From Nitrospirota bacterium (lineage in GTDB: Bacteria > Nitrospirota > Thermodesulfovibrionia > Thermodesulfovibrionales > UBA1546), in contig JACPZK010000017.1 in the NCBI GenBank assembly GCA_016195565.1, positions 1-64,000 of the forward strand: 64,000 bases of DNA, written 5' to 3'. Position numbers and translations under genes: made by a program. The notes under the pieces were generated by a model. It searched no databases and was not told the origin of the DNA. It saw only the letters and a program-made list of their open reading frames with translations. Positions 1-64,000 of this stretch are shown here, one piece after another (position 1 is the stretch's first letter; each line of letters begins with the position of its first letter).

Positions 1-156
1 ATGATTAAGGAGAAAGAAGCAATGAAAGGCGAGATGAATAAAAGGGTGTTATACGGCAGTGAAGATTTTATAGAAAAGGTGACTAAGAAATATAAAGTTG
101 AAGCAGTGATAAAGCCGAAAGGGAGGCCAAGAAAGGATGAAGATGATGAAAAATAG
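1..156 (+). CDS. C-terminal end of a REP-associated (IS200-like) transposase, cut by the window start
   Basis: The reading frame is open from the first base and ends at TAG 154-156, giving 51 residues. The tail contains LYGSEDFIEKVTKKYK and ends in KPKGRPRKDEDDEK. An 'LGSEDF(I/V)EK' stretch followed by a basic GRPRK tail is typical of the end of REP-associated tyrosine transposases. The catalytic HUH and Tyr motifs would lie upstream, outside the window. The ATG at base 1 is probably an internal Met. Two longer relatives of another subtype occur at 41-44 kb. The family call rests on the short tail only. Confidence 0.5.
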   Translation: MIKEKEAMKGEMNKRVLYGSEDFIEKVTKKYKVEAVIKPKGRPRKDEDDEK

Positions 157-210
157 AACCGTCCCATTTTTCCATTTTTCCCATTTTCCGAGGGGCTGAA
201 GATAAGATGA

Positions 211-227
211 ATCCGCCTCAGGCGGAT
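211..227. repeat. Short perfect palindrome ATCCGCCTCAGGCGGAT
   Basis: A 17-bp palindrome with arms ATCCGCCT/AGGCGGAT in the spacer between the transposase tail and tRNA-Glu. Its TCCGCCTCAGGCGGA core recurs at 25567-25581, so it is probably a small dispersed repeat. Confidence 0.5.
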
Positions 228-253
228 AAAATCTCTGTTGCAGCATCTTCTGT

Positions 254-330
254 TGGCGGTCCCAACGGGATTCGAACCCGTGTTTTAGCCTTGAGAGGGC
301 CACGTCCTAGACCGGACTAGACGATGGGAC
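254..330 (-). tRNA. tRNA-Glu (anticodon CTC)
   Basis: Read on the minus strand, the sequence starts GTCCCATCGTCTAG and has the anticodon loop CCCTCTCAAG (anticodon CTC). It has the T arm GGGTTCGAATCCC and ends in an encoded CCA. Acceptor arms GTCCCAT and the 3' GTTGGGAC pair as expected. Length is 77 nt. Confidence 0.93.
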
Positions 331-337
331 CATACTC

Positions 338-411
338 AGAAGTTTAGAGTTAAAAGTTAGGAGTTAAGAGTTTTAAAACTTTTCACTTTTAACTTTCAAC
401 TTCTAACTTTG
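338..411. repeat. Two-armed heptamer-word inverted repeat between two tRNA genes
   Basis: The left arm is built of 7-bp words (AGTTTAG, AGTTAAA, AGTTAGG, AGTTAAG). The right arm carries complementary words (CTTTTCA, CTTTTAA, CTTTCAA, CTTCTAA). It fills the spacer between the Glu and Gln tRNAs and would form a long imperfect hairpin. Confidence 0.8.
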
Positions 412-417
412 TTTTTA

Positions 418-488
418 CTGGGGAGAGAGGATTCGAACCCCTATAAACAGCTCCAGAGGCTGCCGTCCTGCCGTTGGACGACTCCCCA
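418..488 (-). tRNA. tRNA-Gln (anticodon CTG)
   Basis: On the minus strand the acceptor arm TGGGGAG pairs with CTCCCCA. The anticodon loop GCCTCTGGAGC gives CTG (Gln). The T arm is AGGGG-TTCGAAT-CCTCT and the discriminator is G. CCA is not encoded, unlike the neighbouring tRNA-Glu. Length is 71 nt. Confidence 0.9.
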
Positions 489-493
489 AAACA

Positions 494-567
494 AGTAAAA
501 AGTTAAAAGTTAGAAATTAAAAGTTAAACTCTTAACTCCTAACTTTAAACTCTTAACTCTAAATCTA
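494..567. repeat. Two-armed heptamer-word inverted repeat
   Basis: AGTTAAA-type 7-bp words in the left arm are followed by CTCTTAA/CTCCTAA/CTCTTAA words in the right arm. It lies between tRNA-Gln and the amidase gene. No other feature is visible from 568 to the start codon at 660. Confidence 0.8.
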
Positions 568-659
568 AGTATATAAAATAATTGATATTGCCTGAACAAG
601 TCAACTTGACTTTGCTGAAGGTTGCAAAACATCCTCCATATATGGAAAATGTATATGCT

Positions 660-1607
660 ATGAAAAAATCAGTGTTTATCGCAATAGTCTTTTTTGTGAT
701 GGCTGCCGCCGCTTTTGCTCAGCCGAAGACTGATGTAAATATGAGGATAAGCAAACAGGACGGAGTTCTTCGCCTTGTATTTGAGTCTGAAGAAGCATTC
801 CTGAAGAAGGCAAATGCCGCTGTATCAGGCCTGCAGCTCAATATTGAGTTCCCTTCAGCTTTTAACATCGCTTCCAGAAAAGGCATTAATCTGGATACTT
901 CCATAAAGGAAAGAATCTTGACCGTTAATCTTAAGGAGCCTTTCGATATAAAAGTTTTGAGGCTTTCTTCTCCTGCGAGGTTTGTGATAGACATAGCGCC
1001 AAAGGCGGCGGCAGATATAAAACCGCAGCCGGATGTTGTGCCGGCGCAGAAAATTTATGTCATTGATCCGGGGCATGGAGGATATGATTTCGGCATTGCA
1101 GGCGCTGATCTTAAAGAAAAGGATATTGTTCTTTCTATTGCGAGGGAGATTGAAAGTTTGCTTATAAAGAAGGGCAAAAAGGTTTTTCTTACGAGGAAGA
1201 GTGACCAGTTTATGTCTATCAAAGACAGGGCAGTGTTCACAAACCAGAAATTCGCTGAAATATTTGTAAGCATCCATGTTTCATCAGGAGAGGGCTTTGC
1301 TTTATACGTTCCAAAGATCAGCGATGCAGGTTATGACCCTGCCGTGGCTTTGTACTCGTTAAGTTTGAGACAGCAAAAATATTTGCAGAAAAGCAGGGCG
1401 CTTGGCGATGGAATAGCAAAGGCAGTAAAAGAGGAATTTAATCTTAATGTCATACGAAGAGAGATGCCCCTGCCGATACTTAATTCTGCGGCCGCGCCTG
1501 CTGTCTTAATAGAAATTCCGTCATTTAAGGTTATGAATTATGACCAGAAGACCCGCGCAAGGCTTGCGGAGGCAATCATAAAAGGATTTTCTTATTATGG
1601 CCAGTAA
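660..1607 (+). CDS. N-acetylmuramoyl-L-alanine amidase (AMIN + Amidase_3)
   Basis: A periplasmic zinc amidase that cleaves the lactyl-L-Ala bond of peptidoglycan. The ATG at 660 is chosen because it starts a clean signal peptide (MKKSVFIAIVFF, A-rich, AFA cleavage site). A TTG at 582 would add an implausible N-terminus. An AMIN-like beta domain (about residues 25-120) is followed by the Amidase_3 catalytic domain: VIDPGHGG (first Zn His), KEKD (Glu), VSIHVSSG (second His) and VLIEIPSF (catalytic Glu). It overlaps the next gene by 11 nt. The family is well known for daughter-cell separation, which fits the nearby dcw cluster. Confidence 0.85.
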   Translation: MKKSVFIAIVFFVMAAAAFAQPKTDVNMRISKQDGVLRLVFESEEAFLKKANAAVSGLQLNIEFPSAFNIASRKGINLDTSIKERILTVNLKEPFDIKVLRLSSPARFVIDIAPKAAADIKPQPDVVPAQKIYVIDPGHGGYDFGIAGADLKEKDIVLSIAREIESLLIKKGKKVFLTRKSDQFMSIKDRAVFTNQKFAEIFVSIHVSSGEGFALYVPKISDAGYDPAVALYSLSLRQQKYLQKSRALGDGIAKAVKEEFNLNVIRREMPLPILNSAAAPAVLIEIPSFKVMNYDQKTRARLAEAIIKGFSYYGQ

Positions 1608-2214
1608 AAAATATTTGTGGATACCGGCCTTCCTCCTGCTTTTTGCGGCAGGCATGACAGGAGGCTATTTTTATTTCTCAAAAAAGTTTCCTTCGCAGGC
1701 GAGGCCTGAGAAAGTGACAGAAGAAAGATCCATCAGCACAGTGGAAGACATGTTTACTCTCAGGATTTACTATCCTGTGAACGGAAGATTGCAGATGGAG
1801 GAGAGGAAGGCGCAGAAAAAGACAATTCAGATGACGGTTGCAGAGGCGGTGATAAGCGAATTTCTTAAAGGCCCTGTTAACGTAAGCGTTTCGGAAATAC
1901 CCAAAGATACAAAGCTTATAGGTTTATACAGGGGTGATGACGGTATGCTCTATGTGGACCTGTCAGATGAATTCAGGAGAAACTTTGGCGGTGATGCGGC
2001 AGCAGAGTTTCTGCTGCTGAGAGGGTTATATGAGAGCCTTATATCTAATGTATATGATATAACTGATGTGAAAATATTGATTGAGGGGAGAGAAATGGAA
2101 AGCCTCGGAGGGCATTTATATCTTTCTTATCCGTTAAAGGATATAGTTTCTTCAGACTTGTCTGATTCGCTGAGGCGAACAGGAGACAAGGAGAATAATC
2201 TTAGCTCCCGATGA
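1597..2214 (+). CDS. GerMN-domain protein, membrane anchored
   Basis: 205 residues. One N-terminal membrane segment (YLWIPAFLLLFAAGMTGGYF) is followed by an extracytoplasmic GerMN-type domain, with conserved pieces TVAEAVISEFLKGP and MLYVDLSDEF. GerMN domains occur in sporulation GerM and in many non-sporulating envelope proteins, where they are often encoded beside amidases. A role in peptidoglycan binding is inference. The gene starts inside the amidase gene and ends in an ATGA overlap with murI, so it is clearly part of the same transcript. Confidence 0.7.
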   Translation: MASKKYLWIPAFLLLFAAGMTGGYFYFSKKFPSQARPEKVTEERSISTVEDMFTLRIYYPVNGRLQMEERKAQKKTIQMTVAEAVISEFLKGPVNVSVSEIPKDTKLIGLYRGDDGMLYVDLSDEFRRNFGGDAAAEFLLLRGLYESLISNVYDITDVKILIEGREMESLGGHLYLSYPLKDIVSSDLSDSLRRTGDKENNLSSR

Positions 2215-3020
2215 ATGAGATAAATAACAACAGTCCTATAGGAGTCTTTGATTCCGGAGTGGGCGGGCTTACTGCCCTCAAGGAAATATTCAGGGTATTG
2301 CCGGATGAAAACACAATATACCTCGGAGATACAGCGAGAGTGCCTTACGGTATAAGGTCATCCGAAACCGTGACAAGGTATTCTTTTGAGAATGCGCAGT
2401 TTCTCGCGTCAAAGGGCATAAAACTTCTTGTTGTTGCGTGCAATACCGCATCCTCTGTCAGTCTTGAAGCAATAAGGAAAAGCGTGTCTGTTCCGGTTAT
2501 CGGCGTTATAGAGCCGGGCGCGAGCGAGGCTGTAAAGAGCACGAGGAATAAAAAAATCGGCGTAATAGGAACGGAGGCGACTATCAGAAGCAGCGCATAT
2601 AAGAAGGCAATAGAAGCGATTGACGGCAGTGTGCAGGTATTCGGATTTTCATGCCCTCTCTTTGTCCCTCTGGTTGAGGAAGGGTGGACAGAAGGAGAAA
2701 TTGCAATGCTGGTTGCGGAAAAATACTTAAGAGAAGTGAAAGAAAAGGGCGTGGATACGCTTGTTTTGGGATGCACGCATTACCCCCTGCTTAAGAAGGT
2801 TATTTCAGAGGTTATAGGCTCTGATATAAGGCTTATTGATTCTGCTGTTGAGACAGCTAAGAGAACAGCCGGGACATTAAAAAAATACGGCATGGAGAGA
2901 AAACTGAAGGAAAAACCATTAAGGGAATTTTATGTCACCGATTCTCCTGAGCGGTTTGTAAAAGTAGGAGAAAGATTTCTTCAGCAGAAAATAGAACATA
3001 TAGAAAAGATAGAAATATAA
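2211..3020 (+). CDS. murI: Glutamate racemase
   Basis: Converts L-Glu to D-Glu in the cytoplasm for peptidoglycan. It has the Asp/Glu racemase motifs: FDSGVGGLT near the start, VVACNTASS with catalytic Cys77, and LGCTHYPLL with catalytic Cys188. At 269 residues it is the normal family length. Its ATG overlaps the stop of the GerMN gene, implying translational coupling. Upstream and downstream genes also serve wall growth. Confidence 0.95.
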   Translation: MNEINNNSPIGVFDSGVGGLTALKEIFRVLPDENTIYLGDTARVPYGIRSSETVTRYSFENAQFLASKGIKLLVVACNTASSVSLEAIRKSVSVPVIGVIEPGASEAVKSTRNKKIGVIGTEATIRSSAYKKAIEAIDGSVQVFGFSCPLFVPLVEEGWTEGEIAMLVAEKYLREVKEKGVDTLVLGCTHYPLLKKVISEVIGSDIRLIDSAVETAKRTAGTLKKYGMERKLKEKPLREFYVTDSPERFVKVGERFLQQKIEHIEKIEI

Positions 3021-3033
3021 ATTTGGAGGATAG

Positions 3034-3768
3034 ATGAGGATTGACAATAGAGCAAACACAGACTTGAGAAAATTGAAAATCACAAGGGGATTTGTAGGGA
3101 CAGCGGACGGCTCTGTGCTTATTGAGATGGGAAACACCAGGGTTATCTGCACGGCGTCAATAGAAGAAAAAGTCCCTCAGTTCCTGAAGGATCAGAAAAA
3201 AGGATGGGTAACCGCAGAGTATTCAATGCTGCCGAAGTCGTCTCATACCAGGATAGTGCGCGAGTCAAGCACGGGAAGGATTGGAGGAAGGACGCACGAG
3301 ATACAGAGGCTTATAGGAAGGGCATTAAGGTCAGTTGTGGACCTTGGCATGCTCGGTGAAAGGACGGTATGGATAGACTGCGATGTAATAGAGGCGGACG
3401 GCAGTACAAGGACAGTGAGCATAACAGGCGCATTTATCTGTCTTGCGGATGCGCTCAGAAATGCTCTTAAAACCGGGATACTGGAAAGGATGCCGTTAAA
3501 AGATTATCTTGCGGCTGTCAGCGTAGGCATTGTGAATGGACAGCCTGTTCTGGACCTGAGTTATGCCGAGGATTCCATGGCAGAGGTTGATATGAATGTC
3601 GTTATGACAGGCAGCGGGAATTTTGTTGAGGTGCAGGGCACGGCAGAGGGAATCCCATTTTCAAGAAAGATACATGACAGGCTTATAGACCTGGCCGGAG
3701 ACGGGATTAAGAAGCTGGTGGAAGTTCAGAAGAGTATTGTGAAAATTGATGACGTGCTGAGCTTTTAG
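3034..3768 (+). CDS. rph: Ribonuclease PH
   Basis: A phosphorolytic 3'-5' exoribonuclease that trims tRNA 3' ends. 244 residues, normal for the family. Conserved segments are visible: [36 protein letters not shown] and [19 protein letters not shown] at 3025-3029 precedes the ATG. The family is often encoded next to murI, as here. In this chain the gene sits between murI and ftsH. Confidence 0.95.
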
Positions 3769-3810
3769 ATAATGTGGTAAAATATCGGGAATATATTCAA
3801 GGAGGAAGGT

Positions 3811-5619
3811 TTGAACAAGTATAGAAATGTCTTTGTCTGGATGCTGATGATAGTGATGACAATACTCCTCTTTAATCTCCTGAATGCGCCGAAGAAGGTT
3901 GAAGAGGAAATGATATTCTCCGAATTCATAGCAAAGCTTGACGCAGGGAGCGTTGAAGAGGTTGTTATAACGGAAAACTATGTAACAGGACGTTTGAGGG
4001 ACGGGAAAAAGTTTAAAACATATCTGGCCGTATACCCTGACCTTGTGAAGGATTTGAAGGCAAAAGGAGTGAAGATTACCGCAAAGCCTCCTGACCAGAA
4101 TCCGTGGTATGTGAATTTCTTCTTTTCGTGGGGGCCTATAATATTTCTTGTGCTCATATGGATATTCTTTATGCGGCAGATGCAGACAGGAGGAAATAAG
4201 GCGCTGTCCTTCGGGAAAAGCAAGGCAAAGCTGGTGTCTGATAAGGCTGTAAAGATAACCTTTGCCGATGTGGCGGGGGTAGAAGAAGCAAAAGAAGAGG
4301 TTCAGGAGGTAATAGATTTTCTCAAGTCGCCCCAGAAATTTTCAAAACTCGGAGGCAAGATACCCAAGGGCGTGCTCCTTGTAGGCGCTCCGGGCACAGG
4401 AAAGACCCTGCTTGCAAAGGCAATTGCAGGAGAAGCCGGAGTTCCGTTCTTTTCAATATCAGGCTCTGACTTTGTCGAGATGTTTGTAGGAGTCGGCGCA
4501 TCACGAGTGAGGGATTTATTTGAACAGGCAAAGAAAAGCGCGCCGTGCATAATCTTTATTGATGAGATAGACGCTGTCGGCCGCCACAGGGGAGCAGGGA
4601 TCGGCGGCGGGCATGACGAAAGAGAACAGACATTAAATCAGCTGTTGGTTGAGATGGATGGTTTTGAAGGGAACGCGGGCGTGATAATACTTGCAGCCAC
4701 TAACAGGCCTGATGTGCTTGATCCGGCGCTTCTAAGGCCGGGCAGATTTGACAGGCAGGTTGTCGTGCCTGTGCCTGATGTTAAGGGAAGGCTCGAGATA
4801 ATAAAGGTGCATACCAAGAATATACCGTTAGATGAAAACGTTAACCTTGAGGTTATTGCGAGAGGGACGCCCGGATTTACAGGCGCTGACCTTGCGAATC
4901 TTGTAAATGAGGCTGCGCTTCTTGCCGCAAGGAAATCAAAGAGCAATGTTGATATGTCTGATTTTGAGTTCGCAAAGGATAAAGTTCTCATGGGTGTTGA
5001 GCGGAAGAGCATGATAATAAGCGAGGAAGAAAAGAAGAACACTGCTTATCATGAGGCAGGGCATACGCTTGTGGCAAAGCTTACTCCGGGAACTGACCCT
5101 ATACATAAGGTGAGCATCATTCCCCGCGGAAGGGCGCTCGGCGTAACACAGCAGCTTCCTATAGACGACAGATACACATATTCAAAGGACTATCTCTTAA
5201 AGGCGCTTACAGTTCTTCTTGGCGGAAGGGCGGCTGAAGAGATTGCCTTAAAGCATATGACCACAGGCGCAGGCAATGACCTTGAACGAGCTACCGAGCT
5301 TGCAAGGCGGATGGTTACGGAATGGGGCATGAGCGAAAAGCTCGGGCCGTTGACATTCGGCAAGAAAGACGAGCAGATATTCCTCGGAAGAGAGATAGCA
5401 AAACATAAAGACTACAGCGAAAAGACTGCTACGGACATTGACGAAGAGGTAAAACGCTTAGTCATTGAAGCGTATGAAAGGGCAAAGGCTATTGTTTCTG
5501 AGAATTTTGATTTCCTTGACGCCCTTGCAAAGGCGCTTCTTGAAAAAGAGACATTAGACGCCGTAGAGATAGAGGCGCTCGTAAAAGAATTTGAATCAAA
5601 AAAGGCTCTGCAGGTGTGA
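3811..5619 (+). CDS. ftsH: ATP-dependent zinc metalloprotease FtsH
   Basis: A membrane-anchored AAA+ protease for membrane-protein quality control and regulator turnover. It starts at TTG 3811 behind a strong AGGAGGAAGG site. Two transmembrane segments (about residues 7-25 and 105-124) flank a short periplasmic domain. Walker A GAPGTGKT is at 192-199, Walker B is [12 protein letters not shown], the second region of homology is present, and the zinc motif HEAGH is at 414-418. At 602 residues it is the usual size. It ends the first gene group. A long perfect palindrome follows. Confidence 0.96.
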
Positions 5620-5662
5620 AGGCGCTGATTGTTTTCTTTAAGCACAGCTTACCATGCAACGC

Positions 5663-5709
5663 CAAAGCTCATGGATAGCGCGAAACTGCCACGCTATCCA
5701 TGAGCTTTG
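5663..5709. terminator. Perfect 18-bp inverted repeat after ftsH, possible terminator or dispersed palindrome
   Basis: CAAAGCTCATGGATAGCG (5663-5680) is exactly complementary to 5692-5709, with an 11-nt loop. It lies 44 nt after the ftsH stop. There is no U-run on either side, so it is not a textbook intrinsic terminator. It could be a barrier, an mRNA-stabilising hairpin or a repeat. I recognise nothing else in 5710-5937. Confidence 0.5.
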
Positions 5710-5937
5710 TTATCAGTTGTACATGCTCACTAATTCGGTCCATGACTTGCCGAGGAGAGTAACTTGTAGAAGTTTATAAAAAAGCGATTCATAGTTCAGG
5801 CTTTAATTTTTCCTCATCGTTGTTATATTCAAGTAGAAAAATTCATTTAGCAATAATCCTCTCGCAACACTATATAGTGGTGGCTGCCCTCCACAGGCAC
5901 AAAATATAGACACCACTTAATTTTATTAATTTTTTTC

Positions 5938-5966
5938 TTGACAAGCCCCCCCTTAACCCCTATATT
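5938..5966 (+). promoter_or_regulatory. Sigma-70 promoter of mraZ and the dcw cluster
   Basis: TTGACA at 5938-5943 and TATATT at 5961-5966 are separated by exactly 17 bp. The start point should fall near 5973, leaving a leader of about 25 nt before the mraZ ATG. It is the best promoter match I saw in the window. Confidence 0.8.
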
Positions 5967-5967
5967 A

Positions 5968-5991
5968 GTGGTAAAAAGTGGTAGAAGGTGG
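5968..5991 (+). promoter_or_regulatory. MraZ operator: three GTGG boxes at 10-bp spacing
   Basis: GTGG occurs at 5968-5971, 5978-5981 and 5988-5991, one helical turn apart, directly after the -10 box. MraZ is known to bind tandem TGGG/GTGG-type repeats with about 10-bp spacing ahead of its own gene. The third box merges with the mraZ Shine-Dalgarno (GGAGGG, 5990-5995). Bound MraZ would therefore cover the transcription start and the DNA encoding the ribosome site. Confidence 0.8.
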
Positions 5992-5998
5992 AGGGAAG

Positions 5999-6451
5999 AT
6001 GCCTTCTTTTTCGGGAAAATATTACTATTCGGTAGACTCAAAGGGCAGAATCATCATACCTGCGCCTTTCAGGGAAATTATTTCCGCTAATTACAGCCCG
6101 AAACTTTACGTCGTCAATGCTGCTTTTGATAAGTGCCTTCATTTATACCCGCAAGAGGAATGGAACAGGCTTGAAGAAAGGGTGAGGGCCATGCCAAAGA
6201 TGGATGAGGCAGTAAAGTTTTTCATGAGAAAGGTTATTGCATCCGCTGTTGAGATTGAACTGGATAAGCAGGGGAGAGTGCTTATTCCTGTTGCTCACAG
6301 AGAGGACTCAGGCATAAACGGAGAGATAGTTGTTGTCGGACAAATAGACAAGATAGAACTCTGGGACAGGAAAGAATGGGATGCAATGGTGGACCCTGCG
6401 AAGATAGACAAAAAGGCTGTTGAACAAAGACTTGTAAGCTACGGGCTTTAG
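5999..6451 (+). CDS. mraZ: Transcriptional regulator MraZ
   Basis: The first gene of the dcw cluster. It encodes a ring-forming AbrB/SpoVT-type DNA-binding protein. The ATG at 5999 is preferred because it follows GGAGGG and starts MPSFSGKYYYSVDSKGR, the typical MraZ N-terminus. A GTG at 5978 lies inside the operator. Two repeated halves each carry a DxKGR/DxQGR-type motif (DSKGRIIIPAPFR and DKQGRVLIPVAHR). 150 residues. Autoregulation through the boxes just upstream is likely. Confidence 0.93.
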   Translation: MPSFSGKYYYSVDSKGRIIIPAPFREIISANYSPKLYVVNAAFDKCLHLYPQEEWNRLEERVRAMPKMDEAVKFFMRKVIASAVEIELDKQGRVLIPVAHREDSGINGEIVVVGQIDKIELWDRKEWDAMVDPAKIDKKAVEQRLVSYGL

Positions 6452-6456
6452 AGGCG

Positions 6457-7335
6457 GTGAGTGTGAAGGTTATTCATCTCCCTGTGATGTTAAGGGAGGT
6501 GGTTATGTTGCTGAAACCAGTATCAGGGGGAGTATATGTTGATGCAACAGCCGGGCTTGGCGGTCACGCAGAAGAAATACTCAGGCATATCGGCAATGGA
6601 AGGCTTCTCGGCATTGACAGGGATGAAGAGGCTCTGGATATGGCAATGAAAAGAATTCCCGATAGCAGGCTTACCTTGAAGAAGGGGAAATTTTCTGATA
6701 TCAGCAGGCTAACTGCGGAAGCAGGCATTTCAGAAGTGGACGGGATTTTATTGGACCTCGGCACATCCATGTTTCATCTCAAGACCGCTGAAAGAGGTTT
6801 CAGTTTTTTTTCAGAAGAGCCTTTGGATATGAGGATGGACAGGGAACAGGAAATTACAGCAGCGTACATTGTCAATAAATATCCTGAAAAAGAGATAAGC
6901 AGAATTTTGTGGGAGTACGGCGAAGAAAAACTCTCACGGAAAATAGCAAGGTCAGTTATTGATTACAGGGCCGAAAAGAAAATAGATACCTGCGCTGAAC
7001 TGTCAGATATTGTTTACAGGGTTTACAGGAAAAGGGGGAAGCATCATCCTGCAACAAAGACCTTTCAGGCGTTGAGGATTGCTGTGAATGATGAACTCAA
7101 TGAACTCAGAAAAGGGCTTAATGAGGCGGCAGGCATTCTTAAGAGCGGAGGCAGGCTGTGTGTTATTTCATATCATTCGCTTGAGGACAGGATAGTAAAG
7201 AACTTTATAAGGGATGGACATAAACAGGGTGGATTAAGGATGTTAACCAAAAAACCCATGGCCCCTTCAGACGAAGAAGTAAGATTCAATCCGTCAGCGA
7301 GGAGCGCAAAATTAAGAGGAGCGGAAAAAATATGA
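6457..7335 (+). CDS. rsmH: 16S rRNA (cytosine-1402-N4)-methyltransferase
   Basis: Formerly mraW. It methylates C1402 of 16S rRNA using S-adenosylmethionine. It starts at GTG 6457, five nt after mraZ; GTG 6463 is an alternative. SAM-binding DATAGLGGHAEEIL is followed by GIDRDEEAL and LLDLGTSMFHL, and later by SYHSLEDRIVKNF near the end. 292 residues, slightly short but complete. It overlaps ftsL by four nt (ATGA). Confidence 0.95.
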   Translation: MSVKVIHLPVMLREVVMLLKPVSGGVYVDATAGLGGHAEEILRHIGNGRLLGIDRDEEALDMAMKRIPDSRLTLKKGKFSDISRLTAEAGISEVDGILLDLGTSMFHLKTAERGFSFFSEEPLDMRMDREQEITAAYIVNKYPEKEISRILWEYGEEKLSRKIARSVIDYRAEKKIDTCAELSDIVYRVYRKRGKHHPATKTFQALRIAVNDELNELRKGLNEAAGILKSGGRLCVISYHSLEDRIVKNFIRDGHKQGGLRMLTKKPMAPSDEEVRFNPSARSAKLRGAEKI

Positions 7336-7685
7336 GTCATGTGAACCGAAGCGGTATTTTTTCTTTCTTCCTGGTCCCTCTGTCTGTAGCGCTTATTTTG
7401 TTCGGCATCTTCTCAATTGTATGGCTGAGGTCCAGTGTAAGGACCGCAGAATACGGTATTGCCGCGCTGGACCACAGGAGGATGGAAATCCTCAGGGACA
7501 GAAAGACTCTGATGGCAGAAAAGGCAGGCCTTCTGTCAATACAGAGCGTTAAAAGCAAGGGCAGCCCCGAGCGGCTCGGGGCTTTGGTTTTCCCTGACAG
7601 GATAAAAGTAGTCTATGTGAAAAAGGATGGGAAGAACACCCCGTTCAAGGCATCTTTAGAGGGGAGGCAGTTGTCAGGGCCTTAG
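7332..7685 (+). CDS. ftsL: Cell division protein FtsL (short bitopic protein)
   Basis: 117 residues with one transmembrane helix (about 10-30) and then a helical, charged region able to form a coiled coil, as in FtsL/FtsB-type divisome proteins. Sequence identity in this family is always low, so the call rests mainly on position between rsmH and ftsI and on topology. Residues about 76-84 (SKGSPERLGAL) are encoded by a perfect hairpin (7563-7583) that looks inserted, see the repeat entry. Confidence 0.75.
   Translation: MSHVNRSGIFSFFLVPLSVALILFGIFSIVWLRSSVRTAEYGIAALDHRRMEILRDRKTLMAEKAGLLSIQSVKSKGSPERLGALVFPDRIKVVYVKKDGKNTPFKASLEGRQLSGP
7563..7583. repeat. Perfect GC-rich hairpin inside ftsL
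   Basis: AGCCCCGAG-CGG-CTCGGGGCT followed by TTGGTTTT. It resembles an intrinsic terminator lying inside a coding region, or a short palindromic insertion. Similar CCCCGA...TCGGGG hairpins occur at 46866-46884 and 42327-42355. Confidence 0.6.
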
Positions 7686-7706
7686 CCTGTAATTAAGAAG
7701 GGATGA

Positions 7707-9407
7707 ATGAGGAAAAGAGCGATAATTCTTAATACCGCAATAATCTTTGGTTTTGTTGCGGTATTTTTGCGTCTTGTGGATTTGATGGTACTTAACCACG
7801 GCAGGTTTTCCGAGAGGGCCAGGATACAACAAATCAAACAAGAGGATATACAGGTAAGGCGCGGATTGATATTTGACAGAAGGGGAAGGGAGCTTGGGGT
7901 GAATCTTGAGGTGGAGTCATTGTTTTGCGACCCTGCAGCAATGGTCTCTCCGCAGACTGCGGCTTATGACATTTCAGGAGTTATAGGGAAAAAGCCCGAG
8001 GCAATGCTTGCAAAGTTTTCTTCCAAGGGTAGGTTTGTCTGGGTGGAAAGAAAGCTTAATACTGAAACAGCGGAAAAAATAAAAAAAATGGATATAAAAG
8101 GGCTTGGTTTTATGCCCGATGCAAAGAGATTTTATCCGAAAGGCAAGCTTGCTTCTCACGTTATCGGCGCTGTTGGCATTGATAATCAGGCGCTTGAAGG
8201 CGTTGAACTAAAATACAATAAATTTTTAAGAACACCCGGAGGAAAGATCCTTGTTATGAGGGATGCAAGAGGCAGGACGCTTTCTGCAGGCGTGGATATA
8301 GAGTCAAAAGGCAACAATGTGTTTTTGACAATAGATGAAGGGCTTCAGTATATAGCTGAAAAAGAGCTTGATAATGCAATGGCGCAATGGCGGGCGTCTG
8401 CCGCAACCATAATAATGATGGATCCATTCACAGGCGAGCTATTGGCATTTGCAAACAGGCCTGCCTATGATCCAAATTCCGCAGCATATGCAAAGGACTT
8501 TGAAAAAAGAAACAGGGCCATAACAGACATTTATGAGCCGGGCTCTACCTTCAAGATAATTGTCGGCGCCGCAGCTATTGAAGAGGGGATTGTAAAATTA
8601 GACACAAAATTTGACTGTAGTAAGGGCGCTGTTTCAATTGGCGGATCTGTCATTCATGACGCGCATAAACACGGCGTGCTCACATTCAAAGAGGTGATAC
8701 AGAAGTCTTCAAATGTCGGCAGCACAATGATAGGCATGCAGCTTGGAAAGGAAAATGTATATAAGTATGCAAAGCTCTTTGGTTTTGGAGAAAAAACAGG
8801 CATAGACCTGCCTGGCGAAGTATCAGGCTGGATAAGGCTGCCTGAAAAGTGGTCGGCCGGGTCTATAGGAGCAATATCAATAGGTCAGGAGGTTGCAGTT
8901 ACGCCGCTTCAGATTCTGAGGGCTTACTCAGCGATAGCAAACGGAGGCGTTCTTGTTACACCTCATGTAGTGTCGGAAATAAGGTCTCCGGATGAGGTCC
9001 CTGTGTATTCATTCAACTCCAAGGGAAACAAGAGGGCTATCTCAAAAAAGACAGCAGAAATATTTAAGGATATATTAAAGACAGTCGCAGAGGAAGGCGG
9101 GACAGGCAAAAGCGCCTCTGTTGAGGGCAATCACGTTGCAGGCAAAACAGGGACAGCGCAGATTATAGACCCCAGGACAAAGAGATATTCAAAGGAAAAA
9201 TATGTTGGTTCATTTGTCGGGTTCGTTCCTGCAGACAATCCCATGATAGCAATGATTGTTGTTATTTATGAGCCGAAGGGGCAGATTTACGGAGGGGTTA
9301 TTGCCGCTCCTGTTTTTAAAGAGATTGCAAAACAATCGCTTTCGTATCTTAATGTGCCGAGGGAAGATGTCGGAGAAAAGAATATTTTGGTGGTTGAGAG
9401 GAGATGA
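7707..9407 (+). CDS. ftsI: Septal peptidoglycan transpeptidase (PBP3/FtsI)
   Basis: A class B penicillin-binding protein cross-linking septal peptidoglycan. It has an N-terminal membrane helix (about residues 5-25), a PBP dimer domain beginning RRGLIFDRRGRELG, and a transpeptidase domain with Ser280 in GSTFK, SSN at 334-336 and KTG at 480-482. 566 residues, with no PASTA domains. The ATG 7707 follows AAGAAGGG. The C-terminus ends NVPREDVGEKNILVVERR. A non-coding repeat separates it from murE. Confidence 0.93.
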   Translation: MRKRAIILNTAIIFGFVAVFLRLVDLMVLNHGRFSERARIQQIKQEDIQVRRGLIFDRRGRELGVNLEVESLFCDPAAMVSPQTAAYDISGVIGKKPEAMLAKFSSKGRFVWVERKLNTETAEKIKKMDIKGLGFMPDAKRFYPKGKLASHVIGAVGIDNQALEGVELKYNKFLRTPGGKILVMRDARGRTLSAGVDIESKGNNVFLTIDEGLQYIAEKELDNAMAQWRASAATIIMMDPFTGELLAFANRPAYDPNSAAYAKDFEKRNRAITDIYEPGSTFKIIVGAAAIEEGIVKLDTKFDCSKGAVSIGGSVIHDAHKHGVLTFKEVIQKSSNVGSTMIGMQLGKENVYKYAKLFGFGEKTGIDLPGEVSGWIRLPEKWSAGSIGAISIGQEVAVTPLQILRAYSAIANGGVLVTPHVVSEIRSPDEVPVYSFNSKGNKRAISKKTAEIFKDILKTVAEEGGTGKSASVEGNHVAGKTGTAQIIDPRTKRYSKEKYVGSFVGFVPADNPMIAMIVVIYEPKGQIYGGVIAAPVFKEIAKQSLSYLNVPREDVGEKNILVVERR

Positions 9408-9430
9408 GTTGGAGAGGCAGGATTCCAGTT

Positions 9431-9509
9431 CTGTCATTGCGATGAGCGAAGCGAAGAAGCAATCCTTGTTCCCTATAGAGATTGCCGCGCCTTCGGCTCG
9501 CAATGACAA
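9431..9509. repeat. TGTCATTGCGA-type foldback between ftsI and murE
   Basis: TGTCATTGCGA (9432-9442) and TCGCAATGACA (9498-9508) are perfect complements. GAGCGAAGCGAAG and CGCCTTCGGCTCG stretches lie between them. Related elements are at 20872-20949 and 40836-40902. Chance reading frames run through it, but the real genes end and start outside. Confidence 0.8.
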
Positions 9510-9545
9510 ATTAAGCCGTTACAACATTTATGAAAGCTGGGATAG

Positions 9546-11093
9546 ATGAACTTGAAGGCGCTTATAAAAGATATGGAGATAAAAGAGATGACAGGCAGCA
9601 CGGATATTGAGATAACGGGAATCGCCTATGACTCAAGAAAGGTCAAGGCAGGCGATGTCTTTGTTGCCGCAAAGGGCGAAAAGTGTGACGGCCATGATTT
9701 TATCAGTGATGCGGTTAAGAAAGGCGCAGTTGCAGTAGTGCATGAAGAACATGAGAATAAGCTTTTAGCTGACAGCTATCAGCTTACAGCTATCAAAGTC
9801 AGTGACAGCAGGAAGTCTCTCGCGTATCTTTCCAATAATTTTTATGAGAGGCCGTCCGATAAGTTGACTGTCATTGGCGTAACTGGAACTAATGGAAAGA
9901 CAACGGCAACGTATCTTATAAAGTCCATTCTTGAGGTATGGGGAAAAGATGCCGGGCTGATAGGCACTATAAATTATCTCGTGAAAGACAGGCATTATGA
10001 CGCCCCTCATACCACGCCTGAGGCGCTTGAGTTTCAGGCTGTATTGAACGAGATGGTTTCAGCGGGGTGCAGCCATGTAGTGACAGAAGTATCATCCCAT
10101 GCGCTTGCTCAGAAGCGGGTGGACTATACGGGTTTCAGTGTTGCAGTTTTCACAAATCTTACAAGAGACCATCTGGATTTTCATATAACGATGGAGGAAT
10201 ATTTCAGGGCAAAGGAAAGACTGTTTAAAGAACTTCTTTTGAAAGACGGGACGTCTGTAATAAATTTTGACGATATATGGGGAAGAAGATTAATCTCTGA
10301 ACTCCGAACTCCGAACTCCGGACTTAAAGATGTGCTGACATACGGCATTGAAGCAGGAGCGGATATTGTTGCAGAGAATATTAAAAACTCATTTGACGGA
10401 CTTATGTTTGATATTAATTTCAACGGCAGGACATACAATGTTCAGTCTCCGCTTATAGGTATTTACAATGTCTACAACATACTCTCTGCCATAGGCGCTG
10501 CCGTGAGCCTGAATGTGCCGTGGGATATGATAATAAGCGGAATAAAGAATATGGATTCTGTAAAGGGAAGATTTCAAAAGGTTGACTTCGGACAGAATTT
10601 TCTCTGCATAGTTGACTATGCTCACACAGAAGATGCGCTTGAAAGGCTGATATGCGCTGCCAGAGAACTGATAAAACAGTCGGGAGTCGGGAGTCGGGAG
10701 TTTTCAAACTCCGAACTCCGAACTCCGAACAGTCCACGTATTATTACTGTCTTTGGCTGCGGCGGCGACAGGGACAGGGGAAAGAGGCCGCGAATGGCAG
10801 CGATAGCAACAAAACTGAGCGATTATGTTGTGATAACCTCTGATAATCCACGCAGCGAAGAACCTATGGAGATAATAAAAGAGATAGAGAAGGGCGCATT
10901 GAGGATGAATTATACAATTGAACCCGACAGGGAGAAGGCTATTCAAAAGGCGGTGGAGGCTGCAGAAGAAGGCGATATACTCCTGATTGCAGGAAAGGGC
11001 CACGAGGATTATCAGGAGATAAAAGGCTTAAGGCATAAATTCAGCGACATGGAGATAGCGGAGAAAGCGATAAGGAGATTATGGCGATTTTGA
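9546..11093 (+). CDS. murE: UDP-MurNAc-L-Ala-D-Glu:meso-diaminopimelate ligase
   Basis: Adds the third residue to the peptidoglycan stem in the cytoplasm. P-loop GVTGTNGKTT, TTPEAL, EVSSHAL and CGGDRDRGKRP are present. TSDNPRSEEP is the DNPR motif associated with meso-DAP rather than Lys. 515 residues, longer than usual. The excess matches three in-frame repeat insertions, near residues 74-84, 252-260 and 378-396, all in places expected to be loops. It overlaps murF by 13 nt. Confidence 0.93.
   Translation: MNLKALIKDMEIKEMTGSTDIEITGIAYDSRKVKAGDVFVAAKGEKCDGHDFISDAVKKGAVAVVHEEHENKLLADSYQLTAIKVSDSRKSLAYLSNNFYERPSDKLTVIGVTGTNGKTTATYLIKSILEVWGKDAGLIGTINYLVKDRHYDAPHTTPEALEFQAVLNEMVSAGCSHVVTEVSSHALAQKRVDYTGFSVAVFTNLTRDHLDFHITMEEYFRAKERLFKELLLKDGTSVINFDDIWGRRLISELRTPNSGLKDVLTYGIEAGADIVAENIKNSFDGLMFDINFNGRTYNVQSPLIGIYNVYNILSAIGAAVSLNVPWDMIISGIKNMDSVKGRFQKVDFGQNFLCIVDYAHTEDALERLICAARELIKQSGVGSREFSNSELRTPNSPRIITVFGCGGDRDRGKRPRMAAIATKLSDYVVITSDNPRSEEPMEIIKEIEKGALRMNYTIEPDREKAIQKAVEAAEEGDILLIAGKGHEDYQEIKGLRHKFSDMEIAEKAIRRLWRF
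9767..9794 (+). repeat. In-frame single-arm heptamer repeat in murE (word AGCTATC)
   Basis: Four 7-bp words: AGCTGAC, AGCTATC, AGCTTAC, AGCTATC. Translated in murE as part of LLADSYQLTAIK. The same kind of peptide (SCQLSAIS) appears in Ddl. Confidence 0.75.
10299..10325 (+). repeat. In-frame single-arm heptamer repeat in murE (word GAACTCC)
   Basis: Three perfect GAACTCC words plus a degenerate fourth, translated as SELRTPNSGLK in murE. The same SELRTPNS peptide is encoded again 125 codons later. Confidence 0.8.
10678..10734 (+). repeat. In-frame two-armed heptamer repeat in murE
   Basis: Three GTCGGGA words, a short TTTTCAAA spacer, then three CTCCGAA words. The arms are near-complementary (TCGGGAG against CTCCGAA). 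Translated as QSGVGSREFSNSELRTPNS without a stop. Confidence 0.85.
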
Positions 11094-12493
11094 CAGTTGA
11101 AGATGTTATCAATGCAACAGGCGGCCGCATTGTCTATAAAAACAGCAACTTCCATCCGTTTACGGGCGTATCCATAGATTCACGGACAATAGGAGACGGA
11201 GAGATATTTGTTGCATTGCGCGGCGTAAGATTTGACGGGCATGATTTTATTTATAAGGCGCTTGAAAGAGGAAGCGGAGCGCTGGTGAATTTCCCTCCGG
11301 CAGAGCACCTGAAAGGCAAGACGATAATATATGTGAAAAACACTCTCAGAGCGCTGCAGGATATCGCCCGTTATGTTCGCATGAGAAGCAATATTCCCGT
11401 TATAGGCATAACGGGGACAAACGGAAAGACAACGACAAAAGAATTGACAGCATCAATCCTGAGCACAAAATACAGGGTTCATAAGAATACAGGCAATCTC
11501 AATAATCAGATTGGCCTTCCCCTGAGTCTTATAAAGCTTCGTCCTGATGATGAATTTAGCGTTCTTGAGATGGGTGCGAGCTCTCCAGGAGACATAAGAG
11601 AATTGTGCGGGATTGCAGCTCCTGATTGCGGTGTTGTGACAAACATAGGATCTGGACATCTTGAGGGTTTTGGGAGTCTTGAAGCAGTCAGAAATACAAA
11701 GCTTGAACTCCTTGATACTGTGAAAAAAGTTGTAGTAAGAGCTGATGACACATTCCTTATGCATGGGGTTTCAGGATATCAGGGCGAAGTTATTACATTC
11801 GGCATGGAGAATAAGGCTGATGTATTTGCAAAAGATATCAGAATGAAGGATAGAGGCTCTGATTTTCTGCTCTGTTTTGGTGAAAGTAACTGCATAGAGA
11901 TAAAATTGAATATACCCGGAGCTTTTAATATCTATAATGCGCTTGCCGCTTCGGCTGTAGGACAGGTCTTCAATATTGATCCTCGCGATATTAAAACCGG
12001 GCTCGAATCTTTTAAAGGCGTTCCTATGAGGCTTGAGATTAAGGAATTATTCGGAGCAACAGTTATAAGCGATGTATATAATGCTAACCCGGCATCAATG
12101 GAAGAGGCAATAAAAGAACTTGTCCGCCTCAGGCAGATGAAGAAAGGAAGGGCTATCGCTGTTCTCGGGGATATGCTTGAACTTGGAGCGTATGCAGAGG
12201 AGGCGCACAGAAAAATCGGAGAGTGGATGTCAGCGCTTCCGATAGACATATTTATAGGGGTCGGGCCTTTGATGGCTATAACACATTCAGAGTTTGTCAA
12301 AACAGGAAGGCAGTCCTTCAGTGTCTCTACTTCGGAAGAAGCAGGAAGGATACTGACGGGGCTCTGCAGGGAAGGCGACACAATCGTTGTGAAGGGTTCA
12401 AGGGGAATGGGGATGGAAAAAGTTTTGGAAATAAACCCCGTTAGAGATGTATCTCTAAACGGGGTAAATAAAGAGGCAGAGAATGCTTTATAA
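11081..12493 (+). CDS. murF: UDP-MurNAc-tripeptide:D-Ala-D-Ala ligase
   Basis: Adds D-Ala-D-Ala to the UDP-MurNAc tripeptide. ITGTNGKTTTKEL P-loop, KNTGNLNNQIGLPLSL, EMGASSPGDI and DVYNANPASM are family motifs. 470 residues. The last 20 residues (EINPVRDVSLNGVNKEAENAL region) are encoded by a palindrome also found in ftsA, so the native C-terminus was probably replaced or extended. It starts inside murE and ends inside mraY. Confidence 0.94.
   Translation: MAILTVEDVINATGGRIVYKNSNFHPFTGVSIDSRTIGDGEIFVALRGVRFDGHDFIYKALERGSGALVNFPPAEHLKGKTIIYVKNTLRALQDIARYVRMRSNIPVIGITGTNGKTTTKELTASILSTKYRVHKNTGNLNNQIGLPLSLIKLRPDDEFSVLEMGASSPGDIRELCGIAAPDCGVVTNIGSGHLEGFGSLEAVRNTKLELLDTVKKVVVRADDTFLMHGVSGYQGEVITFGMENKADVFAKDIRMKDRGSDFLLCFGESNCIEIKLNIPGAFNIYNALAASAVGQVFNIDPRDIKTGLESFKGVPMRLEIKELFGATVISDVYNANPASMEEAIKELVRLRQMKKGRAIAVLGDMLELGAYAEEAHRKIGEWMSALPIDIFIGVGPLMAITHSEFVKTGRQSFSVSTSEEAGRILTGLCREGDTIVVKGSRGMGMEKVLEINPVRDVSLNGVNKEAENAL
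12436..12464 (+). repeat. CCCCGTTAG palindrome forming the MurF C-terminus
   Basis: CCCCGTTAGAGAT (12436-12448) pairs with ATCTCTAAACGGGG (12451-12464), leaving one bulged A. A sister copy in ftsA (23831-23862) has a compensated G-C to A-T change and the same bulge, and is read in the same frame (NPVR...LNGVN). Confidence 0.85.
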
Positions 12494-13565
12494 TTTTCTT
12501 TACAGTCTGAACACATGGTTTTCACCGCTGAATGTTTTCAGATATATAACATTCAGGAGCGCGCTTGCAGTTCTTACGGCAATGCTTATTACATTTATCC
12601 TCGGGCCGAAGGTTATAAAAAGGCTCGGCAGGTTCAGTGTAACGCAACAGGTGAGAGATGACGGTCCTCAGACGCATCTTGGCAAGACAGGGACCCCCAC
12701 GATGGGCGGAGTCCTCATAATAATCTCTATACTTGTCACCGTTCTCCTGTGGGGCGACCTTACCAATAAATATATACTGACAATGATTTTTTCTCTTGTG
12801 GGTTTCGGAACGATAGGCTTTATCGATGATTATCTTAAGGTTGTAAAGAGAAATCCTAAAGGGCTGCGCGGCTGTTATAAATTCGGGGCGCAGGCGCTTC
12901 TTGCCTTAGCGATAAGCATGTTTATTTACATGAACCCTAAAGACCCTTACAATGATGTTCTGAGCATTCCGTTTTTTAAAAAATGGCTTTTTGATCTCGG
13001 ATGGTTCTATGTGCCGTTTTCTATTATTGTTATCGTAGGGTCCTCCAATGCAGTCAATCTCACGGACGGCATAGATGGCCTTGCTGTGGGCCTTGTCGGG
13101 ATTTCGGTGCTTGCCACAGGGATACTTGTTTATATATCCGGCAATTTCAAATTTTCACAATACCTGCAGGTTCTTTATATCCCGGGCACAGGAGAGCTGA
13201 CTGTATTTTGCGGCGCTATTCTTGGAGCATCTCTCGGTTTCCTCTGGTATAACTCATATCCGGCGGATGTGTTTATGGGAGATGTCGGCTCTCTGTCTCT
13301 CGGCGGCGTGCTCGGAACGCTTGCTGTAATAACAAAACAGGAGATAGTGCTTGCGGTTGTGGGAGGAATTTTTGTCATAGAGACGCTCTCGGTTGTGTTT
13401 CAGGTCGCAGCGTTCAAGTTAACAGGAAAGAGGATGTTCAGGATGGCTCCAATACACCATCATTTTGAACTCAAGGGATGGCCTGAACCGAAAGTTATAG
13501 TCAGATTCTGGATAGTCGGAATAATGCTGGCTCTTCTGAGCCTTGCAACATTAAAGCTGAGGTGA
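12483..13565 (+). CDS. mraY: Phospho-N-acetylmuramoyl-pentapeptide transferase
   Basis: A multi-pass membrane enzyme making lipid I from UDP-MurNAc-pentapeptide and undecaprenyl phosphate. Family motifs: GTPTMGGVLI, FIDDYLKV (catalytic Asp pair), NAVNLTDGIDGLA, and APIHHHFELKGWPEPKV. 360 residues, with about ten hydrophobic segments. It starts 11 nt before the murF stop. Confidence 0.96.
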   Translation: MLYNFLYSLNTWFSPLNVFRYITFRSALAVLTAMLITFILGPKVIKRLGRFSVTQQVRDDGPQTHLGKTGTPTMGGVLIIISILVTVLLWGDLTNKYILTMIFSLVGFGTIGFIDDYLKVVKRNPKGLRGCYKFGAQALLALAISMFIYMNPKDPYNDVLSIPFFKKWLFDLGWFYVPFSIIVIVGSSNAVNLTDGIDGLAVGLVGISVLATGILVYISGNFKFSQYLQVLYIPGTGELTVFCGAILGASLGFLWYNSYPADVFMGDVGSLSLGGVLGTLAVITKQEIVLAVVGGIFVIETLSVVFQVAAFKLTGKRMFRMAPIHHHFELKGWPEPKVIVRFWIVGIMLALLSLATLKLR

Positions 13566-13567
13566 TT

Positions 13568-14644
13568 ATGAAAACAAAGTTAAGAGTTAAGAGTTTAGAG
13601 TTAAAAGTTAAGAAAAGAATTTTTTTCATTTTATTTTTTTCACTTTTCACTTTTCACTTTCAACTTTCAACTTGCCTTGCTGATGAGATTTCCTCAAAGG
13701 CAGCATTTGTTATGGAGGCTTCAACAGGCAGGGTCCTGTTTGCAAAAAATCCAAATCTGAAACTGCCTCCTGCAAGCACAACTAAACTTGTGACTGCCAT
13801 GGTTGTTCTTGACAGGGCTAAGATGAGCGATACAGTGACAATCAGCGAGGCAGCGGCGAATGTGCCTTCGCTCAAGGAGACTAAACTGAGGGCAGGAGAG
13901 ACTTTGACTGTAGAGACTCTTCTTTACGCAGCGCTTATAAGGTCGGCAAATGACGCCGCCTTTGCGCTTGCAGAGGTTGTTGCCGGCTCGGAGAAAAAAT
14001 TCGTGCAGCTTATGAACAGAAAGGCTATTGCAATCGGAGCATCCAATACAAAGTTTATAAATACTACAGGACTTCCCGGGAAAGGCCAGCATACAACAGC
14101 ATATGACCTCTCAAAGATAATGAGACATGCCCTTAAATATCCTGTGATAAAAGAGATTATAGGCAAGAAAGAGGCAGAGATATCCACGAAACAGGGCAGG
14201 ACTATAGCCCTTGAAAATACGAACAAACTTCTATGGTCTGATAACGGAGCAGTCGGCGGCAAAACAGGATATACGAAAGCGGCAAGGCATTGTTTTGTGT
14301 ACGCCGGTGAAAAAGAAGGCGAGCTGGTGATAGTCGCTCTTCTTGGAGCGCAGAGCAGGGAGCTTTTATGGAATGAGGCAGAGAAGCTCGAAACAAAAGG
14401 TTTTGCCGTTATTGCAAGCAATGAGCAGCCGGTTGTTTATTTCACAAAGGCGGATTATAAGAAGACTGCAAAAATAAAGTCGTATCAGAAAACTGATAAA
14501 GAAAGGTCTGCCAAAGTTACATCAAAAAAGAAGCTGAATAAGGCAAAGACCACTAAAAAGGACAATGATAGTCCTGCAAAGGAGAGCAAAAAAGCAAAGG
14601 ATCAAGGTATTGCTAAAAACGTGGCATATGGAAATAAAGGATAA
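13568..14644 (+). CDS. dacA: D-alanyl-D-alanine carboxypeptidase (PBP5/DacA type)
   Basis: A periplasmic class C low-molecular-weight PBP that trims the terminal D-Ala. ASTTKL gives Ser70-x-x-Lys73, SAN is at 126-128 and KTG at 232-234 (numbered from the ATG at 13568, which follows GAGG). The C-terminal 60 residues are Lys-rich (KKLNKAKTTKK...). The whole signal peptide is encoded by a heptamer-word inverted repeat: the left arm gives the basic n-region, the right arm the hydrophobic FSLFTFHFQLSTCLA. Its insertion between mraY and murD is unusual for a dcw cluster. Confidence 0.9.
   Translation: MKTKLRVKSLELKVKKRIFFILFFSLFTFHFQLSTCLADEISSKAAFVMEASTGRVLFAKNPNLKLPPASTTKLVTAMVVLDRAKMSDTVTISEAAANVPSLKETKLRAGETLTVETLLYAALIRSANDAAFALAEVVAGSEKKFVQLMNRKAIAIGASNTKFINTTGLPGKGQHTTAYDLSKIMRHALKYPVIKEIIGKKEAEISTKQGRTIALENTNKLLWSDNGAVGGKTGYTKAARHCFVYAGEKEGELVIVALLGAQSRELLWNEAEKLETKGFAVIASNEQPVVYFTKADYKKTAKIKSYQKTDKERSAKVTSKKKLNKAKTTKKDNDSPAKESKKAKDQGIAKNVAYGNKG
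13574..13674 (+). repeat. Two-armed heptamer repeat forming the DacA signal peptide
   Basis: Left arm: AGTTAAG, AGTTAAG, AGTTTAG, AGTTAAA, AGTTAAG words (13576-13612). Right arm: CTTTTCA, CTTTTCA, CTTTCAA, CTTTCAA words (13640-13674). Codons are KTKLRVKSLELKVKK, then a T-rich spacer giving IFFILFF, then LFTFHFQLSTC. Confidence 0.85.
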
Positions 14645-16079
14645 GAATATACTTGTTTTCGGCCTTGCAGAGAGCGGTGTTGGCGCTTCAAATCTGCTTG
14701 CACGTTTTGGCGCAAAGGTAACGGTTACTGACAGTAAACCAAAGGAAGCGTTAATAAAATATGTTGAAAGGCTTCTGCCTGCGGTAAGGCTCAGTCTTGG
14801 CGGGCATCCTGATGGGATACTGCGAGGCGTGGATATGATAGTGCTAAGCCCCGGTGTGCCGCCTGACATCCAGCCGTTGAAGAAGGCAAAGGAGATGGGG
14901 ATAAGGATTATCGGCGAACTTGAACTTGCGTATCAAGTGATAAATTCAAAGTTCAAAATTCAAAGTTCAAAATTTCTGGCAATAACAGGGACTAATGGGA
15001 AATCAACCACTACAACATTATTAAACGAGATGTTAAATAAAGGAGGCTTCAGGACAATTCTGGGAGGGAATATAGGGAATGCCCTGACAGAAGAGATATT
15101 TGGATTAGTCAGAAGTCAGAAAACCGATGATGATTTTCTGATAACTCTTAACTCTCAACTCTCAACTCTTAACTACGTGGTCGTTGAGGTGTCAAGTTTT
15201 CAGCTGGAGGCAATAGAGATGTTCAGGCCTGCCGGAGCAGCTATCCTCAATATCACGCCTGACCATATGGACAGATACCATTCAATGGAAAAATACAAAG
15301 ACGCAAAGGCGCAGATATTCGCAAACCAGAGGGAAGGAGATTTCCTGGTCCTTAATGCGGATGACATAGAAACGATGAGATTATACGATTCAAGATTCAA
15401 GATTCAAGATTCAAGATTACCTGATGTATATTTCTTCAGCCGTAAGAAAGCGGTAGAAGGGGTCTACTTTAAAGACGGAGTTATTTATTCTAACTTCAAC
15501 TCTTCACTCTTAACTCTTAACTCTCAACTTATTCGTGCTGATGAGATAAACATTAAAGGTGTTCACAACATGGAGAATGCCATGGCTGCTTCGGCCATGG
15601 CTCTCCTTGCAGGATGTCCGGCAGAGGCAGTTGTAAGCGCCTTAAAAGATTTTGAGGGGCTTGAACACCGTCTTGAACTTGTCAGGGAATTTGAAGGCGT
15701 GGATTACATCAATGACTCAAAAGGCACGAATGTGGATGCGGTGGTAAAGTCGCTTGAGAGTTTTTCAAGGCCTGTAATCCTGATTGCAGGCGGAAGAGAC
15801 AAAGACGGAGATTTTTCTCTTCTGAGTTCTCTCATAAAAAGCAGAGTAAAAAAACTCGTTCTCATCGGAGAGGCAAGGGAAAAAATAAAAGAATTTCTCG
15901 GCGGACTGACAGAGACCATATTTGCGGATAATCTGGAAGAAGCTGTGATGCTAGCCAGAAAATCAGCGTCAAAAGGCGATGTTGTGCTCCTCTCTCCCGC
16001 ATGCGCAAGTTTTGATATGTTCAGGGATTACAAAGACAGGGGAAAGCAGTTTAAAAAGATTGTGAAGGGTTTATCCTGA
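14628..16079 (+). CDS. murD: UDP-MurNAc-L-alanine:D-glutamate ligase
   Basis: Adds D-Glu to UDP-MurNAc-L-Ala. The start at ATG 14628 (MEIKDKNILVFGLAESGVG) gives the usual N-terminal Rossmann fold; it overlaps dacA by 17 nt. P-loop AITGTNGKSTTT, EVSSFQLE, NDSKGTNVDA and IAGGRDKDGDF are present. At 483 residues it is longer than usual because of four in-frame heptamer repeats, near residues 106-116, 161-182, 254-264 and 288-301. The first lies immediately before the ATP-binding loop. Confidence 0.93.
   Translation: MEIKDKNILVFGLAESGVGASNLLARFGAKVTVTDSKPKEALIKYVERLLPAVRLSLGGHPDGILRGVDMIVLSPGVPPDIQPLKKAKEMGIRIIGELELAYQVINSKFKIQSSKFLAITGTNGKSTTTTLLNEMLNKGGFRTILGGNIGNALTEEIFGLVRSQKTDDDFLITLNSQLSTLNYVVVEVSSFQLEAIEMFRPAGAAILNITPDHMDRYHSMEKYKDAKAQIFANQREGDFLVLNADDIETMRLYDSRFKIQDSRLPDVYFFSRKKAVEGVYFKDGVIYSNFNSSLLTLNSQLIRADEINIKGVHNMENAMAASAMALLAGCPAEAVVSALKDFEGLEHRLELVREFEGVDYINDSKGTNVDAVVKSLESFSRPVILIAGGRDKDGDFSLLSSLIKSRVKKLVLIGEAREKIKEFLGGLTETIFADNLEEAVMLARKSASKGDVVLLSPACASFDMFRDYKDRGKQFKKIVKGLS
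14943..14975 (+). repeat. In-frame heptamer repeat in murD (AATTCAA/AGTTCAA)
   Basis: Words AATTCAA, AGTTCAA, AATTCAA, AGTTCAA, AATTT, translated as NSKFKIQSSKF directly before AITGTNGKST. The strict 7-bp period is visible by eye. Confidence 0.85.
15108..15174 (+). repeat. In-frame composite heptamer repeat in murD
   Basis: GTCAGAA, GTCAGAA, then a CAGAAAA/TTTTCTG stem, then CTCTTAA, CTCTCAA, CTCTCAA, CTCTTAA words. Translated [20 protein letters not shown], then LNYV. Left and right words do not match, suggesting a mosaic of two elements. Confidence 0.8.
15387..15418 (+). repeat. In-frame heptamer repeat in murD (GATTCAA)
   Basis: Four perfect GATTCAA words plus GATT, translated as DSRFKIQDSRL. 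No interruption and no stop in the murD frame. Confidence 0.88.
15490..15530 (+). repeat. In-frame heptamer repeat in murD (CTCTTAA)
   Basis: CTTCAA, CTCTTCA, CTCTTAA, CTCTTAA, CTCTCAA words, translated [14 protein letters not shown]. The peptide NSQL recurs in the other murD insertion and twice in the P-type ATPase. Confidence 0.83.
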
Positions 16080-16080
16080 G

Positions 16081-17253
16081 ATGAATAAAACGTATGACAG
16101 ATGGTTTTTGTTAATCACGTTTTTCCTGCTGGGCCTGGGGGCGCTCATGATATACAGTTCAACGGCAGTTGTATCCCCGGCCATGTCAAAAAAAGATGTG
16201 ACGCAGTTTTTTTATTTTAAGAGGCATCTGTTTACGATGCTGCTCGGATTTGCGGCAATGTTTTCCGCTTACAGATTGAGGACTGAGACTCTGAATAAGA
16301 CAGCAGTGCCTTTGCTTATATTTTCCTTTCTGCTTCTTGTTCTTGTCTTTGTGCCGGGAATGGGAATATCGGCAGGCGGAGCAAAAAGATGGTTAAGACT
16401 CTGGCCGTCAACCTTTCAGCCTTCCGAGCTGGTCAAACTTTCAATGGTTATATTCCTTGCTAAATATATGTCGGCATATAATTACAGGACAGACAGCTTT
16501 GTCTCTTTTGCAAAACCTATTGCAGTTATGGCAGTGTTTCAGGCCATATTTCTCAAACAGCCTGACTTTGGCGCTGCTATAAGCCTCGGTATTATTACAC
16601 TTGCCATGTTGTTCTTTTCAGGCATAAGGATGAGATATCTGCTGTCCCTAACAGTGTTCGCAATTCCTGTAATAGTAAAGCTTGTGCAAGAACCGTACAG
16701 ATGGAAGCGTGTTACATCTTTCCTTAATCCATGGGAGGACCCTCAGGGAAGCGGCTTTCAACTTATACAATCGTTTATTGCCCTCGGCAGCGGAGGCATT
16801 AAAGGAGTCGGTCTTGGTGAAAGCAAACAAAAACTGTTATTCCTGCCTGAAACCCATACTGATTTTATTTTTTCGCTTGTCGGCGAGGAACTCGGACTGA
16901 TAGGCGCGGGTGTAATTATTTTGCTGTTCGTGATGTTGTTTGTGAGGGGGATAGCCGTGACTAACAAGGCTAAGGACAGCTTTGTATATTATCTGTCTTT
17001 TGGCCTTTCAATAATGATTGCGCTTCAGGCGCTGATAAATTTCTCTGTTGTAACAGGGATGATTCCTACAAAGGGGCTTCCTTTGCCGTTTATAAGTTAT
17101 GGGGGGTCAGCTCTGCTCGTGAATATGGCGGCAGTAGGCATTCTTCTTAATCTTTCAAAAGGGGAAGACAGCAGAAGAGTCGTTGACAGGACAAAAGAAC
17201 TGGTAATGAGAAAAAAGGCGTTAAGGGCGGTATATGGGAACAAACAATTTTAA
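16081..17253 (+). CDS. ftsW: Septal peptidoglycan glycosyltransferase FtsW (SEDS family)
   Basis: A polytopic SEDS glycan polymerase working with FtsI at the septum. About ten transmembrane segments. Motifs: GAKRWLRLWPSTFQPSELVKL, KQPDFGAA and PLPFISYGGSALL near the end. 390 residues. It starts one nt after the murD stop region and carries no repeat insertion. Confidence 0.95.
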   Translation: MNKTYDRWFLLITFFLLGLGALMIYSSTAVVSPAMSKKDVTQFFYFKRHLFTMLLGFAAMFSAYRLRTETLNKTAVPLLIFSFLLLVLVFVPGMGISAGGAKRWLRLWPSTFQPSELVKLSMVIFLAKYMSAYNYRTDSFVSFAKPIAVMAVFQAIFLKQPDFGAAISLGIITLAMLFFSGIRMRYLLSLTVFAIPVIVKLVQEPYRWKRVTSFLNPWEDPQGSGFQLIQSFIALGSGGIKGVGLGESKQKLLFLPETHTDFIFSLVGEELGLIGAGVIILLFVMLFVRGIAVTNKAKDSFVYYLSFGLSIMIALQALINFSVVTGMIPTKGLPLPFISYGGSALLVNMAAVGILLNLSKGEDSRRVVDRTKELVMRKKALRAVYGNKQF

Positions 17254-17322
17254 GTTGAAAGTTGAAAGTTTAAAGTTGAAAGTTCTGAAAACTTTTCACT
17301 TTTCACTCTTCACTTTTCACTT
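17251..17322. repeat. Heptamer-word inverted repeat between ftsW and murG
   Basis: AGTTGAA, AGTTGAA, AGTTTAA, AGTTGAA, AGTT in the left arm; CTTTTCA, CTTTTCA, CTCTTCA, CTTTTCA in the right. It occupies the entire spacer, so the murG translation start lies just beyond the right arm. Confidence 0.85.
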
Positions 17323-17328
17323 GCCGCT

Positions 17329-18453
17329 ATGAGGGTGATTATCGCAGGAGGAGGCACCGGAGGGCACATTTTCCCGGGCATAGCCATAGCAGAGGAATTA
17401 AAAAGAAGAGAGGATAAGACAGAAGTGATATTCGTAGGCACGGAACACGGAATTGAGGCGAGGATTATTCCGCGTGAAGGGTATCCGATAAAATTTCTGA
17501 AGGCAGAAGGCTTTGTCGGCGTATCTCTGCTGAGGAAGATTAGAGCTTTATGGAAGATGCTGTTTTCAATTGTTGACTCTTACGGAATTCTTAAGGCGGT
17601 ATCTCCTGATATCGTGATAGGCGTGGGAGGCTATGCGTCTGTAGGCCCAATGCTTGCGGCATCCATGATGTCAATACCCGCAATGATAGTAGAACAGAAT
17701 TCTGTGCCCGGACTTGCGAATAAGATACTTGGGAAGTTTGTCGGCGCCATAGGGGTAACGTATCAGGAAAGCCTAGCGTTTTTCCCGAGGGCCAAGACAT
17801 TTTTTACAGGGAACCCTATCAGGATGCGCATTCTGACAGGAAGCAGGGACGCAGCCTATGACATCTTTTCACTTGATAGAAATAAGTTTACGCTATTCGT
17901 CTTTGGCGGCAGTTCCGGCGCAAGGAACATAAACCGCGCAGTGGTGGATTCCTTTAATCATATGTTGGATCTCAAGGAGAAGATACAGTTTCTGCACCAG
18001 ACAGGCGACCACGGCTACGAGCACGTCAGGGAGTCTTACCGGAAGTGGGGTTTCATGGGTACGGTGACGCCGTTTATATATCAGATGGCAGAGGCGTACG
18101 CAGTTGCAGACCTCGTAATATCAAGAGCAGGCGCAACAACCCTTGCTGAACTCACCGCTATCGGCAAGTCTGCAATCTTAATTCCGTATCCCTATGCAGC
18201 AGGACATCATCAGGAGCTTAATGCAGGCAAGCTGCTTGAGATGAAGGCCGCAAGGATGATACTGGACCATAAAGTAACAGGAGAAATCCTTGCAAAACAT
18301 ATCAGAGAGCTTTACGAGAATAAATATCTGAGGCATGAGATGGAAAAGCAAAGCCGATCCGTTGGCAGACCGGATGCTGCTCAGAGAGTAGTTGATATTG
18401 CGATAAGCCTTGCGAAGGAAAATAAAAATGCAAAAAGAAAAATTCAAAAATAA
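17329..18453 (+). CDS. murG: Undecaprenyldiphospho-muramoylpentapeptide GlcNAc-transferase
   Basis: Makes lipid II from lipid I on the inner face of the membrane. N-terminal GGGTGGHIFPGIAIAEEL is the diagnostic G-loop. HQTGD, SRAGATTLAEL and PYPYAAGHHQELNA form the UDP-GlcNAc site. 374 residues. The last ten codons (KENKNAKRKIQK) run into an A-rich, repeat-like stretch that continues into the spacer. No clear Shine-Dalgarno is seen, the upstream base pairs being part of a repeat. Confidence 0.95.
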   Translation: MRVIIAGGGTGGHIFPGIAIAEELKRREDKTEVIFVGTEHGIEARIIPREGYPIKFLKAEGFVGVSLLRKIRALWKMLFSIVDSYGILKAVSPDIVIGVGGYASVGPMLAASMMSIPAMIVEQNSVPGLANKILGKFVGAIGVTYQESLAFFPRAKTFFTGNPIRMRILTGSRDAAYDIFSLDRNKFTLFVFGGSSGARNINRAVVDSFNHMLDLKEKIQFLHQTGDHGYEHVRESYRKWGFMGTVTPFIYQMAEAYAVADLVISRAGATTLAELTAIGKSAILIPYPYAAGHHQELNAGKLLEMKAARMILDHKVTGEILAKHIRELYENKYLRHEMEKQSRSVGRPDAAQRVVDIAISLAKENKNAKRKIQK

Positions 18454-18497
18454 GGAATTCGTTAATTGCACACTTTTAATTTTTAATTTTTAATTTA
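18416..18497. repeat. A/T-rich degenerate inverted repeat at the murG 3' end
   Basis: An A-rich left side (AAAAATGCAAAAAG...AAAATTC) overlaps the murG tail. AATTTTT, AATTTTT, AATTT words form the right side. The 7-bp period is seen on the right only. Confidence 0.55.
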
Positions 18498-18509
18498 GAA
18501 GGAGCGGGC

Positions 18510-19901
18510 GTGTTTGAGCAATACAGGATAATCCACTTTGTCGGCATCGGAGGAATAGGGATGAGCGGGATAGCAGAGGTTCTTCATAACCTCGGCTACG
18601 AAGTTACAGGCTCGGATGTTAAGGAGTCTGATACGACAAACAGGCTGAACAGCCTCGGCATAAAGGTAGATATCGGACACAGAGCGGAAAATGTTGATGA
18701 TGCCCATGTTGTGGTTATATCCTCTGCTGTTTCTAAGGACAATGCCGAGGTGATGGAGGCAAAAAGAAAGTCAATCCCTGTAATCCCGAGAGCTGAGATG
18801 CTCGCTGAACTTGCAAGGATGAAATACGGGATACTGGTAGCAGGCGCGCATGGCAAGACAACAACGACTTCGTTAATCGCAACAGTGATTGCAAGCAGCG
18901 GCCTTGACCCTACAGTTGTTATAGGAGGAAAGCTCAGGTCTACAGGAAGCAATGCAAGATTGGGGCAGGGAGATTTCCTTGTGGCAGAGGCTGACGAGAG
19001 CGACGGTTCATTCCTCAGGCTTTCTCCGACCATCGCAGTTGTGACGAATATAGACAGGGAACACATGGATTTCTTTAAGACAATGGATTCATTGAGAGAT
19101 GCTTTTCTGTCTTTCATAAATAAAGTCCCGTTTTATGGAGTGTCGATAGTATGCATTGAAAATGAGGAGCTTTGTAAACTGCTGCCTTATGTGCACAGGC
19201 GATATATCACATACGGACTCTCGCCTGACTCTGATGTGTATGCTGCTGATATAAAGAAAGGGTTTATGACAGTGAGTTTTGACGTCGTGTATAAAGGGGA
19301 AAATCTCGGCAATTTCAGCCTGCCTGTGCCCGGCGTGCATAACATCCTCAACAGTCTCGCAGCAATAGTAACTGCAAGGGAATTGAAGATAGAGACAGGC
19401 GTAATAAAAGAGGCTCTGAAAAAATTCAGCGGGATACAGAGGAGATTTGAATTAAAAGGAGAGGAAAAAGGGATAAAAGTTTTTGACGACTATGGACATC
19501 ATCCTACCGAAATAAAAGCGACTCTGAATGCGGCAAAAGATGGCCTTCTGGCCCGGCAGGGCGCAGGGAGATTATTTGTTATATTCCAGCCTCACAGATA
19601 TACGAGGACCAAAGACCTTATGGATGAGTTTACATCCTGTTTTTCTGAAGCTGACATTCTTTGCTTGATGGACATATATTCTGCGGGTGAAAAACCGATA
19701 AATGGCATTGATTCCAATGCGCTGCTTGACCGCATCAAAAAAACAGGGCATAAGGATGCCGCTTATTTTCACGACAGAGAGAAACTCATGGATAATCTTC
19801 TTATGAGATTGAAAAACGGAGACGTGGTTTTCACTCTCGGCGCAGGAGATGTCTGGAAACTCGGCGAGGAGATATTGGAAGAATTAAGAATTAAGAGTTA
19901 A
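18510..19901 (+). CDS. murC: UDP-N-acetylmuramate:L-alanine ligase
   Basis: The first Mur ligase step, adding L-Ala to UDP-MurNAc. It starts at GTG 18510 after AAGGAGCGGG. FVGIGGIGMSGIAE, GAHGKTTTTSL (P-loop), EADESDGSF and DDYGHHPTEI are the family motifs. 463 residues. The last codons (ELRIKS) and the murB ribosome site come from a short AGTTAAG-type repeat (19879-19905). Confidence 0.95.
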   Translation: MFEQYRIIHFVGIGGIGMSGIAEVLHNLGYEVTGSDVKESDTTNRLNSLGIKVDIGHRAENVDDAHVVVISSAVSKDNAEVMEAKRKSIPVIPRAEMLAELARMKYGILVAGAHGKTTTTSLIATVIASSGLDPTVVIGGKLRSTGSNARLGQGDFLVAEADESDGSFLRLSPTIAVVTNIDREHMDFFKTMDSLRDAFLSFINKVPFYGVSIVCIENEELCKLLPYVHRRYITYGLSPDSDVYAADIKKGFMTVSFDVVYKGENLGNFSLPVPGVHNILNSLAAIVTARELKIETGVIKEALKKFSGIQRRFELKGEEKGIKVFDDYGHHPTEIKATLNAAKDGLLARQGAGRLFVIFQPHRYTRTKDLMDEFTSCFSEADILCLMDIYSAGEKPINGIDSNALLDRIKKTGHKDAAYFHDREKLMDNLLMRLKNGDVVFTLGAGDVWKLGEEILEELRIKS

Positions 19902-19908
19902 GAGTGAA

Positions 19909-20844
19909 ATGAGAAACATTATCGATAAACAGTTATGGCAAGAAATAATCTCTCCGGACAGCTTTTCTGGCGAGGTGAAGTTCAAGGAGCCTATGAAGGC
20001 GCATACATATCTTCAAATAGGCGGCCCGGCAGATGTCTTTGCATGCCCGCGTGACACAGTGTCTCTGGAAAACACTCTTGCGGCGCTGAATGAAGAACGC
20101 ATCCCTTTTGTAACAGTTGGCGGAGGCACTAATATCCTTGTGAAAGACGAAGGGATATATGGAGCGGTTATTTCATTAAAGAATTTCAGGCGCAGTGACA
20201 TTGCAAAGGAAGAGAAGGATATGGTCATGTTTTTTGCCGAGTCAGGAACCCCGCTTCAGAAGCTTGTGAGTTTTTCAAAAGAGCAAGGATACTCCGGCAT
20301 TGAAGGCCTTGCCGGCATACCCGGTTTTGTCGGAGGTGCAATCGCAGGGAATGCGGGGGCCTTCGGCTATTCAATAAAAAATGCGCTTGTCTCTGTGAGG
20401 ATGATGAACCCTGATAAGGGGATATACGAGATGAGCGCCTCTGAACTCGGGCTTGAATACAGGGCGTCAAAGATACCTGAAGATACTGTTATCCTGAGCG
20501 CAAACATGAGGCTGAAAAAGGACGTTAAAGAAGACGTAGCAAAAAGGATAGATTCTTTCCTTAAGCAGAAACGCGAAACACAGCCGCTGTCAGAAATGTC
20601 GGCAGGGTGCGTATTCAGGAATCCTGAAGGCGCATCCGCAGGAAGGCTGATAGATGAAGCAGGCTGCAAGGGCATGCGAGTCGGAAATGTGGAAGTAAGC
20701 AGAATGCACGCAAATTTTTTTATCAATAAAGGCGATGCGAAGGCATCGGATTTTTTGAAGCTTATGGATGAGGTAAAAAAAAAGGTTATGAAAGTTTTCG
20801 GCACGGAGCTTGAGCCGGAGATAAGGATAGTGGGGAAGGAATGA
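19909..20844 (+). CDS. murB: UDP-N-acetylenolpyruvoylglucosamine reductase
   Basis: A FAD enzyme reducing enolpyruvyl-UDP-GlcNAc to UDP-MurNAc. GGGTNILVKD and GLAGIPGFVGGAIAGNAGAFG bind FAD. YRASKIPEDTVILSA and SAGCVFRNPEGASAGRLIDEAG (catalytic Ser region) mark a type II MurB, with HANFFINKGDA near the end. 311 residues. It lies seven nt after murC. Confidence 0.95.
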   Translation: MRNIIDKQLWQEIISPDSFSGEVKFKEPMKAHTYLQIGGPADVFACPRDTVSLENTLAALNEERIPFVTVGGGTNILVKDEGIYGAVISLKNFRRSDIAKEEKDMVMFFAESGTPLQKLVSFSKEQGYSGIEGLAGIPGFVGGAIAGNAGAFGYSIKNALVSVRMMNPDKGIYEMSASELGLEYRASKIPEDTVILSANMRLKKDVKEDVAKRIDSFLKQKRETQPLSEMSAGCVFRNPEGASAGRLIDEAGCKGMRVGNVEVSRMHANFFINKGDAKASDFLKLMDEVKKKVMKVFGTELEPEIRIVGKE

Positions 20845-20852
20845 TATACCCG

Positions 20853-20985
20853 AAAAATAGACATAGAAAATTGTCATTGCGAGTGAAACGAAGCAATCTC
20901 GCCTTTTGCGATGAGATTGCCACGAACCCTTCGAGTTCTCGCAATGACAGGTAATTCAAGCGTTTATAGTTCTATGTCTATTTTT
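20853..20985. repeat. Nested double palindrome between murB and ddl
   Basis: An outer stem, AAAAATAGACATAGAA (20853-20868) with TTCTATGTCTATTTTT (20970-20985), encloses an inner TGTCATTGCGAG/CTCGCAATGACA stem (20872-20883, 20938-20949). The outer stem ends in a T-run, so it could terminate. The inner part looks like a mobile TCATTGCGAG element inserted into an older hairpin. Confidence 0.85.
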
Positions 20986-21002
20986 TGGTCACTTGAATAC
21001 TT

Positions 21003-21941
21003 ATGCTGACTGATAGAAAGATAGGCGTTTTAATGGGCGGCATATCCAGAGAGAGAGAGGTTTCGCTGAGAAGCGGGAGTGCGGTTTTCAATGCCCTGAA
21101 AAAACTCGGGTATACCGCTGTTGCGATAGATGCGGCGTCAAACATATGCGAGGTGTTGAAAAAGGAGAAGATTGATATAGCATTTCTTGTTCTTCACGGA
21201 GGCTGGGGAGAAGACGGCTCTATACAGGGGCTTCTTGAAGTTATGGGAATTCCTTACACAGGGTCTGATGTCCTTTCTTCGGCGATTGCAATGAACAAGG
21301 CGGCGTCAAAGAAGATATTCTTTTATCACAGAATTCCAGCGCCGCCATTCATAGTTCTTGATAAGAAGGCTGTCAGCTGTCAGCTATCAGCTATCAGCTT
21401 TGAAATGCCGTGGGTTGTCAAACCTGTATGTGAAGGGTCAAGCGTTGGGGTGAGCATAGCAAGAGATAAAGGACAGATTGAAAGCGCGCTCAAGACCGGG
21501 TTCTCATACGGCAGCGAGATAATCATAGAAAAATATATAGAGGGCAAGGAAGTCCATGTAGGGATTCTTAATGACAGGGCGCTCGGAGGTGTTGAGGTAA
21601 AGACATCACTTGAATTTTACAGCTACGAGGCAAAATACACAGCAGGTTTAACTGAATATATACTCCCTCCTAAAATAGATGAAGCACTGTATATGAAGGC
21701 AAAAGATATTGCCCTTTCAGCGAACAGAGCGCTCGGTTGTTCAGGAGCGACAAGGGTTGATTTGAGGATTGATAATGACGGCAATCCCTATGTGCTTGAA
21801 GTTAACACAATACCGGGCATGACAGAAACAAGCCTCTTGCCGAAGATTGCAAAGGAGGCGGGGTTTGATTTCCCTGCGCTTGTGGAGGAGATTCTTAAAG
21901 ACGCAATTGAAAGAGAGCAGAGAAGGCATTATGAGGAATAA
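21003..21941 (+). CDS. ddl: D-alanine--D-alanine ligase
   Basis: An ATP-grasp ligase giving the D-Ala-D-Ala used by Mur[59 protein letters not shown] and [18 protein letters not shown] are family motifs. 312 residues. An in-frame heptamer repeat (residues about 123-133, [10 protein letters not shown]) sits between KKA and FEMPWVVKP. It overlaps ftsQ by 11 nt. Confidence 0.95.
21369..21400 (+). repeat. In-frame heptamer repeat in ddl (GCTGTCA/GCTATCA)
   Basis: GCTGTCA, GCTGTCA, GCTATCA, GCTATCA, GCTT, translated [11 protein letters not shown]. Four full words with one substitution separating the two pairs. Confidence 0.88.
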
Positions 21942-22710
21942 CAGAAGGATAAATAAGCAAACAGCAGCGCCCAGGATTAAAAAACGGCGCTGTCTGCTTA
22001 AATTGTTTGCGCTGTTTTTGCTTATAACAGGCGCATACTGGGGCGCTAAGTATGCCATTGATACTGCACGCAAGACGCTGTTCCCTGTAAAAGAAATCGT
22101 GTTTTCAGGCAACAAACATATCTCCGAGAGCGAGCTAAAGGCGATTATGGGAATTAACGGAAATGAGAGCCTTTTTGGATTATCATCAAAAGAACTTGAG
22201 GCAAGGCTTTTGAAATCTCCATGGATAAAGGCAGTCAGCTTCAGAAAGGATTTTCCGCACAGATTTACGGTCAGGATTGAGGAGTCAACGCCCTATGCGC
22301 TTCTTGAGAGGAACGGCCGCACATTCTTTATTGATGATAAGGGAAATAGGCTTGAAGAGTTAAAGGGAGAAGCCATACCGTTTTTGCCGGTAATTTCAGG
22401 GGACCCGTTCAAAAACAGCAGTGTATTTTCTGAGGTATTGAATCTTGTAAGGACCATGAAGGATAAAGGTTTCATCGCTGTGAAGGATCGCATAGAGATC
22501 ATAATACCGCGTGGAGCAGGGCCAGAGGATATTTCCATGCAGGTTGACGGCATGCTCGTAAAAGTCGGGCATGGAGAATATGAGGAGAAACTTCAGAGGC
22601 TGCTTGAGCTTGAAGATGAGATAATGCGAAGGGGAATTCCTGTTGATTATATTGATCTCAGATTCGCAAACAAGGTCATAGTTAAACCGATAAACGAGGT
22701 CATAAGATGA
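21931..22710 (+). CDS. ftsQ: Cell division protein FtsQ
   Basis: A bitopic divisome protein. The start at ATG 21931 ([10 protein letters not shown]) overlaps ddl and gives the usual short basic cytoplasmic tail, one membrane helix (about residues 25-45), then a POTRA domain ([20 protein letters not shown]) and the FtsQ/DivIB beta domain. 259 residues. It ends in an ATGA overlap with ftsA. Confidence 0.88.
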
Positions 22711-24062
22711 GGATAAGAGATCCGCTTGGACGAAAAGGAAATATTGTTGTCGGGCTTGATGTCGGCACAACAAAAATATGCGCCATTGTAGGCGAGGTTA
22801 GAGGCGGCAAGACTGATATTATAGCCATAGGTTCGGCGCCGTCAACTGGTTTGAGAAAAGGCGTTGTGATAAATATCGAGTCAACTGTTGATGCAATAAA
22901 GAAAGCGGTAAAAAATGCCGAGGCAATGGCAGGCATTGAAATAAAGTCTGTTTATGTCGGGATTGCCGGAGGGCATATAAAGGGTTTTGAGAGTTACGGG
23001 GCAGTTGGCATAAAAGGGAAAGAAGTAAAGCCTCAGGATGTTGAGCGCGCCATAGATTCTGCAAGCGTGGTATATGTTCCGCTTGACAGAGAGGTTCTTC
23101 ATATAATCCCTACTGAATTTATACTTGACGGACAGGATGGGATAAAAGACCCGGTTGGCATGGCAGGGGTCAGGCTTGAGGTAAAGGTTCATATAGTTAC
23201 AGGCGCGGTGTCGTCTGTGCAGAATCTTCTTAAGTGCTGTGAGAGGGCAGGCCTTGATGTCATTGATATTGTGCTTGAGCCCATTGCCTCTGCAGCGGCA
23301 GTGCTTACGGAAGACGAGAAAGACCTCGGCGCCGCGCTCGTTGATATAGGCGGAGGAACAACAGACATCGCGATATATAAAGATGGAAGCCTCAGGCACA
23401 CAGCGGTTCTTGCGCTTGGCGGCAATCATTTTACGAATGATATAGGCATTGGATTGAGAATCCCTGTACAGGAGGCAGAGAGGATAAAGAAAAAATACGG
23501 CTGTGCAGTTACAACTATGGTTGACGAGGCAGAAGAGATGGATGTTGCAGGCGCAGACAAACAGGTAAGGAAAATACCGAGGCGGTATATCGCAGAGATT
23601 ATCCAGCCGAGGTGTGAGGAACTTACAGAACTGATAAGGCGTGAAATAGAAAACAGTTCCGGACTTGAGCCCGGATTGTCCGGGGTTATTTTGACAGGCG
23701 GAGCATCCCTGCTTGCAGGGCTTGACAGGTTAATGGAGGCAAATCTGGGACTTTCGGTGAGAATCGGAATGCCTGATGGAATAGAGTCAAACCATATTTC
23801 ACATTTACCTGATTTGCAGGGCGATGGAAACCCCGTTAGAAATCTTCAATTTCTAAACGGGGTAAATAATCCGATGTATTCAACAGGGGTAGGCCTCATT
23901 CTCCACAGCATAGATGGAGAGCCTGTCCCGAACGCTTTCGGGATTAATGGAGATATGTTTAACGGGATATTTGACCGGATGAAGGAATGGGTAAGAAATC
24001 TGTTTGGTGTTAATGGTCATGAGTTGAGAGGCAAGGCAGTGTCAATGAGGCAGAGGATATGA
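22707..24062 (+). CDS. ftsA: Cell division protein FtsA
   Basis: An actin-like ATPase that ties FtsZ filaments to the membrane. GLDVGTTKICAIVGE (phosphate 1), VDIGGGTTDIAIYKDG (phosphate 2) and GVILTGGASLLAGL (adenosine) are present. The end (GMKEW...LRGKAVSMRQRI) can form the amphipathic membrane-targeting helix. 451 residues. A palindromic insertion encodes GNPVRNLQFLNGVN just before NPMYSTGVGLIL, where the family normally has a short connection. Confidence 0.93.
   Translation: MRIRDPLGRKGNIVVGLDVGTTKICAIVGEVRGGKTDIIAIGSAPSTGLRKGVVINIESTVDAIKKAVKNAEAMAGIEIKSVYVGIAGGHIKGFESYGAVGIKGKEVKPQDVERAIDSASVVYVPLDREVLHIIPTEFILDGQDGIKDPVGMAGVRLEVKVHIVTGAVSSVQNLLKCCERAGLDVIDIVLEPIASAAAVLTEDEKDLGAALVDIGGGTTDIAIYKDGSLRHTAVLALGGNHFTNDIGIGLRIPVQEAERIKKKYGCAVTTMVDEAEEMDVAGADKQVRKIPRRYIAEIIQPRCEELTELIRREIENSSGLEPGLSGVILTGGASLLAGLDRLMEANLGLSVRIGMPDGIESNHISHLPDLQGDGNPVRNLQFLNGVNNPMYSTGVGLILHSIDGEPVPNAFGINGDMFNGIFDRMKEWVRNLFGVNGHELRGKAVSMRQRI
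23831..23862 (+). repeat. CCCCGTTAG palindrome in frame inside ftsA
   Basis: CCCCGTTAGAAAT (23831-23843) pairs with ATTTCTAAACGGGG (23849-23862) around a CTTCA loop, with one bulged A. It is the sister of the murF copy at 12436-12464, differing by a compensated pair in the stem. Confidence 0.85.
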
Positions 24063-24070
24063 ATATAAAC

Positions 24071-24151
24071 AAGTTAAAAGTTGAAAGTGAAAAGTTAAAG
24101 GTTCAAATTCTTTTCCGAAAACTTTTAACTGTTAACTCTAAACTTTTAACT
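24071..24151. repeat. Heptamer-word inverted repeat between ftsA and ftsZ
   Basis: AGTTAAA, AGTTGAA, AGTGAAA, AGTTAAA words on the left, CTTTTAA, CTGTTAA, CTCTAAA, CTTTTAA on the right. The spacer ends in AAGGGGGTG, the ftsZ ribosome site. The mRNA hairpin would lie just upstream of ftsZ translation initiation. Confidence 0.85.
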
Positions 24152-24173
24152 AAAAATAAAAAGGGGGTGTTTT

Positions 24174-25352
24174 ATGTTTGAAATGGAAGAAGTGAGAGGG
24201 CAGGGAGCAAACATTAAGGTTATAGGTGTAGGAGGCGCGGGCGGCAATGCCGTTAATAACATGATAGCCTCTAACCTCCACGGAGTTGAATTCATAGCAG
24301 TTAATACCGACAGCCAGATACTTGAGACTTCGCTTGCCACTGCAAAGGTGCAGATAGGCTTGGAGATTACAAAAGGTCTCGGAGCAGGCTCAAACCCTGA
24401 TATAGGACGGGAGGCAGCTCTTGAAGACAGGGAGGCGATTGCAGAATCTATAAGAGGAGCTGACATGATATTTATAACAGCAGGGATGGGCGGAGGAACA
24501 GGCACAGGCGCTTCACCTGTTGTCGCAAGCGTTGCAAGAGAATTAGGCGCGCTTACGGTTGCTATTGTTACAAAACCGTTTTTCTATGAAGGAAGGAAAA
24601 GGGCCATCAATGCTGACATAGGCATGAAAGAGCTTCAGGGCTGTGTTGACGCCCTCATCGTTGTTCCAAATGACAGGATAGGGCTTGTCGTTGAAAAAGG
24701 CACGCCGATGCTAAAATCATTCGCCGTGGCGAATGATGTCCTCAGACAGGCTGTTCAGGGAATATCGGATTTGATATTAATACCCGGGCTTATAAATCTT
24801 GATTTTGCCGATGTGAAGGCTGTAATGGCAGACGCAGGAAGGGCTGTAATGGGTATAGGTCTTGGAAGAGGAGACGGAGGCGCGCTTGAAGCAGCGAGAA
24901 AGGCTATTTCAAATCCTCTGCTTGAAGATTCTTCAACTGAAGGCGCAAAAGGAATTATTCTCAATATTACAGGAGGTCTTAATCTGTCGCAGAGTTCTGT
25001 TCAGGACGCCGCCGGCTTTATCTATGACCTTGCAGATAATGAGGCGAATATAATATTCGGAGCAGTGATTAATCCAGACATTGAAGATGAGGTCAGGGTA
25101 ACTGTGATTGCAACAGGTTTTCAGGAAAGGAAAGAGAAGGTAGAACTTCCTCAGGTCAAAAAGTGGAATCCTGTAAAAGAACTCTCAAATTTTAAGGGCG
25201 CAGACAGGGTTCTTGCAAAGAGCCTTAAGCCTGACTATTCGGCATTGCCTCTGCCTGCCAGATGTGAGCAGGACATACCGGCACTCATGCCTTATGAGGA
25301 TCCGCTTGATGTGCCTGCATTTATGAGAAAAACAGTTCAAAAAGTAATATAG
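24174..25352 (+). CDS. ftsZ: Cell division protein FtsZ
   Basis: A tubulin-like GTPase forming the Z ring. IGVGGAGGNAVNNM at the N-terminus, the signature GGGTGTG at 106-112, and NLDFADVKAVM (T7 loop region) are present. The C-terminal peptide DVPAFMRK, which binds FtsA and other partners, is kept close to the end. 392 residues. It starts at ATG 24174 after a strong AAGGGGG site. It is the last gene of the dcw cluster. Confidence 0.97.
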   Translation: MFEMEEVRGQGANIKVIGVGGAGGNAVNNMIASNLHGVEFIAVNTDSQILETSLATAKVQIGLEITKGLGAGSNPDIGREAALEDREAIAESIRGADMIFITAGMGGGTGTGASPVVASVARELGALTVAIVTKPFFYEGRKRAINADIGMKELQGCVDALIVVPNDRIGLVVEKGTPMLKSFAVANDVLRQAVQGISDLILIPGLINLDFADVKAVMADAGRAVMGIGLGRGDGGALEAARKAISNPLLEDSSTEGAKGIILNITGGLNLSQSSVQDAAGFIYDLADNEANIIFGAVINPDIEDEVRVTVIATGFQERKEKVELPQVKKWNPVKELSNFKGADRVLAKSLKPDYSALPLPARCEQDIPALMPYEDPLDVPAFMRKTVQKVI

Positions 25353-25368
25353 GTGTTTCCCCCCAAAA

Positions 25369-25394
25369 GGGGCTTCCGTCCCCCCGGAAGCCCC
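25369..25394. terminator. GC-rich hairpin after ftsZ
   Basis: GGGGCTTCCG-TCCCCC-CGGAAGCCCC begins 17 nt after the ftsZ stop and is flanked by C-runs. It is a stable perfect 10-bp stem and probably ends or protects the dcw transcript. There is no U-run, so intrinsic termination is uncertain. Confidence 0.6.
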
Positions 25395-25452
25395 TCTCCC
25401 CCCTTTATTATGTATAAGGAGGCTGAGCTTGTCCTTCGGCAATATTAAACTA

Positions 25453-25560
25453 CCTTAACATTAGAGCAATAGCGCAGCAGCTCAGTAGAGCAGTAGTTTT
25501 TAGTGAAACTTGTTTTTGACTACTGGACCGCTGTTCTACTGCTCTGTAGCTCAAAAACAG
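25453..25560. repeat. Inverted repeat of CAGTAG-type words between ftsZ and lpxD
   Basis: The left side (AGCAATAGCGCAGCAG, AGTAGAGCAGTAG) and the right side (CTACTG, GTTCTACTGCTCTGTAGCTC) are roughly complementary around a T-rich centre. Its architecture resembles the heptamer elements, but I cannot confirm a clean 7-bp period here. Confidence 0.55.
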
Positions 25561-25566
25561 ACCCGT

Positions 25567-25692
25567 TCCGCCTCAGGCGGATTGCCTCAATACAACCCCA
25601 GCCTCCTTACGAGTAATTATCCTCAGGGAGATGTTTTTACCCCTCAGGGACAAGATGATTTCTGGAAGGGCAATATATATGAGAGAAAATAA
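25567..25692 (+). other. Orphan coding-like remnant between ftsZ and lpxD
   Basis: After the palindrome TCCGCCTCAGGCGGA (25567-25581), a plus-strand frame reads LPQYNPSLLTSNYPQGDVF, then TPQGQDDFWKGNIYERK, and ends in TAA. It looks protein-like (NYPQGD, QDDFW) but has no good start codon upstream except through repeats. It may be the tail of a decayed gene cut by the repeat. I do not recognise the family. Nothing else is visible up to lpxD. Confidence 0.3.
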
Positions 25693-25792
25693 CATTTAAT
25701 CTTTGTTGTCAAGCAAATCTCCTATATGGTATTCTTTCTCTATCGTTTTGTAGGGACTCACCTGTAAAAATAAAAGGGTGAAAGGATTTCGA

Positions 25793-26815
25793 ATGAAATT
25801 GCGGGAGATTGCAGAACTGCTTGGTGGAGAGCTTGCAGGCAACCCTGACATAGAAATAAAAGGGGCTGCCGGAATATCTGATGCAGAAGACGGGGATATT
25901 ACATTTCTCGCAACAGCCAAACTTACCAGTGAATGCATTGAGAGCAAGGCGTCAGCGGTAATAGTAAAAGATACTGTCCCTGAGATAAAAAAACCTCAGC
26001 TTAAGGTTTCAAACCCGCTGTATGCATTCGCAAGGCTTCTTGAACATTTTTATGTAAAGCCGTTTATAGCGTCAGGCATAAGTGATAAGGCATATGTATC
26101 TGATAAAGCCCAAATAGGGGAAAATGTATCTGTATATCCACTGGCGTTTGTTTCTGACAGGGCATCAATAGGCAGTAAGACAGTGATATATCCCGGTGTG
26201 TTCATAGGTGAAAATTCTTCCATTGGAGATGAGTGCATAATTTATCCAAATGTCACAATCAGAGAGAATGTAAAGATAGGAAACAGGGTGATAATCCATT
26301 CCGGAGCTGTAATAGGCTCTGACGGTTTTGGATATGTGATGGAGAAAGGGATACATTATAAAATCCCCCAGGTCGGAGGCGTTATCATCGGAGACGATGT
26401 TGAGATAGGAGCAAATGTTACTATAGACAGGGCAACGACAGGCAATACCATAATAGGCAGCGGCACAAAGATAGATAACCTTGTTCAGATTGCACACAAT
26501 GTAAAGATAGGAGCAAACTCTATTGTCATAGCTCAGGTCGGCATTGCAGGGAGCACTGAGATAGGCAATTATGTCATCTTGGGCGGGCAGGTCGGCGTTG
26601 CCGACCATGCAAAGATTGATGACGGTGTCATGGTTGGAGCGCAGTCAGGAGCAATGGGACATGTCAAAAAAGGCATCTATTCAGGCTCGCCCATGATTCC
26701 TCATCGGGACTGGCTTAAGGCAATGGCAATATTTGCAAAACTCCCTGAGCTTAATAAGAAGATAAAAGAAGTTGAAGATAAAATTGAAAATATTGAAAGG
26801 AGAGAAAAGAGATGA
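25793..26815 (+). CDS. lpxD: UDP-3-O-acyl-glucosamine N-acyltransferase
   Basis: The third step of lipid A synthesis. The start at ATG 25793 ([14 protein letters not shown]) follows AAAGGA; a GTG at 25778 is less likely. An N-terminal uridine-binding domain (about residues 1-95) is followed by a left-handed beta helix of hexapeptide repeats ([13 protein letters not shown]...) with catalytic His in the QIAHNVKIG segment, and a C-terminal helix. 340 residues. ATGA overlap with fabZ. Confidence 0.93.
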
Positions 26816-27243
26816 TGGATATTATGGGAATACAAAACATGGTTCCGCACAGGTATCCTTTTCTTATGGTTGACAGGATTGTGGAGATGGAGCCGAATGT
26901 GAGAGCTGTTGGAATAAAAAATGTAACTGTTAATGAGCCGTTCTTTCAGGGGCACTTTCCGGGAAACCCGATAATGCCCGGCGTTCTCATTGTTGAGGCA
27001 ATGGCGCAAGTTGCAGGTGTGCTTGCATTCAGTTCAGGAATGCAGGGCAGTTCGGTTTATTTTATGAGCATAGAAAAGGCAAAGTTCAGAAAACCCGTTG
27101 TGCCCGGAGATCAGATAAAGCTTGAGATTAAAGTGCTTCAGCAGAGAGGCAATGTATGGAGATTTTCAGGACATGCTCTTGTTGATGAGAAGGTTGTGTC
27201 GGAGTCGGAGTTTACGGCAATGGTCATGGCAAAGGAAAAATAA
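26812..27243 (+). CDS. fabZ: 3-hydroxyacyl-ACP dehydratase FabZ
   Basis: Dehydrates 3-hydroxyacyl-ACP in fatty acid synthesis and so competes with LpxA/LpxD for the same acyl donors. The hot-dog fold signature [10 protein letters not shown] and the catalytic segment [23 protein letters not shown] (His and Glu) are present. 143 residues. Its stop overlaps the lpxA start (TAATG), the common lpxD-fabZ-lpxA order. Confidence 0.95.
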
Positions 27244-28022
27244 TGGAGACCGGAATACATAAAACGGCAATCGTAGATCCAAAGGCATTAATAGATGAAG
27301 GGGTGCAGATAGGCCCTTTCTGCATTGTAGGCGAGGGCGCCAGATTGAAGAAAGGTACCAGGTTAATATCAAATGTAATAATAGAAGGCAATACAGAGAT
27401 TGGCGAAAACTGCACAATCCATCCTTTTGCAGGCATCGGGCTTCCGCCGCAGGATCTTAAATACAAAGATGAAAAAACAGGCGTAAAAATAGGAAACAAT
27501 AACATCATCAGGGAATATGTAACAATCCACAGGGCATCAGTCGGCGGAGACGGAATAACTGAAATCGGCAGCAACAATTTCCTGATGGCTTATGTCCACA
27601 TAGCGCATGACTGCAAAATTGGTAACAATACTGCCATGGCAAACCTGGCCACACTTGCAGGACATGTTGTTGTGGAGGACTATGCATTTATTGGTGGTAT
27701 TGTTGCAATTCATCAGTTTACAAGGATTGGCGCTTATGCCATGGTGGGGGGCTTCAGCGGTGTGGGACAGGATATACCTCCCTATACAATGGCGTCAGGC
27801 CCAAGGGCAAAGCTGTTCGGGCTTAATTCAATCGGGCTTAAGAGGAACAATTTTCCTGATTCAACAATCAATGATCTTAAGAAGGCATACAGGATACTGT
27901 TCAGGGAGAAACATACGCTGAAGGATGCTCTCAAAAAGGTTCATAAAGAACTGCCCCAGACAGATGAGATGAAACACCTTGTGGAGTTTATTGAGAAGAA
28001 TAAAAGGGGAATATGCAGATAG
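27243..28022 (+). CDS. lpxA: Acyl-ACP--UDP-GlcNAc O-acyltransferase
   Basis: The first step of lipid A synthesis. Hexapeptide-repeat beta helix (IHKTAIVDPKALIDEGVQIGPF), catalytic His in YVHIAHDCKIGNN, and the conserved IGLKRNNF near the start of the C-terminal helical part. 259 residues, the normal length. It is followed by a repeat and lpxI. Confidence 0.95.
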   Translation: METGIHKTAIVDPKALIDEGVQIGPFCIVGEGARLKKGTRLISNVIIEGNTEIGENCTIHPFAGIGLPPQDLKYKDEKTGVKIGNNNIIREYVTIHRASVGGDGITEIGSNNFLMAYVHIAHDCKIGNNTAMANLATLAGHVVVEDYAFIGGIVAIHQFTRIGAYAMVGGFSGVGQDIPPYTMASGPRAKLFGLNSIGLKRNNFPDSTINDLKKAYRILFREKHTLKDALKKVHKELPQTDEMKHLVEFIEKNKRGICR

Positions 28023-28025
28023 CGT

Positions 28026-28090
28026 AAAGTTAATAGTTAGGAGTTGAGAATTAAAAATTACAACTTTTAACTTTTAATTTTTAACTCTCA
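28026..28090. repeat. Heptamer-word inverted repeat between lpxA and lpxI
   Basis: AGTTAAT, AGTTAGG, AGTTGAG words face CTTTTAA, CTTTTAA and TTAACTCT stretches. It occupies the spacer fully, ending four nt before the lpxI ATG. No Shine-Dalgarno is visible apart from the repeat. Confidence 0.75.
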
Positions 28091-28093
28091 GTT

Positions 28094-28903
28094 ATGAAAA
28101 CACTTGGATTGATTGCAGGGATGGGTGAACTGCCGAAGCTTGTTGCTGAGGAGGCAAGGGAGAAGGGATACCGTGTCTTTGCCATCGGACTTGAACCTTT
28201 GGCAGACAAGAATCTTTCAGACCATGTTGATAGCGTTAAGAGAATAAGCGTAGGCAAGCTTGGTGAGATAATAGACACCCTCAAGAAGAACCACATTAAA
28301 GAGGCTGTGATGGCAGGGAAGGTTCCCAAGTCTCTGATCTTCAAAAGTAAAGTAATTCCTGATTTAAGGGCAGTGAAGCTGCTTTTTTCCCTCAAAGACA
28401 AAAGTGATGATTCCATCCTCCTTGCAATTGCAAAGGAACTTGAAAAAGACGGCATCAAACTTCTTAACACAACTGATTTCAGTTCATCTCTCATGACGCC
28501 GGAGGGAATACTCACAGAGGAGAGGCTTTCCGAAAGCGAATGGAAGGACATTGCCTTCGGATGGAAGATGGCAAAAGAAATCGGGCGTCTGGACATAGGG
28601 CAGACTGTTGTTGTGAAAGATCAGGCTGTTATGGCTGTTGAGGCGATAGAGGGGACAGATGAGGCGATTTTAAGGGGCGGTAAGCTTGCAGGAGAAGGCG
28701 CAGTTGTTATTAAGGTTGCGAAGCCCAAGCAGGATATGAGGTTTGATGTTCCCGTTGTCGGCATGAATACATTGAAGTCCATGATAGAGGTCAATGCCCG
28801 TGTCCTTGCAATAGAGGCAGACAAGAGCATTCTCCTTCAGCGCAAGAAGATTATAAAGGAGGCTGATGAGGCAGGGATATCTGTTGTGGGGTATAAGGAG
28901 TAG
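28094..28903 (+). CDS. lpxI: UDP-2,3-diacylglucosamine pyrophosphatase LpxI
   Basis: Hydrolyses UDP-2,3-diacylglucosamine to lipid X; the LpxI family (formerly DUF1009) replaces LpxH in many bacteria. GLIAGMGELPKLVAEEA at the start, MAGKVPKSL, and the C-terminal part VVKVAKPKQDMRFDVPVVG are typical. 269 residues. The nearby lpxD, fabZ and lpxA support the call. No lpxB or lpxC is in the window. Confidence 0.9.
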   Translation: MKTLGLIAGMGELPKLVAEEAREKGYRVFAIGLEPLADKNLSDHVDSVKRISVGKLGEIIDTLKKNHIKEAVMAGKVPKSLIFKSKVIPDLRAVKLLFSLKDKSDDSILLAIAKELEKDGIKLLNTTDFSSSLMTPEGILTEERLSESEWKDIAFGWKMAKEIGRLDIGQTVVVKDQAVMAVEAIEGTDEAILRGGKLAGEGAVVIKVAKPKQDMRFDVPVVGMNTLKSMIEVNARVLAIEADKSILLQRKKIIKEADEAGISVVGYKE

Positions 28904-30019
28904 TTACGGCTTCCAGTATTCCTCAAATTTTCCGTTTTTTGTAATCCATACAACATAAGGCGCGACGGTTACATCGCCCTTTTCATCAAATTTGATTTTG
29001 CCGACTGCGCCGTTAAATTCCATTGAGTGAAGTTTCTCTATAATAGCCTTGCCGTCTTTTGTATCGGCTTTTCTTATCGCTGTGAGCATTACGTTTGCCG
29101 CATCGTATGCATATATTGAATAAGGCCCTATCTCGCCGAATTTTTTCTCATAAGCATCAATAAATGTCTTTGCAGTCGGGATCTTTCTTGCATCCGGGCT
29201 GAATGTAAGGTAAGTGCCCTCTGCTGCTTTTGCGCCCGCAATCTCTATAAACTTTGGGTCTATTGTGCCGTCGCCGCTCATGAGCGGAACATTAATGCCA
29301 AGCTCTTTTGCCTGCCTTACAATAAGCCCTGCCTCCGGATAAATGCCTCCGAAATATATGAGTTCAGGTTTTTTGTCTTTCATTGCTGTGAGGACTGTTT
29401 TGAAGTCCTTATCACCCTGTATGATTCCGCCGTAATAGATAACCTCAACCTTGTCTGTTATGAACTTTTTGAACTCATCCGCGAGCCCCTGTCCGTATGT
29501 TGTCTTGTCATGGATTATCGCTATCTTCTTAAGCTTGAGCTTGTTTATTACGAATTCTGCTCCTACTTTTCCCTGCTGGTCATCCCTTCCGCATACCCTG
29601 AAGACACCTTTGTATCCCTTTTCCGTAAGCAGAGGATTTGTTGAGCCCGGGGAAATCATTGGAATGCCGGCCCTGTTATAAACGTCTGACGCGGGTATTG
29701 AACAGCTTGAATTGAAATGTCCGATTATTCCAACTGCGCCTGCATTCACAATCTTGTTTGCAATAGAAACTGCCTGCTTGGGCTCATGCTGGTCGTCCTC
29801 AACCATTATCTCAATCTTCTTGCCGAGCACTCCGCCTTTGGCATTCCATTCCTCAACTGCAAGCGTGACGCCGTTCTTGAAATCGGTTCCCATCTTTGCC
29901 TGATCGCCTGTCATCGGGCCTGCAACGCCGATTTTTATAACGTCTTCTTTTTTCTGACATCCGGAAAATATCAAGGTTGATACTATAAGTGTGAGTAACA
30001 GCACAAATAATTTCTTCAT
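28904..30019 (-). CDS. Branched-chain amino-acid-type ABC transporter binding lipoprotein
   Basis: A periplasmic binding protein of the LivJ/LivK type. Start at ATG 30019 (MKKLFVLLLTLIVST) behind AGGAGA; the lipobox is LIFSGC. IKIGVAGPMTGDQAKMG, GAVGIIGHFNSSCSIPASDVY and RVCGRDDQQG are family stretches. 371 residues. No permease or ATPase genes are adjacent, so it is an orphan and its ligand is unknown. It converges with lpxI, only a few bases apart. Confidence 0.88.
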   Translation of the reverse strand: MKKLFVLLLTLIVSTLIFSGCQKKEDVIKIGVAGPMTGDQAKMGTDFKNGVTLAVEEWNAKGGVLGKKIEIMVEDDQHEPKQAVSIANKIVNAGAVGIIGHFNSSCSIPASDVYNRAGIPMISPGSTNPLLTEKGYKGVFRVCGRDDQQGKVGAEFVINKLKLKKIAIIHDKTTYGQGLADEFKKFITDKVEVIYYGGIIQGDKDFKTVLTAMKDKKPELIYFGGIYPEAGLIVRQAKELGINVPLMSGDGTIDPKFIEIAGAKAAEGTYLTFSPDARKIPTAKTFIDAYEKKFGEIGPYSIYAYDAANVMLTAIRKADTKDGKAIIEKLHSMEFNGAVGKIKFDEKGDVTVAPYVVWITKNGKFEEYWKP

Positions 30020-30063
30020 GGATTTCTCCTTATCATTCTGAATTTTTAAATTTAACAATTATA

Positions 30064-30690
30064 TTAAACAATCTGATTTTCTCTGTAAAGAACTTCTAAG
30101 AAGCGTTTTACATTATCAGCTATATCGCCCTGAATGATTCCGGACGAGACGGCAACCGCGTCTGCGCCTGAATCAATAACCGACCTGAGATTCCCAATAT
30201 TTATCCCGCCGATAGCAACAACAGGAATTTTAATTAGTTTTTTGATTTCTCTCAGAGCTGCGACGCCCTTTGGTTTTCCTGCGTCCTTGGTCGCTGTGTG
30301 AAATATCGGTCCAAAGCCTATGTAGTCAGCCCCCCCTGCCTCGGCTTCAATTGCCTCATCAATACTGTGCGTTGATACGCCTATCATTTTTTCTGTGCCA
30401 AGAATCTTTCGCGCCTCTTTTAAAGGCAGGTCTGACTGCCCGAGATGAACGCCGTCTGCATTTACTGCAAGGGCAATGTCAGCATAATCATTTATGACAA
30501 ATACGGCGCGGAATTCATTTGTCAATTTTCTCAAAATCAATGCCTCTCTGTAGATGTCTCTGCGTGATTTATCTTTTTCCCGATACTGGATACATCTAAC
30601 ACCGGAGCTGAGGACAACAGTGACGCTCTCTTTTAGAGTCAGACAGGATTCTTTTCTGCCGGTGATAAAACAGAGTCCGTTCAGGTACAT
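30064..30690 (-). CDS. thiE: Thiamine-phosphate synthase
   Basis: Joins HMP-PP and thiazole phosphate into thiamine phosphate. A TIM barrel with QYREKDKSRRD, VFVINDYADIALAVNADGVHLGQSD, GVSTHS, YIGFGPIFHTATKDAG and VAIGGIN. The ATG at 30690 gives 208 residues. A TTG at 30708 would add six residues and overlap the upstream gene. No TPP riboswitch was recognised upstream. Confidence 0.92.
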   Translation of the reverse strand: MYLNGLCFITGRKESCLTLKESVTVVLSSGVRCIQYREKDKSRRDIYREALILRKLTNEFRAVFVINDYADIALAVNADGVHLGQSDLPLKEARKILGTEKMIGVSTHSIDEAIEAEAGGADYIGFGPIFHTATKDAGKPKGVAALREIKKLIKIPVVAIGGINIGNLRSVIDSGADAVAVSSGIIQGDIADNVKRFLEVLYRENQIV

Positions 30691-30700
30691 TGTTTTGGCT

Positions 30701-31636
30701 TCAGCCAATCTCTATTCTGTTGCGTCCTTTTCTCTTTGCCTCGTAAAGGGCGCAGTCAGCTGTCTGAATCAGTTTTTCTTTACTGTCTATATCTAAGGAA
30801 AGATGGGGTATGCTCGCAACGCCGATGCTTACAGTAATCTTTTCATCAGAGATACCTGTAAATTTATGTTCTGAAATTGACGTGAGTATCCTTGATGCAG
30901 GATGCATTGCTTCTTCTTTTTTTGTCTGAGGTAAAATTACAATGAATTCTTCACCGCCCCATCTTGCAACAGTATCTATTTCCCTTGCGTTTTCTGTTAT
31001 TATTTTTGCTGTCTCTTTAAGAACTGCATCTCCGGCATGATGGCCGAATGTATCATTGATAGTCTTAAAATGGTCTATGTCTATCATCATGCAGGTAAGA
31101 GGGGTTTTGTATCTGAAGGTCCTTTTAAATTCTTCTTTCAAAATGGTTTCAAGATGTCTTCTGTTATAAAGTCCTGTCAGCTGGTCTGTAATCGCCATAA
31201 TTTCAAGCTGCTTTAACAGGTTTTGAAGCTGGAGATTCTTCTGTCTTAATTCATCTTGCAAGGCTTTTGTTCTCAGACATGAATATATCCTGGCATTGAG
31301 TTCCACATTATTGTACGGTTTTGGGAGATAATCATCAGCGCCAGCCTCAAGTCCGGCAACCTTGTCTGTCACTTCCCCTTTGACTGTAAGCATGATTATG
31401 GGAATTCCCTTGGTATCCTCACTCTGCTTAAGCCAGCGGCACACCTCGTTACCGCTCATGTCCGGCAGTTCGAGGTCTAACAGTATGATGTCAACAGAAG
31501 TGGTCTTTACTGACTTGATGGCAGTTTTACCGTTTTCGGCCAGTATAACCTCATAGCCGTTTTTCTCCAGAAAATCCTTTGCGGTTTCTGCCTGAGTTCT
31601 ACTGTCTTCAACGAGAAGAATTCTTGCCCTTCCCAT
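30701..31636 (-). CDS. Response regulator with diguanylate cyclase (REC-GGDEF)
   Basis: A two-domain PleD-like signalling protein making cyclic di-GMP. The REC domain (1-120) has VEDSRTQ, phospho-acceptor in ILLDLELPDMSG, and a conserved KPYNN. The GGDEF domain has GGEEF in TVARWGGEEFIVIL, and REID five residues before it is a product-inhibition I site (RxxD). 311 residues. No partner histidine kinase is in the window. It is divergent from typA. Confidence 0.92.
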   Translation of the reverse strand: MGRARILLVEDSRTQAETAKDFLEKNGYEVILAENGKTAIKSVKTTSVDIILLDLELPDMSGNEVCRWLKQSEDTKGIPIIMLTVKGEVTDKVAGLEAGADDYLPKPYNNVELNARIYSCLRTKALQDELRQKNLQLQNLLKQLEIMAITDQLTGLYNRRHLETILKEEFKRTFRYKTPLTCMMIDIDHFKTINDTFGHHAGDAVLKETAKIITENAREIDTVARWGGEEFIVILPQTKKEEAMHPASRILTSISEHKFTGISDEKITVSIGVASIPHLSLDIDSKEKLIQTADCALYEAKRKGRNRIEIG

Positions 31637-31837
31637 ATTAACTGATAGTGTAACATTTTTATCTGAAAAAATTGATACCTTCTAAATGTGCGCCTTTATT
31701 TTTTATTACTCCGGCATTGTCCCTTCGCAACTATCTTTTATCACAATGATTAGATTATAATAAAACCCTGCGTTGTATTGCCGGAGGCCATTTCCCTGCA
31801 GCAACCAAAGAATATCAAAATGGAGAAATAAACGGAT

Positions 31838-33664
31838 ATGAAACGTGAGGATATTAGAAATATAGCGATTATCGCCCATGTTGACCACGGGAAGACAACC
31901 CTTCTTGACGGGATGCTTAAGCAGGCGGGAATCTTTCGCACCCCTGAAAAAATGCAGGAGCGTATCATGGACTCTATAGACCTCGAGCGCGAACGCGGAA
32001 TCACAATCATGGCAAAGAACACAGCGGTCGAGTATAAAGGCGTGAAGATAAACATTGTCGATACTCCCGGCCATGCTGATTTCGGCGGAGAGGTTGAGCG
32101 GACACTAAAGATGGTTGACGGCGTGCTGCTCCTTGTCGATGCATCCGAGGGGCCGCTGCCGCAGACGCGCTTTGTTCTTAAAAAGGCGCTTGAGTTGGAG
32201 TTGCCTCCGATCCTTGTAATCAACAAGATAGACAGGGCTGACGCCCGGATTCAGGAGGTAATGAACGAGGTATATGATCTCTTTATAGATCTTGATGCAA
32301 CTGAAGAACAGCTTGAATTTCCTGTGCTGTATACGAATGCCAAGAAAGGCACTGCAAAAACAGACATGTCCGATTTGTCCGGCAAGGCGGATGAGACGGC
32401 AGACCTTCAGCCTCTCTTCGAAACAATATTAAAGACAATTCCGGCGCCAGAGGACAACGGGAACGATATTCTGCAGATTCTTGTTACTAACATTGCCTAC
32501 GACGATTATGTAGGCAGGCTGGCAATCGGCAGAATATTCTCAGGTACAGTGAAAATAGGTGATATGGTTGCAATGGTCAAGGGAGATAATGAGCTAACAA
32601 AGACAAAGGTCACATCTCTCTACACTTTTCAGGGACTCGAACGTATTGCCGCAAAAGAAGCCCGTGCAGGAGACATCGTAGCGCTTTCCGGTATAGAGGG
32701 AATAACCATTGGCGATACGATCACAAGCGCCGAAACACCAATGCCGTTGCCGCGCATTACCGTTGATGAGCCTACTATCTCCATAGTCTTTCAGGTCAAT
32801 ACCTCTCCTTTCGCAGGAAAGGAAGGTGATTATGTTACATCAAGAAATCTTCGTGACAGGCTCGAAAAAGAGCTTCTATACAATGTTGCCATAAAAATTG
32901 ATTTTTCAGGAACCGATTCCTTTACAGTCATGGGAAGGGGAGAACTCCAGCTCGCCATCATTATTGAGATGATGAGAAGAGAGGGATATGAACTTGCAGT
33001 CTCTATGCCTGAGACAATCACAAAAACGATTAAGGGGGTCGTCCATGAACCAATGGAGATCCTTGTCATAGACGTGCCTGAAGGATATGTTGGGGTAGTG
33101 ACCCAGCAGGTTGGCATGAGACGCGGGAAGATGCAGAAGATGCAGAACAACGGCTACGGCAGGGTGAGGCTTGAATTCAGGATACCGTCACGCGGGCTCA
33201 TAGGCTTTAGGTCGCAGTTCCTCACAGACACAAGGGGAACAGGCTTGCTTAATCACCTTTTTGACGGCTACGAGCCGTGGCAGGGCGTGATCACGAAGAG
33301 ACAGACAGGCGCGCTCGTCTCAGACAGAGCAGGGAAATCTACAATCTATGCTCTCTTTCATCTCCAGCCTCGCGGAGGCCTTTTTATAAAAGAGAACACC
33401 TCTGTTTATGAAGGCATGATTATCGGCGAAAACTCGCGTGATAATGACCTTGACGTAAATGTTATCAAGGAAAAGAAACTCACCAATATCAGGGCGTCAA
33501 ATGCCGATGAGGCGCTGCAACTTATTCCGCCCAGCATCATGAGCCTGGAGCAGGCGATTGAGTTCATCAAAGAGGACGAGCTTGTTGAGGTTACGCCCCA
33601 GTCCATTCGTTTACGCAAAAAAGTGCTCGATGTGAATAAAAGGCCGAAGATACGGAAAGAGTAA
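31838..33664 (+). CDS. typA: Ribosome-associated GTPase TypA/BipA
   Basis: A translational GTPase related to EF-G that binds ribosomes and affects 50S assembly and stress adaptation. G1 [24 protein letters not shown] (G3), NKIDRADAR (G4), and the C-terminal BipA-specific domain ([17 protein letters not shown]). 608 residues, usual size. A TATAAT at 31756-31761 lies about 77 nt upstream, but I see no convincing -35. The 200-nt spacer to the divergent cyclase gene should hold both promoters. Confidence 0.95.
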
Positions 33665-33777
33665 AGAGGATCGTTGTTTGCTCTGATACTCTGAAACTTT
33701 TGTACTCTGCTGCTTCTCTTCTTTTGACCTATTTCAAACCTTACAGCATTTATTCTTTTTTTGTAATATATCGGTGA

Positions 33778-34944
33778 ATGAAGAGTGATGTGATTATTAT
33801 AGGCGCGGGGGCGGCGGGTCTGATGTGCGCTATTAGCGCAGGAAAGCGCGGCAGGCCGGTTATCATTCTTGACCATGCCTCAAAGATAGGCCAAAAGATT
33901 CTTGTCTCCGGCGGAGGCAGATGTAATTTTACGAATCTGCACATTCAGGCGGAGAACTACCTCTCTGCAAACCCCCATTTCTGCAAATCCGCCCTTGCAC
34001 GGTTTACTCCGCAGGATTTTATTGCACTCGTAAAAAAACACCGCATCAGCTATCAAGAAAAAGAAAATGGATGCATCTTCTGCAACGGCAGTGCATGGCA
34101 GATTGTGGACATGCTCCAAAAGGAATGCAGTTCTGCTGGTGTTGAAATACGGTTGAACTGTAAAATTGAAGAGATTGCCAAAAAGAACAGGTTCATCGTA
34201 AGAACGAATTCAGGAGTGATAGCATCTGAATCCCTTGTTGTAGCAACAGGAGGACTTTCATATCCGAATCTTGGGGCAACGACTTTTGGCCATCGCATTG
34301 CCGCACAGTTCGGGCTTCGCATCGTCCCGCTGAAACCGGCGCTCGTCCCGCTCACATTCTCACGCAACGATCGCGAAAAATTTGGTGAGCTAAGCGGGAT
34401 ATCGCTTGAGGCTGTGATAAAGTGTGGAGGGCATGAATTCCGAGGAGAAATGTTATTTACGCACAAAGGGCTGAGCGGCCCTGCCATTCTTCAGGCATCT
34501 TCATACTGGGAGCATGGCGGAGAAATCATTATAAATCTTCTGCCCGATATTGATGCCCGCAGCATGTTTCTGTCCAATCGCCAAAGCAGGATAGAAATGA
34601 AAAACATGCTCAGCCGTTATTTACCCAAAAGATTTGCGCATAAATGGTGTGAATTCTATCTTCCCTCAAGACCGCTTTGTCAATATAATGATAAAGAACT
34701 GCTTGATGCTTCCCGTCTACTCCATGAGTGGATTATAAAACCCGCCGGAACAGAAGGGTACCGGACAGCTGAGGTCACAGTTGGAGGGGTTGACACAGAC
34801 GAACTGTCGTCCAAAACCATGGAGGCAAAGAAAGTCACCGGTCTCTATTTTATCGGTGAGGTCATAGATGTCACAGGACATCTTGGCGGATATAATCTTC
34901 ACTGGGCATGGGCGTCAGGCTACGCAGCGGGACAGTATGCATAA
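33778..34944 (+). CDS. HI0933-like FAD/NAD(P)-binding flavoprotein
   Basis: The dinucleotide fold VIIIGAGAAGLMCAISAGKRG at the N-terminus is followed by the family signature ILVSGGGRCNFTN, and then GGLSYPNLGATTFGHRIAAQFG. The C-terminal GEVIDVTGHLGGYNLHWAWASGYAAG is also typical. 388 residues. The family (YhiN/BaiN-like) lacks a secure general function. It stands alone after typA and overlaps the region just before maf. Confidence 0.87.
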   Translation: MKSDVIIIGAGAAGLMCAISAGKRGRPVIILDHASKIGQKILVSGGGRCNFTNLHIQAENYLSANPHFCKSALARFTPQDFIALVKKHRISYQEKENGCIFCNGSAWQIVDMLQKECSSAGVEIRLNCKIEEIAKKNRFIVRTNSGVIASESLVVATGGLSYPNLGATTFGHRIAAQFGLRIVPLKPALVPLTFSRNDREKFGELSGISLEAVIKCGGHEFRGEMLFTHKGLSGPAILQASSYWEHGGEIIINLLPDIDARSMFLSNRQSRIEMKNMLSRYLPKRFAHKWCEFYLPSRPLCQYNDKELLDASRLLHEWIIKPAGTEGYRTAEVTVGGVDTDELSSKTMEAKKVTGLYFIGEVIDVTGHLGGYNLHWAWASGYAAGQYA

Positions 34945-34957
34945 TGACGGGAGATTC

Positions 34958-35551
34958 ATGAAAAAAATCGTTCTTGCCTCAGCATCTCCAAGAAGAAAAG
35001 AGATTCTTGCGCTCACAGGCTTGCGGTTCAGGGTTGAACCATCTGACTATGAGGAAACTCTTGATCATGCAATCAAGCCCCATAATCTCGCAAAATGCCT
35101 TTCGCTCGAAAAGGCGAGGGCTGTCGCGGGCAAATACAAAAATGCGCTGATAATAGCGGCAGATACGTTTATAGTTTTCAAAGGAAAACTTTTAGGGAAG
35201 CCGCATACATCTAAAGAGGCTCGAAAAATGCTTACGATGCTCAACGGCAAGTCACACTCAGTCATCACTGGTTACGCGATTCTTGACACAGGGACAGGGA
35301 AGAAAATCACCCGTTCAGTGGAGACAAAGGTATGGCTTAAAAAAATGACTGCTCAGGAGATTGCCGCATATGCGGCAACAAAGGAGCCGCTTGACAAGGC
35401 GGGCGCCTATGCGATACAAGGGCGCGGAGCTGCGATTGTGAAAAAGATAGAGGGAGATTATCTGAATGTTGTAGGGCTTCCGTTGTTTGATCTCACCGAT
35501 AGCCTGAAGAAATTCGGGATTAACTTATTGTCAGGCTGGCGTTCAAATTAA
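34958..35551 (+). CDS. maf: Maf family nucleotide pyrophosphatase
   Basis: Hydrolyses nucleoside triphosphates, including non-canonical and modified ones, to monophosphates. Start at ATG 34958 after GGGAG. ASASPRRKEILAL, SLEKARAVA, ADTFIVFKGKLLGKP (ADT) and GAYAIQGRGAAIVKKIEGDYLNVVGLP are diagnostic. 197 residues, normal. A longer frame starting upstream inside the flavoprotein gene is not credible. Confidence 0.92.
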   Translation: MKKIVLASASPRRKEILALTGLRFRVEPSDYEETLDHAIKPHNLAKCLSLEKARAVAGKYKNALIIAADTFIVFKGKLLGKPHTSKEARKMLTMLNGKSHSVITGYAILDTGTGKKITRSVETKVWLKKMTAQEIAAYAATKEPLDKAGAYAIQGRGAAIVKKIEGDYLNVVGLPLFDLTDSLKKFGINLLSGWRSN

Positions 35552-35567
35552 ACCAACACTTTTTGTC

Positions 35568-35942
35568 CTAACGGGAAGTTTTGTTGTACTTTATGGAAAT
35601 CTTGTAGTCTATCCGTGCGTGGCCTGATGAATCTTTTCCAGCGCAGGCAAGTTCGCCTTTGCCTGATTTAAGTCGGCCTTTCATCATTTTAGCAATAACA
35701 GACTCCAGGTTAAAGCCTCCGTCTATGCAATCACGTTTCATGCATTCCATCTTAAAATATGTATTGCTGTTAGGAAAGAAATTGACTGTGCGCTGCATAA
35801 TCACCTGTTCGCTGCTTCCACTATAGTAGTTCATGGCGACAATGACAGATGCAACGTTCGGATAGCGTTCAGACATCAGGCCTGAATCAGCTTTCTGCTG
35901 CTTTATTTGCAGACGTTCGGAATTCTTTAGCTTACTGTTCAT
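35568..35942 (-). CDS. Small hypothetical protein with three clustered Cys
   Basis: 124 residues; I do not recognise the family. A hydrophilic N-terminus is followed by VASVIVAMNYYSGSSEQVIMQRTVNFFP and then Cys residues in MECMKRDCIDGGF and GELACAGK. No signal peptide or membrane segment. GAGAGGG precedes the ATG. It reads as a compact folded protein, and a structured RNA-like segment lies directly upstream (35957-36074). Confidence 0.6.
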   Translation of the reverse strand: MNSKLKNSERLQIKQQKADSGLMSERYPNVASVIVAMNYYSGSSEQVIMQRTVNFFPNSNTYFKMECMKRDCIDGGFNLESVIAKMMKGRLKSGKGELACAGKDSSGHARIDYKISIKYNKTSR

Positions 35943-35956
35943 TATGATTCCCTCTC

Positions 35957-36074
35957 AAAAAGCAGAGCCCCCTGAAGTATCCTTTCAGCTTTCAGAAGGG
36001 CACAAATAAAACAACCGCAAAGCTAAAAGTCTTTGCAGCCGTTAATGGTCTAAAAACTTCTGAAACTCTGCTTT
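35957..36074 (-). promoter_or_regulatory. Structured leader candidate ahead of the 124-residue gene
   Basis: On the minus strand two stems stack without a gap on one side: AAAGCAGAG/CTCTGCTTT (36066-36074 with 35959-35967) and TTTCAGAAG/CTTCTGAAA (36057-36065 with 35990-35998). Inside is a GCAAAG/CTTTGC hairpin (36017-36036). A small CTGAA/TTCAG hairpin (35972-35988) sits between the two stems on the other side. The structure ends about 15 nt before the start codon. I could not match it to a known riboswitch. Confidence 0.5.
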
Positions 36075-36128
36075 AAAAATAACATATATGCGGATAATTA
36101 GCAACAAAATAGTTTCTATCTGTTTCCG

Positions 36129-37478
36129 CTACAATTCCTGTTTTTTGCTTCTTGAAAGCAACTTTATGTCTTCTAATATCTCCTCTATGCGCTGATACCT
36201 GTCTTCTTTTACCTTTTTTATGCATTTAATAATCATCTCATCGAGCCAATCAGGAAGTTCAGGATTAATGTCGGTAACCCTCTGATAGCCCAACCCATCG
36301 AGACTCCCTGTAAGCATCTCATAAAGAATTATCCCAAGCGAATAAACATCAGCGCTGGGTTGAAGTTCTATCCCCTTCAATTTTTCCGGAGACGTATATG
36401 CCGAGGATGGAATACTCTGAAGCAGAGACATATTGTTGCTGCTGTCGATTATGATATTTTCAGGTGAAATGAGACCTAATTCTCTGTCCGCCTTGTACGC
36501 ATTCTGGAGTGTTTTTAGTATCTGCAGCCAAAGTTTCAAACAGTGCTTTGGCTCGATTTTGCTCCCTTTTATCATGCCCCTGAGTGTTGTTTTTCCTTCA
36601 AGTGATATATTATCTCCTTGGAAAGAGGTAAGAGTATGAAGACGCTCTCTTACATCAAGATAGGCAGGATTGAATCTATCTATGAGGGCCAGCACCTTGA
36701 CGGCATTCTCTGTTTTGCCTGACTTTTCAAGTTTAGAGGCGTAGGCATAAAAGTCATTGATATTAGTTGAATCTATCTCCTTTCCGATGAGATAAAGTCC
36801 AAACATTTCTACAGCCTCTTTTGTCATGCCCTCTTTCTCAAGAAGCTCAGCTGCGCGTTTGTATTTCCCTGCCTCACGGTATGCCCTTGAGGCAGCCAAT
36901 CTCCTTCCCGCCTTTTCCAGCGCAATGGCTGCATCAAGTTTTTTCCCGGCCTGGCCGTATATCTTTGCAGCATTTTCGAAATCACCATCTATAATGAAAC
37001 TCTGAGCAGCTGCATCCAAATTGTTGTCTTTTAAATACATTTCCCTTGATTTTTCGTTCATGCCAAGAAGATTATACAGCTCAGCGGCTTTTCTAAAATC
37101 GCTGCCTTTTTCGTATAATGAAGCCGCACTCTCAAAGTCCTTCAATCTATTTTCAAAAATAACTGCAGCAGAAACATACCGGCCCTCTTTTTTTAGCGCC
37201 TCTGCCGCCTTCCTGTAATCCTCTATCAATGTGGTCTGAAGTTTTTTTCCTATAGTGTTCCTGTAAATAAACCTTCCGATAAAGAATAGAACAACAACTG
37301 CCAGTATGATAATGATAATGAAAAGCAAATGAAACGTGCTCTTTATCTGTTCTATAACAGGATTGACACTGGAAGCATTCTCTTCTGCAGCGGCTATACT
37401 GCGGAGGGAAAGAAGGTTTGCGGCCAGAAATGCCTTGATAACATTTTTTGCCTTGTACCGTATGGCAGAAATACGCAT
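36129..37478 (-). CDS. Membrane-anchored TPR-like protein with degenerate kinase C-lobe
   Basis: 449 residues. A signal-like N-terminus and a strong membrane helix (FHLLFIIIIILAVVVLFFIG, about residues 50-70) are followed by helical repeats about 90-240 (AAELYNLLGMNEKSREMY, AAKIYGQAGKKLDAAIAL, AAELLEKEGMTKEAVEMF). The C-terminus looks like a Ser/Thr kinase C-lobe (TSPEKLKGIELQPSADVYSL, then GIILYEMLTG). The ATP-binding N-lobe, VAIK Lys, catalytic HRD and DFG are missing, leaving only SPENIIID. Probably a pseudokinase scaffold. Confidence 0.65.
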   Translation of the reverse strand: MRISAIRYKAKNVIKAFLAANLLSLRSIAAAEENASSVNPVIEQIKSTFHLLFIIIIILAVVVLFFIGRFIYRNTIGKKLQTTLIEDYRKAAEALKKEGRYVSAAVIFENRLKDFESAASLYEKGSDFRKAAELYNLLGMNEKSREMYLKDNNLDAAAQSFIIDGDFENAAKIYGQAGKKLDAAIALEKAGRRLAASRAYREAGKYKRAAELLEKEGMTKEAVEMFGLYLIGKEIDSTNINDFYAYASKLEKSGKTENAVKVLALIDRFNPAYLDVRERLHTLTSFQGDNISLEGKTTLRGMIKGSKIEPKHCLKLWLQILKTLQNAYKADRELGLISPENIIIDSSNNMSLLQSIPSSAYTSPEKLKGIELQPSADVYSLGIILYEMLTGSLDGLGYQRVTDINPELPDWLDEMIIKCIKKVKEDRYQRIEEILEDIKLLSRSKKQEL

Positions 37479-37539
37479 TTTGTTTAAAGCCTTTATATTT
37501 AAACTGTGTTTAGCAAAAGAATCGGGTTCAATCCTTCTT

Positions 37540-38340
37540 TCATTTAAAACTCTGCTCTTCGGATGGGAATGCGCTTTTTTCTATGTCTTCTTTGTAAGCC
37601 TTTATTGCCTTCAGCGCCTCTTCTTTGAGATTAGCGTATCTCTTTACGAATTTTGGAACGAACCTTTCAAATAACCCGATGACGTCATGAAGAACAAGCA
37701 CCTGTCCGTCACAGAACGGGCCTGCGCCTATGCCTATTGTAGGGATGGAAAGCTCTGCTGTTATTTTTTTTGCAAGGTTCATTGGAATGGCTTCAAGCAA
37801 GAGTGAAAATGCTCCTGCATCTTCTGCTATGTGCGCCTCTTCAATCAGTTTTTTCTGCGCTTCCTCTGTCTTTCCCTGAACCTTATATCCTCCCATCCTG
37901 TGTATTGACTGAGGAGTAAGTCCTATATGCGCCATAACGGGTATGTCTGATTTTGTCATGGCCCTGATGTGTTCTGCCACTTCAGCTCCGCCTTCAATCT
38001 TTATTGCTGATGCGCCTGCCTCCTTCAGAAACCTTCCTGCATTCCTTACAGCATCTTCTACGCTTGCCTGATAGGACATGAACGGCATGTCTCCTATGAC
38101 CATTGCATTCTTTACAGCCCTTGATACCATCTTTGTGTGATATATCATCTCATCCATCGTGACAGGAAGCGTGTTCTCAAGCCCCTGAACCACCATTCCA
38201 AGAGAGTCTCCAACAAGTATTGCATCAATGCCTGCCTCATCAACTATCTGTGCGAACGGGTAGTCGTATGCTGTAAGCATTGTTATTTTTTTCTTTTCTG
38301 ATTTTTTCTTTAAAAAGTCCTGAATGGTTATTTTAGGCAT
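37540..38340 (-). CDS. panB: 3-methyl-2-oxobutanoate hydroxymethyltransferase
   Basis: The first step of pantothenate synthesis. TIM barrel with [60 protein letters not shown] and [20 protein letters not shown]. 266 residues. panC and panD are not nearby. A 137-nt foldback lies upstream between it and the fibronectin-type lipoprotein gene. Confidence 0.94.
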
Positions 38341-38370
38341 ATAGTTGCTCCTCTCTGATTGGTCTGAACA

Positions 38371-38507
38371 TCACAGGCAGGACATGGTATTTGAGCGGTT
38401 TTATTTTGCCGATATTCCTGAAACTTAAACAAGAAAAATAATGAGGCAAAATTCCTCGGAGGGCGTCAGCCCGAGAATGAGCGAAGATACCATGTCCTGC
38501 CTTGTGA
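38371..38507 (-). repeat. 137-nt foldback element, copy A (upstream of panB)
   Basis: The outer stem of about 20 bp is 38371-38390 with 38487-38507 (one bulge), centred on GGCAGGACATGGTAT. Inside, ATTTTGCC (38403-38410) pairs with GGCAAAAT (38445-38452), and a GGGC-GTCA-GCCC hairpin is at 38461-38472. A homologous element of the same length is at 46834-46970. Read in the transcribed direction, both share TCGCTCATTCTCG and TTTTGCCTCAT. Confidence 0.85.
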
Positions 38508-38518
38508 TTTCCCATAAT

Positions 38519-39454
38519 CTAAAAATCAAATGTAACTGTCTCTGAAGGTTCGCTCTCTTTAAGCGGTCCGACAGCAGTTACCCTGTATGTGTGCTTTGTC
38601 CCTGTTTTCTCTCTTAAGGTAAACGCAGGGGTCACGGATTCTTTTACGAGTTTGAATCCATCTTTTTCATTCACTTTATCGTAAATCCTGTATTTTGTCA
38701 CCCACAGCTCAGGATTTTCTTTCCATGAAATAACGACTTTATCATCTGCGACAACTGTTTGAAACCCTTGAGGCTTTGAAGGGATAAAGGTTGAAGGGTC
38801 AACTGTTATTTCCACTGATGCCTGTCCTTCACTCCGGAATTCCTTGTTCAGAAGACTGCGGATTGTATAATAAACAGGCCTGTCTGTTTCCAGAGTGTCA
38901 GAATATTTTGGCGCTGTCAGCGGCTCTTTATTTATGGGGTTGATGCTGTATTTGCCTTTCTCAGCGGTTCTGTAAATGTTATAAAGCACGGTTTCTCCTG
39001 CGCTGTCCCATGAAACGTTCAGGGCATCATTGCCAACCTTGAATGATATATTTTTCGGGGCAGGAGGGACAACTTCAGGCTTTATTATGAGTATATTTGA
39101 ATCGTCGCTGAGGACTTTTTTCAGGCTTCCGGCAACGACTTTGTATTTATAAAGAGTGTCTGTCTTAAAGTTAACATCTGTGTAGGAACTTTCCTCCTTG
39201 GTTACAGACGCTATTTTCTGAAAACTGCTGTCTTCTGTCTTGAGAATATAAAATTCTTTCAGATTTTCTTTTTTTGAAGTGTAGGACCATGAGAGGATAA
39301 TTCTGTCTTCTCTGTGTATTGCCTTAACAGCCGCAGGCGCGGATGGTTTTTCATATGCCTTGAGTGTAGGCGCTGTTTTTTTGCCGCAGGAGACAAGCAT
39401 GAGGTAAGCAGCAAATAGTAAACAGTAAACAGCAAGAATTCTGGATATCTTCAT
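38519..39454 (-). CDS. Lipoprotein with three fibronectin type III-like domains
   Basis: 311 residues. Lipobox LMLVSC at about 19-24, then three beta domains with Fn3-like patterns ([58 protein letters not shown]), each ending in a YKV/YTI/YRV strand. Likely an envelope or surface protein, function unknown. The hydrophobic part of the signal peptide ([12 protein letters not shown]) is encoded by a heptamer repeat (CTGTTTA words). Its start overlaps argH by four nt. Confidence 0.75.
39404..39436 (-). repeat. Heptamer repeat inside a lipoprotein signal peptide
   Basis: On the minus strand: GCTGTTT, ACTGTTT, ACTATTT, GCTGCTT, AC, a 7-bp period encoding [11 protein letters not shown] second signal peptide, that of DacA, is also built from such words. 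Confidence 0.7.
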
Positions 39455-40824
39455 TTTATCAACTGCTTCAGGCTCTTAATCTGTTTTTTCACTTCCGATG
39501 GAGAAGTTCCGCCTCTTGAGTTCTTTGCCTTTACAGAATCTTCAGCGCTGAGGCGCGAGTAGATGTCTTTTGAAATAATATTAGAAAAATTCCTGAATTC
39601 GGTGACAGAAATTTCTCCAAGCTGTTTTTTGTTCTTAATGCAGTAACGGACAATTTTCCCAGTTATCTCATGCGCCTGTCTGAATGGAACGCCTTTTTTT
39701 ACGAGATATTCGGCTATATCTGTTGCAGTGGAATATGCTTTGCCTGCGGCCTCACGCATTCTCTCCTTCATAAATTTTATCTGAGGCATCATCTGTGCAA
39801 GGACTGTCAGGCATGACTTGACGGTGTCCACGGTGTCAAAGACAGGCGTCTTGTCTTCCTGCATATCCCTGTTATATGCAAGGGGCAGCCCCTTCATCAC
39901 TGTCATGAGCGCTATCATGTTTCCGTATATTCTTCCGCTTTTTCCTCTTATTAATTCCGCAACATCAGGATTTTTTTTCTGAGGCATTATGCTTGAGCCT
40001 GTTGTGAACGCGTCAGGCAGTTCAATAAATGAAAACTCCTCTGTGGACCAAAGGATGAGTTCTTCTGCAAAGCGGGACAGGTGCATCATGAGTATGCCGG
40101 CATCTGTTAAAAACTCTATTGCGAAGTCCCTGTCCGAGACAGCGTCAATGCTGTTTTCAGCAATGGCTTTAAATCCAAGCAGCTTCGCCACATAAGGCCT
40201 GTCAACCGGCAGGGATGTCCCTGCCAGCGCGCATGAGCCGAGAGGAAGGACATTTATCCTCTTAAGAGAATCTTCAAAGCGTTCCCTGTCCCTACGGAGC
40301 ATCTCAACATAGGCAAGGAGATGATGCGACAGGAGAACAGGCTGCGCCCTTTGCAGATGCGTGTAGCCCGGCATGATAATACCGATGTTATTTTCCGAGG
40401 CATTGAGCAGTGCCTTTTGCAGATTTTTAATGAGCGCTATTGTTTCCTTTGTCTCAGCCCTAAGATAGAGTCTCAGGTCCAGGGCCACATGGTCATTTCT
40501 TGAACGTGCTGTGTGGAGTTTTTTACCTGCATCCCCGATATTTTTTATAAGCGCCGCCTCAATGTTCATGTGAATATCTTCAAGTTCAACTGCAAATCTG
40601 AATCTGCCTGTTTCAATTTCTCCTGCGATGTTCTTCAGGCCGTTGATGATTGATGCTGAGTCTTTCTGAGAGATGATTTTCTGTTTGCCGAGCATCTTTG
40701 CATGGGCAATGCTTCCCTCAATGTCGTATTTCCACAGCCTCCGGTCAAATGATATTGATTCTGTGAAATACTCTGCGGCCTTTGATGTTTTTCCGGTAAA
40801 CCTTCCGGCCCATGGTTTTTTCAT
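39451..40824 (-). CDS. argH: Argininosuccinate lyase
   Basis: The last step of arginine synthesis, in the cytoplasm. Start at ATG 40824 ([15 protein letters not shown]) after GAGG. A longer frame from 40905 is only the translation of a repeat ([11 protein letters not shown]). Family signature [20 protein letters not shown], plus [15 protein letters not shown] and HLQRAQPV. 457 residues. No other arg genes are in the window. Confidence 0.95.
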
Positions 40825-40835
40825 AATACCTCTGT

Positions 40836-40902
40836 CTGTCATCCCGAGCGCAGCGAGGGATCTAAACTTTGAGATTGCTTCGCCTTCGGCTCGCAATGAC
40901 AG
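40836..40902. repeat. TCATTGCGAG-family foldback upstream of argH, chimeric arms
   Basis: The left arm CTGTCATCCCGAG (40836-40848) faces CTCGCAATGACAG (40890-40902). The arms match at the tips but use two variants (TCATCCCGAG versus TCATTGCGAG), as if recombined. It adds a spurious 27-codon extension to the argH frame. Confidence 0.8.
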
Positions 40903-41020
40903 CAAATATTGTTATTTCATTTATACATTGTAAGAATAAAGTTTTAACGATAATGTGTCAAGGGTTTTCTCAGTTACAGCAGTTTTTTAGGTAGGGCATC
41001 AGCAGGCCCCGTTTCCGTCT

Positions 41021-42118
41021 CTACGTGAAAGATATGCTTAACCTCGTTCGCATGTCAATAATTTGTGTATAGTGTCCCCAGAATTGTGTCATTGTAAAAA
41101 GAGAACAAAAAGAGAACAAAAAGAGAACAAAAAGAGAACAAAAAGAGAACAAAAAGAGAACAAAAAGAGAACAAAAAGAGAACAAAAAGAGAACAAAAAG
41201 TGAATATAAACTGCTCATTAATTTTTTTATAGCCTTTTGTCCGTCTATGTTTTTAGCCACTTTTGACGATTTTGACAGTGTAGAAAGATCACGGTTGAGA
41301 ATCGGCTGCAAATCAGTCATTTTCAAGCCGCACTCCCTCCACAGGCTTACCAGCAAGCCACGCGCAAAGACAGCTTTCGCGCTTCTGCCTCTTGAAATAA
41401 TCTCATCACGCCCTACGCCTGTTTCCTTTTCCAACGCATTGAATAGCGCCCCTGCTGACGGCTTCCTCCTTGGTTTCACTGCCCGATCCGTTTCTTTTTC
41501 CACTTTTTCTATAAATTTCTCATCACCTAATATTTGCTGCTCTGTGGCTTTATAAAATGAATCGTTCTTGCCGGAGTTGATAGCCTCATTAACAAAACGG
41601 TTGTATAACTGCCTTGCCTGAGATTTGTTTTCAGAAAAAAGACGCAATGCCCTGTCAACATCTATAAGCCCGCTTCCACGGTTTATGTAATCGCTGTGTC
41701 CGCTCCATCTGTATTCATCAGGTGCTGCGGCAAGCATAGCCCTAACAGGATTCAGATGGATATACCTGAGAAGTGCCAAAAGATATTCGTCTTTGTCGCA
41801 AAGATACGACTTGTATCGCCCCTGAAAAAGGTGTCCGACCTTGCCGTATTTTCTGTTGAAATACTGAGTGTAGGTAAAACTGAGCATTTGCATGATTTTT
41901 GATATAGGAGCATCAGGGGTTTCTATGAGCAGGTGAACATGATTGGACATCAGAACATAGGCGTCGAGGATAAAGCCGCACTTCTGTTTGTACCGTTTCA
42001 ACAGGTCAAGATAAGCTATCCTGTCGCTGTCGCCTAAAAAAATGGCTTGTCTTTGATTGCCCCTTACAATTACATGGTAAAAGGCGTTTGGAAATTGTAT
42101 GCGAGGAGGTCTTGCCAT
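41021..42118 (-). CDS. REP-associated tyrosine transposase (Y1, HUH) with DnaA-like C-terminal domain
   Basis: MARPPRIQFPNAFYHVIVRGNQ start, HUH pair in LMSNHVHLLIETP, and the catalytic Tyr segment FTYTQYFNRKYGKVGHLFQGRYKS. The second half (about residues 195-300) is a helix-turn-helix module resembling the DnaA C-terminus (KETGVGRDEIISRGR...MTDLQPILNRDLSTLSKSSK). The last 55 residues are abnormal: SLFVLFLFSFC repeated from an 11-bp tandem array, then direct-repeat sequence. The true end is probably near residue 310. Confidence 0.88.
   Translation of the reverse strand: MARPPRIQFPNAFYHVIVRGNQRQAIFLGDSDRIAYLDLLKRYKQKCGFILDAYVLMSNHVHLLIETPDAPISKIMQMLSFTYTQYFNRKYGKVGHLFQGRYKSYLCDKDEYLLALLRYIHLNPVRAMLAAAPDEYRWSGHSDYINRGSGLIDVDRALRLFSENKSQARQLYNRFVNEAINSGKNDSFYKATEQQILGDEKFIEKVEKETDRAVKPRRKPSAGALFNALEKETGVGRDEIISRGRSAKAVFARGLLVSLWRECGLKMTDLQPILNRDLSTLSKSSKVAKNIDGQKAIKKLMSSLYSLFVLFLFSFCSLFVLFLFSFCSLFVLFLFSFCSLFTMTQFWGHYTQIIDMRTRLSISFT
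41035..41093. repeat. 59-bp direct repeat, left copy, flanking the first transposase
   Basis: Identical over 59 bp to 42191-42249. Begins TGCTTAACCTCGTTCGCATG and contains GTGTCCCCAGAATT. This copy overlaps the transposase 3' end and the other lies upstream of its start, so the gene sits between direct repeats 1,156 bp apart. Confidence 0.9.
41096..41205. repeat. 11-bp tandem array, nine perfect units plus one degenerate
   Basis: AAAAAGAGAAC repeated nine times (41096-41194), then AAAAAGTGAAT. It is read on the minus strand as an 11-residue hydrophobic repeat. Eleven is not a multiple of three, so a change in unit number changes the downstream frame of the transposase. Confidence 0.95.
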
Positions 42119-42497
42119 GACAAATTATACTATGGCTATATTCATTAATTCAAGCCTGACCCCACAGCCCCCCACAGCCCCCCAGCCCCCTGCTTAACCT
42201 CGTTCGCATGTCAATAATTTGTGTATAGTGTCCCCAGAATTGTGTCATTTTAAAAAAATGAGCAATATCGGCGCTTTTAATGCGGCTGTTGAGCAGTGCC
42301 CGAAGGGCATCTGTCTCGAACTCATGGTTCTCCCCGAGCGAAGCGAGGGGAGAACGTCCTGATCACTGACGAGTGCCACTCCAAAGATGTTAAAGAGCAA
42401 AAAGACGATTTGCAAACCTCAAGTCACCGCTCATCTGAAAAGTGTCCTGTGGCACTCGTTCACGTGCATCTGGTTGTTATAAGTTCCTTTCCATATG
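42119..42497. other. Spacer of 379 nt with REP-like and inverted-repeat sequences
   Basis: It contains AAGCCTGACCCCACAGCCCC (42152-42171, shared with 44253-44272) and a C-rich CCCCCCAGCCCC run. The right 59-bp direct repeat (42191-42249) follows, then TAATGCGGCTGTTGAGCAG (42278-42296, recurring with one change at 43245-43263). There are two perfect inverted repeats: GTTCTCCCC/GGGGAGAAC (42327-42355) and ACGAGTGCCAC/GTGGCACTCGT (42369-42379, 42449-42459). No convincing gene. Confidence 0.7.
42191..42249. repeat. 59-bp direct repeat, right copy, flanking the first transposase
   Basis: Exact copy of 41035-41093, ending TGTGTCATT, after which the two sequences diverge. Confidence 0.9.
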
Positions 42498-43217
42498 CTA
42501 CATTCTGTTATAGATAAATTCTGGCATGGTTTTCATTAACCAGCCAATAAGTCTCCATCGTTTAGTGATATAAGCATGCTTCTTTTTTCTTTCGATTGCC
42601 TTATAAATTTGTTGTGCTGCTTTTTGAGGAGATGCCACCCAGAAAAGACCATCACCCTTTGCCATAGCAGTATCTACGAAACCAGGTTGAATATCCGTTA
42701 CGACAATAGGTATCCCTGATTTTGAAATCTTTTTTCGTAAGCCTTCCATATAATTTGAAATAAAGGCTTTTGATGCGTTGTAGGCTGGTGCACTACTATC
42801 ACCTCTGAGAGCTGCTATTGACGATATGCTTACCAAATGACCTGAACCGTTTGATATAAAATAATGCATAGCAACATTTGCCATAGCGGTAAAACCAGCG
42901 ACATTGACATCAATAGTTTCTTTTTCATTAGACCAGCACAAATCGTCATTGATAAATCCAACCCCTGAACTGATTACAATAAGATCAACATCTCCCATTT
43001 CAGAAATAAGGTCGTTCAGTTGAGTTATTGCTTCATCAGCCTTCGCTACATCAATGCGCTTGATTAAAGAATTGTTCGGAAGACTCTCCTTAAGTTCATC
43101 AAGCAAGTGAGTACGTCTTCCGGCAAGCCCAACAATATAATTATTTTGGGACATTACCTTGGCTAACTCTTTTCCTATTCCTGATGTTGCGCCAATTATG
43201 ATTGCTTTCCTTGCCAT
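42498..43217 (-). CDS. Short-chain dehydrogenase/reductase between transposase genes
   Basis: A classical SDR: IIGATSGIGKELA cofactor loop, ISSGVG (variant of NNAG), catalytic Ser in VSISSIAA and YNASK. PGFVDTAMAKG follows. 239 residues. The substrate cannot be told. It lies between two REP-type transposases and near-identical 19-bp repeats (42278-42296, 43245-43263). By eye it is richer in A/T than its neighbours. It looks like cargo acquired by transfer. Confidence 0.85.
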   Translation of the reverse strand: MARKAIIIGATSGIGKELAKVMSQNNYIVGLAGRRTHLLDELKESLPNNSLIKRIDVAKADEAITQLNDLISEMGDVDLIVISSGVGFINDDLCWSNEKETIDVNVAGFTAMANVAMHYFISNGSGHLVSISSIAALRGDSSAPAYNASKAFISNYMEGLRKKISKSGIPIVVTDIQPGFVDTAMAKGDGLFWVASPQKAAQQIYKAIERKKKHAYITKRWRLIGWLMKTMPEFIYNRM

Positions 43218-43285
43218 ATTATGTCTGTTTCATTTCGTAACTTATAATGCGGCAGTTGAGCAGAGAGTAGATAGGAGAGTAGATA

Positions 43286-44263
43286 GGGTCAGGCTTTCTT
43301 TTGTGCATTTAACATCCTGATGCGCTCATGCAATGCCTGACACTCATCCTCCGTAGCGTTTTTAGACAGTTTCGATAAAATCGATATGTCTCTTTTTAAA
43401 AGCCCTGTCAACTCCGTCATAGTATATCCCATTTCTCGCGCTACTGCCACGAGGACGCTTCTCGTAATCCTCAGAGCCTTGCTTCTCCTCCTTGAAACTA
43501 TAGTCGCCTTGTCAATCCCGGTTTCTTCTTCTACCATTCTTATTAATCGCTCCATAGAAATCTTTCTCAATGGTTGAGCGCTACGCTTCAGTCTCCGCTC
43601 CACAGCTTCTATAAATTCATCATTACCCACTATCTGCTGATCAACTACTTGATAAATGCCCTTTTTATCGCTTGCTGCCTCTTCGCCCATGAAATCACCA
43701 TAAAGTTTTCTTGCCGTCTGTAACGTACCGGAAAACAGCCGTAATACTTGCGTAGTAGTAACAAGTCCGGAACCTCCTGCCACATAATCCCTATGGCTGC
43801 TCCATCTGTAGGCATCAATATTCTTAACTATTCCGGCGCGTACTGGATTCATGTGGATATATCGAATAAGCGCCAAAAGGTAAGCATCCTTATCGCAAAG
43901 ATATGATTTGTATCTTCCTTGGAAAAGATGTCCCACCTTGCCGTATTTCTTATTGAAGTACTGCGTATACGTGAAGTTAAGCATCTGCATGATGCGTAAT
44001 ACCGGAGCTTTAGGCGTCTCCATGAGGAGATGGACATGGTTGTCCATGAGGACATAAGCATAGAGTTCAAAAGCGCAGCGTTGTTTATAAATTTTCAGTT
44101 TTTCGAGATAGGTGAGCCGGTCATTGTCGTCTAAGAAAATATCCTGCCGCTGGTTGCCTCTGACAATGAGGTGATAGAAAGCGCCTTCATATTGTATGCG
44201 AGGTTTCCGTGCCATCTTGCTGAAAATTATATCATTTTAAATGCACAAAAGAAAGCCTGACCC
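43286..44263. mobile_element. 978-bp unit with perfect 26-bp terminal inverted repeats around a REP-type transposase
   Basis: Bases 43286-43311 are the exact complement of 44238-44263 (core GGTCAGGCTTTCTTTTGTGC). The transposase stop codon lies inside the left repeat. The right repeat ends 23 nt before the start codon. HUH Y1 elements normally have hairpin ends, not long terminal inverted repeats. Confidence 0.8.
43289..44215 (-). CDS. REP-associated tyrosine transposase (Y1, HUH) with DnaA-like C-terminal domain
   Basis: 308 residues, about 60 percent alike by eye to the 41-kb copy over the first 160 residues. LMDNHVHLLMETP has the HUH pair, FTYTQYFNKKYGKVGHLFQGRYKSYL the Tyr helix. The C-terminal half (VEEETGIDKATIVSRRRSKALRITRSV...MTELTGLLKRDISILSKLSK) is the DnaA-like helix-turn-helix. 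It has a normal ending (MLNAQKKA), which shows what the other copy lost. Confidence 0.9.
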   Translation of the reverse strand: MARKPRIQYEGAFYHLIVRGNQRQDIFLDDNDRLTYLEKLKIYKQRCAFELYAYVLMDNHVHLLMETPKAPVLRIMQMLNFTYTQYFNKKYGKVGHLFQGRYKSYLCDKDAYLLALIRYIHMNPVRAGIVKNIDAYRWSSHRDYVAGGSGLVTTTQVLRLFSGTLQTARKLYGDFMGEEAASDKKGIYQVVDQQIVGNDEFIEAVERRLKRSAQPLRKISMERLIRMVEEETGIDKATIVSRRRSKALRITRSVLVAVAREMGYTMTELTGLLKRDISILSKLSKNATEDECQALHERIRMLNAQKKA

Positions 44264-44445
44264 CACAGCCCCCCAAAAGAATATCTAATTGTCTTGTCGA
44301 TTAGAAAAATTCGGATTATCCCTGTTTCGCTTTTGTAGAGCACTAAGTCTTGCAGGGTTTAATCCTCTATTTCTAACAGGGTTTACAGAATTAAAGACGT
44401 TATGTTATCCTTTAACTTACCAAAAAACAGGAAGGTGGTGAGTTA

Positions 44446-44715
44446 ATGCCTCTCAATAAAGAAAAGAAACAGACGATTATGGAACAGTACAAAGTTCACG
44501 AAAAGGATACCGGCTCTCCGGAAGTTCAGCTGGCTATTCTGAGTGAGAGGATAAATTATCTTACAGAACATTTCAGAACCCACAAAAGCGACCACCATTC
44601 ACGCTGCGGGCTTCTTAAACTTGTCAGTCAGAGGAGAAAGCTGCTTGATTATCTGAAGGCCTCAAGCAAGGAACGATACGCGAAGGTGATTGAGCGGTTA
44701 GGGCTTAGAAAATAG
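44446..44715 (+). CDS. rpsO: 30S ribosomal protein S15
   Basis: 89 residues, the standard length. [35 protein letters not shown] and [20 protein letters not shown] are the S15 signature regions. A strong AGGAAGGTGG site precedes the ATG. The upstream stretch 44264-44445 shows a half-site like the murF/ftsA palindrome (ATTTCTAACAGGG, 44369-44381) and no clear promoter. Followed by pnp, the usual rpsO-pnp pair. Confidence 0.96.
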
Positions 44716-44729
44716 AAAAGAGAGGATAG

Positions 44730-46823
44730 ATGACTACATTTGAGATTGAGATTAAAGGAAAGAAGCTGATTATTGAAACAGGTGAGATTGCAAAGCAGTC
44801 GGATGGATCGGTTGTTTTAAGGTATGGTGATACGGTAGTGCTTGCGACGGCAGTCGCAGCAAAAAACGCAAGAGAAGGACTTGATTTTTTCCCCCTTACT
44901 ATAGATTATCAGGAGAAGGCTTATTCTGCAGGAAAGATTCCCGGAGGATTTTTTAAGAGGGAAGGCAGGCCGAGCGAAAAGGAAGTTCTTACCTCCCGTC
45001 TTATAGACCGTCCTATACGTCCATTGTTTCCTAAAGGGTTTTCTTGTGAAACTCAGGGGATTGTTTCTGTTCTTTCATACGGCGATGAGAATGTATCCGA
45101 TGTCTTCGGAATAACCGGCATGTCTGCTGCGCTGATGATTTCCGATATCCCGTTTGGCGGGCCTGTCGCTGCTGTTAGAGTCGGGAGGATTAACGGAGAT
45201 TTCATTATAAATCCGGATTTATCGGAATTAGAGAAACTTGACATGAACCTGGTTGTCGCGGGAACCAAAGATTCTGTTCTGATGGTTGAGGGAGCAACAT
45301 CTGAGGTTTCAGAGGAAGCGCTTCTTAAGGCGATAGATTATGCTCATGCAGAGATTAAACGCATTGCTGCAGTGCAGATAGACCTCAGGAATGCTGTTGG
45401 TAAGGAGAAACGCGTGGTAACTCCTCCTGTGGTTGATGAAGAGCTGAGGGCTAAAGTAAAGGAACATGTGATTGAAAGGATGAAAGAAGCGGTAAAAATA
45501 CCGGGCAAGCTGGTGAGGCAGGATACACTGGACCTGATTCTGGATGAAACTGTAAAGCATTTCAATACGCCTGAGAAAAATATGAGCAAAGATATAGCCG
45601 ACGCTTTTTTTAAACTTGAAAAAGACCTTGTAAGAAGGATGATTATAGAAAAGGGGATACGGTCTGACGGAAGAAAACCCGATGAGATAAGGCATATAAG
45701 TTCAAGGGTGGGACTGCTTCCGAGGGCTCACGGCTCTGCACTCTTTGTGAGGGGCGAGACACAGGCGCTTGTTGTGGCAACGCTTGGCACCGCTGATGAT
45801 GAACAGAAGATTGACTCGCTTGAGGGAGAGAGCTATAAGACATTTATACTCCATTATAATTTTCCTCCTTTCAGCGTTGGAGAGGTAAAGCCGCTGCGTT
45901 CACCGGGAAGGCGTGAGATAGGACATGGAGTTCTCGCAGAAAGGGCGCTTAAGTCTGTAATCCCTTCTAAGGAAGTATTCCCTTATACAATAAGAATCGT
46001 TTCAGACATCCTTGAATCAAACGGCTCGTCTTCAATGGCGACAGTATGCGGCGGCACGCTGGCGCTTATGGATGCAGGCGTTCCGATAAAGGCTCTGGTT
46101 GCAGGCATTGCAATGGGATTGGTGCAGGAAGGCGACAAAAATATTGTTCTTACGGATATTCTGGGGCTGGAAGACCATCTCGGCGATATGGATTTCAAGG
46201 TTACAGGAACAGAGAACGGCATTACGGCATTTCAGCTTGATGTGAAGACAGGCGGTATAAATTACTCTATCATGGAGAAGGCGCTTGAGCAGGCAAAACA
46301 GGGAAGGCTCTTTATCCTCTCGAAAATAAAAGAGGCAATATCGGCACCGAGAGAACAACTCTCTCCTCATGCGCCGAGGATATATACAATGCAGATAAAA
46401 CAAGAAAAGATAAGGGATGTCATCGGCACAGGCGGGAAGGTGATAAGGGGAATAATAGAGCAGACAGGGGTTAAGATAAACATTGATGATGCAGGCGTGA
46501 TAAACATTGCATCTGCTGATGAAACATCAGCCCAGAAGGCGATAGAGATAATCAACGGAATTATTGCGGAGGCGGAAATTGGAAGGATATATATCGGGAA
46601 GGTAAAGCGCATTGTCGATTTTGGAGCATTTGTAGAGATAATGCCGGGCACCGAAGGCCTTCTCCACATATCGCAGATAGACTTCAAGAGAATAGATAAG
46701 GTCACTGATGTGCTCAAAGAGGGAGAAGAAGTCCTTGTAAAGGTCTTGGAAGCAGACAGAACCGGCAAAATCCGTCTTAGCAGGAAAGAGGCTATGCGGG
46801 AGAAGGATGCCGTAAAGGAATAG
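44730..46823 (+). CDS. pnp: Polyribonucleotide nucleotidyltransferase
   Basis: A 3'-5' phosphorolytic exoribonuclease of the RNA degradosome. Two RNase PH domains (about 10-140 and 315-550) with KREGRPSEKEVLTSRLIDRPIRPLF and RREIGHGVLAERAL are followed by a KH domain (IRDVIGTGGKVIRGI, about 560-620) and an S1 domain (IYIGKVKRIVDFGAFVEIMPGTEGLLHISQ). 697 residues. 14 nt after rpsO. A 137-nt foldback follows. Confidence 0.96.
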   Translation: MTTFEIEIKGKKLIIETGEIAKQSDGSVVLRYGDTVVLATAVAAKNAREGLDFFPLTIDYQEKAYSAGKIPGGFFKREGRPSEKEVLTSRLIDRPIRPLFPKGFSCETQGIVSVLSYGDENVSDVFGITGMSAALMISDIPFGGPVAAVRVGRINGDFIINPDLSELEKLDMNLVVAGTKDSVLMVEGATSEVSEEALLKAIDYAHAEIKRIAAVQIDLRNAVGKEKRVVTPPVVDEELRAKVKEHVIERMKEAVKIPGKLVRQDTLDLILDETVKHFNTPEKNMSKDIADAFFKLEKDLVRRMIIEKGIRSDGRKPDEIRHISSRVGLLPRAHGSALFVRGETQALVVATLGTADDEQKIDSLEGESYKTFILHYNFPPFSVGEVKPLRSPGRREIGHGVLAERALKSVIPSKEVFPYTIRIVSDILESNGSSSMATVCGGTLALMDAGVPIKALVAGIAMGLVQEGDKNIVLTDILGLEDHLGDMDFKVTGTENGITAFQLDVKTGGINYSIMEKALEQAKQGRLFILSKIKEAISAPREQLSPHAPRIYTMQIKQEKIRDVIGTGGKVIRGIIEQTGVKINIDDAGVINIASADETSAQKAIEIINGIIAEAEIGRIYIGKVKRIVDFGAFVEIMPGTEGLLHISQIDFKRIDKVTDVLKEGEEVLVKVLEADRTGKIRLSRKEAMREKDAVKE

Positions 46824-46833
46824 GGTTCAGTTT

Positions 46834-46970
46834 AAAGACAGGGCATAGTATTCTCGCTCATTCTCGCCCCGATAGTATCGGGGCTCCGAGGATTTTGCCT
46901 CATGATTTTTATATAGCTTACTGTAGGACTATCGGCAAAATAAGCCGCTCGGACACCATGCCCTATCTTT
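46834..46970 (+). repeat. 137-nt foldback element, copy B (between pnp and the M16 protease)
   Basis: Outer stem AAAGACAGGGCAT (46834-46846) with ATGCCCTATCTTT (46958-46970). Hairpin GCCCCGAT-AGT-ATCGGGGC (46866-46884). Long-range stem ATTTTGCC (46892-46899) with GGCAAAAT (46934-46941). It matches copy A in length, order of stems and direction relative to transcription. GGGCAT/ATGCCC here replaces GGACAT/ATGTCC there, a compensatory change. Confidence 0.87.
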
Positions 46971-47045
46971 TATTCTACTATCAAAAATTGCTCTGAAGCG
47001 AACAAGCCATTACTTATTGTCCATTGTGCCTAAAGAAAGGACATT

Positions 47046-48293
47046 ATGTTTAAAAAAACGTATCTTGAAAATGGCATACCGGTAGTTATGGAACAGGTCA
47101 AGGATGTCCGTTCTGTTGCCCTCGGCGTATGGGTTAAGGTCGGCTCCAGGAACGAACTGCCTGAGAAAAACGGCATATCTCATTTCCTTGAACACATGTT
47201 TTTTAAAGGCACGCAGAAACGTTCTGCAAGAGATATCGCCGTTGACACTGATTCGATGGGAGGCGACCTGAATGCATTTACCTCGCGGGAAAGCACAACA
47301 TTCTATATCAAAGTCCTTGATGAATATTTTGATAAGGGCATAGAACTCCTGTCTGATATATTCATTCACTCTACGTTCCCGGAAGAAGATATTGAGAAAG
47401 AAAAGGGGATTATCAAAGAAGAGATAAAGATGGTTGAGGATACGCCTGACGACTACATATATGACCTCTTCAACCAGACAATATGGGGCAGTGCAGGCAT
47501 AGGGCAGCCCATACTCGGCAGGAGAGAGACGATTAAATCGTTCATAAGGGAAGACCTTGTCAGCCACACAAAAAAACATTACGGGACAAAGGGCATTGTT
47601 ATATCATGCGCAGGAAATTTTGAAACAGACAGGCTTCTTGATGCGCTGAATCATAATTTTAGTTCTCTCAGGAAAGGGTCAGAGCCAGACAAGGAACTGC
47701 AGCCTCTGTTTAGCAGCAAGCTCAGAGTTCACAGCAAAGAGCTCTCTGAAGTTCATCTGTGTCTCGGCGTTGAAGGCATGCCGCAGGCAAGCAAAGACAG
47801 GTATGTATTGTTCATTCTGAATACAATTCTCGGCGGAGGCGTCAGTTCACGGCTTTTCCATGAGATAAGGGAGAAAAGAGGGCTTGCGTATTCTGTTTAT
47901 TCATATATATCATCATACGCTGATACAGGGGTATTGGCTGTCTATGCGGGAACAGGGAAAAAGAAAGTATTGCAGGTGATAGAGCTTGTGCTGAAAGAAC
48001 TTAGAGGTTTGGCAGACATGCTTTCGGATGTTGATGTAGAAAGGGCAAAGGCTCAGCTTAAGGGCAATCTTATCCTCGGCCTTGAATCAACGAGCAGCAG
48101 GATGCAGAATATTGCACGGCAGGAGATGTATTACGGCAGGTATTACTCGCCTTCGGAAATAATAAAAGAGATAAATTCCATAAGCCTCGCACAGGTTAAA
48201 GAACTCGCGGAGAAACTGACAAGCGGGAGTGAGATTGCGCTTACAGCGCTGGGGCCTGTCAGCGAAAATGACTTTAAGGGGATAGTGGGTTAA
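47046..48293 (+). CDS. M16 family zinc peptidase (processing-peptidase-like)
   Basis: 415 residues. Inverted zinc motif HFLEH at 46-50 (GISHFLEHMFFKGT) with the distal Glu expected in the EEIKMVEDTPDD region. The C-terminal half has the ILGGGVSSRLFHEIREKRGLAYSVYS segment typical of M16B enzymes. This family includes mitochondrial processing peptidase relatives and bacterial YmxG/PqqL-like proteins, and is often next to pnp. Its cellular substrate is unknown. No signal peptide. Confidence 0.9.
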   Translation: MFKKTYLENGIPVVMEQVKDVRSVALGVWVKVGSRNELPEKNGISHFLEHMFFKGTQKRSARDIAVDTDSMGGDLNAFTSRESTTFYIKVLDEYFDKGIELLSDIFIHSTFPEEDIEKEKGIIKEEIKMVEDTPDDYIYDLFNQTIWGSAGIGQPILGRRETIKSFIREDLVSHTKKHYGTKGIVISCAGNFETDRLLDALNHNFSSLRKGSEPDKELQPLFSSKLRVHSKELSEVHLCLGVEGMPQASKDRYVLFILNTILGGGVSSRLFHEIREKRGLAYSVYSYISSYADTGVLAVYAGTGKKKVLQVIELVLKELRGLADMLSDVDVERAKAQLKGNLILGLESTSSRMQNIARQEMYYGRYYSPSEIIKEINSISLAQVKELAEKLTSGSEIALTALGPVSENDFKGIVG

Positions 48294-48328
48294 AGAAATA
48301 ATTCATATATGAAAAAGCAGGTTAAACA

Positions 48329-49096
48329 GTGAAGTTTCTTGCAGCAGGACAATCAGACAAGGGTGTTTCAAGGCAAAACAATGAGGATAATTTTTGCGTT
48401 GACGATGATTTGCGCCTTTTTATTGTTGCAGACGGCATGGGCGGGGCTGCGGCAGGAGAGGTTGCAAGCAGGATGGCAGTTGAGACAATAAGGGATCATG
48501 TTAAGCGCTCGTCTGCAGGGAATGAACCTTTTATTGGTGATTATGATAGAAGTTTTTCTGACGCATCAAACAGGATTGCCTCAGGCATAAGGCTCGCCAA
48601 TCAGGCGATATATGAGGCATCACAGAGCAATGTTAAATGGCGCGGCATGGGAACGACAATTGCCGCTGCCTTGCTTGACGGCAGTAAAATGAGCATAGCG
48701 CACGCAGGCGACAGCAGGGTTTATCTTATCAGGACAAGTTCAATTATCCAGCTTACTGACGACCATTCAATAGTGTCTGAGCAGGTAAAAAGCGGACTGC
48801 TCACAAAAGAAGAGGCAGAAGGTTCAGAGGCAAGAAATATCATTACAAGGGCTCTCGGCAGCGCTTCGTCTGTGGAAGTTGACCTTGACGAAATAGACCT
48901 TATGGATGGCGACAGGGTTGTCCTGTGCAGTGACGGGCTTACAACTATGGTTTCTGACAATGTTATCCTTTCTACAGTTGCTGTTTCTGATGAACCTGAC
49001 AGAGTATGCAGCGCACTTATTGATATTGCCAATAAAAACGGCGGTAAGGATAATATAACTGTGGCGCTTATATATTTGTTTGCCGATGGCTCATAG
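48329..49096 (+). CDS. PP2C-family Ser/Thr phosphatase
   Basis: 255 residues starting at GTG 48329. Mn/Mg-binding Asp motifs are visible: SRQNNEDNF, VADGMGGAAAGEVAS, AHAGDSRVYLI, SDGLTTM and GGKDNITVALI. It is cytoplasmic, without a membrane segment. It resembles Stp/PrpC, which oppose Hanks-type kinases; no active kinase gene is in the window, only the degenerate lobe at 36 kb. It is followed by a vestigial FHA-like fragment in the same frame. Confidence 0.92.
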   Translation: MKFLAAGQSDKGVSRQNNEDNFCVDDDLRLFIVADGMGGAAAGEVASRMAVETIRDHVKRSSAGNEPFIGDYDRSFSDASNRIASGIRLANQAIYEASQSNVKWRGMGTTIAAALLDGSKMSIAHAGDSRVYLIRTSSIIQLTDDHSIVSEQVKSGLLTKEEAEGSEARNIITRALGSASSVEVDLDEIDLMDGDRVVLCSDGLTTMVSDNVILSTVAVSDEPDRVCSALIDIANKNGGKDNITVALIYLFADGS

Positions 49097-49105
49097 AGAA
49101 GATAA

Positions 49106-49225
49106 AACTTTATCAGTCCCTCTGAAAGCAGTAAGAAGCTTAAGATTAACGGCGCTCCGGCAGAGGGGCGACATGAACTGAAAGACGGCGATATAGTTGA
49201 TGTGGCAAAGATAGTTTTACATTAA
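49106..49225 (+). pseudogene. Vestigial FHA-like C-terminal fragment after the phosphatase gene
   Basis: In the phosphatase frame, after stops at 49094-49096 and 49103-49105, the sequence reads SSSKKLKINGAPAEGRHELK, then DGDIVDVAKIVLH, and stops at 49223. 'NG...(H)ELKDGDIVDV' is the pattern of the last strands of an FHA phosphopeptide-binding domain. The upstream strands and a start codon are gone. It is probably a remnant of a deleted FHA gene or domain partner of the PP2C phosphatase. Confidence 0.4.
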
Positions 49226-49264
49226 AGAATAGAGATTACACTTAAGTTGGACGAGAATGGAAAA

Positions 49265-49471
49265 ATGGAAAATAGGATAAAGAAACTAATATTAAAAAGA
49301 ACTGTTTTCTGGATAATATCAAGTCTGATTTTTTCTTTGATAATATACGTCCTTTCTGGAAGCATATCTGTTGCTCTCATAGTTGGATTTGCATTCTTTT
49401 TTTACTCTCTGAGCGCAATATACATTTATTATCAATATATTAGTCGCGAAGTCGAAAATAAAGAAATGTAA
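49265..49471 (+). CDS. Small two-helix membrane protein (DUF2061-like)
   Basis: 68 residues from ATG 49265 (a TTG at 49247 is an alternative). RTVFWIISSLIFSLIIYVLSGS and ISVALIVGFAFFFYSLSAIYIYY form two membrane helices with a short Gly/Ser turn, followed by a charged tail. The pattern resembles DUF2061 proteins. No function is known. It stands alone. Confidence 0.5.
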   Translation: MENRIKKLILKRTVFWIISSLIFSLIIYVLSGSISVALIVGFAFFFYSLSAIYIYYQYISREVENKEM

Positions 49472-49501
49472 GCAAATTCATAATGCCTAATTCCATGGTC
49501 T

Positions 49502-49515
49502 AATTCAGGGGACAC
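49502..49515. repeat. Possible REP fossil (AATTCAGGGGACAC)
   Basis: The complement GTGTCCCCTGAATT matches, with one change, GTGTCCCCAGAATT in both 59-bp direct repeats (41072-41085, 42228-42241). No transposase gene lies beside it. The rest of 49472-49656 shows nothing else I can support. Confidence 0.4.
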
Positions 49516-49656
49516 CATATTTAATTCTTGCGTGAATGCTTCAAGGAACGTAACATAGCTGCGCGGCAAGAATAGCTCATGTCGTAGCTCCGGAAATTCT
49601 ACACCACATAACCCAGCGAGGGAATAGCAGGCAAAAAACAAGAAATGGGGTTAAAT

Positions 49657-49917
49657 TTACACCTCTACCAGCTCTACCTTTACATCATATCCCAGTTTGT
49701 GCAGGTAGTCATAACAATCGTCCCATGTAAGACCGAACTCGCGGACATCTGCAAGTCCTATGCGGGCAAGAATGTCTCTAATAAGTTCAAAGCTGCTGCT
49801 TTCAAAGTCAGCTTCCCTCATCATATCCTCCGCCCAAGTAACAATGCCTGATATGTCTATTCCCCTGTTTATGTATTTTATAAGCATTTCTGCAAGTATC
49901 TTTCTCGTTAAAACCAT
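49657..49917 (-). CDS. Small hypothetical protein, second gene of a pair
   Basis: 86 residues, mostly helical, acidic: MVLTRKILAEMLIKYINRGI...LARIGLADVREFGLTWDDCYDYLHKLGYDVKVELVEV. I do not recognise a named family. It starts two nt after the stop of the 84-residue gene, so the two are cotranscribed. Size, tight spacing and isolation resemble a toxin-antitoxin or immunity pair, but no toxin signature is visible. Confidence 0.6.
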   Translation of the reverse strand: MVLTRKILAEMLIKYINRGIDISGIVTWAEDMMREADFESSSFELIRDILARIGLADVREFGLTWDDCYDYLHKLGYDVKVELVEV

Positions 49918-49919
49918 CG

Positions 49920-50174
49920 TTATCCCTCCTTTATTTTCCTATGGCCTTTGTCCACAGGAAATTTTTCATGGATTTCTATTAAATTGCCATTACCGTCATA
50001 TATCTCCTGATAAAACTTAACTGTTTCTTCCATGGAATCTACTTCTTTAACATATCTCGCTTTCCACCCATGTTTTCCGGTTACTTCAAGCCAATATCTT
50101 CTGCCACCATTAGGTAATATTCCCCAGTTTGGAAACTTCTTTTCATTTAATCTTCGCTTATCTTCAATGGGCAT
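49920..50174 (-). CDS. Small hypothetical protein, first gene of a pair
   Basis: 84 residues: PNWGILPNGGRRYWLEVTG, then KHGWKARYVKEVD, FYQEIYDGNGNLIEIHEKFPVDKGHRK. The sheet-rich pattern with aromatic and GNG turns suggests a small beta-rich fold. Not assigned to a named family. Its upstream spacer is shared with the divergent iscR gene. Confidence 0.6.
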   Translation of the reverse strand: MPIEDKRRLNEKKFPNWGILPNGGRRYWLEVTGKHGWKARYVKEVDSMEETVKFYQEIYDGNGNLIEIHEKFPVDKGHRKIKEG

Positions 50175-50280
50175 TTAACTAAGTATAACATAAGAAAAGT
50201 GAAGTTTAGCATGACAGATGCCGCCGTTTTAATTGTTATTTTTATGACATTAGCATCTTGCAACGACAAAGCCTTTTCTA

Positions 50281-50305
50281 ATACTTGACAATTTTACTAA
50301 GGTAT
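50281..50305 (+). promoter_or_regulatory. IscR type-1-like operator overlapping the iscR promoter
   Basis: The 25-bp sequence starts ATACTTGACAAT and ends TTACTAAGGTAT. It follows the type-1 IscR pattern ATA-S-YY-GACT...AGTC-RR-S-TAT, with GACA and ACTA as departures from the consensus inner half-sites. TTGACA at 50285-50290 with TAAGAT at 50308-50313 (17-bp spacer) is a matching promoter, so bound IscR would block it. Confidence 0.65.
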
Positions 50306-50319
50306 TTTAAGATTTTCTT

Positions 50320-50769
50320 ATGCTGAGGTTATCCAGAAAGGGACAGTATGGGGTGAGGGCGATGTTTGAAATAGCGAGAGGGCATGGCAATAAACCTGTT
50401 CCCATAAAAGAGATAGCTGAGAGACAGGCTGTTTCTGTCGCCTATCTTGAGCAGATACTTAATAAACTTAAAAATGGGGGGCTTATACGGAGCGTTAAAG
50501 GGCCGGGCGGCGGTTACGTGTTAAGCAAGAAACCTGAAGACGTAAGCATCAGCGCTATCCTTAATGAACTTGAAGGCCCGGTAGCCATAACTTCCTGTCT
50601 TGACCCTGAGGAGGGATGCGTGCGGGTTGATGGATGCGTAACGTATATGCTTTGGAAATCCCTTGGCGAGAAGATAGATGCCTTTCTCAGGACTGTCACA
50701 TTGAAGGACTTAATTACAGGAACGCTTTTTAAGAAGAATTTAAAGTTAAAAATTAAAAGTCAAAAGTGA
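50320..50769 (+). CDS. iscR: Rrf2-family Fe-S regulator IscR
   Basis: A winged-helix Rrf2 repressor that senses Fe-S status. MLRLSRKGQYGVRAMFEIARGHG and QAVSVAYLEQILNKLKNGGLIRSVKGPGGGYVL are typical. Three cysteines (93, 100, 106) in SCLDPEEGCVRVDGC match the IscR cluster ligands. 149 residues; the tail (KKNLKLKIKSQK) comes from an AGTTAAA-type repeat. It heads the operon with the tusA-like, iscS-like and iscU genes. The upstream site suggests autoregulation. Confidence 0.9.
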   Translation: MLRLSRKGQYGVRAMFEIARGHGNKPVPIKEIAERQAVSVAYLEQILNKLKNGGLIRSVKGPGGGYVLSKKPEDVSISAILNELEGPVAITSCLDPEEGCVRVDGCVTYMLWKSLGEKIDAFLRTVTLKDLITGTLFKKNLKLKIKSQK

Positions 50770-50770
50770 T

Positions 50771-51028
50771 ATGAAGTTTGTAGAGAACGTTAAGGCGGAT
50801 GTAACAACAGACATAGTTTATATGATGTGTCCGATGCATCTGCTTAAACTTGAGGAAAAAATCAGGGAACTGGATGACGGGCAGATACTGGAGATAATGA
50901 CTGATTATGACGGTGCGCTTGAAGATATTCCCGGCTGGTGTGAAAAAACGGGAAATGAATTTTTAGGGATGAGTGAGACAGAAGATTTTTATAAATTTTA
51001 TATCAGGAAGAAGGTGAAGCGAAAATGA
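50771..51028 (+). CDS. TusA-family sulfur carrier protein
   Basis: 85 residues with Cys20 in MMCPMHLLKLEEKIRELDDGQ, equivalent to the CPxP active site of TusA-like proteins (here CPMH). The two-layer alpha/beta pattern and the end EDFYKFYIRKK fit. These proteins accept persulfide sulfur from cysteine desulfurases. Its place directly before the IscS-like gene (ATGA overlap) suggests it takes sulfur from, or delivers it to, that protein. The partner is inference. Confidence 0.8.
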   Translation: MKFVENVKADVTTDIVYMMCPMHLLKLEEKIRELDDGQILEIMTDYDGALEDIPGWCEKTGNEFLGMSETEDFYKFYIRKKVKRK

Positions 51029-52224
51029 GGAAGTGCTATTTTGACCATGTTGCGACAAACCCTCTTGACAGCCGTGTTTTTGACGCCATGATGCCTTATT
51101 TCACGGAGGACTTCGGAAATCCCCTGAGCCTTTATGGCCTTGGCACAAAGGCAAAAGAGGCAATAGAAAACGCAAGGGCGCAGGTTGCATCGCTCATTAA
51201 TTCAAAGTCATCAGAGATAATCTTTACATCAAGCGGCGCCGAGGCAAATAACTTTGCGCTACGAGGCATTGCGCTTGCAAGGCAGAATGAAGGAAAGCAT
51301 GTAATTGTCTCTAAGATGGAGCACCATTCAATTCTTAATTCTGCGCGGTTTCTTGAAAAGATGGGTTTTGTAGTGACTTTTCTTCCTGTGGATAAATATG
51401 GGATAGTTGACCCCGACATGGTAAAAAAATCTATAACAAAAGAGACAACGCTCATATCCGTAATCCATGCAAGTAGTGAGGTTGGGACTATAGAGCCTAT
51501 AAAAGAGATAGGCAGGATTGCAAAAGAAAAAGGAATAATCTTTCATACGGATGCAGTTGCAGCAGCAGGAAATATCCCTGTTGATGTGAAAGAACTCGGC
51601 GTGGACCTTTTAAGCATGGCAGCGCATCAGTTTTACGGGCCTAAAGGCGCGGGCGCGCTTTATGTGAGAGAGGGCATGAGAATAGTTCCGCTCATCTACG
51701 GAGGGATACAGGAAAACGGAAGAAGGGCAGGCACAGAGAATGTCCCTGCAATTGTCGGAATGGGCAAGGCAGCAGAACTTGCAAAAGATGAGATGGCTGA
51801 TAGAATGGAGCAGGCTAAGAAATTAAGGAATAAACTTATTAAGGGCGTATCAGACATTGAAAACATTTATCTTACAGGACATCCCGAAAACAGGCTTCCG
51901 GCACATGCGAGTTTTACAGTTGAATTTATAGAAGGCGAGGCAATGCTTCTGCTTCTTGCGGCAAAGGGCATTTATGCCGCTTCCGGTTCTGCATGTTCGT
52001 CAAAGGCATTGAAGGCATCGCCTGTTTTGCTGTCAATGGGCGTGTCTTCAAATCTGGCTCAGGGCTCGATTGTTTTTACGCTCGGGACGAGCAATACAGA
52101 GGAAGACATGGATTACCTGCTTTCTGAATTTCCGCAGGTGATAAAAAGATTAAGAGAGATGTCCCCCTATTCAAAAGGATGGGGAATGAAAGGAGAGGGT
52201 GGAGAATGTACAGTGCAAAAGTAA
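51025..52224 (+). CDS. IscS/NifS-like cysteine desulfurase with PLP Lys replaced by Gln
   Basis: 399 residues, class V aminotransferase fold. FDHVATNPLDSRV start, HTDAVAAAGNIPVDV, and catalytic Cys324 in ASGSACSSKALK are present. The PLP-Lys motif, normally SGHKxYGPKG, reads AAHQFYGPKG: codon CAG at 51628-51630 (residue 202) gives Gln. An IscS from Archaeoglobus fulgidus is known to lack this Lys and PLP. The enzyme may need sulfur from another source, such as the neighbouring TusA-like protein, or act as a scaffold partner for IscU. Confidence 0.88.
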   Translation: MRKCYFDHVATNPLDSRVFDAMMPYFTEDFGNPLSLYGLGTKAKEAIENARAQVASLINSKSSEIIFTSSGAEANNFALRGIALARQNEGKHVIVSKMEHHSILNSARFLEKMGFVVTFLPVDKYGIVDPDMVKKSITKETTLISVIHASSEVGTIEPIKEIGRIAKEKGIIFHTDAVAAAGNIPVDVKELGVDLLSMAAHQFYGPKGAGALYVREGMRIVPLIYGGIQENGRRAGTENVPAIVGMGKAAELAKDEMADRMEQAKKLRNKLIKGVSDIENIYLTGHPENRLPAHASFTVEFIEGEAMLLLLAAKGIYAASGSACSSKALKASPVLLSMGVSSNLAQGSIVFTLGTSNTEEDMDYLLSEFPQVIKRLREMSPYSKGWGMKGEGGECTVQK

Positions 52225-52580
52225 TGGACCATTTTACAAATCCGAGGAATGTGGGAGAGATACCCGACGCTGACGGTGTCGGCACAGAGGGGAACCCTAC
52301 GTGCGGGGATGTGATGCAGATTTTTATAAAGGTGAAGGACGACAGGATAGTCGATGCAAAGTTCAAGACGTTCGGATGCGGGGCTGCGATTGCGGTAAGC
52401 AGCATGATTACGGAGATGGTTAAAGGCAAGACGATTGATGAGGCGTTAGCAATATCAAAGGATACAGTTGCAAATGAATTGGGCGGACTGCCTGCACAGA
52501 AGATGCACTGCTCTAATTTAGGAGCGGATGCGCTTAAAAAAGCCATTGAAGATTACAGGAGTAAAAAGAAACAAGGGTGA
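52206..52580 (+). CDS. iscU: Fe-S cluster scaffold IscU
   Basis: 124 residues from ATG 52206 after GGAGGGTGGAG-like sequence, overlapping the iscS-like gene by 19 nt. MDHFTNPRNVGEI, NPTCGDVMQIFIKV, FKTFGCGAAIAVSSM and KMHCSNLGADAL hold the three cluster-binding Cys and the conserved Asp after the first (CGD). Assembles Fe-S clusters with the upstream partner. No hscA/hscB or ferredoxin follows. Confidence 0.93.
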   Translation: MYSAKVMDHFTNPRNVGEIPDADGVGTEGNPTCGDVMQIFIKVKDDRIVDAKFKTFGCGAAIAVSSMITEMVKGKTIDEALAISKDTVANELGGLPAQKMHCSNLGADALKKAIEDYRSKKKQG

Positions 52581-52984
52581 GGAAAGTATTTTTGAAGCGC
52601 TTTAATGAAAAAGGCAGCGGGATTGTTGAGTCCATGCTGGTCCTTATAGTCATCAGCATTCTGGTCGTGGTGGTGATGGACCGCTATGAGACTATCATAG
52701 AGGAGGCAAAAAAAGTTGCGCTTAAGACAGAATTAAATAACCTGAGACAGGCGATTCTGTTCTTTAAGATAAAAAATGGCAGATATCCTGAAAGCCTCAA
52801 GGAACTGGTTACAAGCCATTTTGTCATACCGTACAAAGATAATACTATATTTAAGGCTAAGTATCTTGAACCGTATTCTCTTGATAAAGATAAAAATATA
52901 CTTGATTCCTTTGATCTGCCTTTTGCCTATGATCCGGTCACAGGCAGAGTCTGGTCCATCAAAAAAGGTTTTGAGAACTGGTGA
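52577..52984 (+). CDS. Type IV pilin-like/pseudopilin protein
   Basis: 135 residues, starting at GTG 52577 with a four-nt overlap with iscU. A prepilin-like N-terminus EKG-SGIVESMLVLIVISILVVVVM has cleavage after Gly and Glu at +5 of the mature chain. The following helix (ALKTELNNLRQAILFFKIKNGRYPESLKEL) and the globular part with GRVWSIKKGFENW resemble GspG-like pseudopilins. No secretion or pilus genes are nearby. Its attachment to an Fe-S operon is odd. Confidence 0.75.
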   Translation: MRKVFLKRFNEKGSGIVESMLVLIVISILVVVVMDRYETIIEEAKKVALKTELNNLRQAILFFKIKNGRYPESLKELVTSHFVIPYKDNTIFKAKYLEPYSLDKDKNILDSFDLPFAYDPVTGRVWSIKKGFENW

Positions 52985-53060
52985 CCTTTACCTTGCTCAG
53001 ACCCTCTAATGGGGTTTACAAGTTCAATTTCAGACTGGTAATATAAAGCTCTGTAAAAAC

Positions 53061-53129
53061 AGTGAAAAGTTAAAAGTTTCAGAAACCCTTGACTTCTAAC
53101 TTACAACTCTTAACTATAAACTTATAACT
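53061..53129. repeat. Heptamer-type inverted repeat upstream of tRNA-Ser(GCT)
   Basis: AGTGAAA, AGTTAAA, AGTTTCA words on the left; CTTCTAA, CTTACAA, CTCTTAA, CTATAAA, CTTATAA on the right. It ends eight nt before the tRNA. Confidence 0.8.
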
Positions 53130-53136
53130 ATTTTTT

Positions 53137-53231
<95 letters not shown>

Positions 53232-53239
53232 GATACAAA

Positions 53240-53308
53240 AGTGAAGAGTTAAAAGTGTAAAGTTAAAAGTTTTTAGGAACTCTTAACTTATAACTCATAA
53301 CTTATAAT
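53240..53308. repeat. Heptamer-type inverted repeat downstream of tRNA-Ser(GCT)
   Basis: AGTGAAG, AGTTAAA, AGTGTAA, AGTTAAA words, then CTCTTAA, CTTATAA, CTCATAA, CTTATAA. Occupies the gap between the tRNA and the lipoprotein gene. Confidence 0.85.
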
Positions 53309-53331
53309 TTAATTTGATTGAGGGGGGTTAT

Positions 53332-53886
53332 ATGAACAAAAAAATTGTAATAGCTGTAATGTTAAGTTTAGCGCTGGTATATTTCGCAGGCTGTAAAAAG
53401 AAAGAGCAACAGCCTGTTCCTAAGGCGCCGGCGGTGCCGCAAGGGATGGGAGTGCTTCCACAAGAACAGGCAGCGCCACAGGGGCATCAGATGATGTCAG
53501 GTGGAAAGCTTGAGGTTGTTGTCCCTGCGAATGTAAAAGGCAAGTGGGATTCAGTAAAATTTATTGTTGAGAATAAAGAGACAAAAAAAACAGAGGAATA
53601 TACGGTTAAACTCAACAGCGATTGGAAAATACCGGGTTCCACCTTGAAGGTGACTGTTGGAGATTTTCTTCCTGATTTTATTATGGATGGAAGTAAAATA
53701 ACTTCAGGTTCAGCCAATCTTAATAATCCTGCTGTCGGTATAAAGGTAACAGATGGTGATAAACAAATATTTCCTGCTCCCGGAAAGCAATGGGGTTGGC
53801 TGTGGTCCCGCAAAGAACTCCAATCAATGCATCCGTTTGAGCATGCAAGATTTAATATTATGCTTAAAGAGCCTGTGAAGAAGTGA
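53332..53886 (+). CDS. Lipoprotein, DUF2155-like
   Basis: 184 residues from ATG 53332 after GAGGGGG. Signal MNKKIVIAVMLSLALVYFAG with lipobox FAGC. A Pro/Gln-rich linker (residues about 25-55) leads to a beta domain with VKGKWDSVKFIVENKETKK and the end WGWLWSRKELQSMHPFEHARFNIML. The final motif resembles DUF2155 proteins. Envelope location likely, role unknown. Confidence 0.65.
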   Translation: MNKKIVIAVMLSLALVYFAGCKKKEQQPVPKAPAVPQGMGVLPQEQAAPQGHQMMSGGKLEVVVPANVKGKWDSVKFIVENKETKKTEEYTVKLNSDWKIPGSTLKVTVGDFLPDFIMDGSKITSGSANLNNPAVGIKVTDGDKQIFPAPGKQWGWLWSRKELQSMHPFEHARFNIMLKEPVKK

Positions 53887-53898
53887 TAATCCGGCAAT

Positions 53899-53975
53899 GC
53901 GCCCATAGCTCAACTGGATAGAGCGTCGGACTACGAATCCGCAGGCTGGGGGTTCGAATCCCTCTGGGCGCGCCA
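53899..53975 (+). tRNA. tRNA-Arg (anticodon ACG)
   Basis: GCGCCCATAGCTCAACTGGATAG start, anticodon loop CTACGAA (ACG), T arm GGGTTCGAATCCC, encoded CCA. 77 nt. It needs A34-to-inosine editing by TadA to read CGN codons, and the tadA gene starts 13 nt further on. Confidence 0.95.
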
Positions 53976-53988
53976 GAAAAAGGTTTCA

Positions 53989-54444
53989 ATGATTACCGAC
54001 AGAGATGTATTTTTCATGAGGCTGGCGCTTGAAGAGGCAAGTCTTGCTTTTTCTGAGGGTGAGGTCCCTGTAGGAGCTGTTCTTGTTATTGAAGATGTTG
54101 TTATTTCCCGGACGCACAATACCCGTGAATCATCAAAAGACCCTACTGCGCACGCAGAGCTTATTGCAATAAGAATCGGAGCAGAAAAGGGCAGTAGCTG
54201 GCGGTTAGGTGAAGCCACACTCTATGTGACAAAAGAGCCGTGTATTATGTGTGCAGGTTCAATGGTGAATGCAAGGCTCGGCAGACTTGTTTACGGCTGT
54301 AAAGATGAAAAAGGCGGAGCAGTTGACAGCCTTTATAAACTCCTGAATGACAGGAGGCTTAACCATCAGGTTGAGGTTGTTTCAGGGGTTCTTGAGGATG
54401 AATGTGCAGAGGTGTTGATAAAGTTTTTTAAGGAACGCAGATAG
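53989..54444 (+). CDS. tadA: tRNA-specific adenosine deaminase
   Basis: Converts A34 to inosine in tRNA-Arg(ACG). Zinc site H55-A-E57 (AHAEL) and PC-x-x-C with Cys85 and Cys88 (EPCIMCAGSM). 151 residues, normal. The ATG is 13 nt after its substrate tRNA, so one transcript could carry both, with the mRNA freed by tRNA 3' processing. Confidence 0.94.
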   Translation: MITDRDVFFMRLALEEASLAFSEGEVPVGAVLVIEDVVISRTHNTRESSKDPTAHAELIAIRIGAEKGSSWRLGEATLYVTKEPCIMCAGSMVNARLGRLVYGCKDEKGGAVDSLYKLLNDRRLNHQVEVVSGVLEDECAEVLIKFFKERR

Positions 54445-54519
54445 ATTCCTGCCATACATCTATTCTTCAATTGCTTTTTTGTTTTAAACTAAAAACTACT
54501 CACTGATAACTGTTGTTAT

Positions 54520-54609
54520 GGAGAGGTGCCAGAGAGGCTGAATGGGGCGGTCTCGAAAACCGTTGTGGGGGCAACTTCACCGGGGGTTCAAATCCCTCCC
54601 TCTCCGCCA
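54520..54609 (+). tRNA. tRNA-Ser (anticodon CGA)
   Basis: GGAGAGGTGCCAGAG start, anticodon loop CTCGAAA (CGA), variable arm TGTGGGGGCAACTTCACC, T arm GGGTTCAAATCCC, encoded CCA. 90 nt. Confidence 0.93.
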
Positions 54610-54617
54610 TGAAAAAC

Positions 54618-54654
54618 AGTTTAAAGTTTGGAATTGAAAGTTAAGAGTTAAGAC
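54618..54654. repeat. Heptamer words downstream of tRNA-Ser(CGA)
   Basis: AGTTTAA, AGTTTGG, AATTGAA, AGTTAAG, AGTTAAG words. Partial complementary words (TTTTAAACT, ACTACTCACTG) lie upstream of the tRNA at 54483-54505, so the tRNA sits between the arms. Confidence 0.65.
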
Positions 54655-54689
54655 TAACTTACAAAATCAAGAAAGGATGGCGCTGAAGT

Positions 54690-54785
54690 ATGGATAGGAT
54701 TCTTGAAAGAAGTAAATATTTAATCTTGATTGCCATTGTCTCTGCAGCGCTTATCGCACTCAGCCATTTCGGAGGCAAGGACTGA
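54690..54785 (+). CDS. 31-residue single-helix protein, possibly a truncated YqhA-type N-terminus
   Basis: ATG 54690, stop 54783-54785: MDRILERSKYLILIAIVSAA, then LIALSHFGGKD. One membrane helix after a charged start. 'LERSKYLILIA' resembles the N-terminus of the YqhA (UPF0114) membrane family, suggesting a decayed gene, but it could be a genuine small protein. A usable AAGGATGG lies 15 nt upstream. Confidence 0.4.
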   Translation: MDRILERSKYLILIAIVSAALIALSHFGGKD

Positions 54786-54845
54786 AAGCCTTTAATTTTT
54801 AAAGCGAATTATTTATATATATAACTTCAAATTATAAGGAATACT

Positions 54846-56300
54846 ATGGAAAGAAAAATCGGGAAAGTTTTGATTGCAAATCGCGGCGTCCCTGCGGTGA
54901 GGGTTATGCACACATGCAGGGACAGAAAAATTCCTACCACGGCTGTTTACAGCACCCCTGACAGGCTTGCCCATCATGTGTTCATGGCTGATACTGCTGT
55001 GCATATAGGCGAGGCGCCGCCCATAGAGTCCTATCTCAATATGGATAAGATGATAGATGCTGCCCTTAGAAGCGGTTCGGATGCAATACATTCAGGATGG
55101 GGCTTTCTTGCAGAGAATGCGGAGTTTGCGAAAAAGGTGATAGATGCAGGACTTATATGGATAGGGCCTTCTCCTGAAGTCATTAAAATGATGGGTGACA
55201 AGATTAAGGCAAAGGCGCTTGCACAAAAGTCGAATGTGCCTACTATCCCGGGCATTAGCAATGTAACAAATGTCGAACAGATTAAGAAATGGATGAACGA
55301 CGAGGATGTAAGTTTCCCGATTATGATAAAGGCGGCTGCAGGCGGCGGCAAGGGCATGGTGAAGGTAGAGAGCAATGAACAGATTCCACAGGCATTTTCA
55401 CAGGCACGTTCCGAGGCAAAGAAGTCATTTGGAGACGAAACAATACTCGTTGAAAAATACGTTGAGCGGGGCAGGCATATTGAAGTGCAAATAGTTGCAG
55501 ACAACTATGGGAATGTAGTTCATCTCTTTGAGAGGGAATGCACCCTTCAGAGGCGAAACCAGAAGATAATTGAGGAAGCGCCTTCTCCAAGCATGGACGA
55601 GGGGCTGAGACAGGAGATATGTATAACTGCTGTAAGGCTTATGAGGGAGATTGGATATACGAGTGCAGGTACGGTTGAGTTCATCTTTGATGCGCCTTCG
55701 AAGAAGTTTTACTTTCTTGAGGTGAATACAAGGCTTCAGGTTGAACACGGAATAACAGAGCTTATAACAGGCCTTGACATAGTGGGCATTATGCTTGATG
55801 TTGCCATGAATAAGAAACTTCCTTTCAGGCAGTCTGACATAAGACCGAACAGGTGGGCTCTTGAGGTGAGGTTGAATGCAGAAGACCCAAAGACTTTCAG
55901 CCCGTCATTCGGTACGATTACAAGGCTGCAGGTTCCAATGGGGCCGGCTGTCAGAGTAGCATCAGGAGTGTATGAGGGAGCGGATATCCCGCCGTACTAT
56001 GATTCTCTTTTCATGCTGTTAATGACAGCAGGAGCAGACAGGGCTGATGCAATAAGGGTTATGGATCGTTCCCTGAGCAGAAACCTGCGGGTAGAGGGAG
56101 TGAAGACCCTTGCCCCTCTTTTGCTGAGCATAATAAGGCACCCCAAATTCATAGAGGGAGAGTTCTCCACAAGATTTATTGAGGAGCATATGGATGAACT
56201 TATTTCCATGTTTAAGGAGAAGAACAGCGAAGATGAGGGATTAAAGGTTGCAAGATATGTTGCAGAGATATCTGCGCTTGGACCTCGGCAGTGGATGTGA
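54846..56300 (+). CDS. Biotin carboxylase subunit (pyruvate/2-oxoacid carboxylase type)
   Basis: 484 residues, biotin carboxylase/ATP-grasp fold: KAAAGGGKGMVKV, ERECTLQRRNQKIIEEAPSP, FYFLEVNTRLQVEHGITELITG. It carboxylates biotin on the partner carrier with ATP and bicarbonate. It departs from the common motifs: LIANRGVPAVRVM replaces IANRGEIAxRI, RRNQK replaces RRHQK, and QVEHG replaces QVEHP. The next gene encodes the carboxyltransferase and biotin carrier, so the pair is a two-subunit carboxylase. Substrate not certain. Confidence 0.88.
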   Translation: MERKIGKVLIANRGVPAVRVMHTCRDRKIPTTAVYSTPDRLAHHVFMADTAVHIGEAPPIESYLNMDKMIDAALRSGSDAIHSGWGFLAENAEFAKKVIDAGLIWIGPSPEVIKMMGDKIKAKALAQKSNVPTIPGISNVTNVEQIKKWMNDEDVSFPIMIKAAAGGGKGMVKVESNEQIPQAFSQARSEAKKSFGDETILVEKYVERGRHIEVQIVADNYGNVVHLFERECTLQRRNQKIIEEAPSPSMDEGLRQEICITAVRLMREIGYTSAGTVEFIFDAPSKKFYFLEVNTRLQVEHGITELITGLDIVGIMLDVAMNKKLPFRQSDIRPNRWALEVRLNAEDPKTFSPSFGTITRLQVPMGPAVRVASGVYEGADIPPYYDSLFMLLMTAGADRADAIRVMDRSLSRNLRVEGVKTLAPLLLSIIRHPKFIEGEFSTRFIEEHMDELISMFKEKNSEDEGLKVARYVAEISALGPRQWM

Positions 56301-56303
56301 TTA

Positions 56304-56341
56304 AAAAGTTAAGAGTTGAAAGTAAAAAATTAAAAATTAAA
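56304..56341. repeat. AGTTAAG-type arm between the carboxylase subunit genes
   Basis: AAAGTTA, AGAGTTG, AAAGTAA and TTAAAAATTAAA words fill the gap up to the carboxyltransferase ATG at 56343. One arm only, with no matching right arm. No ribosome-binding site distinct from the repeat is visible. Confidence 0.6.
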
Positions 56342-56342
56342 A

Positions 56343-58379
56343 ATGAGAAAAGAGAAGAAAAAAGAAAATAACATTTTAGTCAAGCCCGGGATGACTCCTA
56401 AAGAGATTGTGAAGGCAGTGCGCTCTCTCAGGGGTGTATGCCTCACATCTGTGGGGATGCGTGATGCAGGACAGTCTGATTTTAAGAACAGGCACAGGAT
56501 ATATGACCTCAAGACTCTTGCTCCATACTACAACCGGATGGGACTATTCAGCGCTGAATGTCATGGCGGCGCAAGATGGCATGTTGGGATAATGAACAGG
56601 AGGGAAAGCCCTGTTGAAGAGATAGATATCCTCAGGGAACTGATGCCAAATGTCCTTCTTCAGACGCTTATACGTGAGACAAATCTCTTCGGGTACAGAC
56701 CCTATCCTAAAAATGTTATCGAGCATGTTGTATCAAAAGTTGATATAGATGTATGGAGATGTTTTTCTTTCTTAAACGATGTAAGGAACATGCGTTCTGT
56801 TGCAGAAGTCGTGATGAAAAGGGGAAGGCTCTTTGAGCCCACAATATCCTTTACTGTAGCAGACTGGGCAACAAACGAATATTATCTCGGCGTTGTGCGC
56901 GACATTATCGGTCTGTGCGGTGGAATTGACGAGATAGTCCTTTGCATTAAGGATATGGCCGGAGTAGGAGATGTCAACAGGATAGGGAACCTTATAGATG
57001 CAATAAAGCAGAAATATCCGGAGCTTGTTATCAATTACCACCGGCATATAACAGATGGGCTTGCAATCCCTGCATTTTTAGCTGCGGCAAAGGCAGGTGC
57101 AAAGATATTTGATGTGCAGGAAGATTCCCTTGTGCGGTTTTATGGGCATTCGCCCATTCTTAGTGTGCAGGCATATTTTGAGCAATCAGGCATCCCCGTT
57201 CATATTGACAGAAAAGAGGCTGAGGAAGCAGTACAAAAGGTCAGGGAATGGATTGGACACTACGAATGGGCTGAATCACCTTTCAAGGGATACGACCACA
57301 CAGTGACGCTCCACAAGATGCCGGGAGGCGCATTCCCGAGTTCATTTGAGCAGGCACAAAAGGCCGAATTTCTTCATCTCATGCCTGCGATACTGAAACT
57401 GATGTCACTTTATAACAGGATTGTGAAGTATTTTGATGTCACGCCCGGCTCCCAGATTACGTGGGTTACATGCAGCGGCATAGTGAACAGATATGCAAAG
57501 GAGCGCGGAGATGCAGGAGTAAAGCATATAATCGAACTCATGACAAAATTCGTTGAAGAAAAGACTCTGGATTTTGATGCGATGGATAAGGATGAGCAGG
57601 AGGAACTGCTCATGCTCTTCAGAAATGCACCCGGAGACTTCAAAAACCTTTTACTTGGGAATTACGGAAAACTTCCTGTAGGCTGGCCTGCAGAATGGGT
57701 ATACAGAAGCACATTCGGAGAAGAATGGGAAGAAAAGACAAAAGAAAGAAGGGAACTTTCACCCCTCGATTCAATGCCTGGCGACGACCTCGAAAAGATA
57801 AGAAGGGAACTGTCCGAAAGCCTCGGCAGGGAGCCGAATGAGGAAGAGTTTATATTATATCTCATGCATCCGAAGGATGCTGTTGAATATATAGAGTTTC
57901 GCGAAAAATACGGAGAGGCGCCATTGGTTCTTCCTACGGATGTCTGGAGAGAAGGACTTAAAAAATCCGGCGACAGGGTGGATTTTGAACTCTGGAGAAA
58001 ACCCTATACAATAGAGCTTCTATCAATAGGAGCAGAGAATGACGGTATCATCCATGTTGTTATGAAGGTAAATAACAAGACAAGGGTCTATCCTGTTGAG
58101 ACGCCGAGGGCTAAGAAGATTGAGATAAGGATGGCTAAAGGGCACAACGAGATCGGTGCACCGATTAATGGGAACATCTGGAGAATCGGCAATCATGAAA
58201 GGGGAAGTATTAAGGCTGGAGATATTGTCCATAAAGGAGAGGAGATTGCAAACCTTGAGGCAATGAAGATGGAAAATGCCATCATAGCTCCCTTTGATGC
58301 CCAGATCGCAGAGGTCTGCGTAAAACTTAATGACACTGTCCATGAAGGACAGTTACTTTTTGTCATTGAAAAGGCGTAG
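56343..58379 (+). CDS. Carboxyltransferase plus biotin carrier subunit (PycB/OadA type)
   Basis: 678 residues. The HMGL-like TIM barrel (about 25-310) has CLTSVGMRDAGQSD, LFSAECHGGARWHVGIM, LIRETNLFGYRPYPKNV, the catalytic-Lys segment CIKDMAGVG and YHRHITDGLA. A conserved linker region leads to a C-terminal biotinyl domain with Lys642 in EAMKMENA. Several barrel motifs differ from pyruvate carboxylases (RETNLFGYRPY for RGQNLVGYRHY, HITDG for HDTAG). Pyruvate, oxaloacetate or 2-oxoglutarate are all possible substrates. Confidence 0.85.
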   Translation: MRKEKKKENNILVKPGMTPKEIVKAVRSLRGVCLTSVGMRDAGQSDFKNRHRIYDLKTLAPYYNRMGLFSAECHGGARWHVGIMNRRESPVEEIDILRELMPNVLLQTLIRETNLFGYRPYPKNVIEHVVSKVDIDVWRCFSFLNDVRNMRSVAEVVMKRGRLFEPTISFTVADWATNEYYLGVVRDIIGLCGGIDEIVLCIKDMAGVGDVNRIGNLIDAIKQKYPELVINYHRHITDGLAIPAFLAAAKAGAKIFDVQEDSLVRFYGHSPILSVQAYFEQSGIPVHIDRKEAEEAVQKVREWIGHYEWAESPFKGYDHTVTLHKMPGGAFPSSFEQAQKAEFLHLMPAILKLMSLYNRIVKYFDVTPGSQITWVTCSGIVNRYAKERGDAGVKHIIELMTKFVEEKTLDFDAMDKDEQEELLMLFRNAPGDFKNLLLGNYGKLPVGWPAEWVYRSTFGEEWEEKTKERRELSPLDSMPGDDLEKIRRELSESLGREPNEEEFILYLMHPKDAVEYIEFREKYGEAPLVLPTDVWREGLKKSGDRVDFELWRKPYTIELLSIGAENDGIIHVVMKVNNKTRVYPVETPRAKKIEIRMAKGHNEIGAPINGNIWRIGNHERGSIKAGDIVHKGEEIANLEAMKMENAIIAPFDAQIAEVCVKLNDTVHEGQLLFVIEKA

Positions 58380-58414
58380 TGTTTTGGTTTTAATAAGATT
58401 GCATAGAAAACCAG

Positions 58415-59077
58415 ATGAAAAAGCTTTATAAGGGGATTCACAAATTTCAAGGGTCATATTTTAAGAAGGGGAAAGTCTTTTTTAAACGGCTTTCAAAAAG
58501 GCAAGAACCGGAAGTCCTTTTTATCACATGCTCTGATTCACGCATAGACCCTAATCTGGTTACTCAAAGCAAACCCGGTGAGATTTTTATCGTAAGGAAT
58601 GTGGGGAATATTATTCCTCCATATGACGCCATAAAGGACAAAAACAGCGTTGCAGCAGCGATAGAATTTGCAGTATTGAGCTTAAAGGTAAAAGATATTA
58701 TTGTGTGCGGCCATTCAAATTGCGGCGCCATGGAGGCGCTTTATAAGGATGAAAGAGAATTGACAAATATGCCCCATTTAAAAGACTGGCTGAAGTTGGC
58801 TGATTCTGTGAGAAATATTGTTTTGAAGCATTATCCTGAAACGTCTGCAGAAATCCGACAGAGGATTACCGAAGAAGAAAACGTTTTGTGTCAACTGCAT
58901 AATATTCAAACATATCCGTGTGTTCGGGAGGCATTAGACTCAGGTGCGCTTCACCTGCATGGCTGGAACTACAATATCGAGACAGGCAAGATTTACGCTT
59001 ACGACACAGATGCGGATATGTTTAAAGAAGTCGGATTAAGCAAAACTCCGGATAATGGGTTTAAAGGCGCTGAATGA
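58415..59077 (+). CDS. Beta-class carbonic anhydrase
   Basis: Interconverts CO2 and bicarbonate with zinc. Cys39-Ser-Asp41-Ser-Arg43 in CSDSRIDP, and His100 and Cys103 in VCGHSNCGAM form the metal site and Asp-Arg dyad. 220 residues, cytoplasmic. It directly follows the biotin carboxylase genes, which use bicarbonate, and its stop overlaps the next gene by four nt. Confidence 0.93.
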   Translation: MKKLYKGIHKFQGSYFKKGKVFFKRLSKRQEPEVLFITCSDSRIDPNLVTQSKPGEIFIVRNVGNIIPPYDAIKDKNSVAAAIEFAVLSLKVKDIIVCGHSNCGAMEALYKDERELTNMPHLKDWLKLADSVRNIVLKHYPETSAEIRQRITEEENVLCQLHNIQTYPCVREALDSGALHLHGWNYNIETGKIYAYDTDADMFKEVGLSKTPDNGFKGAE

Positions 59078-59316
59078 ATTCATTTCTCTTAAAGAGTATC
59101 AACCATACAAAAAAGCTTATAATAGCAATAGTCGGTTTTACAGTGCTGTTAATCGGACTTGCCATGATTGTGCTGCCAGGCCCTGCCTTTATAGTAATTC
59201 CTGTTGGGCTTGGGATACTTGCGCTGGAATTTGCATGGGCGCGCAGGTTGCTGAAAAGGGTAAAATATAAAATTCAGAATTTTAAAAAAGGAGGAATTAC
59301 AGATGAAACCAAGTGA
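59074..59316 (+). CDS. Small PGPGW-type membrane protein
   Basis: 80 residues. Two hydrophobic helices around a central IVLPGPAFIVIPVGLGILALEF motif, followed by a basic tail (RRLLKRVKYKIQNFKK). The 'LPGP...' core matches the PGPGW transmembrane family of unknown function. Translation is coupled to the carbonic anhydrase (ATGA) and it overlaps the next gene by 14 nt. Confidence 0.7.
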   Translation: MNSFLLKSINHTKKLIIAIVGFTVLLIGLAMIVLPGPAFIVIPVGLGILALEFAWARRLLKRVKYKIQNFKKGGITDETK

Positions 59317-59602
59317 AAGGGAAGCAGAGTATATCGCAAGGATGGAGTATGAGAGATTGAAGAAGATCGAGGAGGAAAAGCATAAGAAACTTAAAGCAGA
59401 GGAAAAGAATAAGTTGAAAGAACTTCATTACATGAGATGTCCGAAGTGCGGCATGGAGATGATAGAGATTGATTATAAGAGCATAAAAGTTGATAAGTGC
59501 TCTGAGTGCGAAGGTATATGGCTTGATGCAGGAGAACTTGAGGCTGTGTCAAAGCTTGAGAAAGGCGGACTGGAAAAGTTGTTTAGCGTATTTAAAAAGT
59601 AA
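59303..59602 (+). CDS. TFIIB-type zinc-ribbon protein
   Basis: 99 residues. A charged helical N-terminus (about 1-45, Lys/Glu-rich, coiled-coil-like) then a zinc ribbon: MRCPKCGMEMIEIDYKSIKVDKCSECEGIWLDAGELE, with two Cys pairs. The zf-TFIIB family in bacteria has no settled function. ATG 59303 lies inside the preceding gene, so it is cotranscribed. Confidence 0.8.
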   Translation: MKPSEREAEYIARMEYERLKKIEEEKHKKLKAEEKNKLKELHYMRCPKCGMEMIEIDYKSIKVDKCSECEGIWLDAGELEAVSKLEKGGLEKLFSVFKK

Positions 59603-59644
59603 AATGGCCGTTGGGTGGATATTAATTATTTGGGGGTTCATGAT

Positions 59645-60343
59645 ATGCCGGCTTTTTTAGCGTCGCTCATCTTTGTTGTTTTAGCAGAAATGGGTGACAA
59701 GACACAGCTTCTTGCGATGGCTTTTGCCTGCAGGTATCGCTGGCAGACGGTCATGTGGGGCGTATTTGCCGCAACTGCGGCAAACCATCTTATGGCTGCT
59801 GCACTGGGTAATTACCTGAACGCAATTGTGCCCATGGAATATGTAAAGACAGCGGCGGCTGCATCTTTCATCATTTTTGGCTTGTGGACTATACGCGGAG
59901 ACAAACTGCAAGATGAGGACAAAAAATATAAATTCAGTCCTTTCTGGACAGTAACGATAGCTTTTTTCATAGCTGAGATGGGCGACAAGACCCAATTGGC
60001 AACTATAGCCCTTGCAGTGGAATACAACACCATAATCCCTGTCTGGCTTGGGACAACGCTTGGTATGCTCATTTCCAATGCCATTGGGATAATATTTGGA
60101 AACGTGATGGGCAAGAGGATTCCTGAGAATGCGATAAAATGGGCTGCTGCAATGATATTTATCGGTTTCGGCATCTATGGCCTGTATGATATTATTCCGG
60201 AGCATATCTGGAACCCTGCCATTGTTGCGGCCGGCGCTGCCCTGCTCGGGCTTTCCATATATGTCATGTACAGGATAGGAGGCAAAGAGCCTCAGTTGGC
60301 GAATGTCTGCGAGAGGGTTGAAGCCCTCGGCAAAAAAACATGA
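59645..60343 (+). CDS. GDT1/TMEM165-family cation transporter
   Basis: 232 residues from ATG 59645 after TTGGGGGTT. Six to seven membrane helices with two copies of the E-x-G-D-K-(T/S) motif: LAEMGDKTQLLAM and IAEMGDKTQLATI. The family (MneA, Mnx, yeast Gdt1) moves Mn or Ca out of the cytoplasm. Which cation is used here is unknown. The adjacent P-type Ca-ATPase supports a role in divalent cation balance. Confidence 0.9.
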   Translation: MPAFLASLIFVVLAEMGDKTQLLAMAFACRYRWQTVMWGVFAATAANHLMAAALGNYLNAIVPMEYVKTAAAASFIIFGLWTIRGDKLQDEDKKYKFSPFWTVTIAFFIAEMGDKTQLATIALAVEYNTIIPVWLGTTLGMLISNAIGIIFGNVMGKRIPENAIKWAAAMIFIGFGIYGLYDIIPEHIWNPAIVAAGAALLGLSIYVMYRIGGKEPQLANVCERVEALGKKT

Positions 60344-60428
60344 TTCAGACAGAGGATCAGTCGTCATATAAATCATAAAAAGAAATGGTTCCCTCAGGAA
60401 CTGTTTGATTAATTCTAAAGGGGCATAT

Positions 60429-63146
60429 ATGCGCTGGCACCAGAAAGAGACTAAAGATATATTAGACGGCCTGCAGTCGTCTTCAAAAGGGCTTTCTTCA
60501 GAAGAGGCGCAGAAGCGGCTGCTCGAATATGGCCCGAATGAATTAAAGGAAAAAGAAAAGAGAACTCTTTTTATGATGTTCCTTGGCCAGTTCAAGGACT
60601 TCATGATACTCATCCTTATCGGAGCTGCAATAATTTCCGGCATTATCGGCGAACCCGCGGATACCATAGCCATTATAGTAATCGTTGTCCTTAATGCCGT
60701 CATAGGATTTATTCAGGAATACAGGGCAGAAAAGGCGATGGCAGCATTGAAAAAAATGGCAGCGCAGATTGCCACTGTAATAAGAGATGGAAAGCCTGCA
60801 AATATCCCCGCAGTAGAAATTGTTCCGGGCGACATTGTATTGCTTGAGGCAGGGAAGGTAGTTCCGGCTGATATGAGGCTGATAGAAACCGCACAGTTGA
60901 AAGTTGAAGAGGCAGCCCTTACCGGCGAATCTATCCCGGTAGAAAAACATATAAAGGCATTGCATGACGAGATGCTGCCGCTTGGTGACAGAAAAAATAT
61001 GGCATACAAAGGCACTACCGTGTCTTACGGCAGAGGCGCCGGTATTGCAGCGGCTACCGGGATGGACACCGAGCTTGGAAAGATTGCAACCATGCTTCAG
61101 GAGGAAGAAGAGGTCAAAACACCCCTTCAAAAAAGGCTCGCTGCATTTGGGAAGAAGCTTGCCATTGCTGTGCTTGCAATATGCGCAATTGTTTTTGGTA
61201 TCGGGATATTAAGAGGTGAACAGCCCTTGCTGATGCTTCTGACCGCCATATCCCTTGCCGTAGCAGCGATTCCTGAAGCGCTTCCGGCTGTGATAACCAT
61301 TTCCCTTGCCCTCGGCGCAAAGAAGATGGTTAAGCAGAATGGCCTGATAAGAAAGCTCCCTGCTGTTGAGACCCTCGGCTCCGTCACATACATATGCTCC
61401 GACAAGACAGGGACGCTGACACAGAACCGGATGAGTGTGGAAGAGATGTATATAGGCGGGGAAATACTTAAAAGTGAAGAGTTAAAAGTTAAAAGTGGGA
61501 GAATAGAACAACTCTTAACTCTCAACTCTCAACTCTCAACTTTTTTCACTGCAATTGCTTTAAGCAATGACGCGAAACCTGACAGGGACGGCAATATCAT
61601 CGGCGATCCTACAGAGGTAGCTCTTTTTTCTGCTGCCAGAGAAAACGGATTCGATAAGTCTTCGCGTGAAGAGTTGTTCCCGAGAGTTGAGGAGATACCG
61701 TTTGATTCCGAGAGAAAATGCATGACGACATTTCATGAAGTGAAAAGTGAAAAGTTAAAAATTAAAAGTGAAGAATTAGAGAAGCTTTTAACTCCTAACT
61801 CCCAACTTCTAACTTTCAACTTTGTTTCTTTCACAAAAGGCGCTATTGAAGTTCTTCTGGAAAAATCAGACGGCATCCTCAAATCAGGCGGGACAGTAAA
61901 GATAGACAGGGAAGAGATTCACAGAGTTAATGAAAGGATGGCTGCTGACGGACTCAGGGTTCTCGGCATTGCAATGAGGGGATGGAATGAGCTTCCCTCA
62001 GACATGTCCCATGAGAATGTGGAAAGAGGGCTTATAATCATAGGCCTTGTAGGAATAATGGACCCTCCGAGGGAGGAGGCAAGGGAGGCAGTGGCAATGT
62101 GCCAAACTGCAGGGATAAAACCCGTTATGATTACAGGAGACCATCCGATTACAGCATGGGCAATTGCGCGGAGGATTGGAATGCTTGGAGATGAGGATGT
62201 AAATTTCAACCTTATAACAGGGAGGGAGCTTGAAAAACTCTCTCTTAAGGAATTTGAAGAGAGGGTTGAGAACATTCAGGTCTATGCCCGTGTTGCGCCA
62301 GAACAGAAACTGAAGATTGTGAAGGCGCTTCAGGACAAGGGACAGTTTGTTGCAATGACAGGAGACGGTGTGAATGATGCTCCTGCATTAAAGAGAGCGG
62401 ACATCGGCGTTGCAATGGGGATTACAGGAACAGACGTCTCAAAAGAGGCTGCTCATATGATACTCCTTGATGATAATTTTGCCACTATAGTGAAGGCTGT
62501 AAGAGAGGGCAGAAAGATATATGACAATATAAGAAAGTTTATAAAGTACCTTCTTACAACAAACTCAGGAGAGATATGGACCCTCTTCCTCGCACCCCTT
62601 GTCGGCTTGCCGATTCCGCTTCTGCCGATCCATATACTCTGGATAAACCTTGTTACAGACGGGCTTCCTGCCCTTGCCCTCTCTGCCGAGCCTGCAGAGG
62701 GAGATGTGATGAGCGGGCCTCCGAGGCATCCGAAGGAGAGCATATTTGCCCACGGATTAGGACTACATGCCATATGGGTGGGTCTCTTGATGGGTGGAGT
62801 TGTTCTGTTTGTCCAGGCATGGTCTATCAAAACTGAACATGCCCATTGGCAGACAATGGTGTTTACCGTTCTCTGCCTGACACAGCTCGGCCATGTCCTT
62901 GCCATAAGGTCTGAGAGGGAGTCGTTATTTAAAATCGGATTGTTTTCGAATAAATATCTCCTCGGCGCAGTGATATTTACATTCATCCTGCAGATGGCGA
63001 CTATATATGTGCCTTTCTTAAATCCCATATTCAAGACAGAGCCGCTTACTTTAAATGAACTGGTGTTTACACTCGTCCTGTCATCTGTGGTATTCTTTGC
63101 AGTGGAAATAGAAAAATTAATCAGGAGGCGGAGATGTCGAATATAG
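60429..63146 (+). CDS. P-type Ca2+-transporting ATPase
   Basis: 905 residues from ATG 60429 after AAAGGGG. Cation ATPase N-terminal domain ([14 protein letters not shown]), A domain with [10 protein letters not shown], helix 4 [10 protein letters not shown] typical of Ca2+ pumps, phosphorylated Asp325 in [34 protein letters not shown] and C-terminal helices. Two heptamer repeats are inserted in frame in the nucleotide-binding domain (about residues 348-372 and 437-465). Confidence 0.92.
61469..61545 (+). repeat. In-frame two-armed heptamer repeat in the Ca-ATPase (first)
   Basis: AGTGAAG, AGTTAAA, AGTTAAA, AGTGGGA words on the left; CTCTTAA, CTCTCAA, CTCTCAA, CTCTCAA on the right. Translated [16 protein letters not shown], then TLNSQLSTF, without a stop. 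Confidence 0.88.
61738..61823 (+). repeat. In-frame two-armed heptamer repeat in the Ca-ATPase (second)
   Basis: AGTGAAA, AGTGAAA, AGTTAAA, AATTAAA, AGTGAAG on the left; CTTTTAA, CTCCTAA, CTCCCAA, CTTCTAA, CTTTCAA on the right. Translated [18 protein letters not shown], then [11 protein letters not shown]. Same frame and peptide type as the first. Confidence 0.88.
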
Positions 63147-64000
63147 TAATGGAAACTAATTTATCCGATGTTAAATTTCTGAGAAGAGGGAAGGTGCGTG
63201 ATGTCTATGAAATAGATGACTATCTTCTGATAATAGCAACTGACAGGGTCTCTGCATTTGATGTCGTTCTTCCGAATGGAATTCCTGATAAGGGCAGGAT
63301 TCTTACACAGATTTCAATATACTGGTTCAACCGGATGAAGGACATAATAGAAAACCATATTGTTGCAACAGATGTAAAAGACTATCCGAAGGTTCTGCAT
63401 AAATACAAAGACATCCTTGAAGGCAGGAGCATGCTCGTTAAGAAGGCAAAGCCCATGCCTGTTGAATGCATTGTAAGGGGTTATCTCTCAGGTTCAGGGT
63501 GGAAGGAATACAAAAAATCAGGCACAGTCTGCGGCATAAAACTTCCTGACGGGCTTGTTGAATCCGCAAGGCTTGATGAGCCGATATTCACTCCAAGCAC
63601 TAAAGCGGAAGAGGGGCATGACATAAATATAAGTTTTGATGAGACGAGAAAGCTTGTCGGTGATGATACTGCAAACAAGCTCAGGGATACAAGCCTCAGA
63701 GTCTATAAAAAGGCGAGGGAGATGGCAGAGAAGAAAGGAATAATAATCGCTGATACGAAGATGGAATTCGGCGTCTATAATGATAAGTTGCTTCTGATTG
63801 ATGAAATCCTTACGCCTGATTCATCGCGCTTCTGGTCTATGAAGGATTATAAGCCCGGGAAAGGTCAGGACAGTTTTGACAAGCAGATCGTCCGAGATTA
63901 TCTTTTAACCCTCGATTGGAACCAGACATATCCCGGCCCCAAACTTCCTGATGAGATTGTTGAAAAGACAGCGGCAAGGTACAGGGCGATATTGGGGATA
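63134..64000 (+). CDS. purC: SAICAR synthase, truncated at the window end
   Basis: Phosphoribosylaminoimidazole-succinocarboxamide synthase of purine synthesis. [53 protein letters not shown], and [15 protein letters not shown] are the signatures. 289 codons are open to the last base with no stop. The family usually ends near 295 residues, so only a few residues are missing. GGAGGCGGAG precedes the ATG, and the gene starts 13 nt inside the ATPase gene. Confidence 0.94.

Follow-up and report, generated by a model that had tools for sequence, protein, structure and literature searches.

We analysed a 64,000-nucleotide stretch of DNA (the window) from a draft genome of 2.30 Mb in 33 contigs, which is 99% complete and whose nearest named relatives are Nitrospirota metagenome-assembled genomes (MAGs), including one with the label Thermodesulfovibrionales. 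Within the window is a dcw cluster comprising a PBP gene, murE, murF, mraY, a D-Ala-D-Ala peptidase gene, murD, ftsW, murG, murC, murB, ddl and ftsA, of which mraY and murG were assigned by translation only and the remaining genes by NCBIfam. The murD gene (14628–16079, forward strand) encodes a UDP-N-acetylmuramoyl-L-alanine--D-glutamate ligase of 483 amino acids. It scored 426 bits (E 1.7e-127) against the NCBIfam profile TIGR01087, which has a cut-off of 212, and was the only murD above this cut-off in the whole genome. The invariant and conserved columns of the MurD ligase were kept in the alignment. An AlphaFold model, with a 46-sequence alignment as input, had a pLDDT of 91.4, and its fold matched those of solved MurDs with a TM of up to 0.90 by target.

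Four arrays with a period of seven bases were located in murD with Tandem Repeats Finder and by direct reading (all on the forward strand), each in frame and free of stops, as an earlier sequence-only reading of this DNA had claimed. Segment S1 (14942–14974) consists of AAATTCA/AAGTTCA units and encodes the peptide INSKFKIQSSKF at residues ~105–116 (lag-7 permutation p = 0.001). It lies in the linker or strand leading into the P-loop GTNGKS (121–126) and ends ~6 residues ahead of its first Gly, in agreement with the earlier placement directly before the P-loop. Segment S2 (15105–15176; residues ~160–183; lag-7 permutation p = 0.001) comprises two AGTCAGA units (15107–15121), a spacer and a TAACTCT/CAACTCT array (15142–15174). 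It had been described as a single element, but actually consists of two short inverted stretches with a poor predicted RNA fold. Segment S3 (15387–15418; residues ~254–264) contains 4.6 copies of GATTCAA and reads DSRFKIQDSRL. Segment S4 (15491–15529; residues ~289–300) is an AACTCTT/AACTCTC array in the loop of a beta-hairpin; it can be read as 4.6 heptamers over 15498–15529 or as a 14-mer array over its full length. RNA structure was rejected as a conserved feature of the MurD segments, since the folding of S1–S4 was no better than that of shuffled sequences (z = +1.2 for S2). Furthermore, none of the Rfam families matched at the murD locus.

The AlphaFold model places S1–S4 between elements of secondary structure, and the ten-residue blocks that hold them have a locally lower confidence of ~73–87. 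The exception is part of S2 (residues 167–179), which was modelled as a helix. Each segment adds ~7–18 residues relative to solved MurDs, and the phmmer alignment to the solved MurD 3lk7 opened long gaps at their positions. In outgroup MurDs (L042–L048) the S1–S3 loops were short and had no insert, while S4 exceeded the outgroup loops by only ~8–10 residues. Because of these gaps, the short outgroup loops, and the length variation and periodicity among relatives, we interpret S1–S4 as added or expanded DNA at old sites. That an essential enzyme tolerates such insertions, as had been argued, is supported in part, by the single murD, the intact conserved columns, the gaps against 3lk7 and the short S1–S3 loops in the outgroups. 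An intact second murD, or close relatives with the same segments in ordinary DNA, had been named as grounds against the earlier reading; neither was found, in the 99%-complete genome and among the relatives compared, respectively.

We compared 30 murD genes of the order. They have variable segments at the S1–S4 sites, many of which hold period-7 DNA made up of other heptamer words. Lag-7 identity was 0.50, 0.44, 0.46 and 0.33 at S1, S2, S3 and S4, respectively, versus 0.25 elsewhere in murD, with further peaks at lags 14 and 21. The sites are common to the family and partly to the order, and congeners carry different words there; the four are not events confined to this genome, a point that the earlier reading had missed. 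At S1, the word AAATTCA is common to the genome studied here, G001 and G006, while other members of the genus have AAGTGGC (G007), GGGGTTA (G002), GGTCAGA (G004) or a C-rich palindrome (G003). Other genera have AATCAGC, AGAGAGC, GATACAC/ATCATGC, ATAGTTC or AAGCGGC. In total, ~12 array or palindrome types occurred at S1 among the 30 species, and in one relative (L032) the segment was nearly absent (MSRPLP).

Within the genus, the DNA of the murD core was 86–93% identical, but identity over all columns averaged only 0.36 in S1 and 0.30 in S2, which indicates that the arrays were replaced rather than having slowly diverged or drifted. The murD tree requires at least 11, 11, 5 and 7 changes of word at S1, S2, S3 and S4, counted for arrays only and with words assigned by eye. 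S3 and S4 are older alleles common to several species. The identity of S3 between congeners was at least 0.87 over aligned bases when they had the same word and otherwise mostly ~0.45–0.6, while it was 0.67–0.77 among three carriers of AAGTGAA. S4 was nearly identical in G000, G001 and G006. The S2 segment of G006 is 42 nt shorter than that of G001, with 21 nt (three units) missing from each arm, which we regard as direct evidence of in-frame slippage. These comparisons revealed no insertion event marked by both a clean empty site and a duplicated target; replaced sites differed across the entire interval bounded by conserved residues.

Palindromes of other kinds were nested in several arrays (at S1 and S3 in G001, and at S3 in G013). 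In G001 (L007) and G013 (L013), which belong to different genera, the same CTCGCCTCAGGCGAG-type palindrome lies at the same point of the S3 GATTCAA array with similar flanks, a match that points to exchange of genes or to an ancient insertion nested there. Searching with a strict pattern for the CTCGCC palindrome gave zero matches. One might suppose that the arrays are old and that their words spread by homologous exchange of murD segments between species, so that the turnover is allele exchange. The nested palindrome common to G001 and G013 would fit this explanation, as would the mixing of the two main S3 allele classes (GATTCAA and AAGTGAA) across the tree. However, between congeners with 86–93% core identity, changes at S1 and S2 follow neither one another nor those at S3 and S4, and exchange tracts would therefore need to be very short. 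Moreover, the variety of types at S1 alone argues against exchange, which we regard as an unlikely explanation. Still far less probable is an artefact of assembly or binning of a metagenome-assembled genome, to which we give hardly any weight: a draft genome of 33 contigs and the error-prone assembly of tandem repeats speak for it, but arrays occur at the same sites in six other members of the genus from separate assemblies, the frame is open in all six, and S4 is nearly the same in G000, G001 and G006.

All 56 arrays detected in the 30 murD genes fell within the S1–S4 sites, which make up 18% of the gene, although this count is partly circular and overstates the surprise, as the sites were delimited after viewing the alignment and the species are related. 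All 56 were open in the frame that is read. Stop triplets numbered 0, 37 and 44 by phase, the zero in the read phase being what is expected of any open reading frame, and the main murD matches in the relatives contained no stop. Since a period of seven runs through all three phases, the units must lack stops in the phase that is read; in the S2 and S4 units, CAA takes the place of TAA.

We then place murD in the context of its genome, using a sample of 413 kb that included 349 kb from other contigs, together with whole-genome pattern searches. A single detector found 42 arrays with period 7 in the 413 kb, against seven with period 8, one or two each with periods 9–11, and none with periods 4–6 and 12. 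Markov versions of the window yielded no arrays at any period, and hence the repeats claimed for murD are far above chance. At a looser threshold there were 67 period-7 arrays, 30 of them within ORFs, 12 overlapping ORF ends and 25 in intergenic DNA, while ORFs made up 88% of the DNA. Array density was 40.6 per 100 kb in the window versus 11.8 in the sample from other contigs (Poisson p ~1e-7). Among 31 pairs of arrays separated by up to 40 nt, 28 were inverted, two were tied and one was direct, and the purine-rich arm came first in all 31. Complete inverted pairs outside murD are predicted to fold into stable hairpins (z = −3.2 to −4.9). The arm words within a pair are related but not identical, and therefore each arm seems to be homogenised on its own. 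Arrays with period 8 (AGAGCAGC / CTACTGCG type) were also observed in this genome, at L130, L137, L146 and L147; some form inverted pairs, in an architecture like that of the heptamers. Many different heptamer arrays were also present in contigs (L048, L049) that cover the dcw region in a deltaproteobacterium and in a Desantisbacteria MAG, which extends the class beyond Nitrospirota.

Other sites in the dcw cluster carry arrays as well (forward strand), and at ~ten sites outside murD, that of the dacA signal peptide among them, the words change in a similar way between conserved flanks. In murE, a AGCTGACAGCTATC repeat of 7/14-mers is located at 9767–9795, where G002, G003, G004 and G007 have other sequences, several of them repeats; an in-frame CTCCGAA array lies at 10295–10324, where relatives have non-array DNA of other length; and an inverted heptad pair (AGTCGGG / AACTCCG; 10678–10730; RNA fold z = −4.3) is read in frame. 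The latter pair is absent from G001 and G002, which have a short non-repeat version, and a complete in-frame pair also occupies the homologous murE site in G003, G004 and G007. Comparison of G001 and G002 with the genome studied here thus offers a good candidate for an empty and a filled site. The inverted pair AGTTAAG ... TTTTCAC (13574–13676; RNA fold z = −4.9) encodes the signal peptide of the dacA-like D-Ala-D-Ala peptidase (13562–14644). This is the most striking of these sites: in most congeners examined the signal peptide is made of different repeat words, yet its basic segment and the hydrophobic one after it are kept. Downstream of murD, the intergenic inverted pair AAGTTGA / ACTTTTC between ftsW and murG (17252–17322; RNA fold z = −3.2) has a different word in most congeners, an AAGAATT array marks the 3' end of murC (19879–19905), an in-frame GCTATCA array in ddl (21369–21399) is replaced by other words in G002, G003 and G004, and the intergenic inverted pair AAGTTAA / AACTTTT (24071–24151) lies between ftsA and the next gene.

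Outside these sites, an ORF of 914 amino acids (60405–63146) contains two inverted heptamer pairs (61470–61541 and 61738–61823), both in frame and with four arms in all. A repeat of another kind, with 9.9 copies of an 11-base unit at 98% identity (41096–41204), is located inside a Y1 transposase ORF (41021–42118, minus strand). Furthermore, the gap between murB and ddl holds an insertion of ~158 bases with inverted ends (GACATAGAAA...TTTATAGTTCTATGTC; 20845–21002) and a MITE-like look, which is absent from G001, G003, G004 and G007, where there are only a few bases.

The density of repeat-derived peptides in murD had been called unusual. MurD was indeed the densest gene in the sample, but it was not alone, given the three sites in murE, the two arms in dacA and the four arms in the 914-aa ORF. 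Because a similar pattern runs along the dcw cluster, we consider MurD to be the best example of a genome-wide class rather than an isolated oddity.

The peptides might have been selected for a function, such as protein contacts or flexible linkers, with the repeats as a mere source of variation. In favour of this, the reading frame is strictly kept and stops are avoided, the model has a helix in part of S2, and in dacA an element supplies a needed segment. Nevertheless, S1 and S2 vary widely between congeners in both amino-acid sequence and length, and some relatives are almost without a segment, as at S1 of L032. We find selection for function very unlikely; most likely, the inserts have no useful function in the MurD enzyme.

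The single-armed form of S1, S3 and S4 bears on how the DNA arose, because these segments could therefore be local expansions rather than inserted elements. Local slippage alone, in which 7-base units were duplicated within each loop and the resulting words have no link to repeats elsewhere, would explain the single arms and the whole-unit changes of the arrays, and could by itself yield many words. In contrast, the GATTCAA word of S3 is dispersed over ~ten places in its own genome and occurs in G002, G003, G005, G007 and G013, and a few word classes recur at many loci. Moreover, simple slippage does not make the many inverted pairs of fixed polarity, and no other period from 4 to 12 was comparably favoured. 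On balance, it is doubtful that slippage alone produced the segments.

We therefore favour, with a probability of roughly 0.7, the interpretation that each MurD segment represents an in-frame copy, or one arm, of a dispersed element built of 7-base words, resides in a permissive loop and would be translated as extra loop residues. According to this interpretation, the elements would often land, or be copied, throughout the genome. Within genes, the survivors would be insertions with a length that is a multiple of three, free of stops in the phase that is read, and situated in tolerant loops. After landing, an array would gain and lose units by slippage, and the site would stay open to further insertion or replacement, nested palindromes included.

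Two candidate enzymes were considered and rejected. A Y1 transposase as mobiliser was dismissed since arrays lie near one of the seven Y1_Tnp genes, no more than genome density predicts. A telomerase-like reverse transcriptase as writer of the heptamers was dismissed since a search for the family RVT_1 found no member in the genome. Hence, no mobilising enzyme is indicated. More tentatively, it is possible that an undescribed process writes or replaces repeat tracts at fixed sites, and does so repeatedly on the same loops of essential genes across a bacterial family. Such a process would keep the architecture (period 7 and sometimes 8, inverted arms, the purine-rich arm first) but not the sequence.

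These results imply that repeat DNA has probably replaced itself repeatedly inside a working murD gene. With a near-constant core, four fixed sites and up to a dozen words per site, murD provides a natural series for studying how repeat DNA enters essential enzymes and is exchanged within them, and in dacA such DNA supplies a signal peptide. For annotators, the findings serve as a warning that peptides such as KLKVKSEKLKVK in bacterial proteins can derive from repeats. Over-represented heptameric repeats have been noted in many bacteria since 2007, but have hardly been studied and lack a detailed literature (PMC4692102); their origin now becomes testable in one locus. In the open-access papers that were searched, we found no description of such arrays in Nitrospirota.

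Among known heptamers, the TAACTGA repeats of Beggiatoaceae (MacGregor 2015, PMC4679880) are tandem and dispersed, with few in ORFs and one at the very end of MurG. They consist of one word that is found chiefly ahead of start codons, and heptamers related to it are rarely or never repeated (PMC4679880), whereas the arrays described here use many words and often lie inside genes. Tandem TAACTGA pairs were absent from the 413 kb of own DNA and from the congener loci. The G-rich GGGNATC heptamers of Xanthomonas and Nostoc (Rehm et al. 2015, PMC4692102) resemble the present arrays in their heptameric unit, dispersal and variable unit number. They are under-represented in coding regions and form quadruplexes (PMC4692102), and no tandem GGGNATC pairs were found in the sampled own-genome DNA. 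REP elements with a RAYT (Y1) transposase are likewise not matched, as arrays lie near only one of the seven Y1 genes (see above). The palindromic amphipathic repeat coding sequence, which PMC2996958 outlines as protein repeat domains in Mollicutes and further microbes, is also palindromic repeat DNA read as protein across distant bacteria, a likeness by description in that source and not by sequence.

The closest precedent is provided by the Rickettsia palindromic elements (RPE; Ogata et al. 2000, described in PMC3767692 and PMC2229807), elements of 100–150 bp with a family consensus that are inserted in frame in ORFs. RPE-4, -6 and -7 occur at one locus in different species, and essential genes including that for DNA polymerase III alpha carry RPEs (PMC3767692). 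An RPE-containing Gmk (guanylate kinase; Abergel et al. 2006) is reported in PMC2229807 to be translated and active, and similar in-frame elements are known from Wolbachia (PMC3767692). For different RPE groups at one locus, the authors of PMC3767692 considered either hot spots of insertion or the divergence of a single ancient insert. Like RPEs, the MurD arrays are dispersed repeats in frame in conserved genes that they do not destroy, with different families at one locus, and insertion that keeps the frame was found at four sites, with no stops in the main matches of relatives. Unlike the palindromes in the RPE descriptions, the arrays measure ~27–40 nt and the pairs ~50–110 nt, inserts span ~20–120 nt, single arms are common, and the constant feature is the 7-base period, with the word left free and none shared. 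Their host, moreover, belongs to a Nitrospirota lineage known from environmental MAGs instead of Rickettsia. Hence, the MurD arrays fall outside the RPE, TAACTGA and GGGNATC families as these are defined, but by analogy they may be said to work like RPEs in ORFs, rather than to be RPEs.
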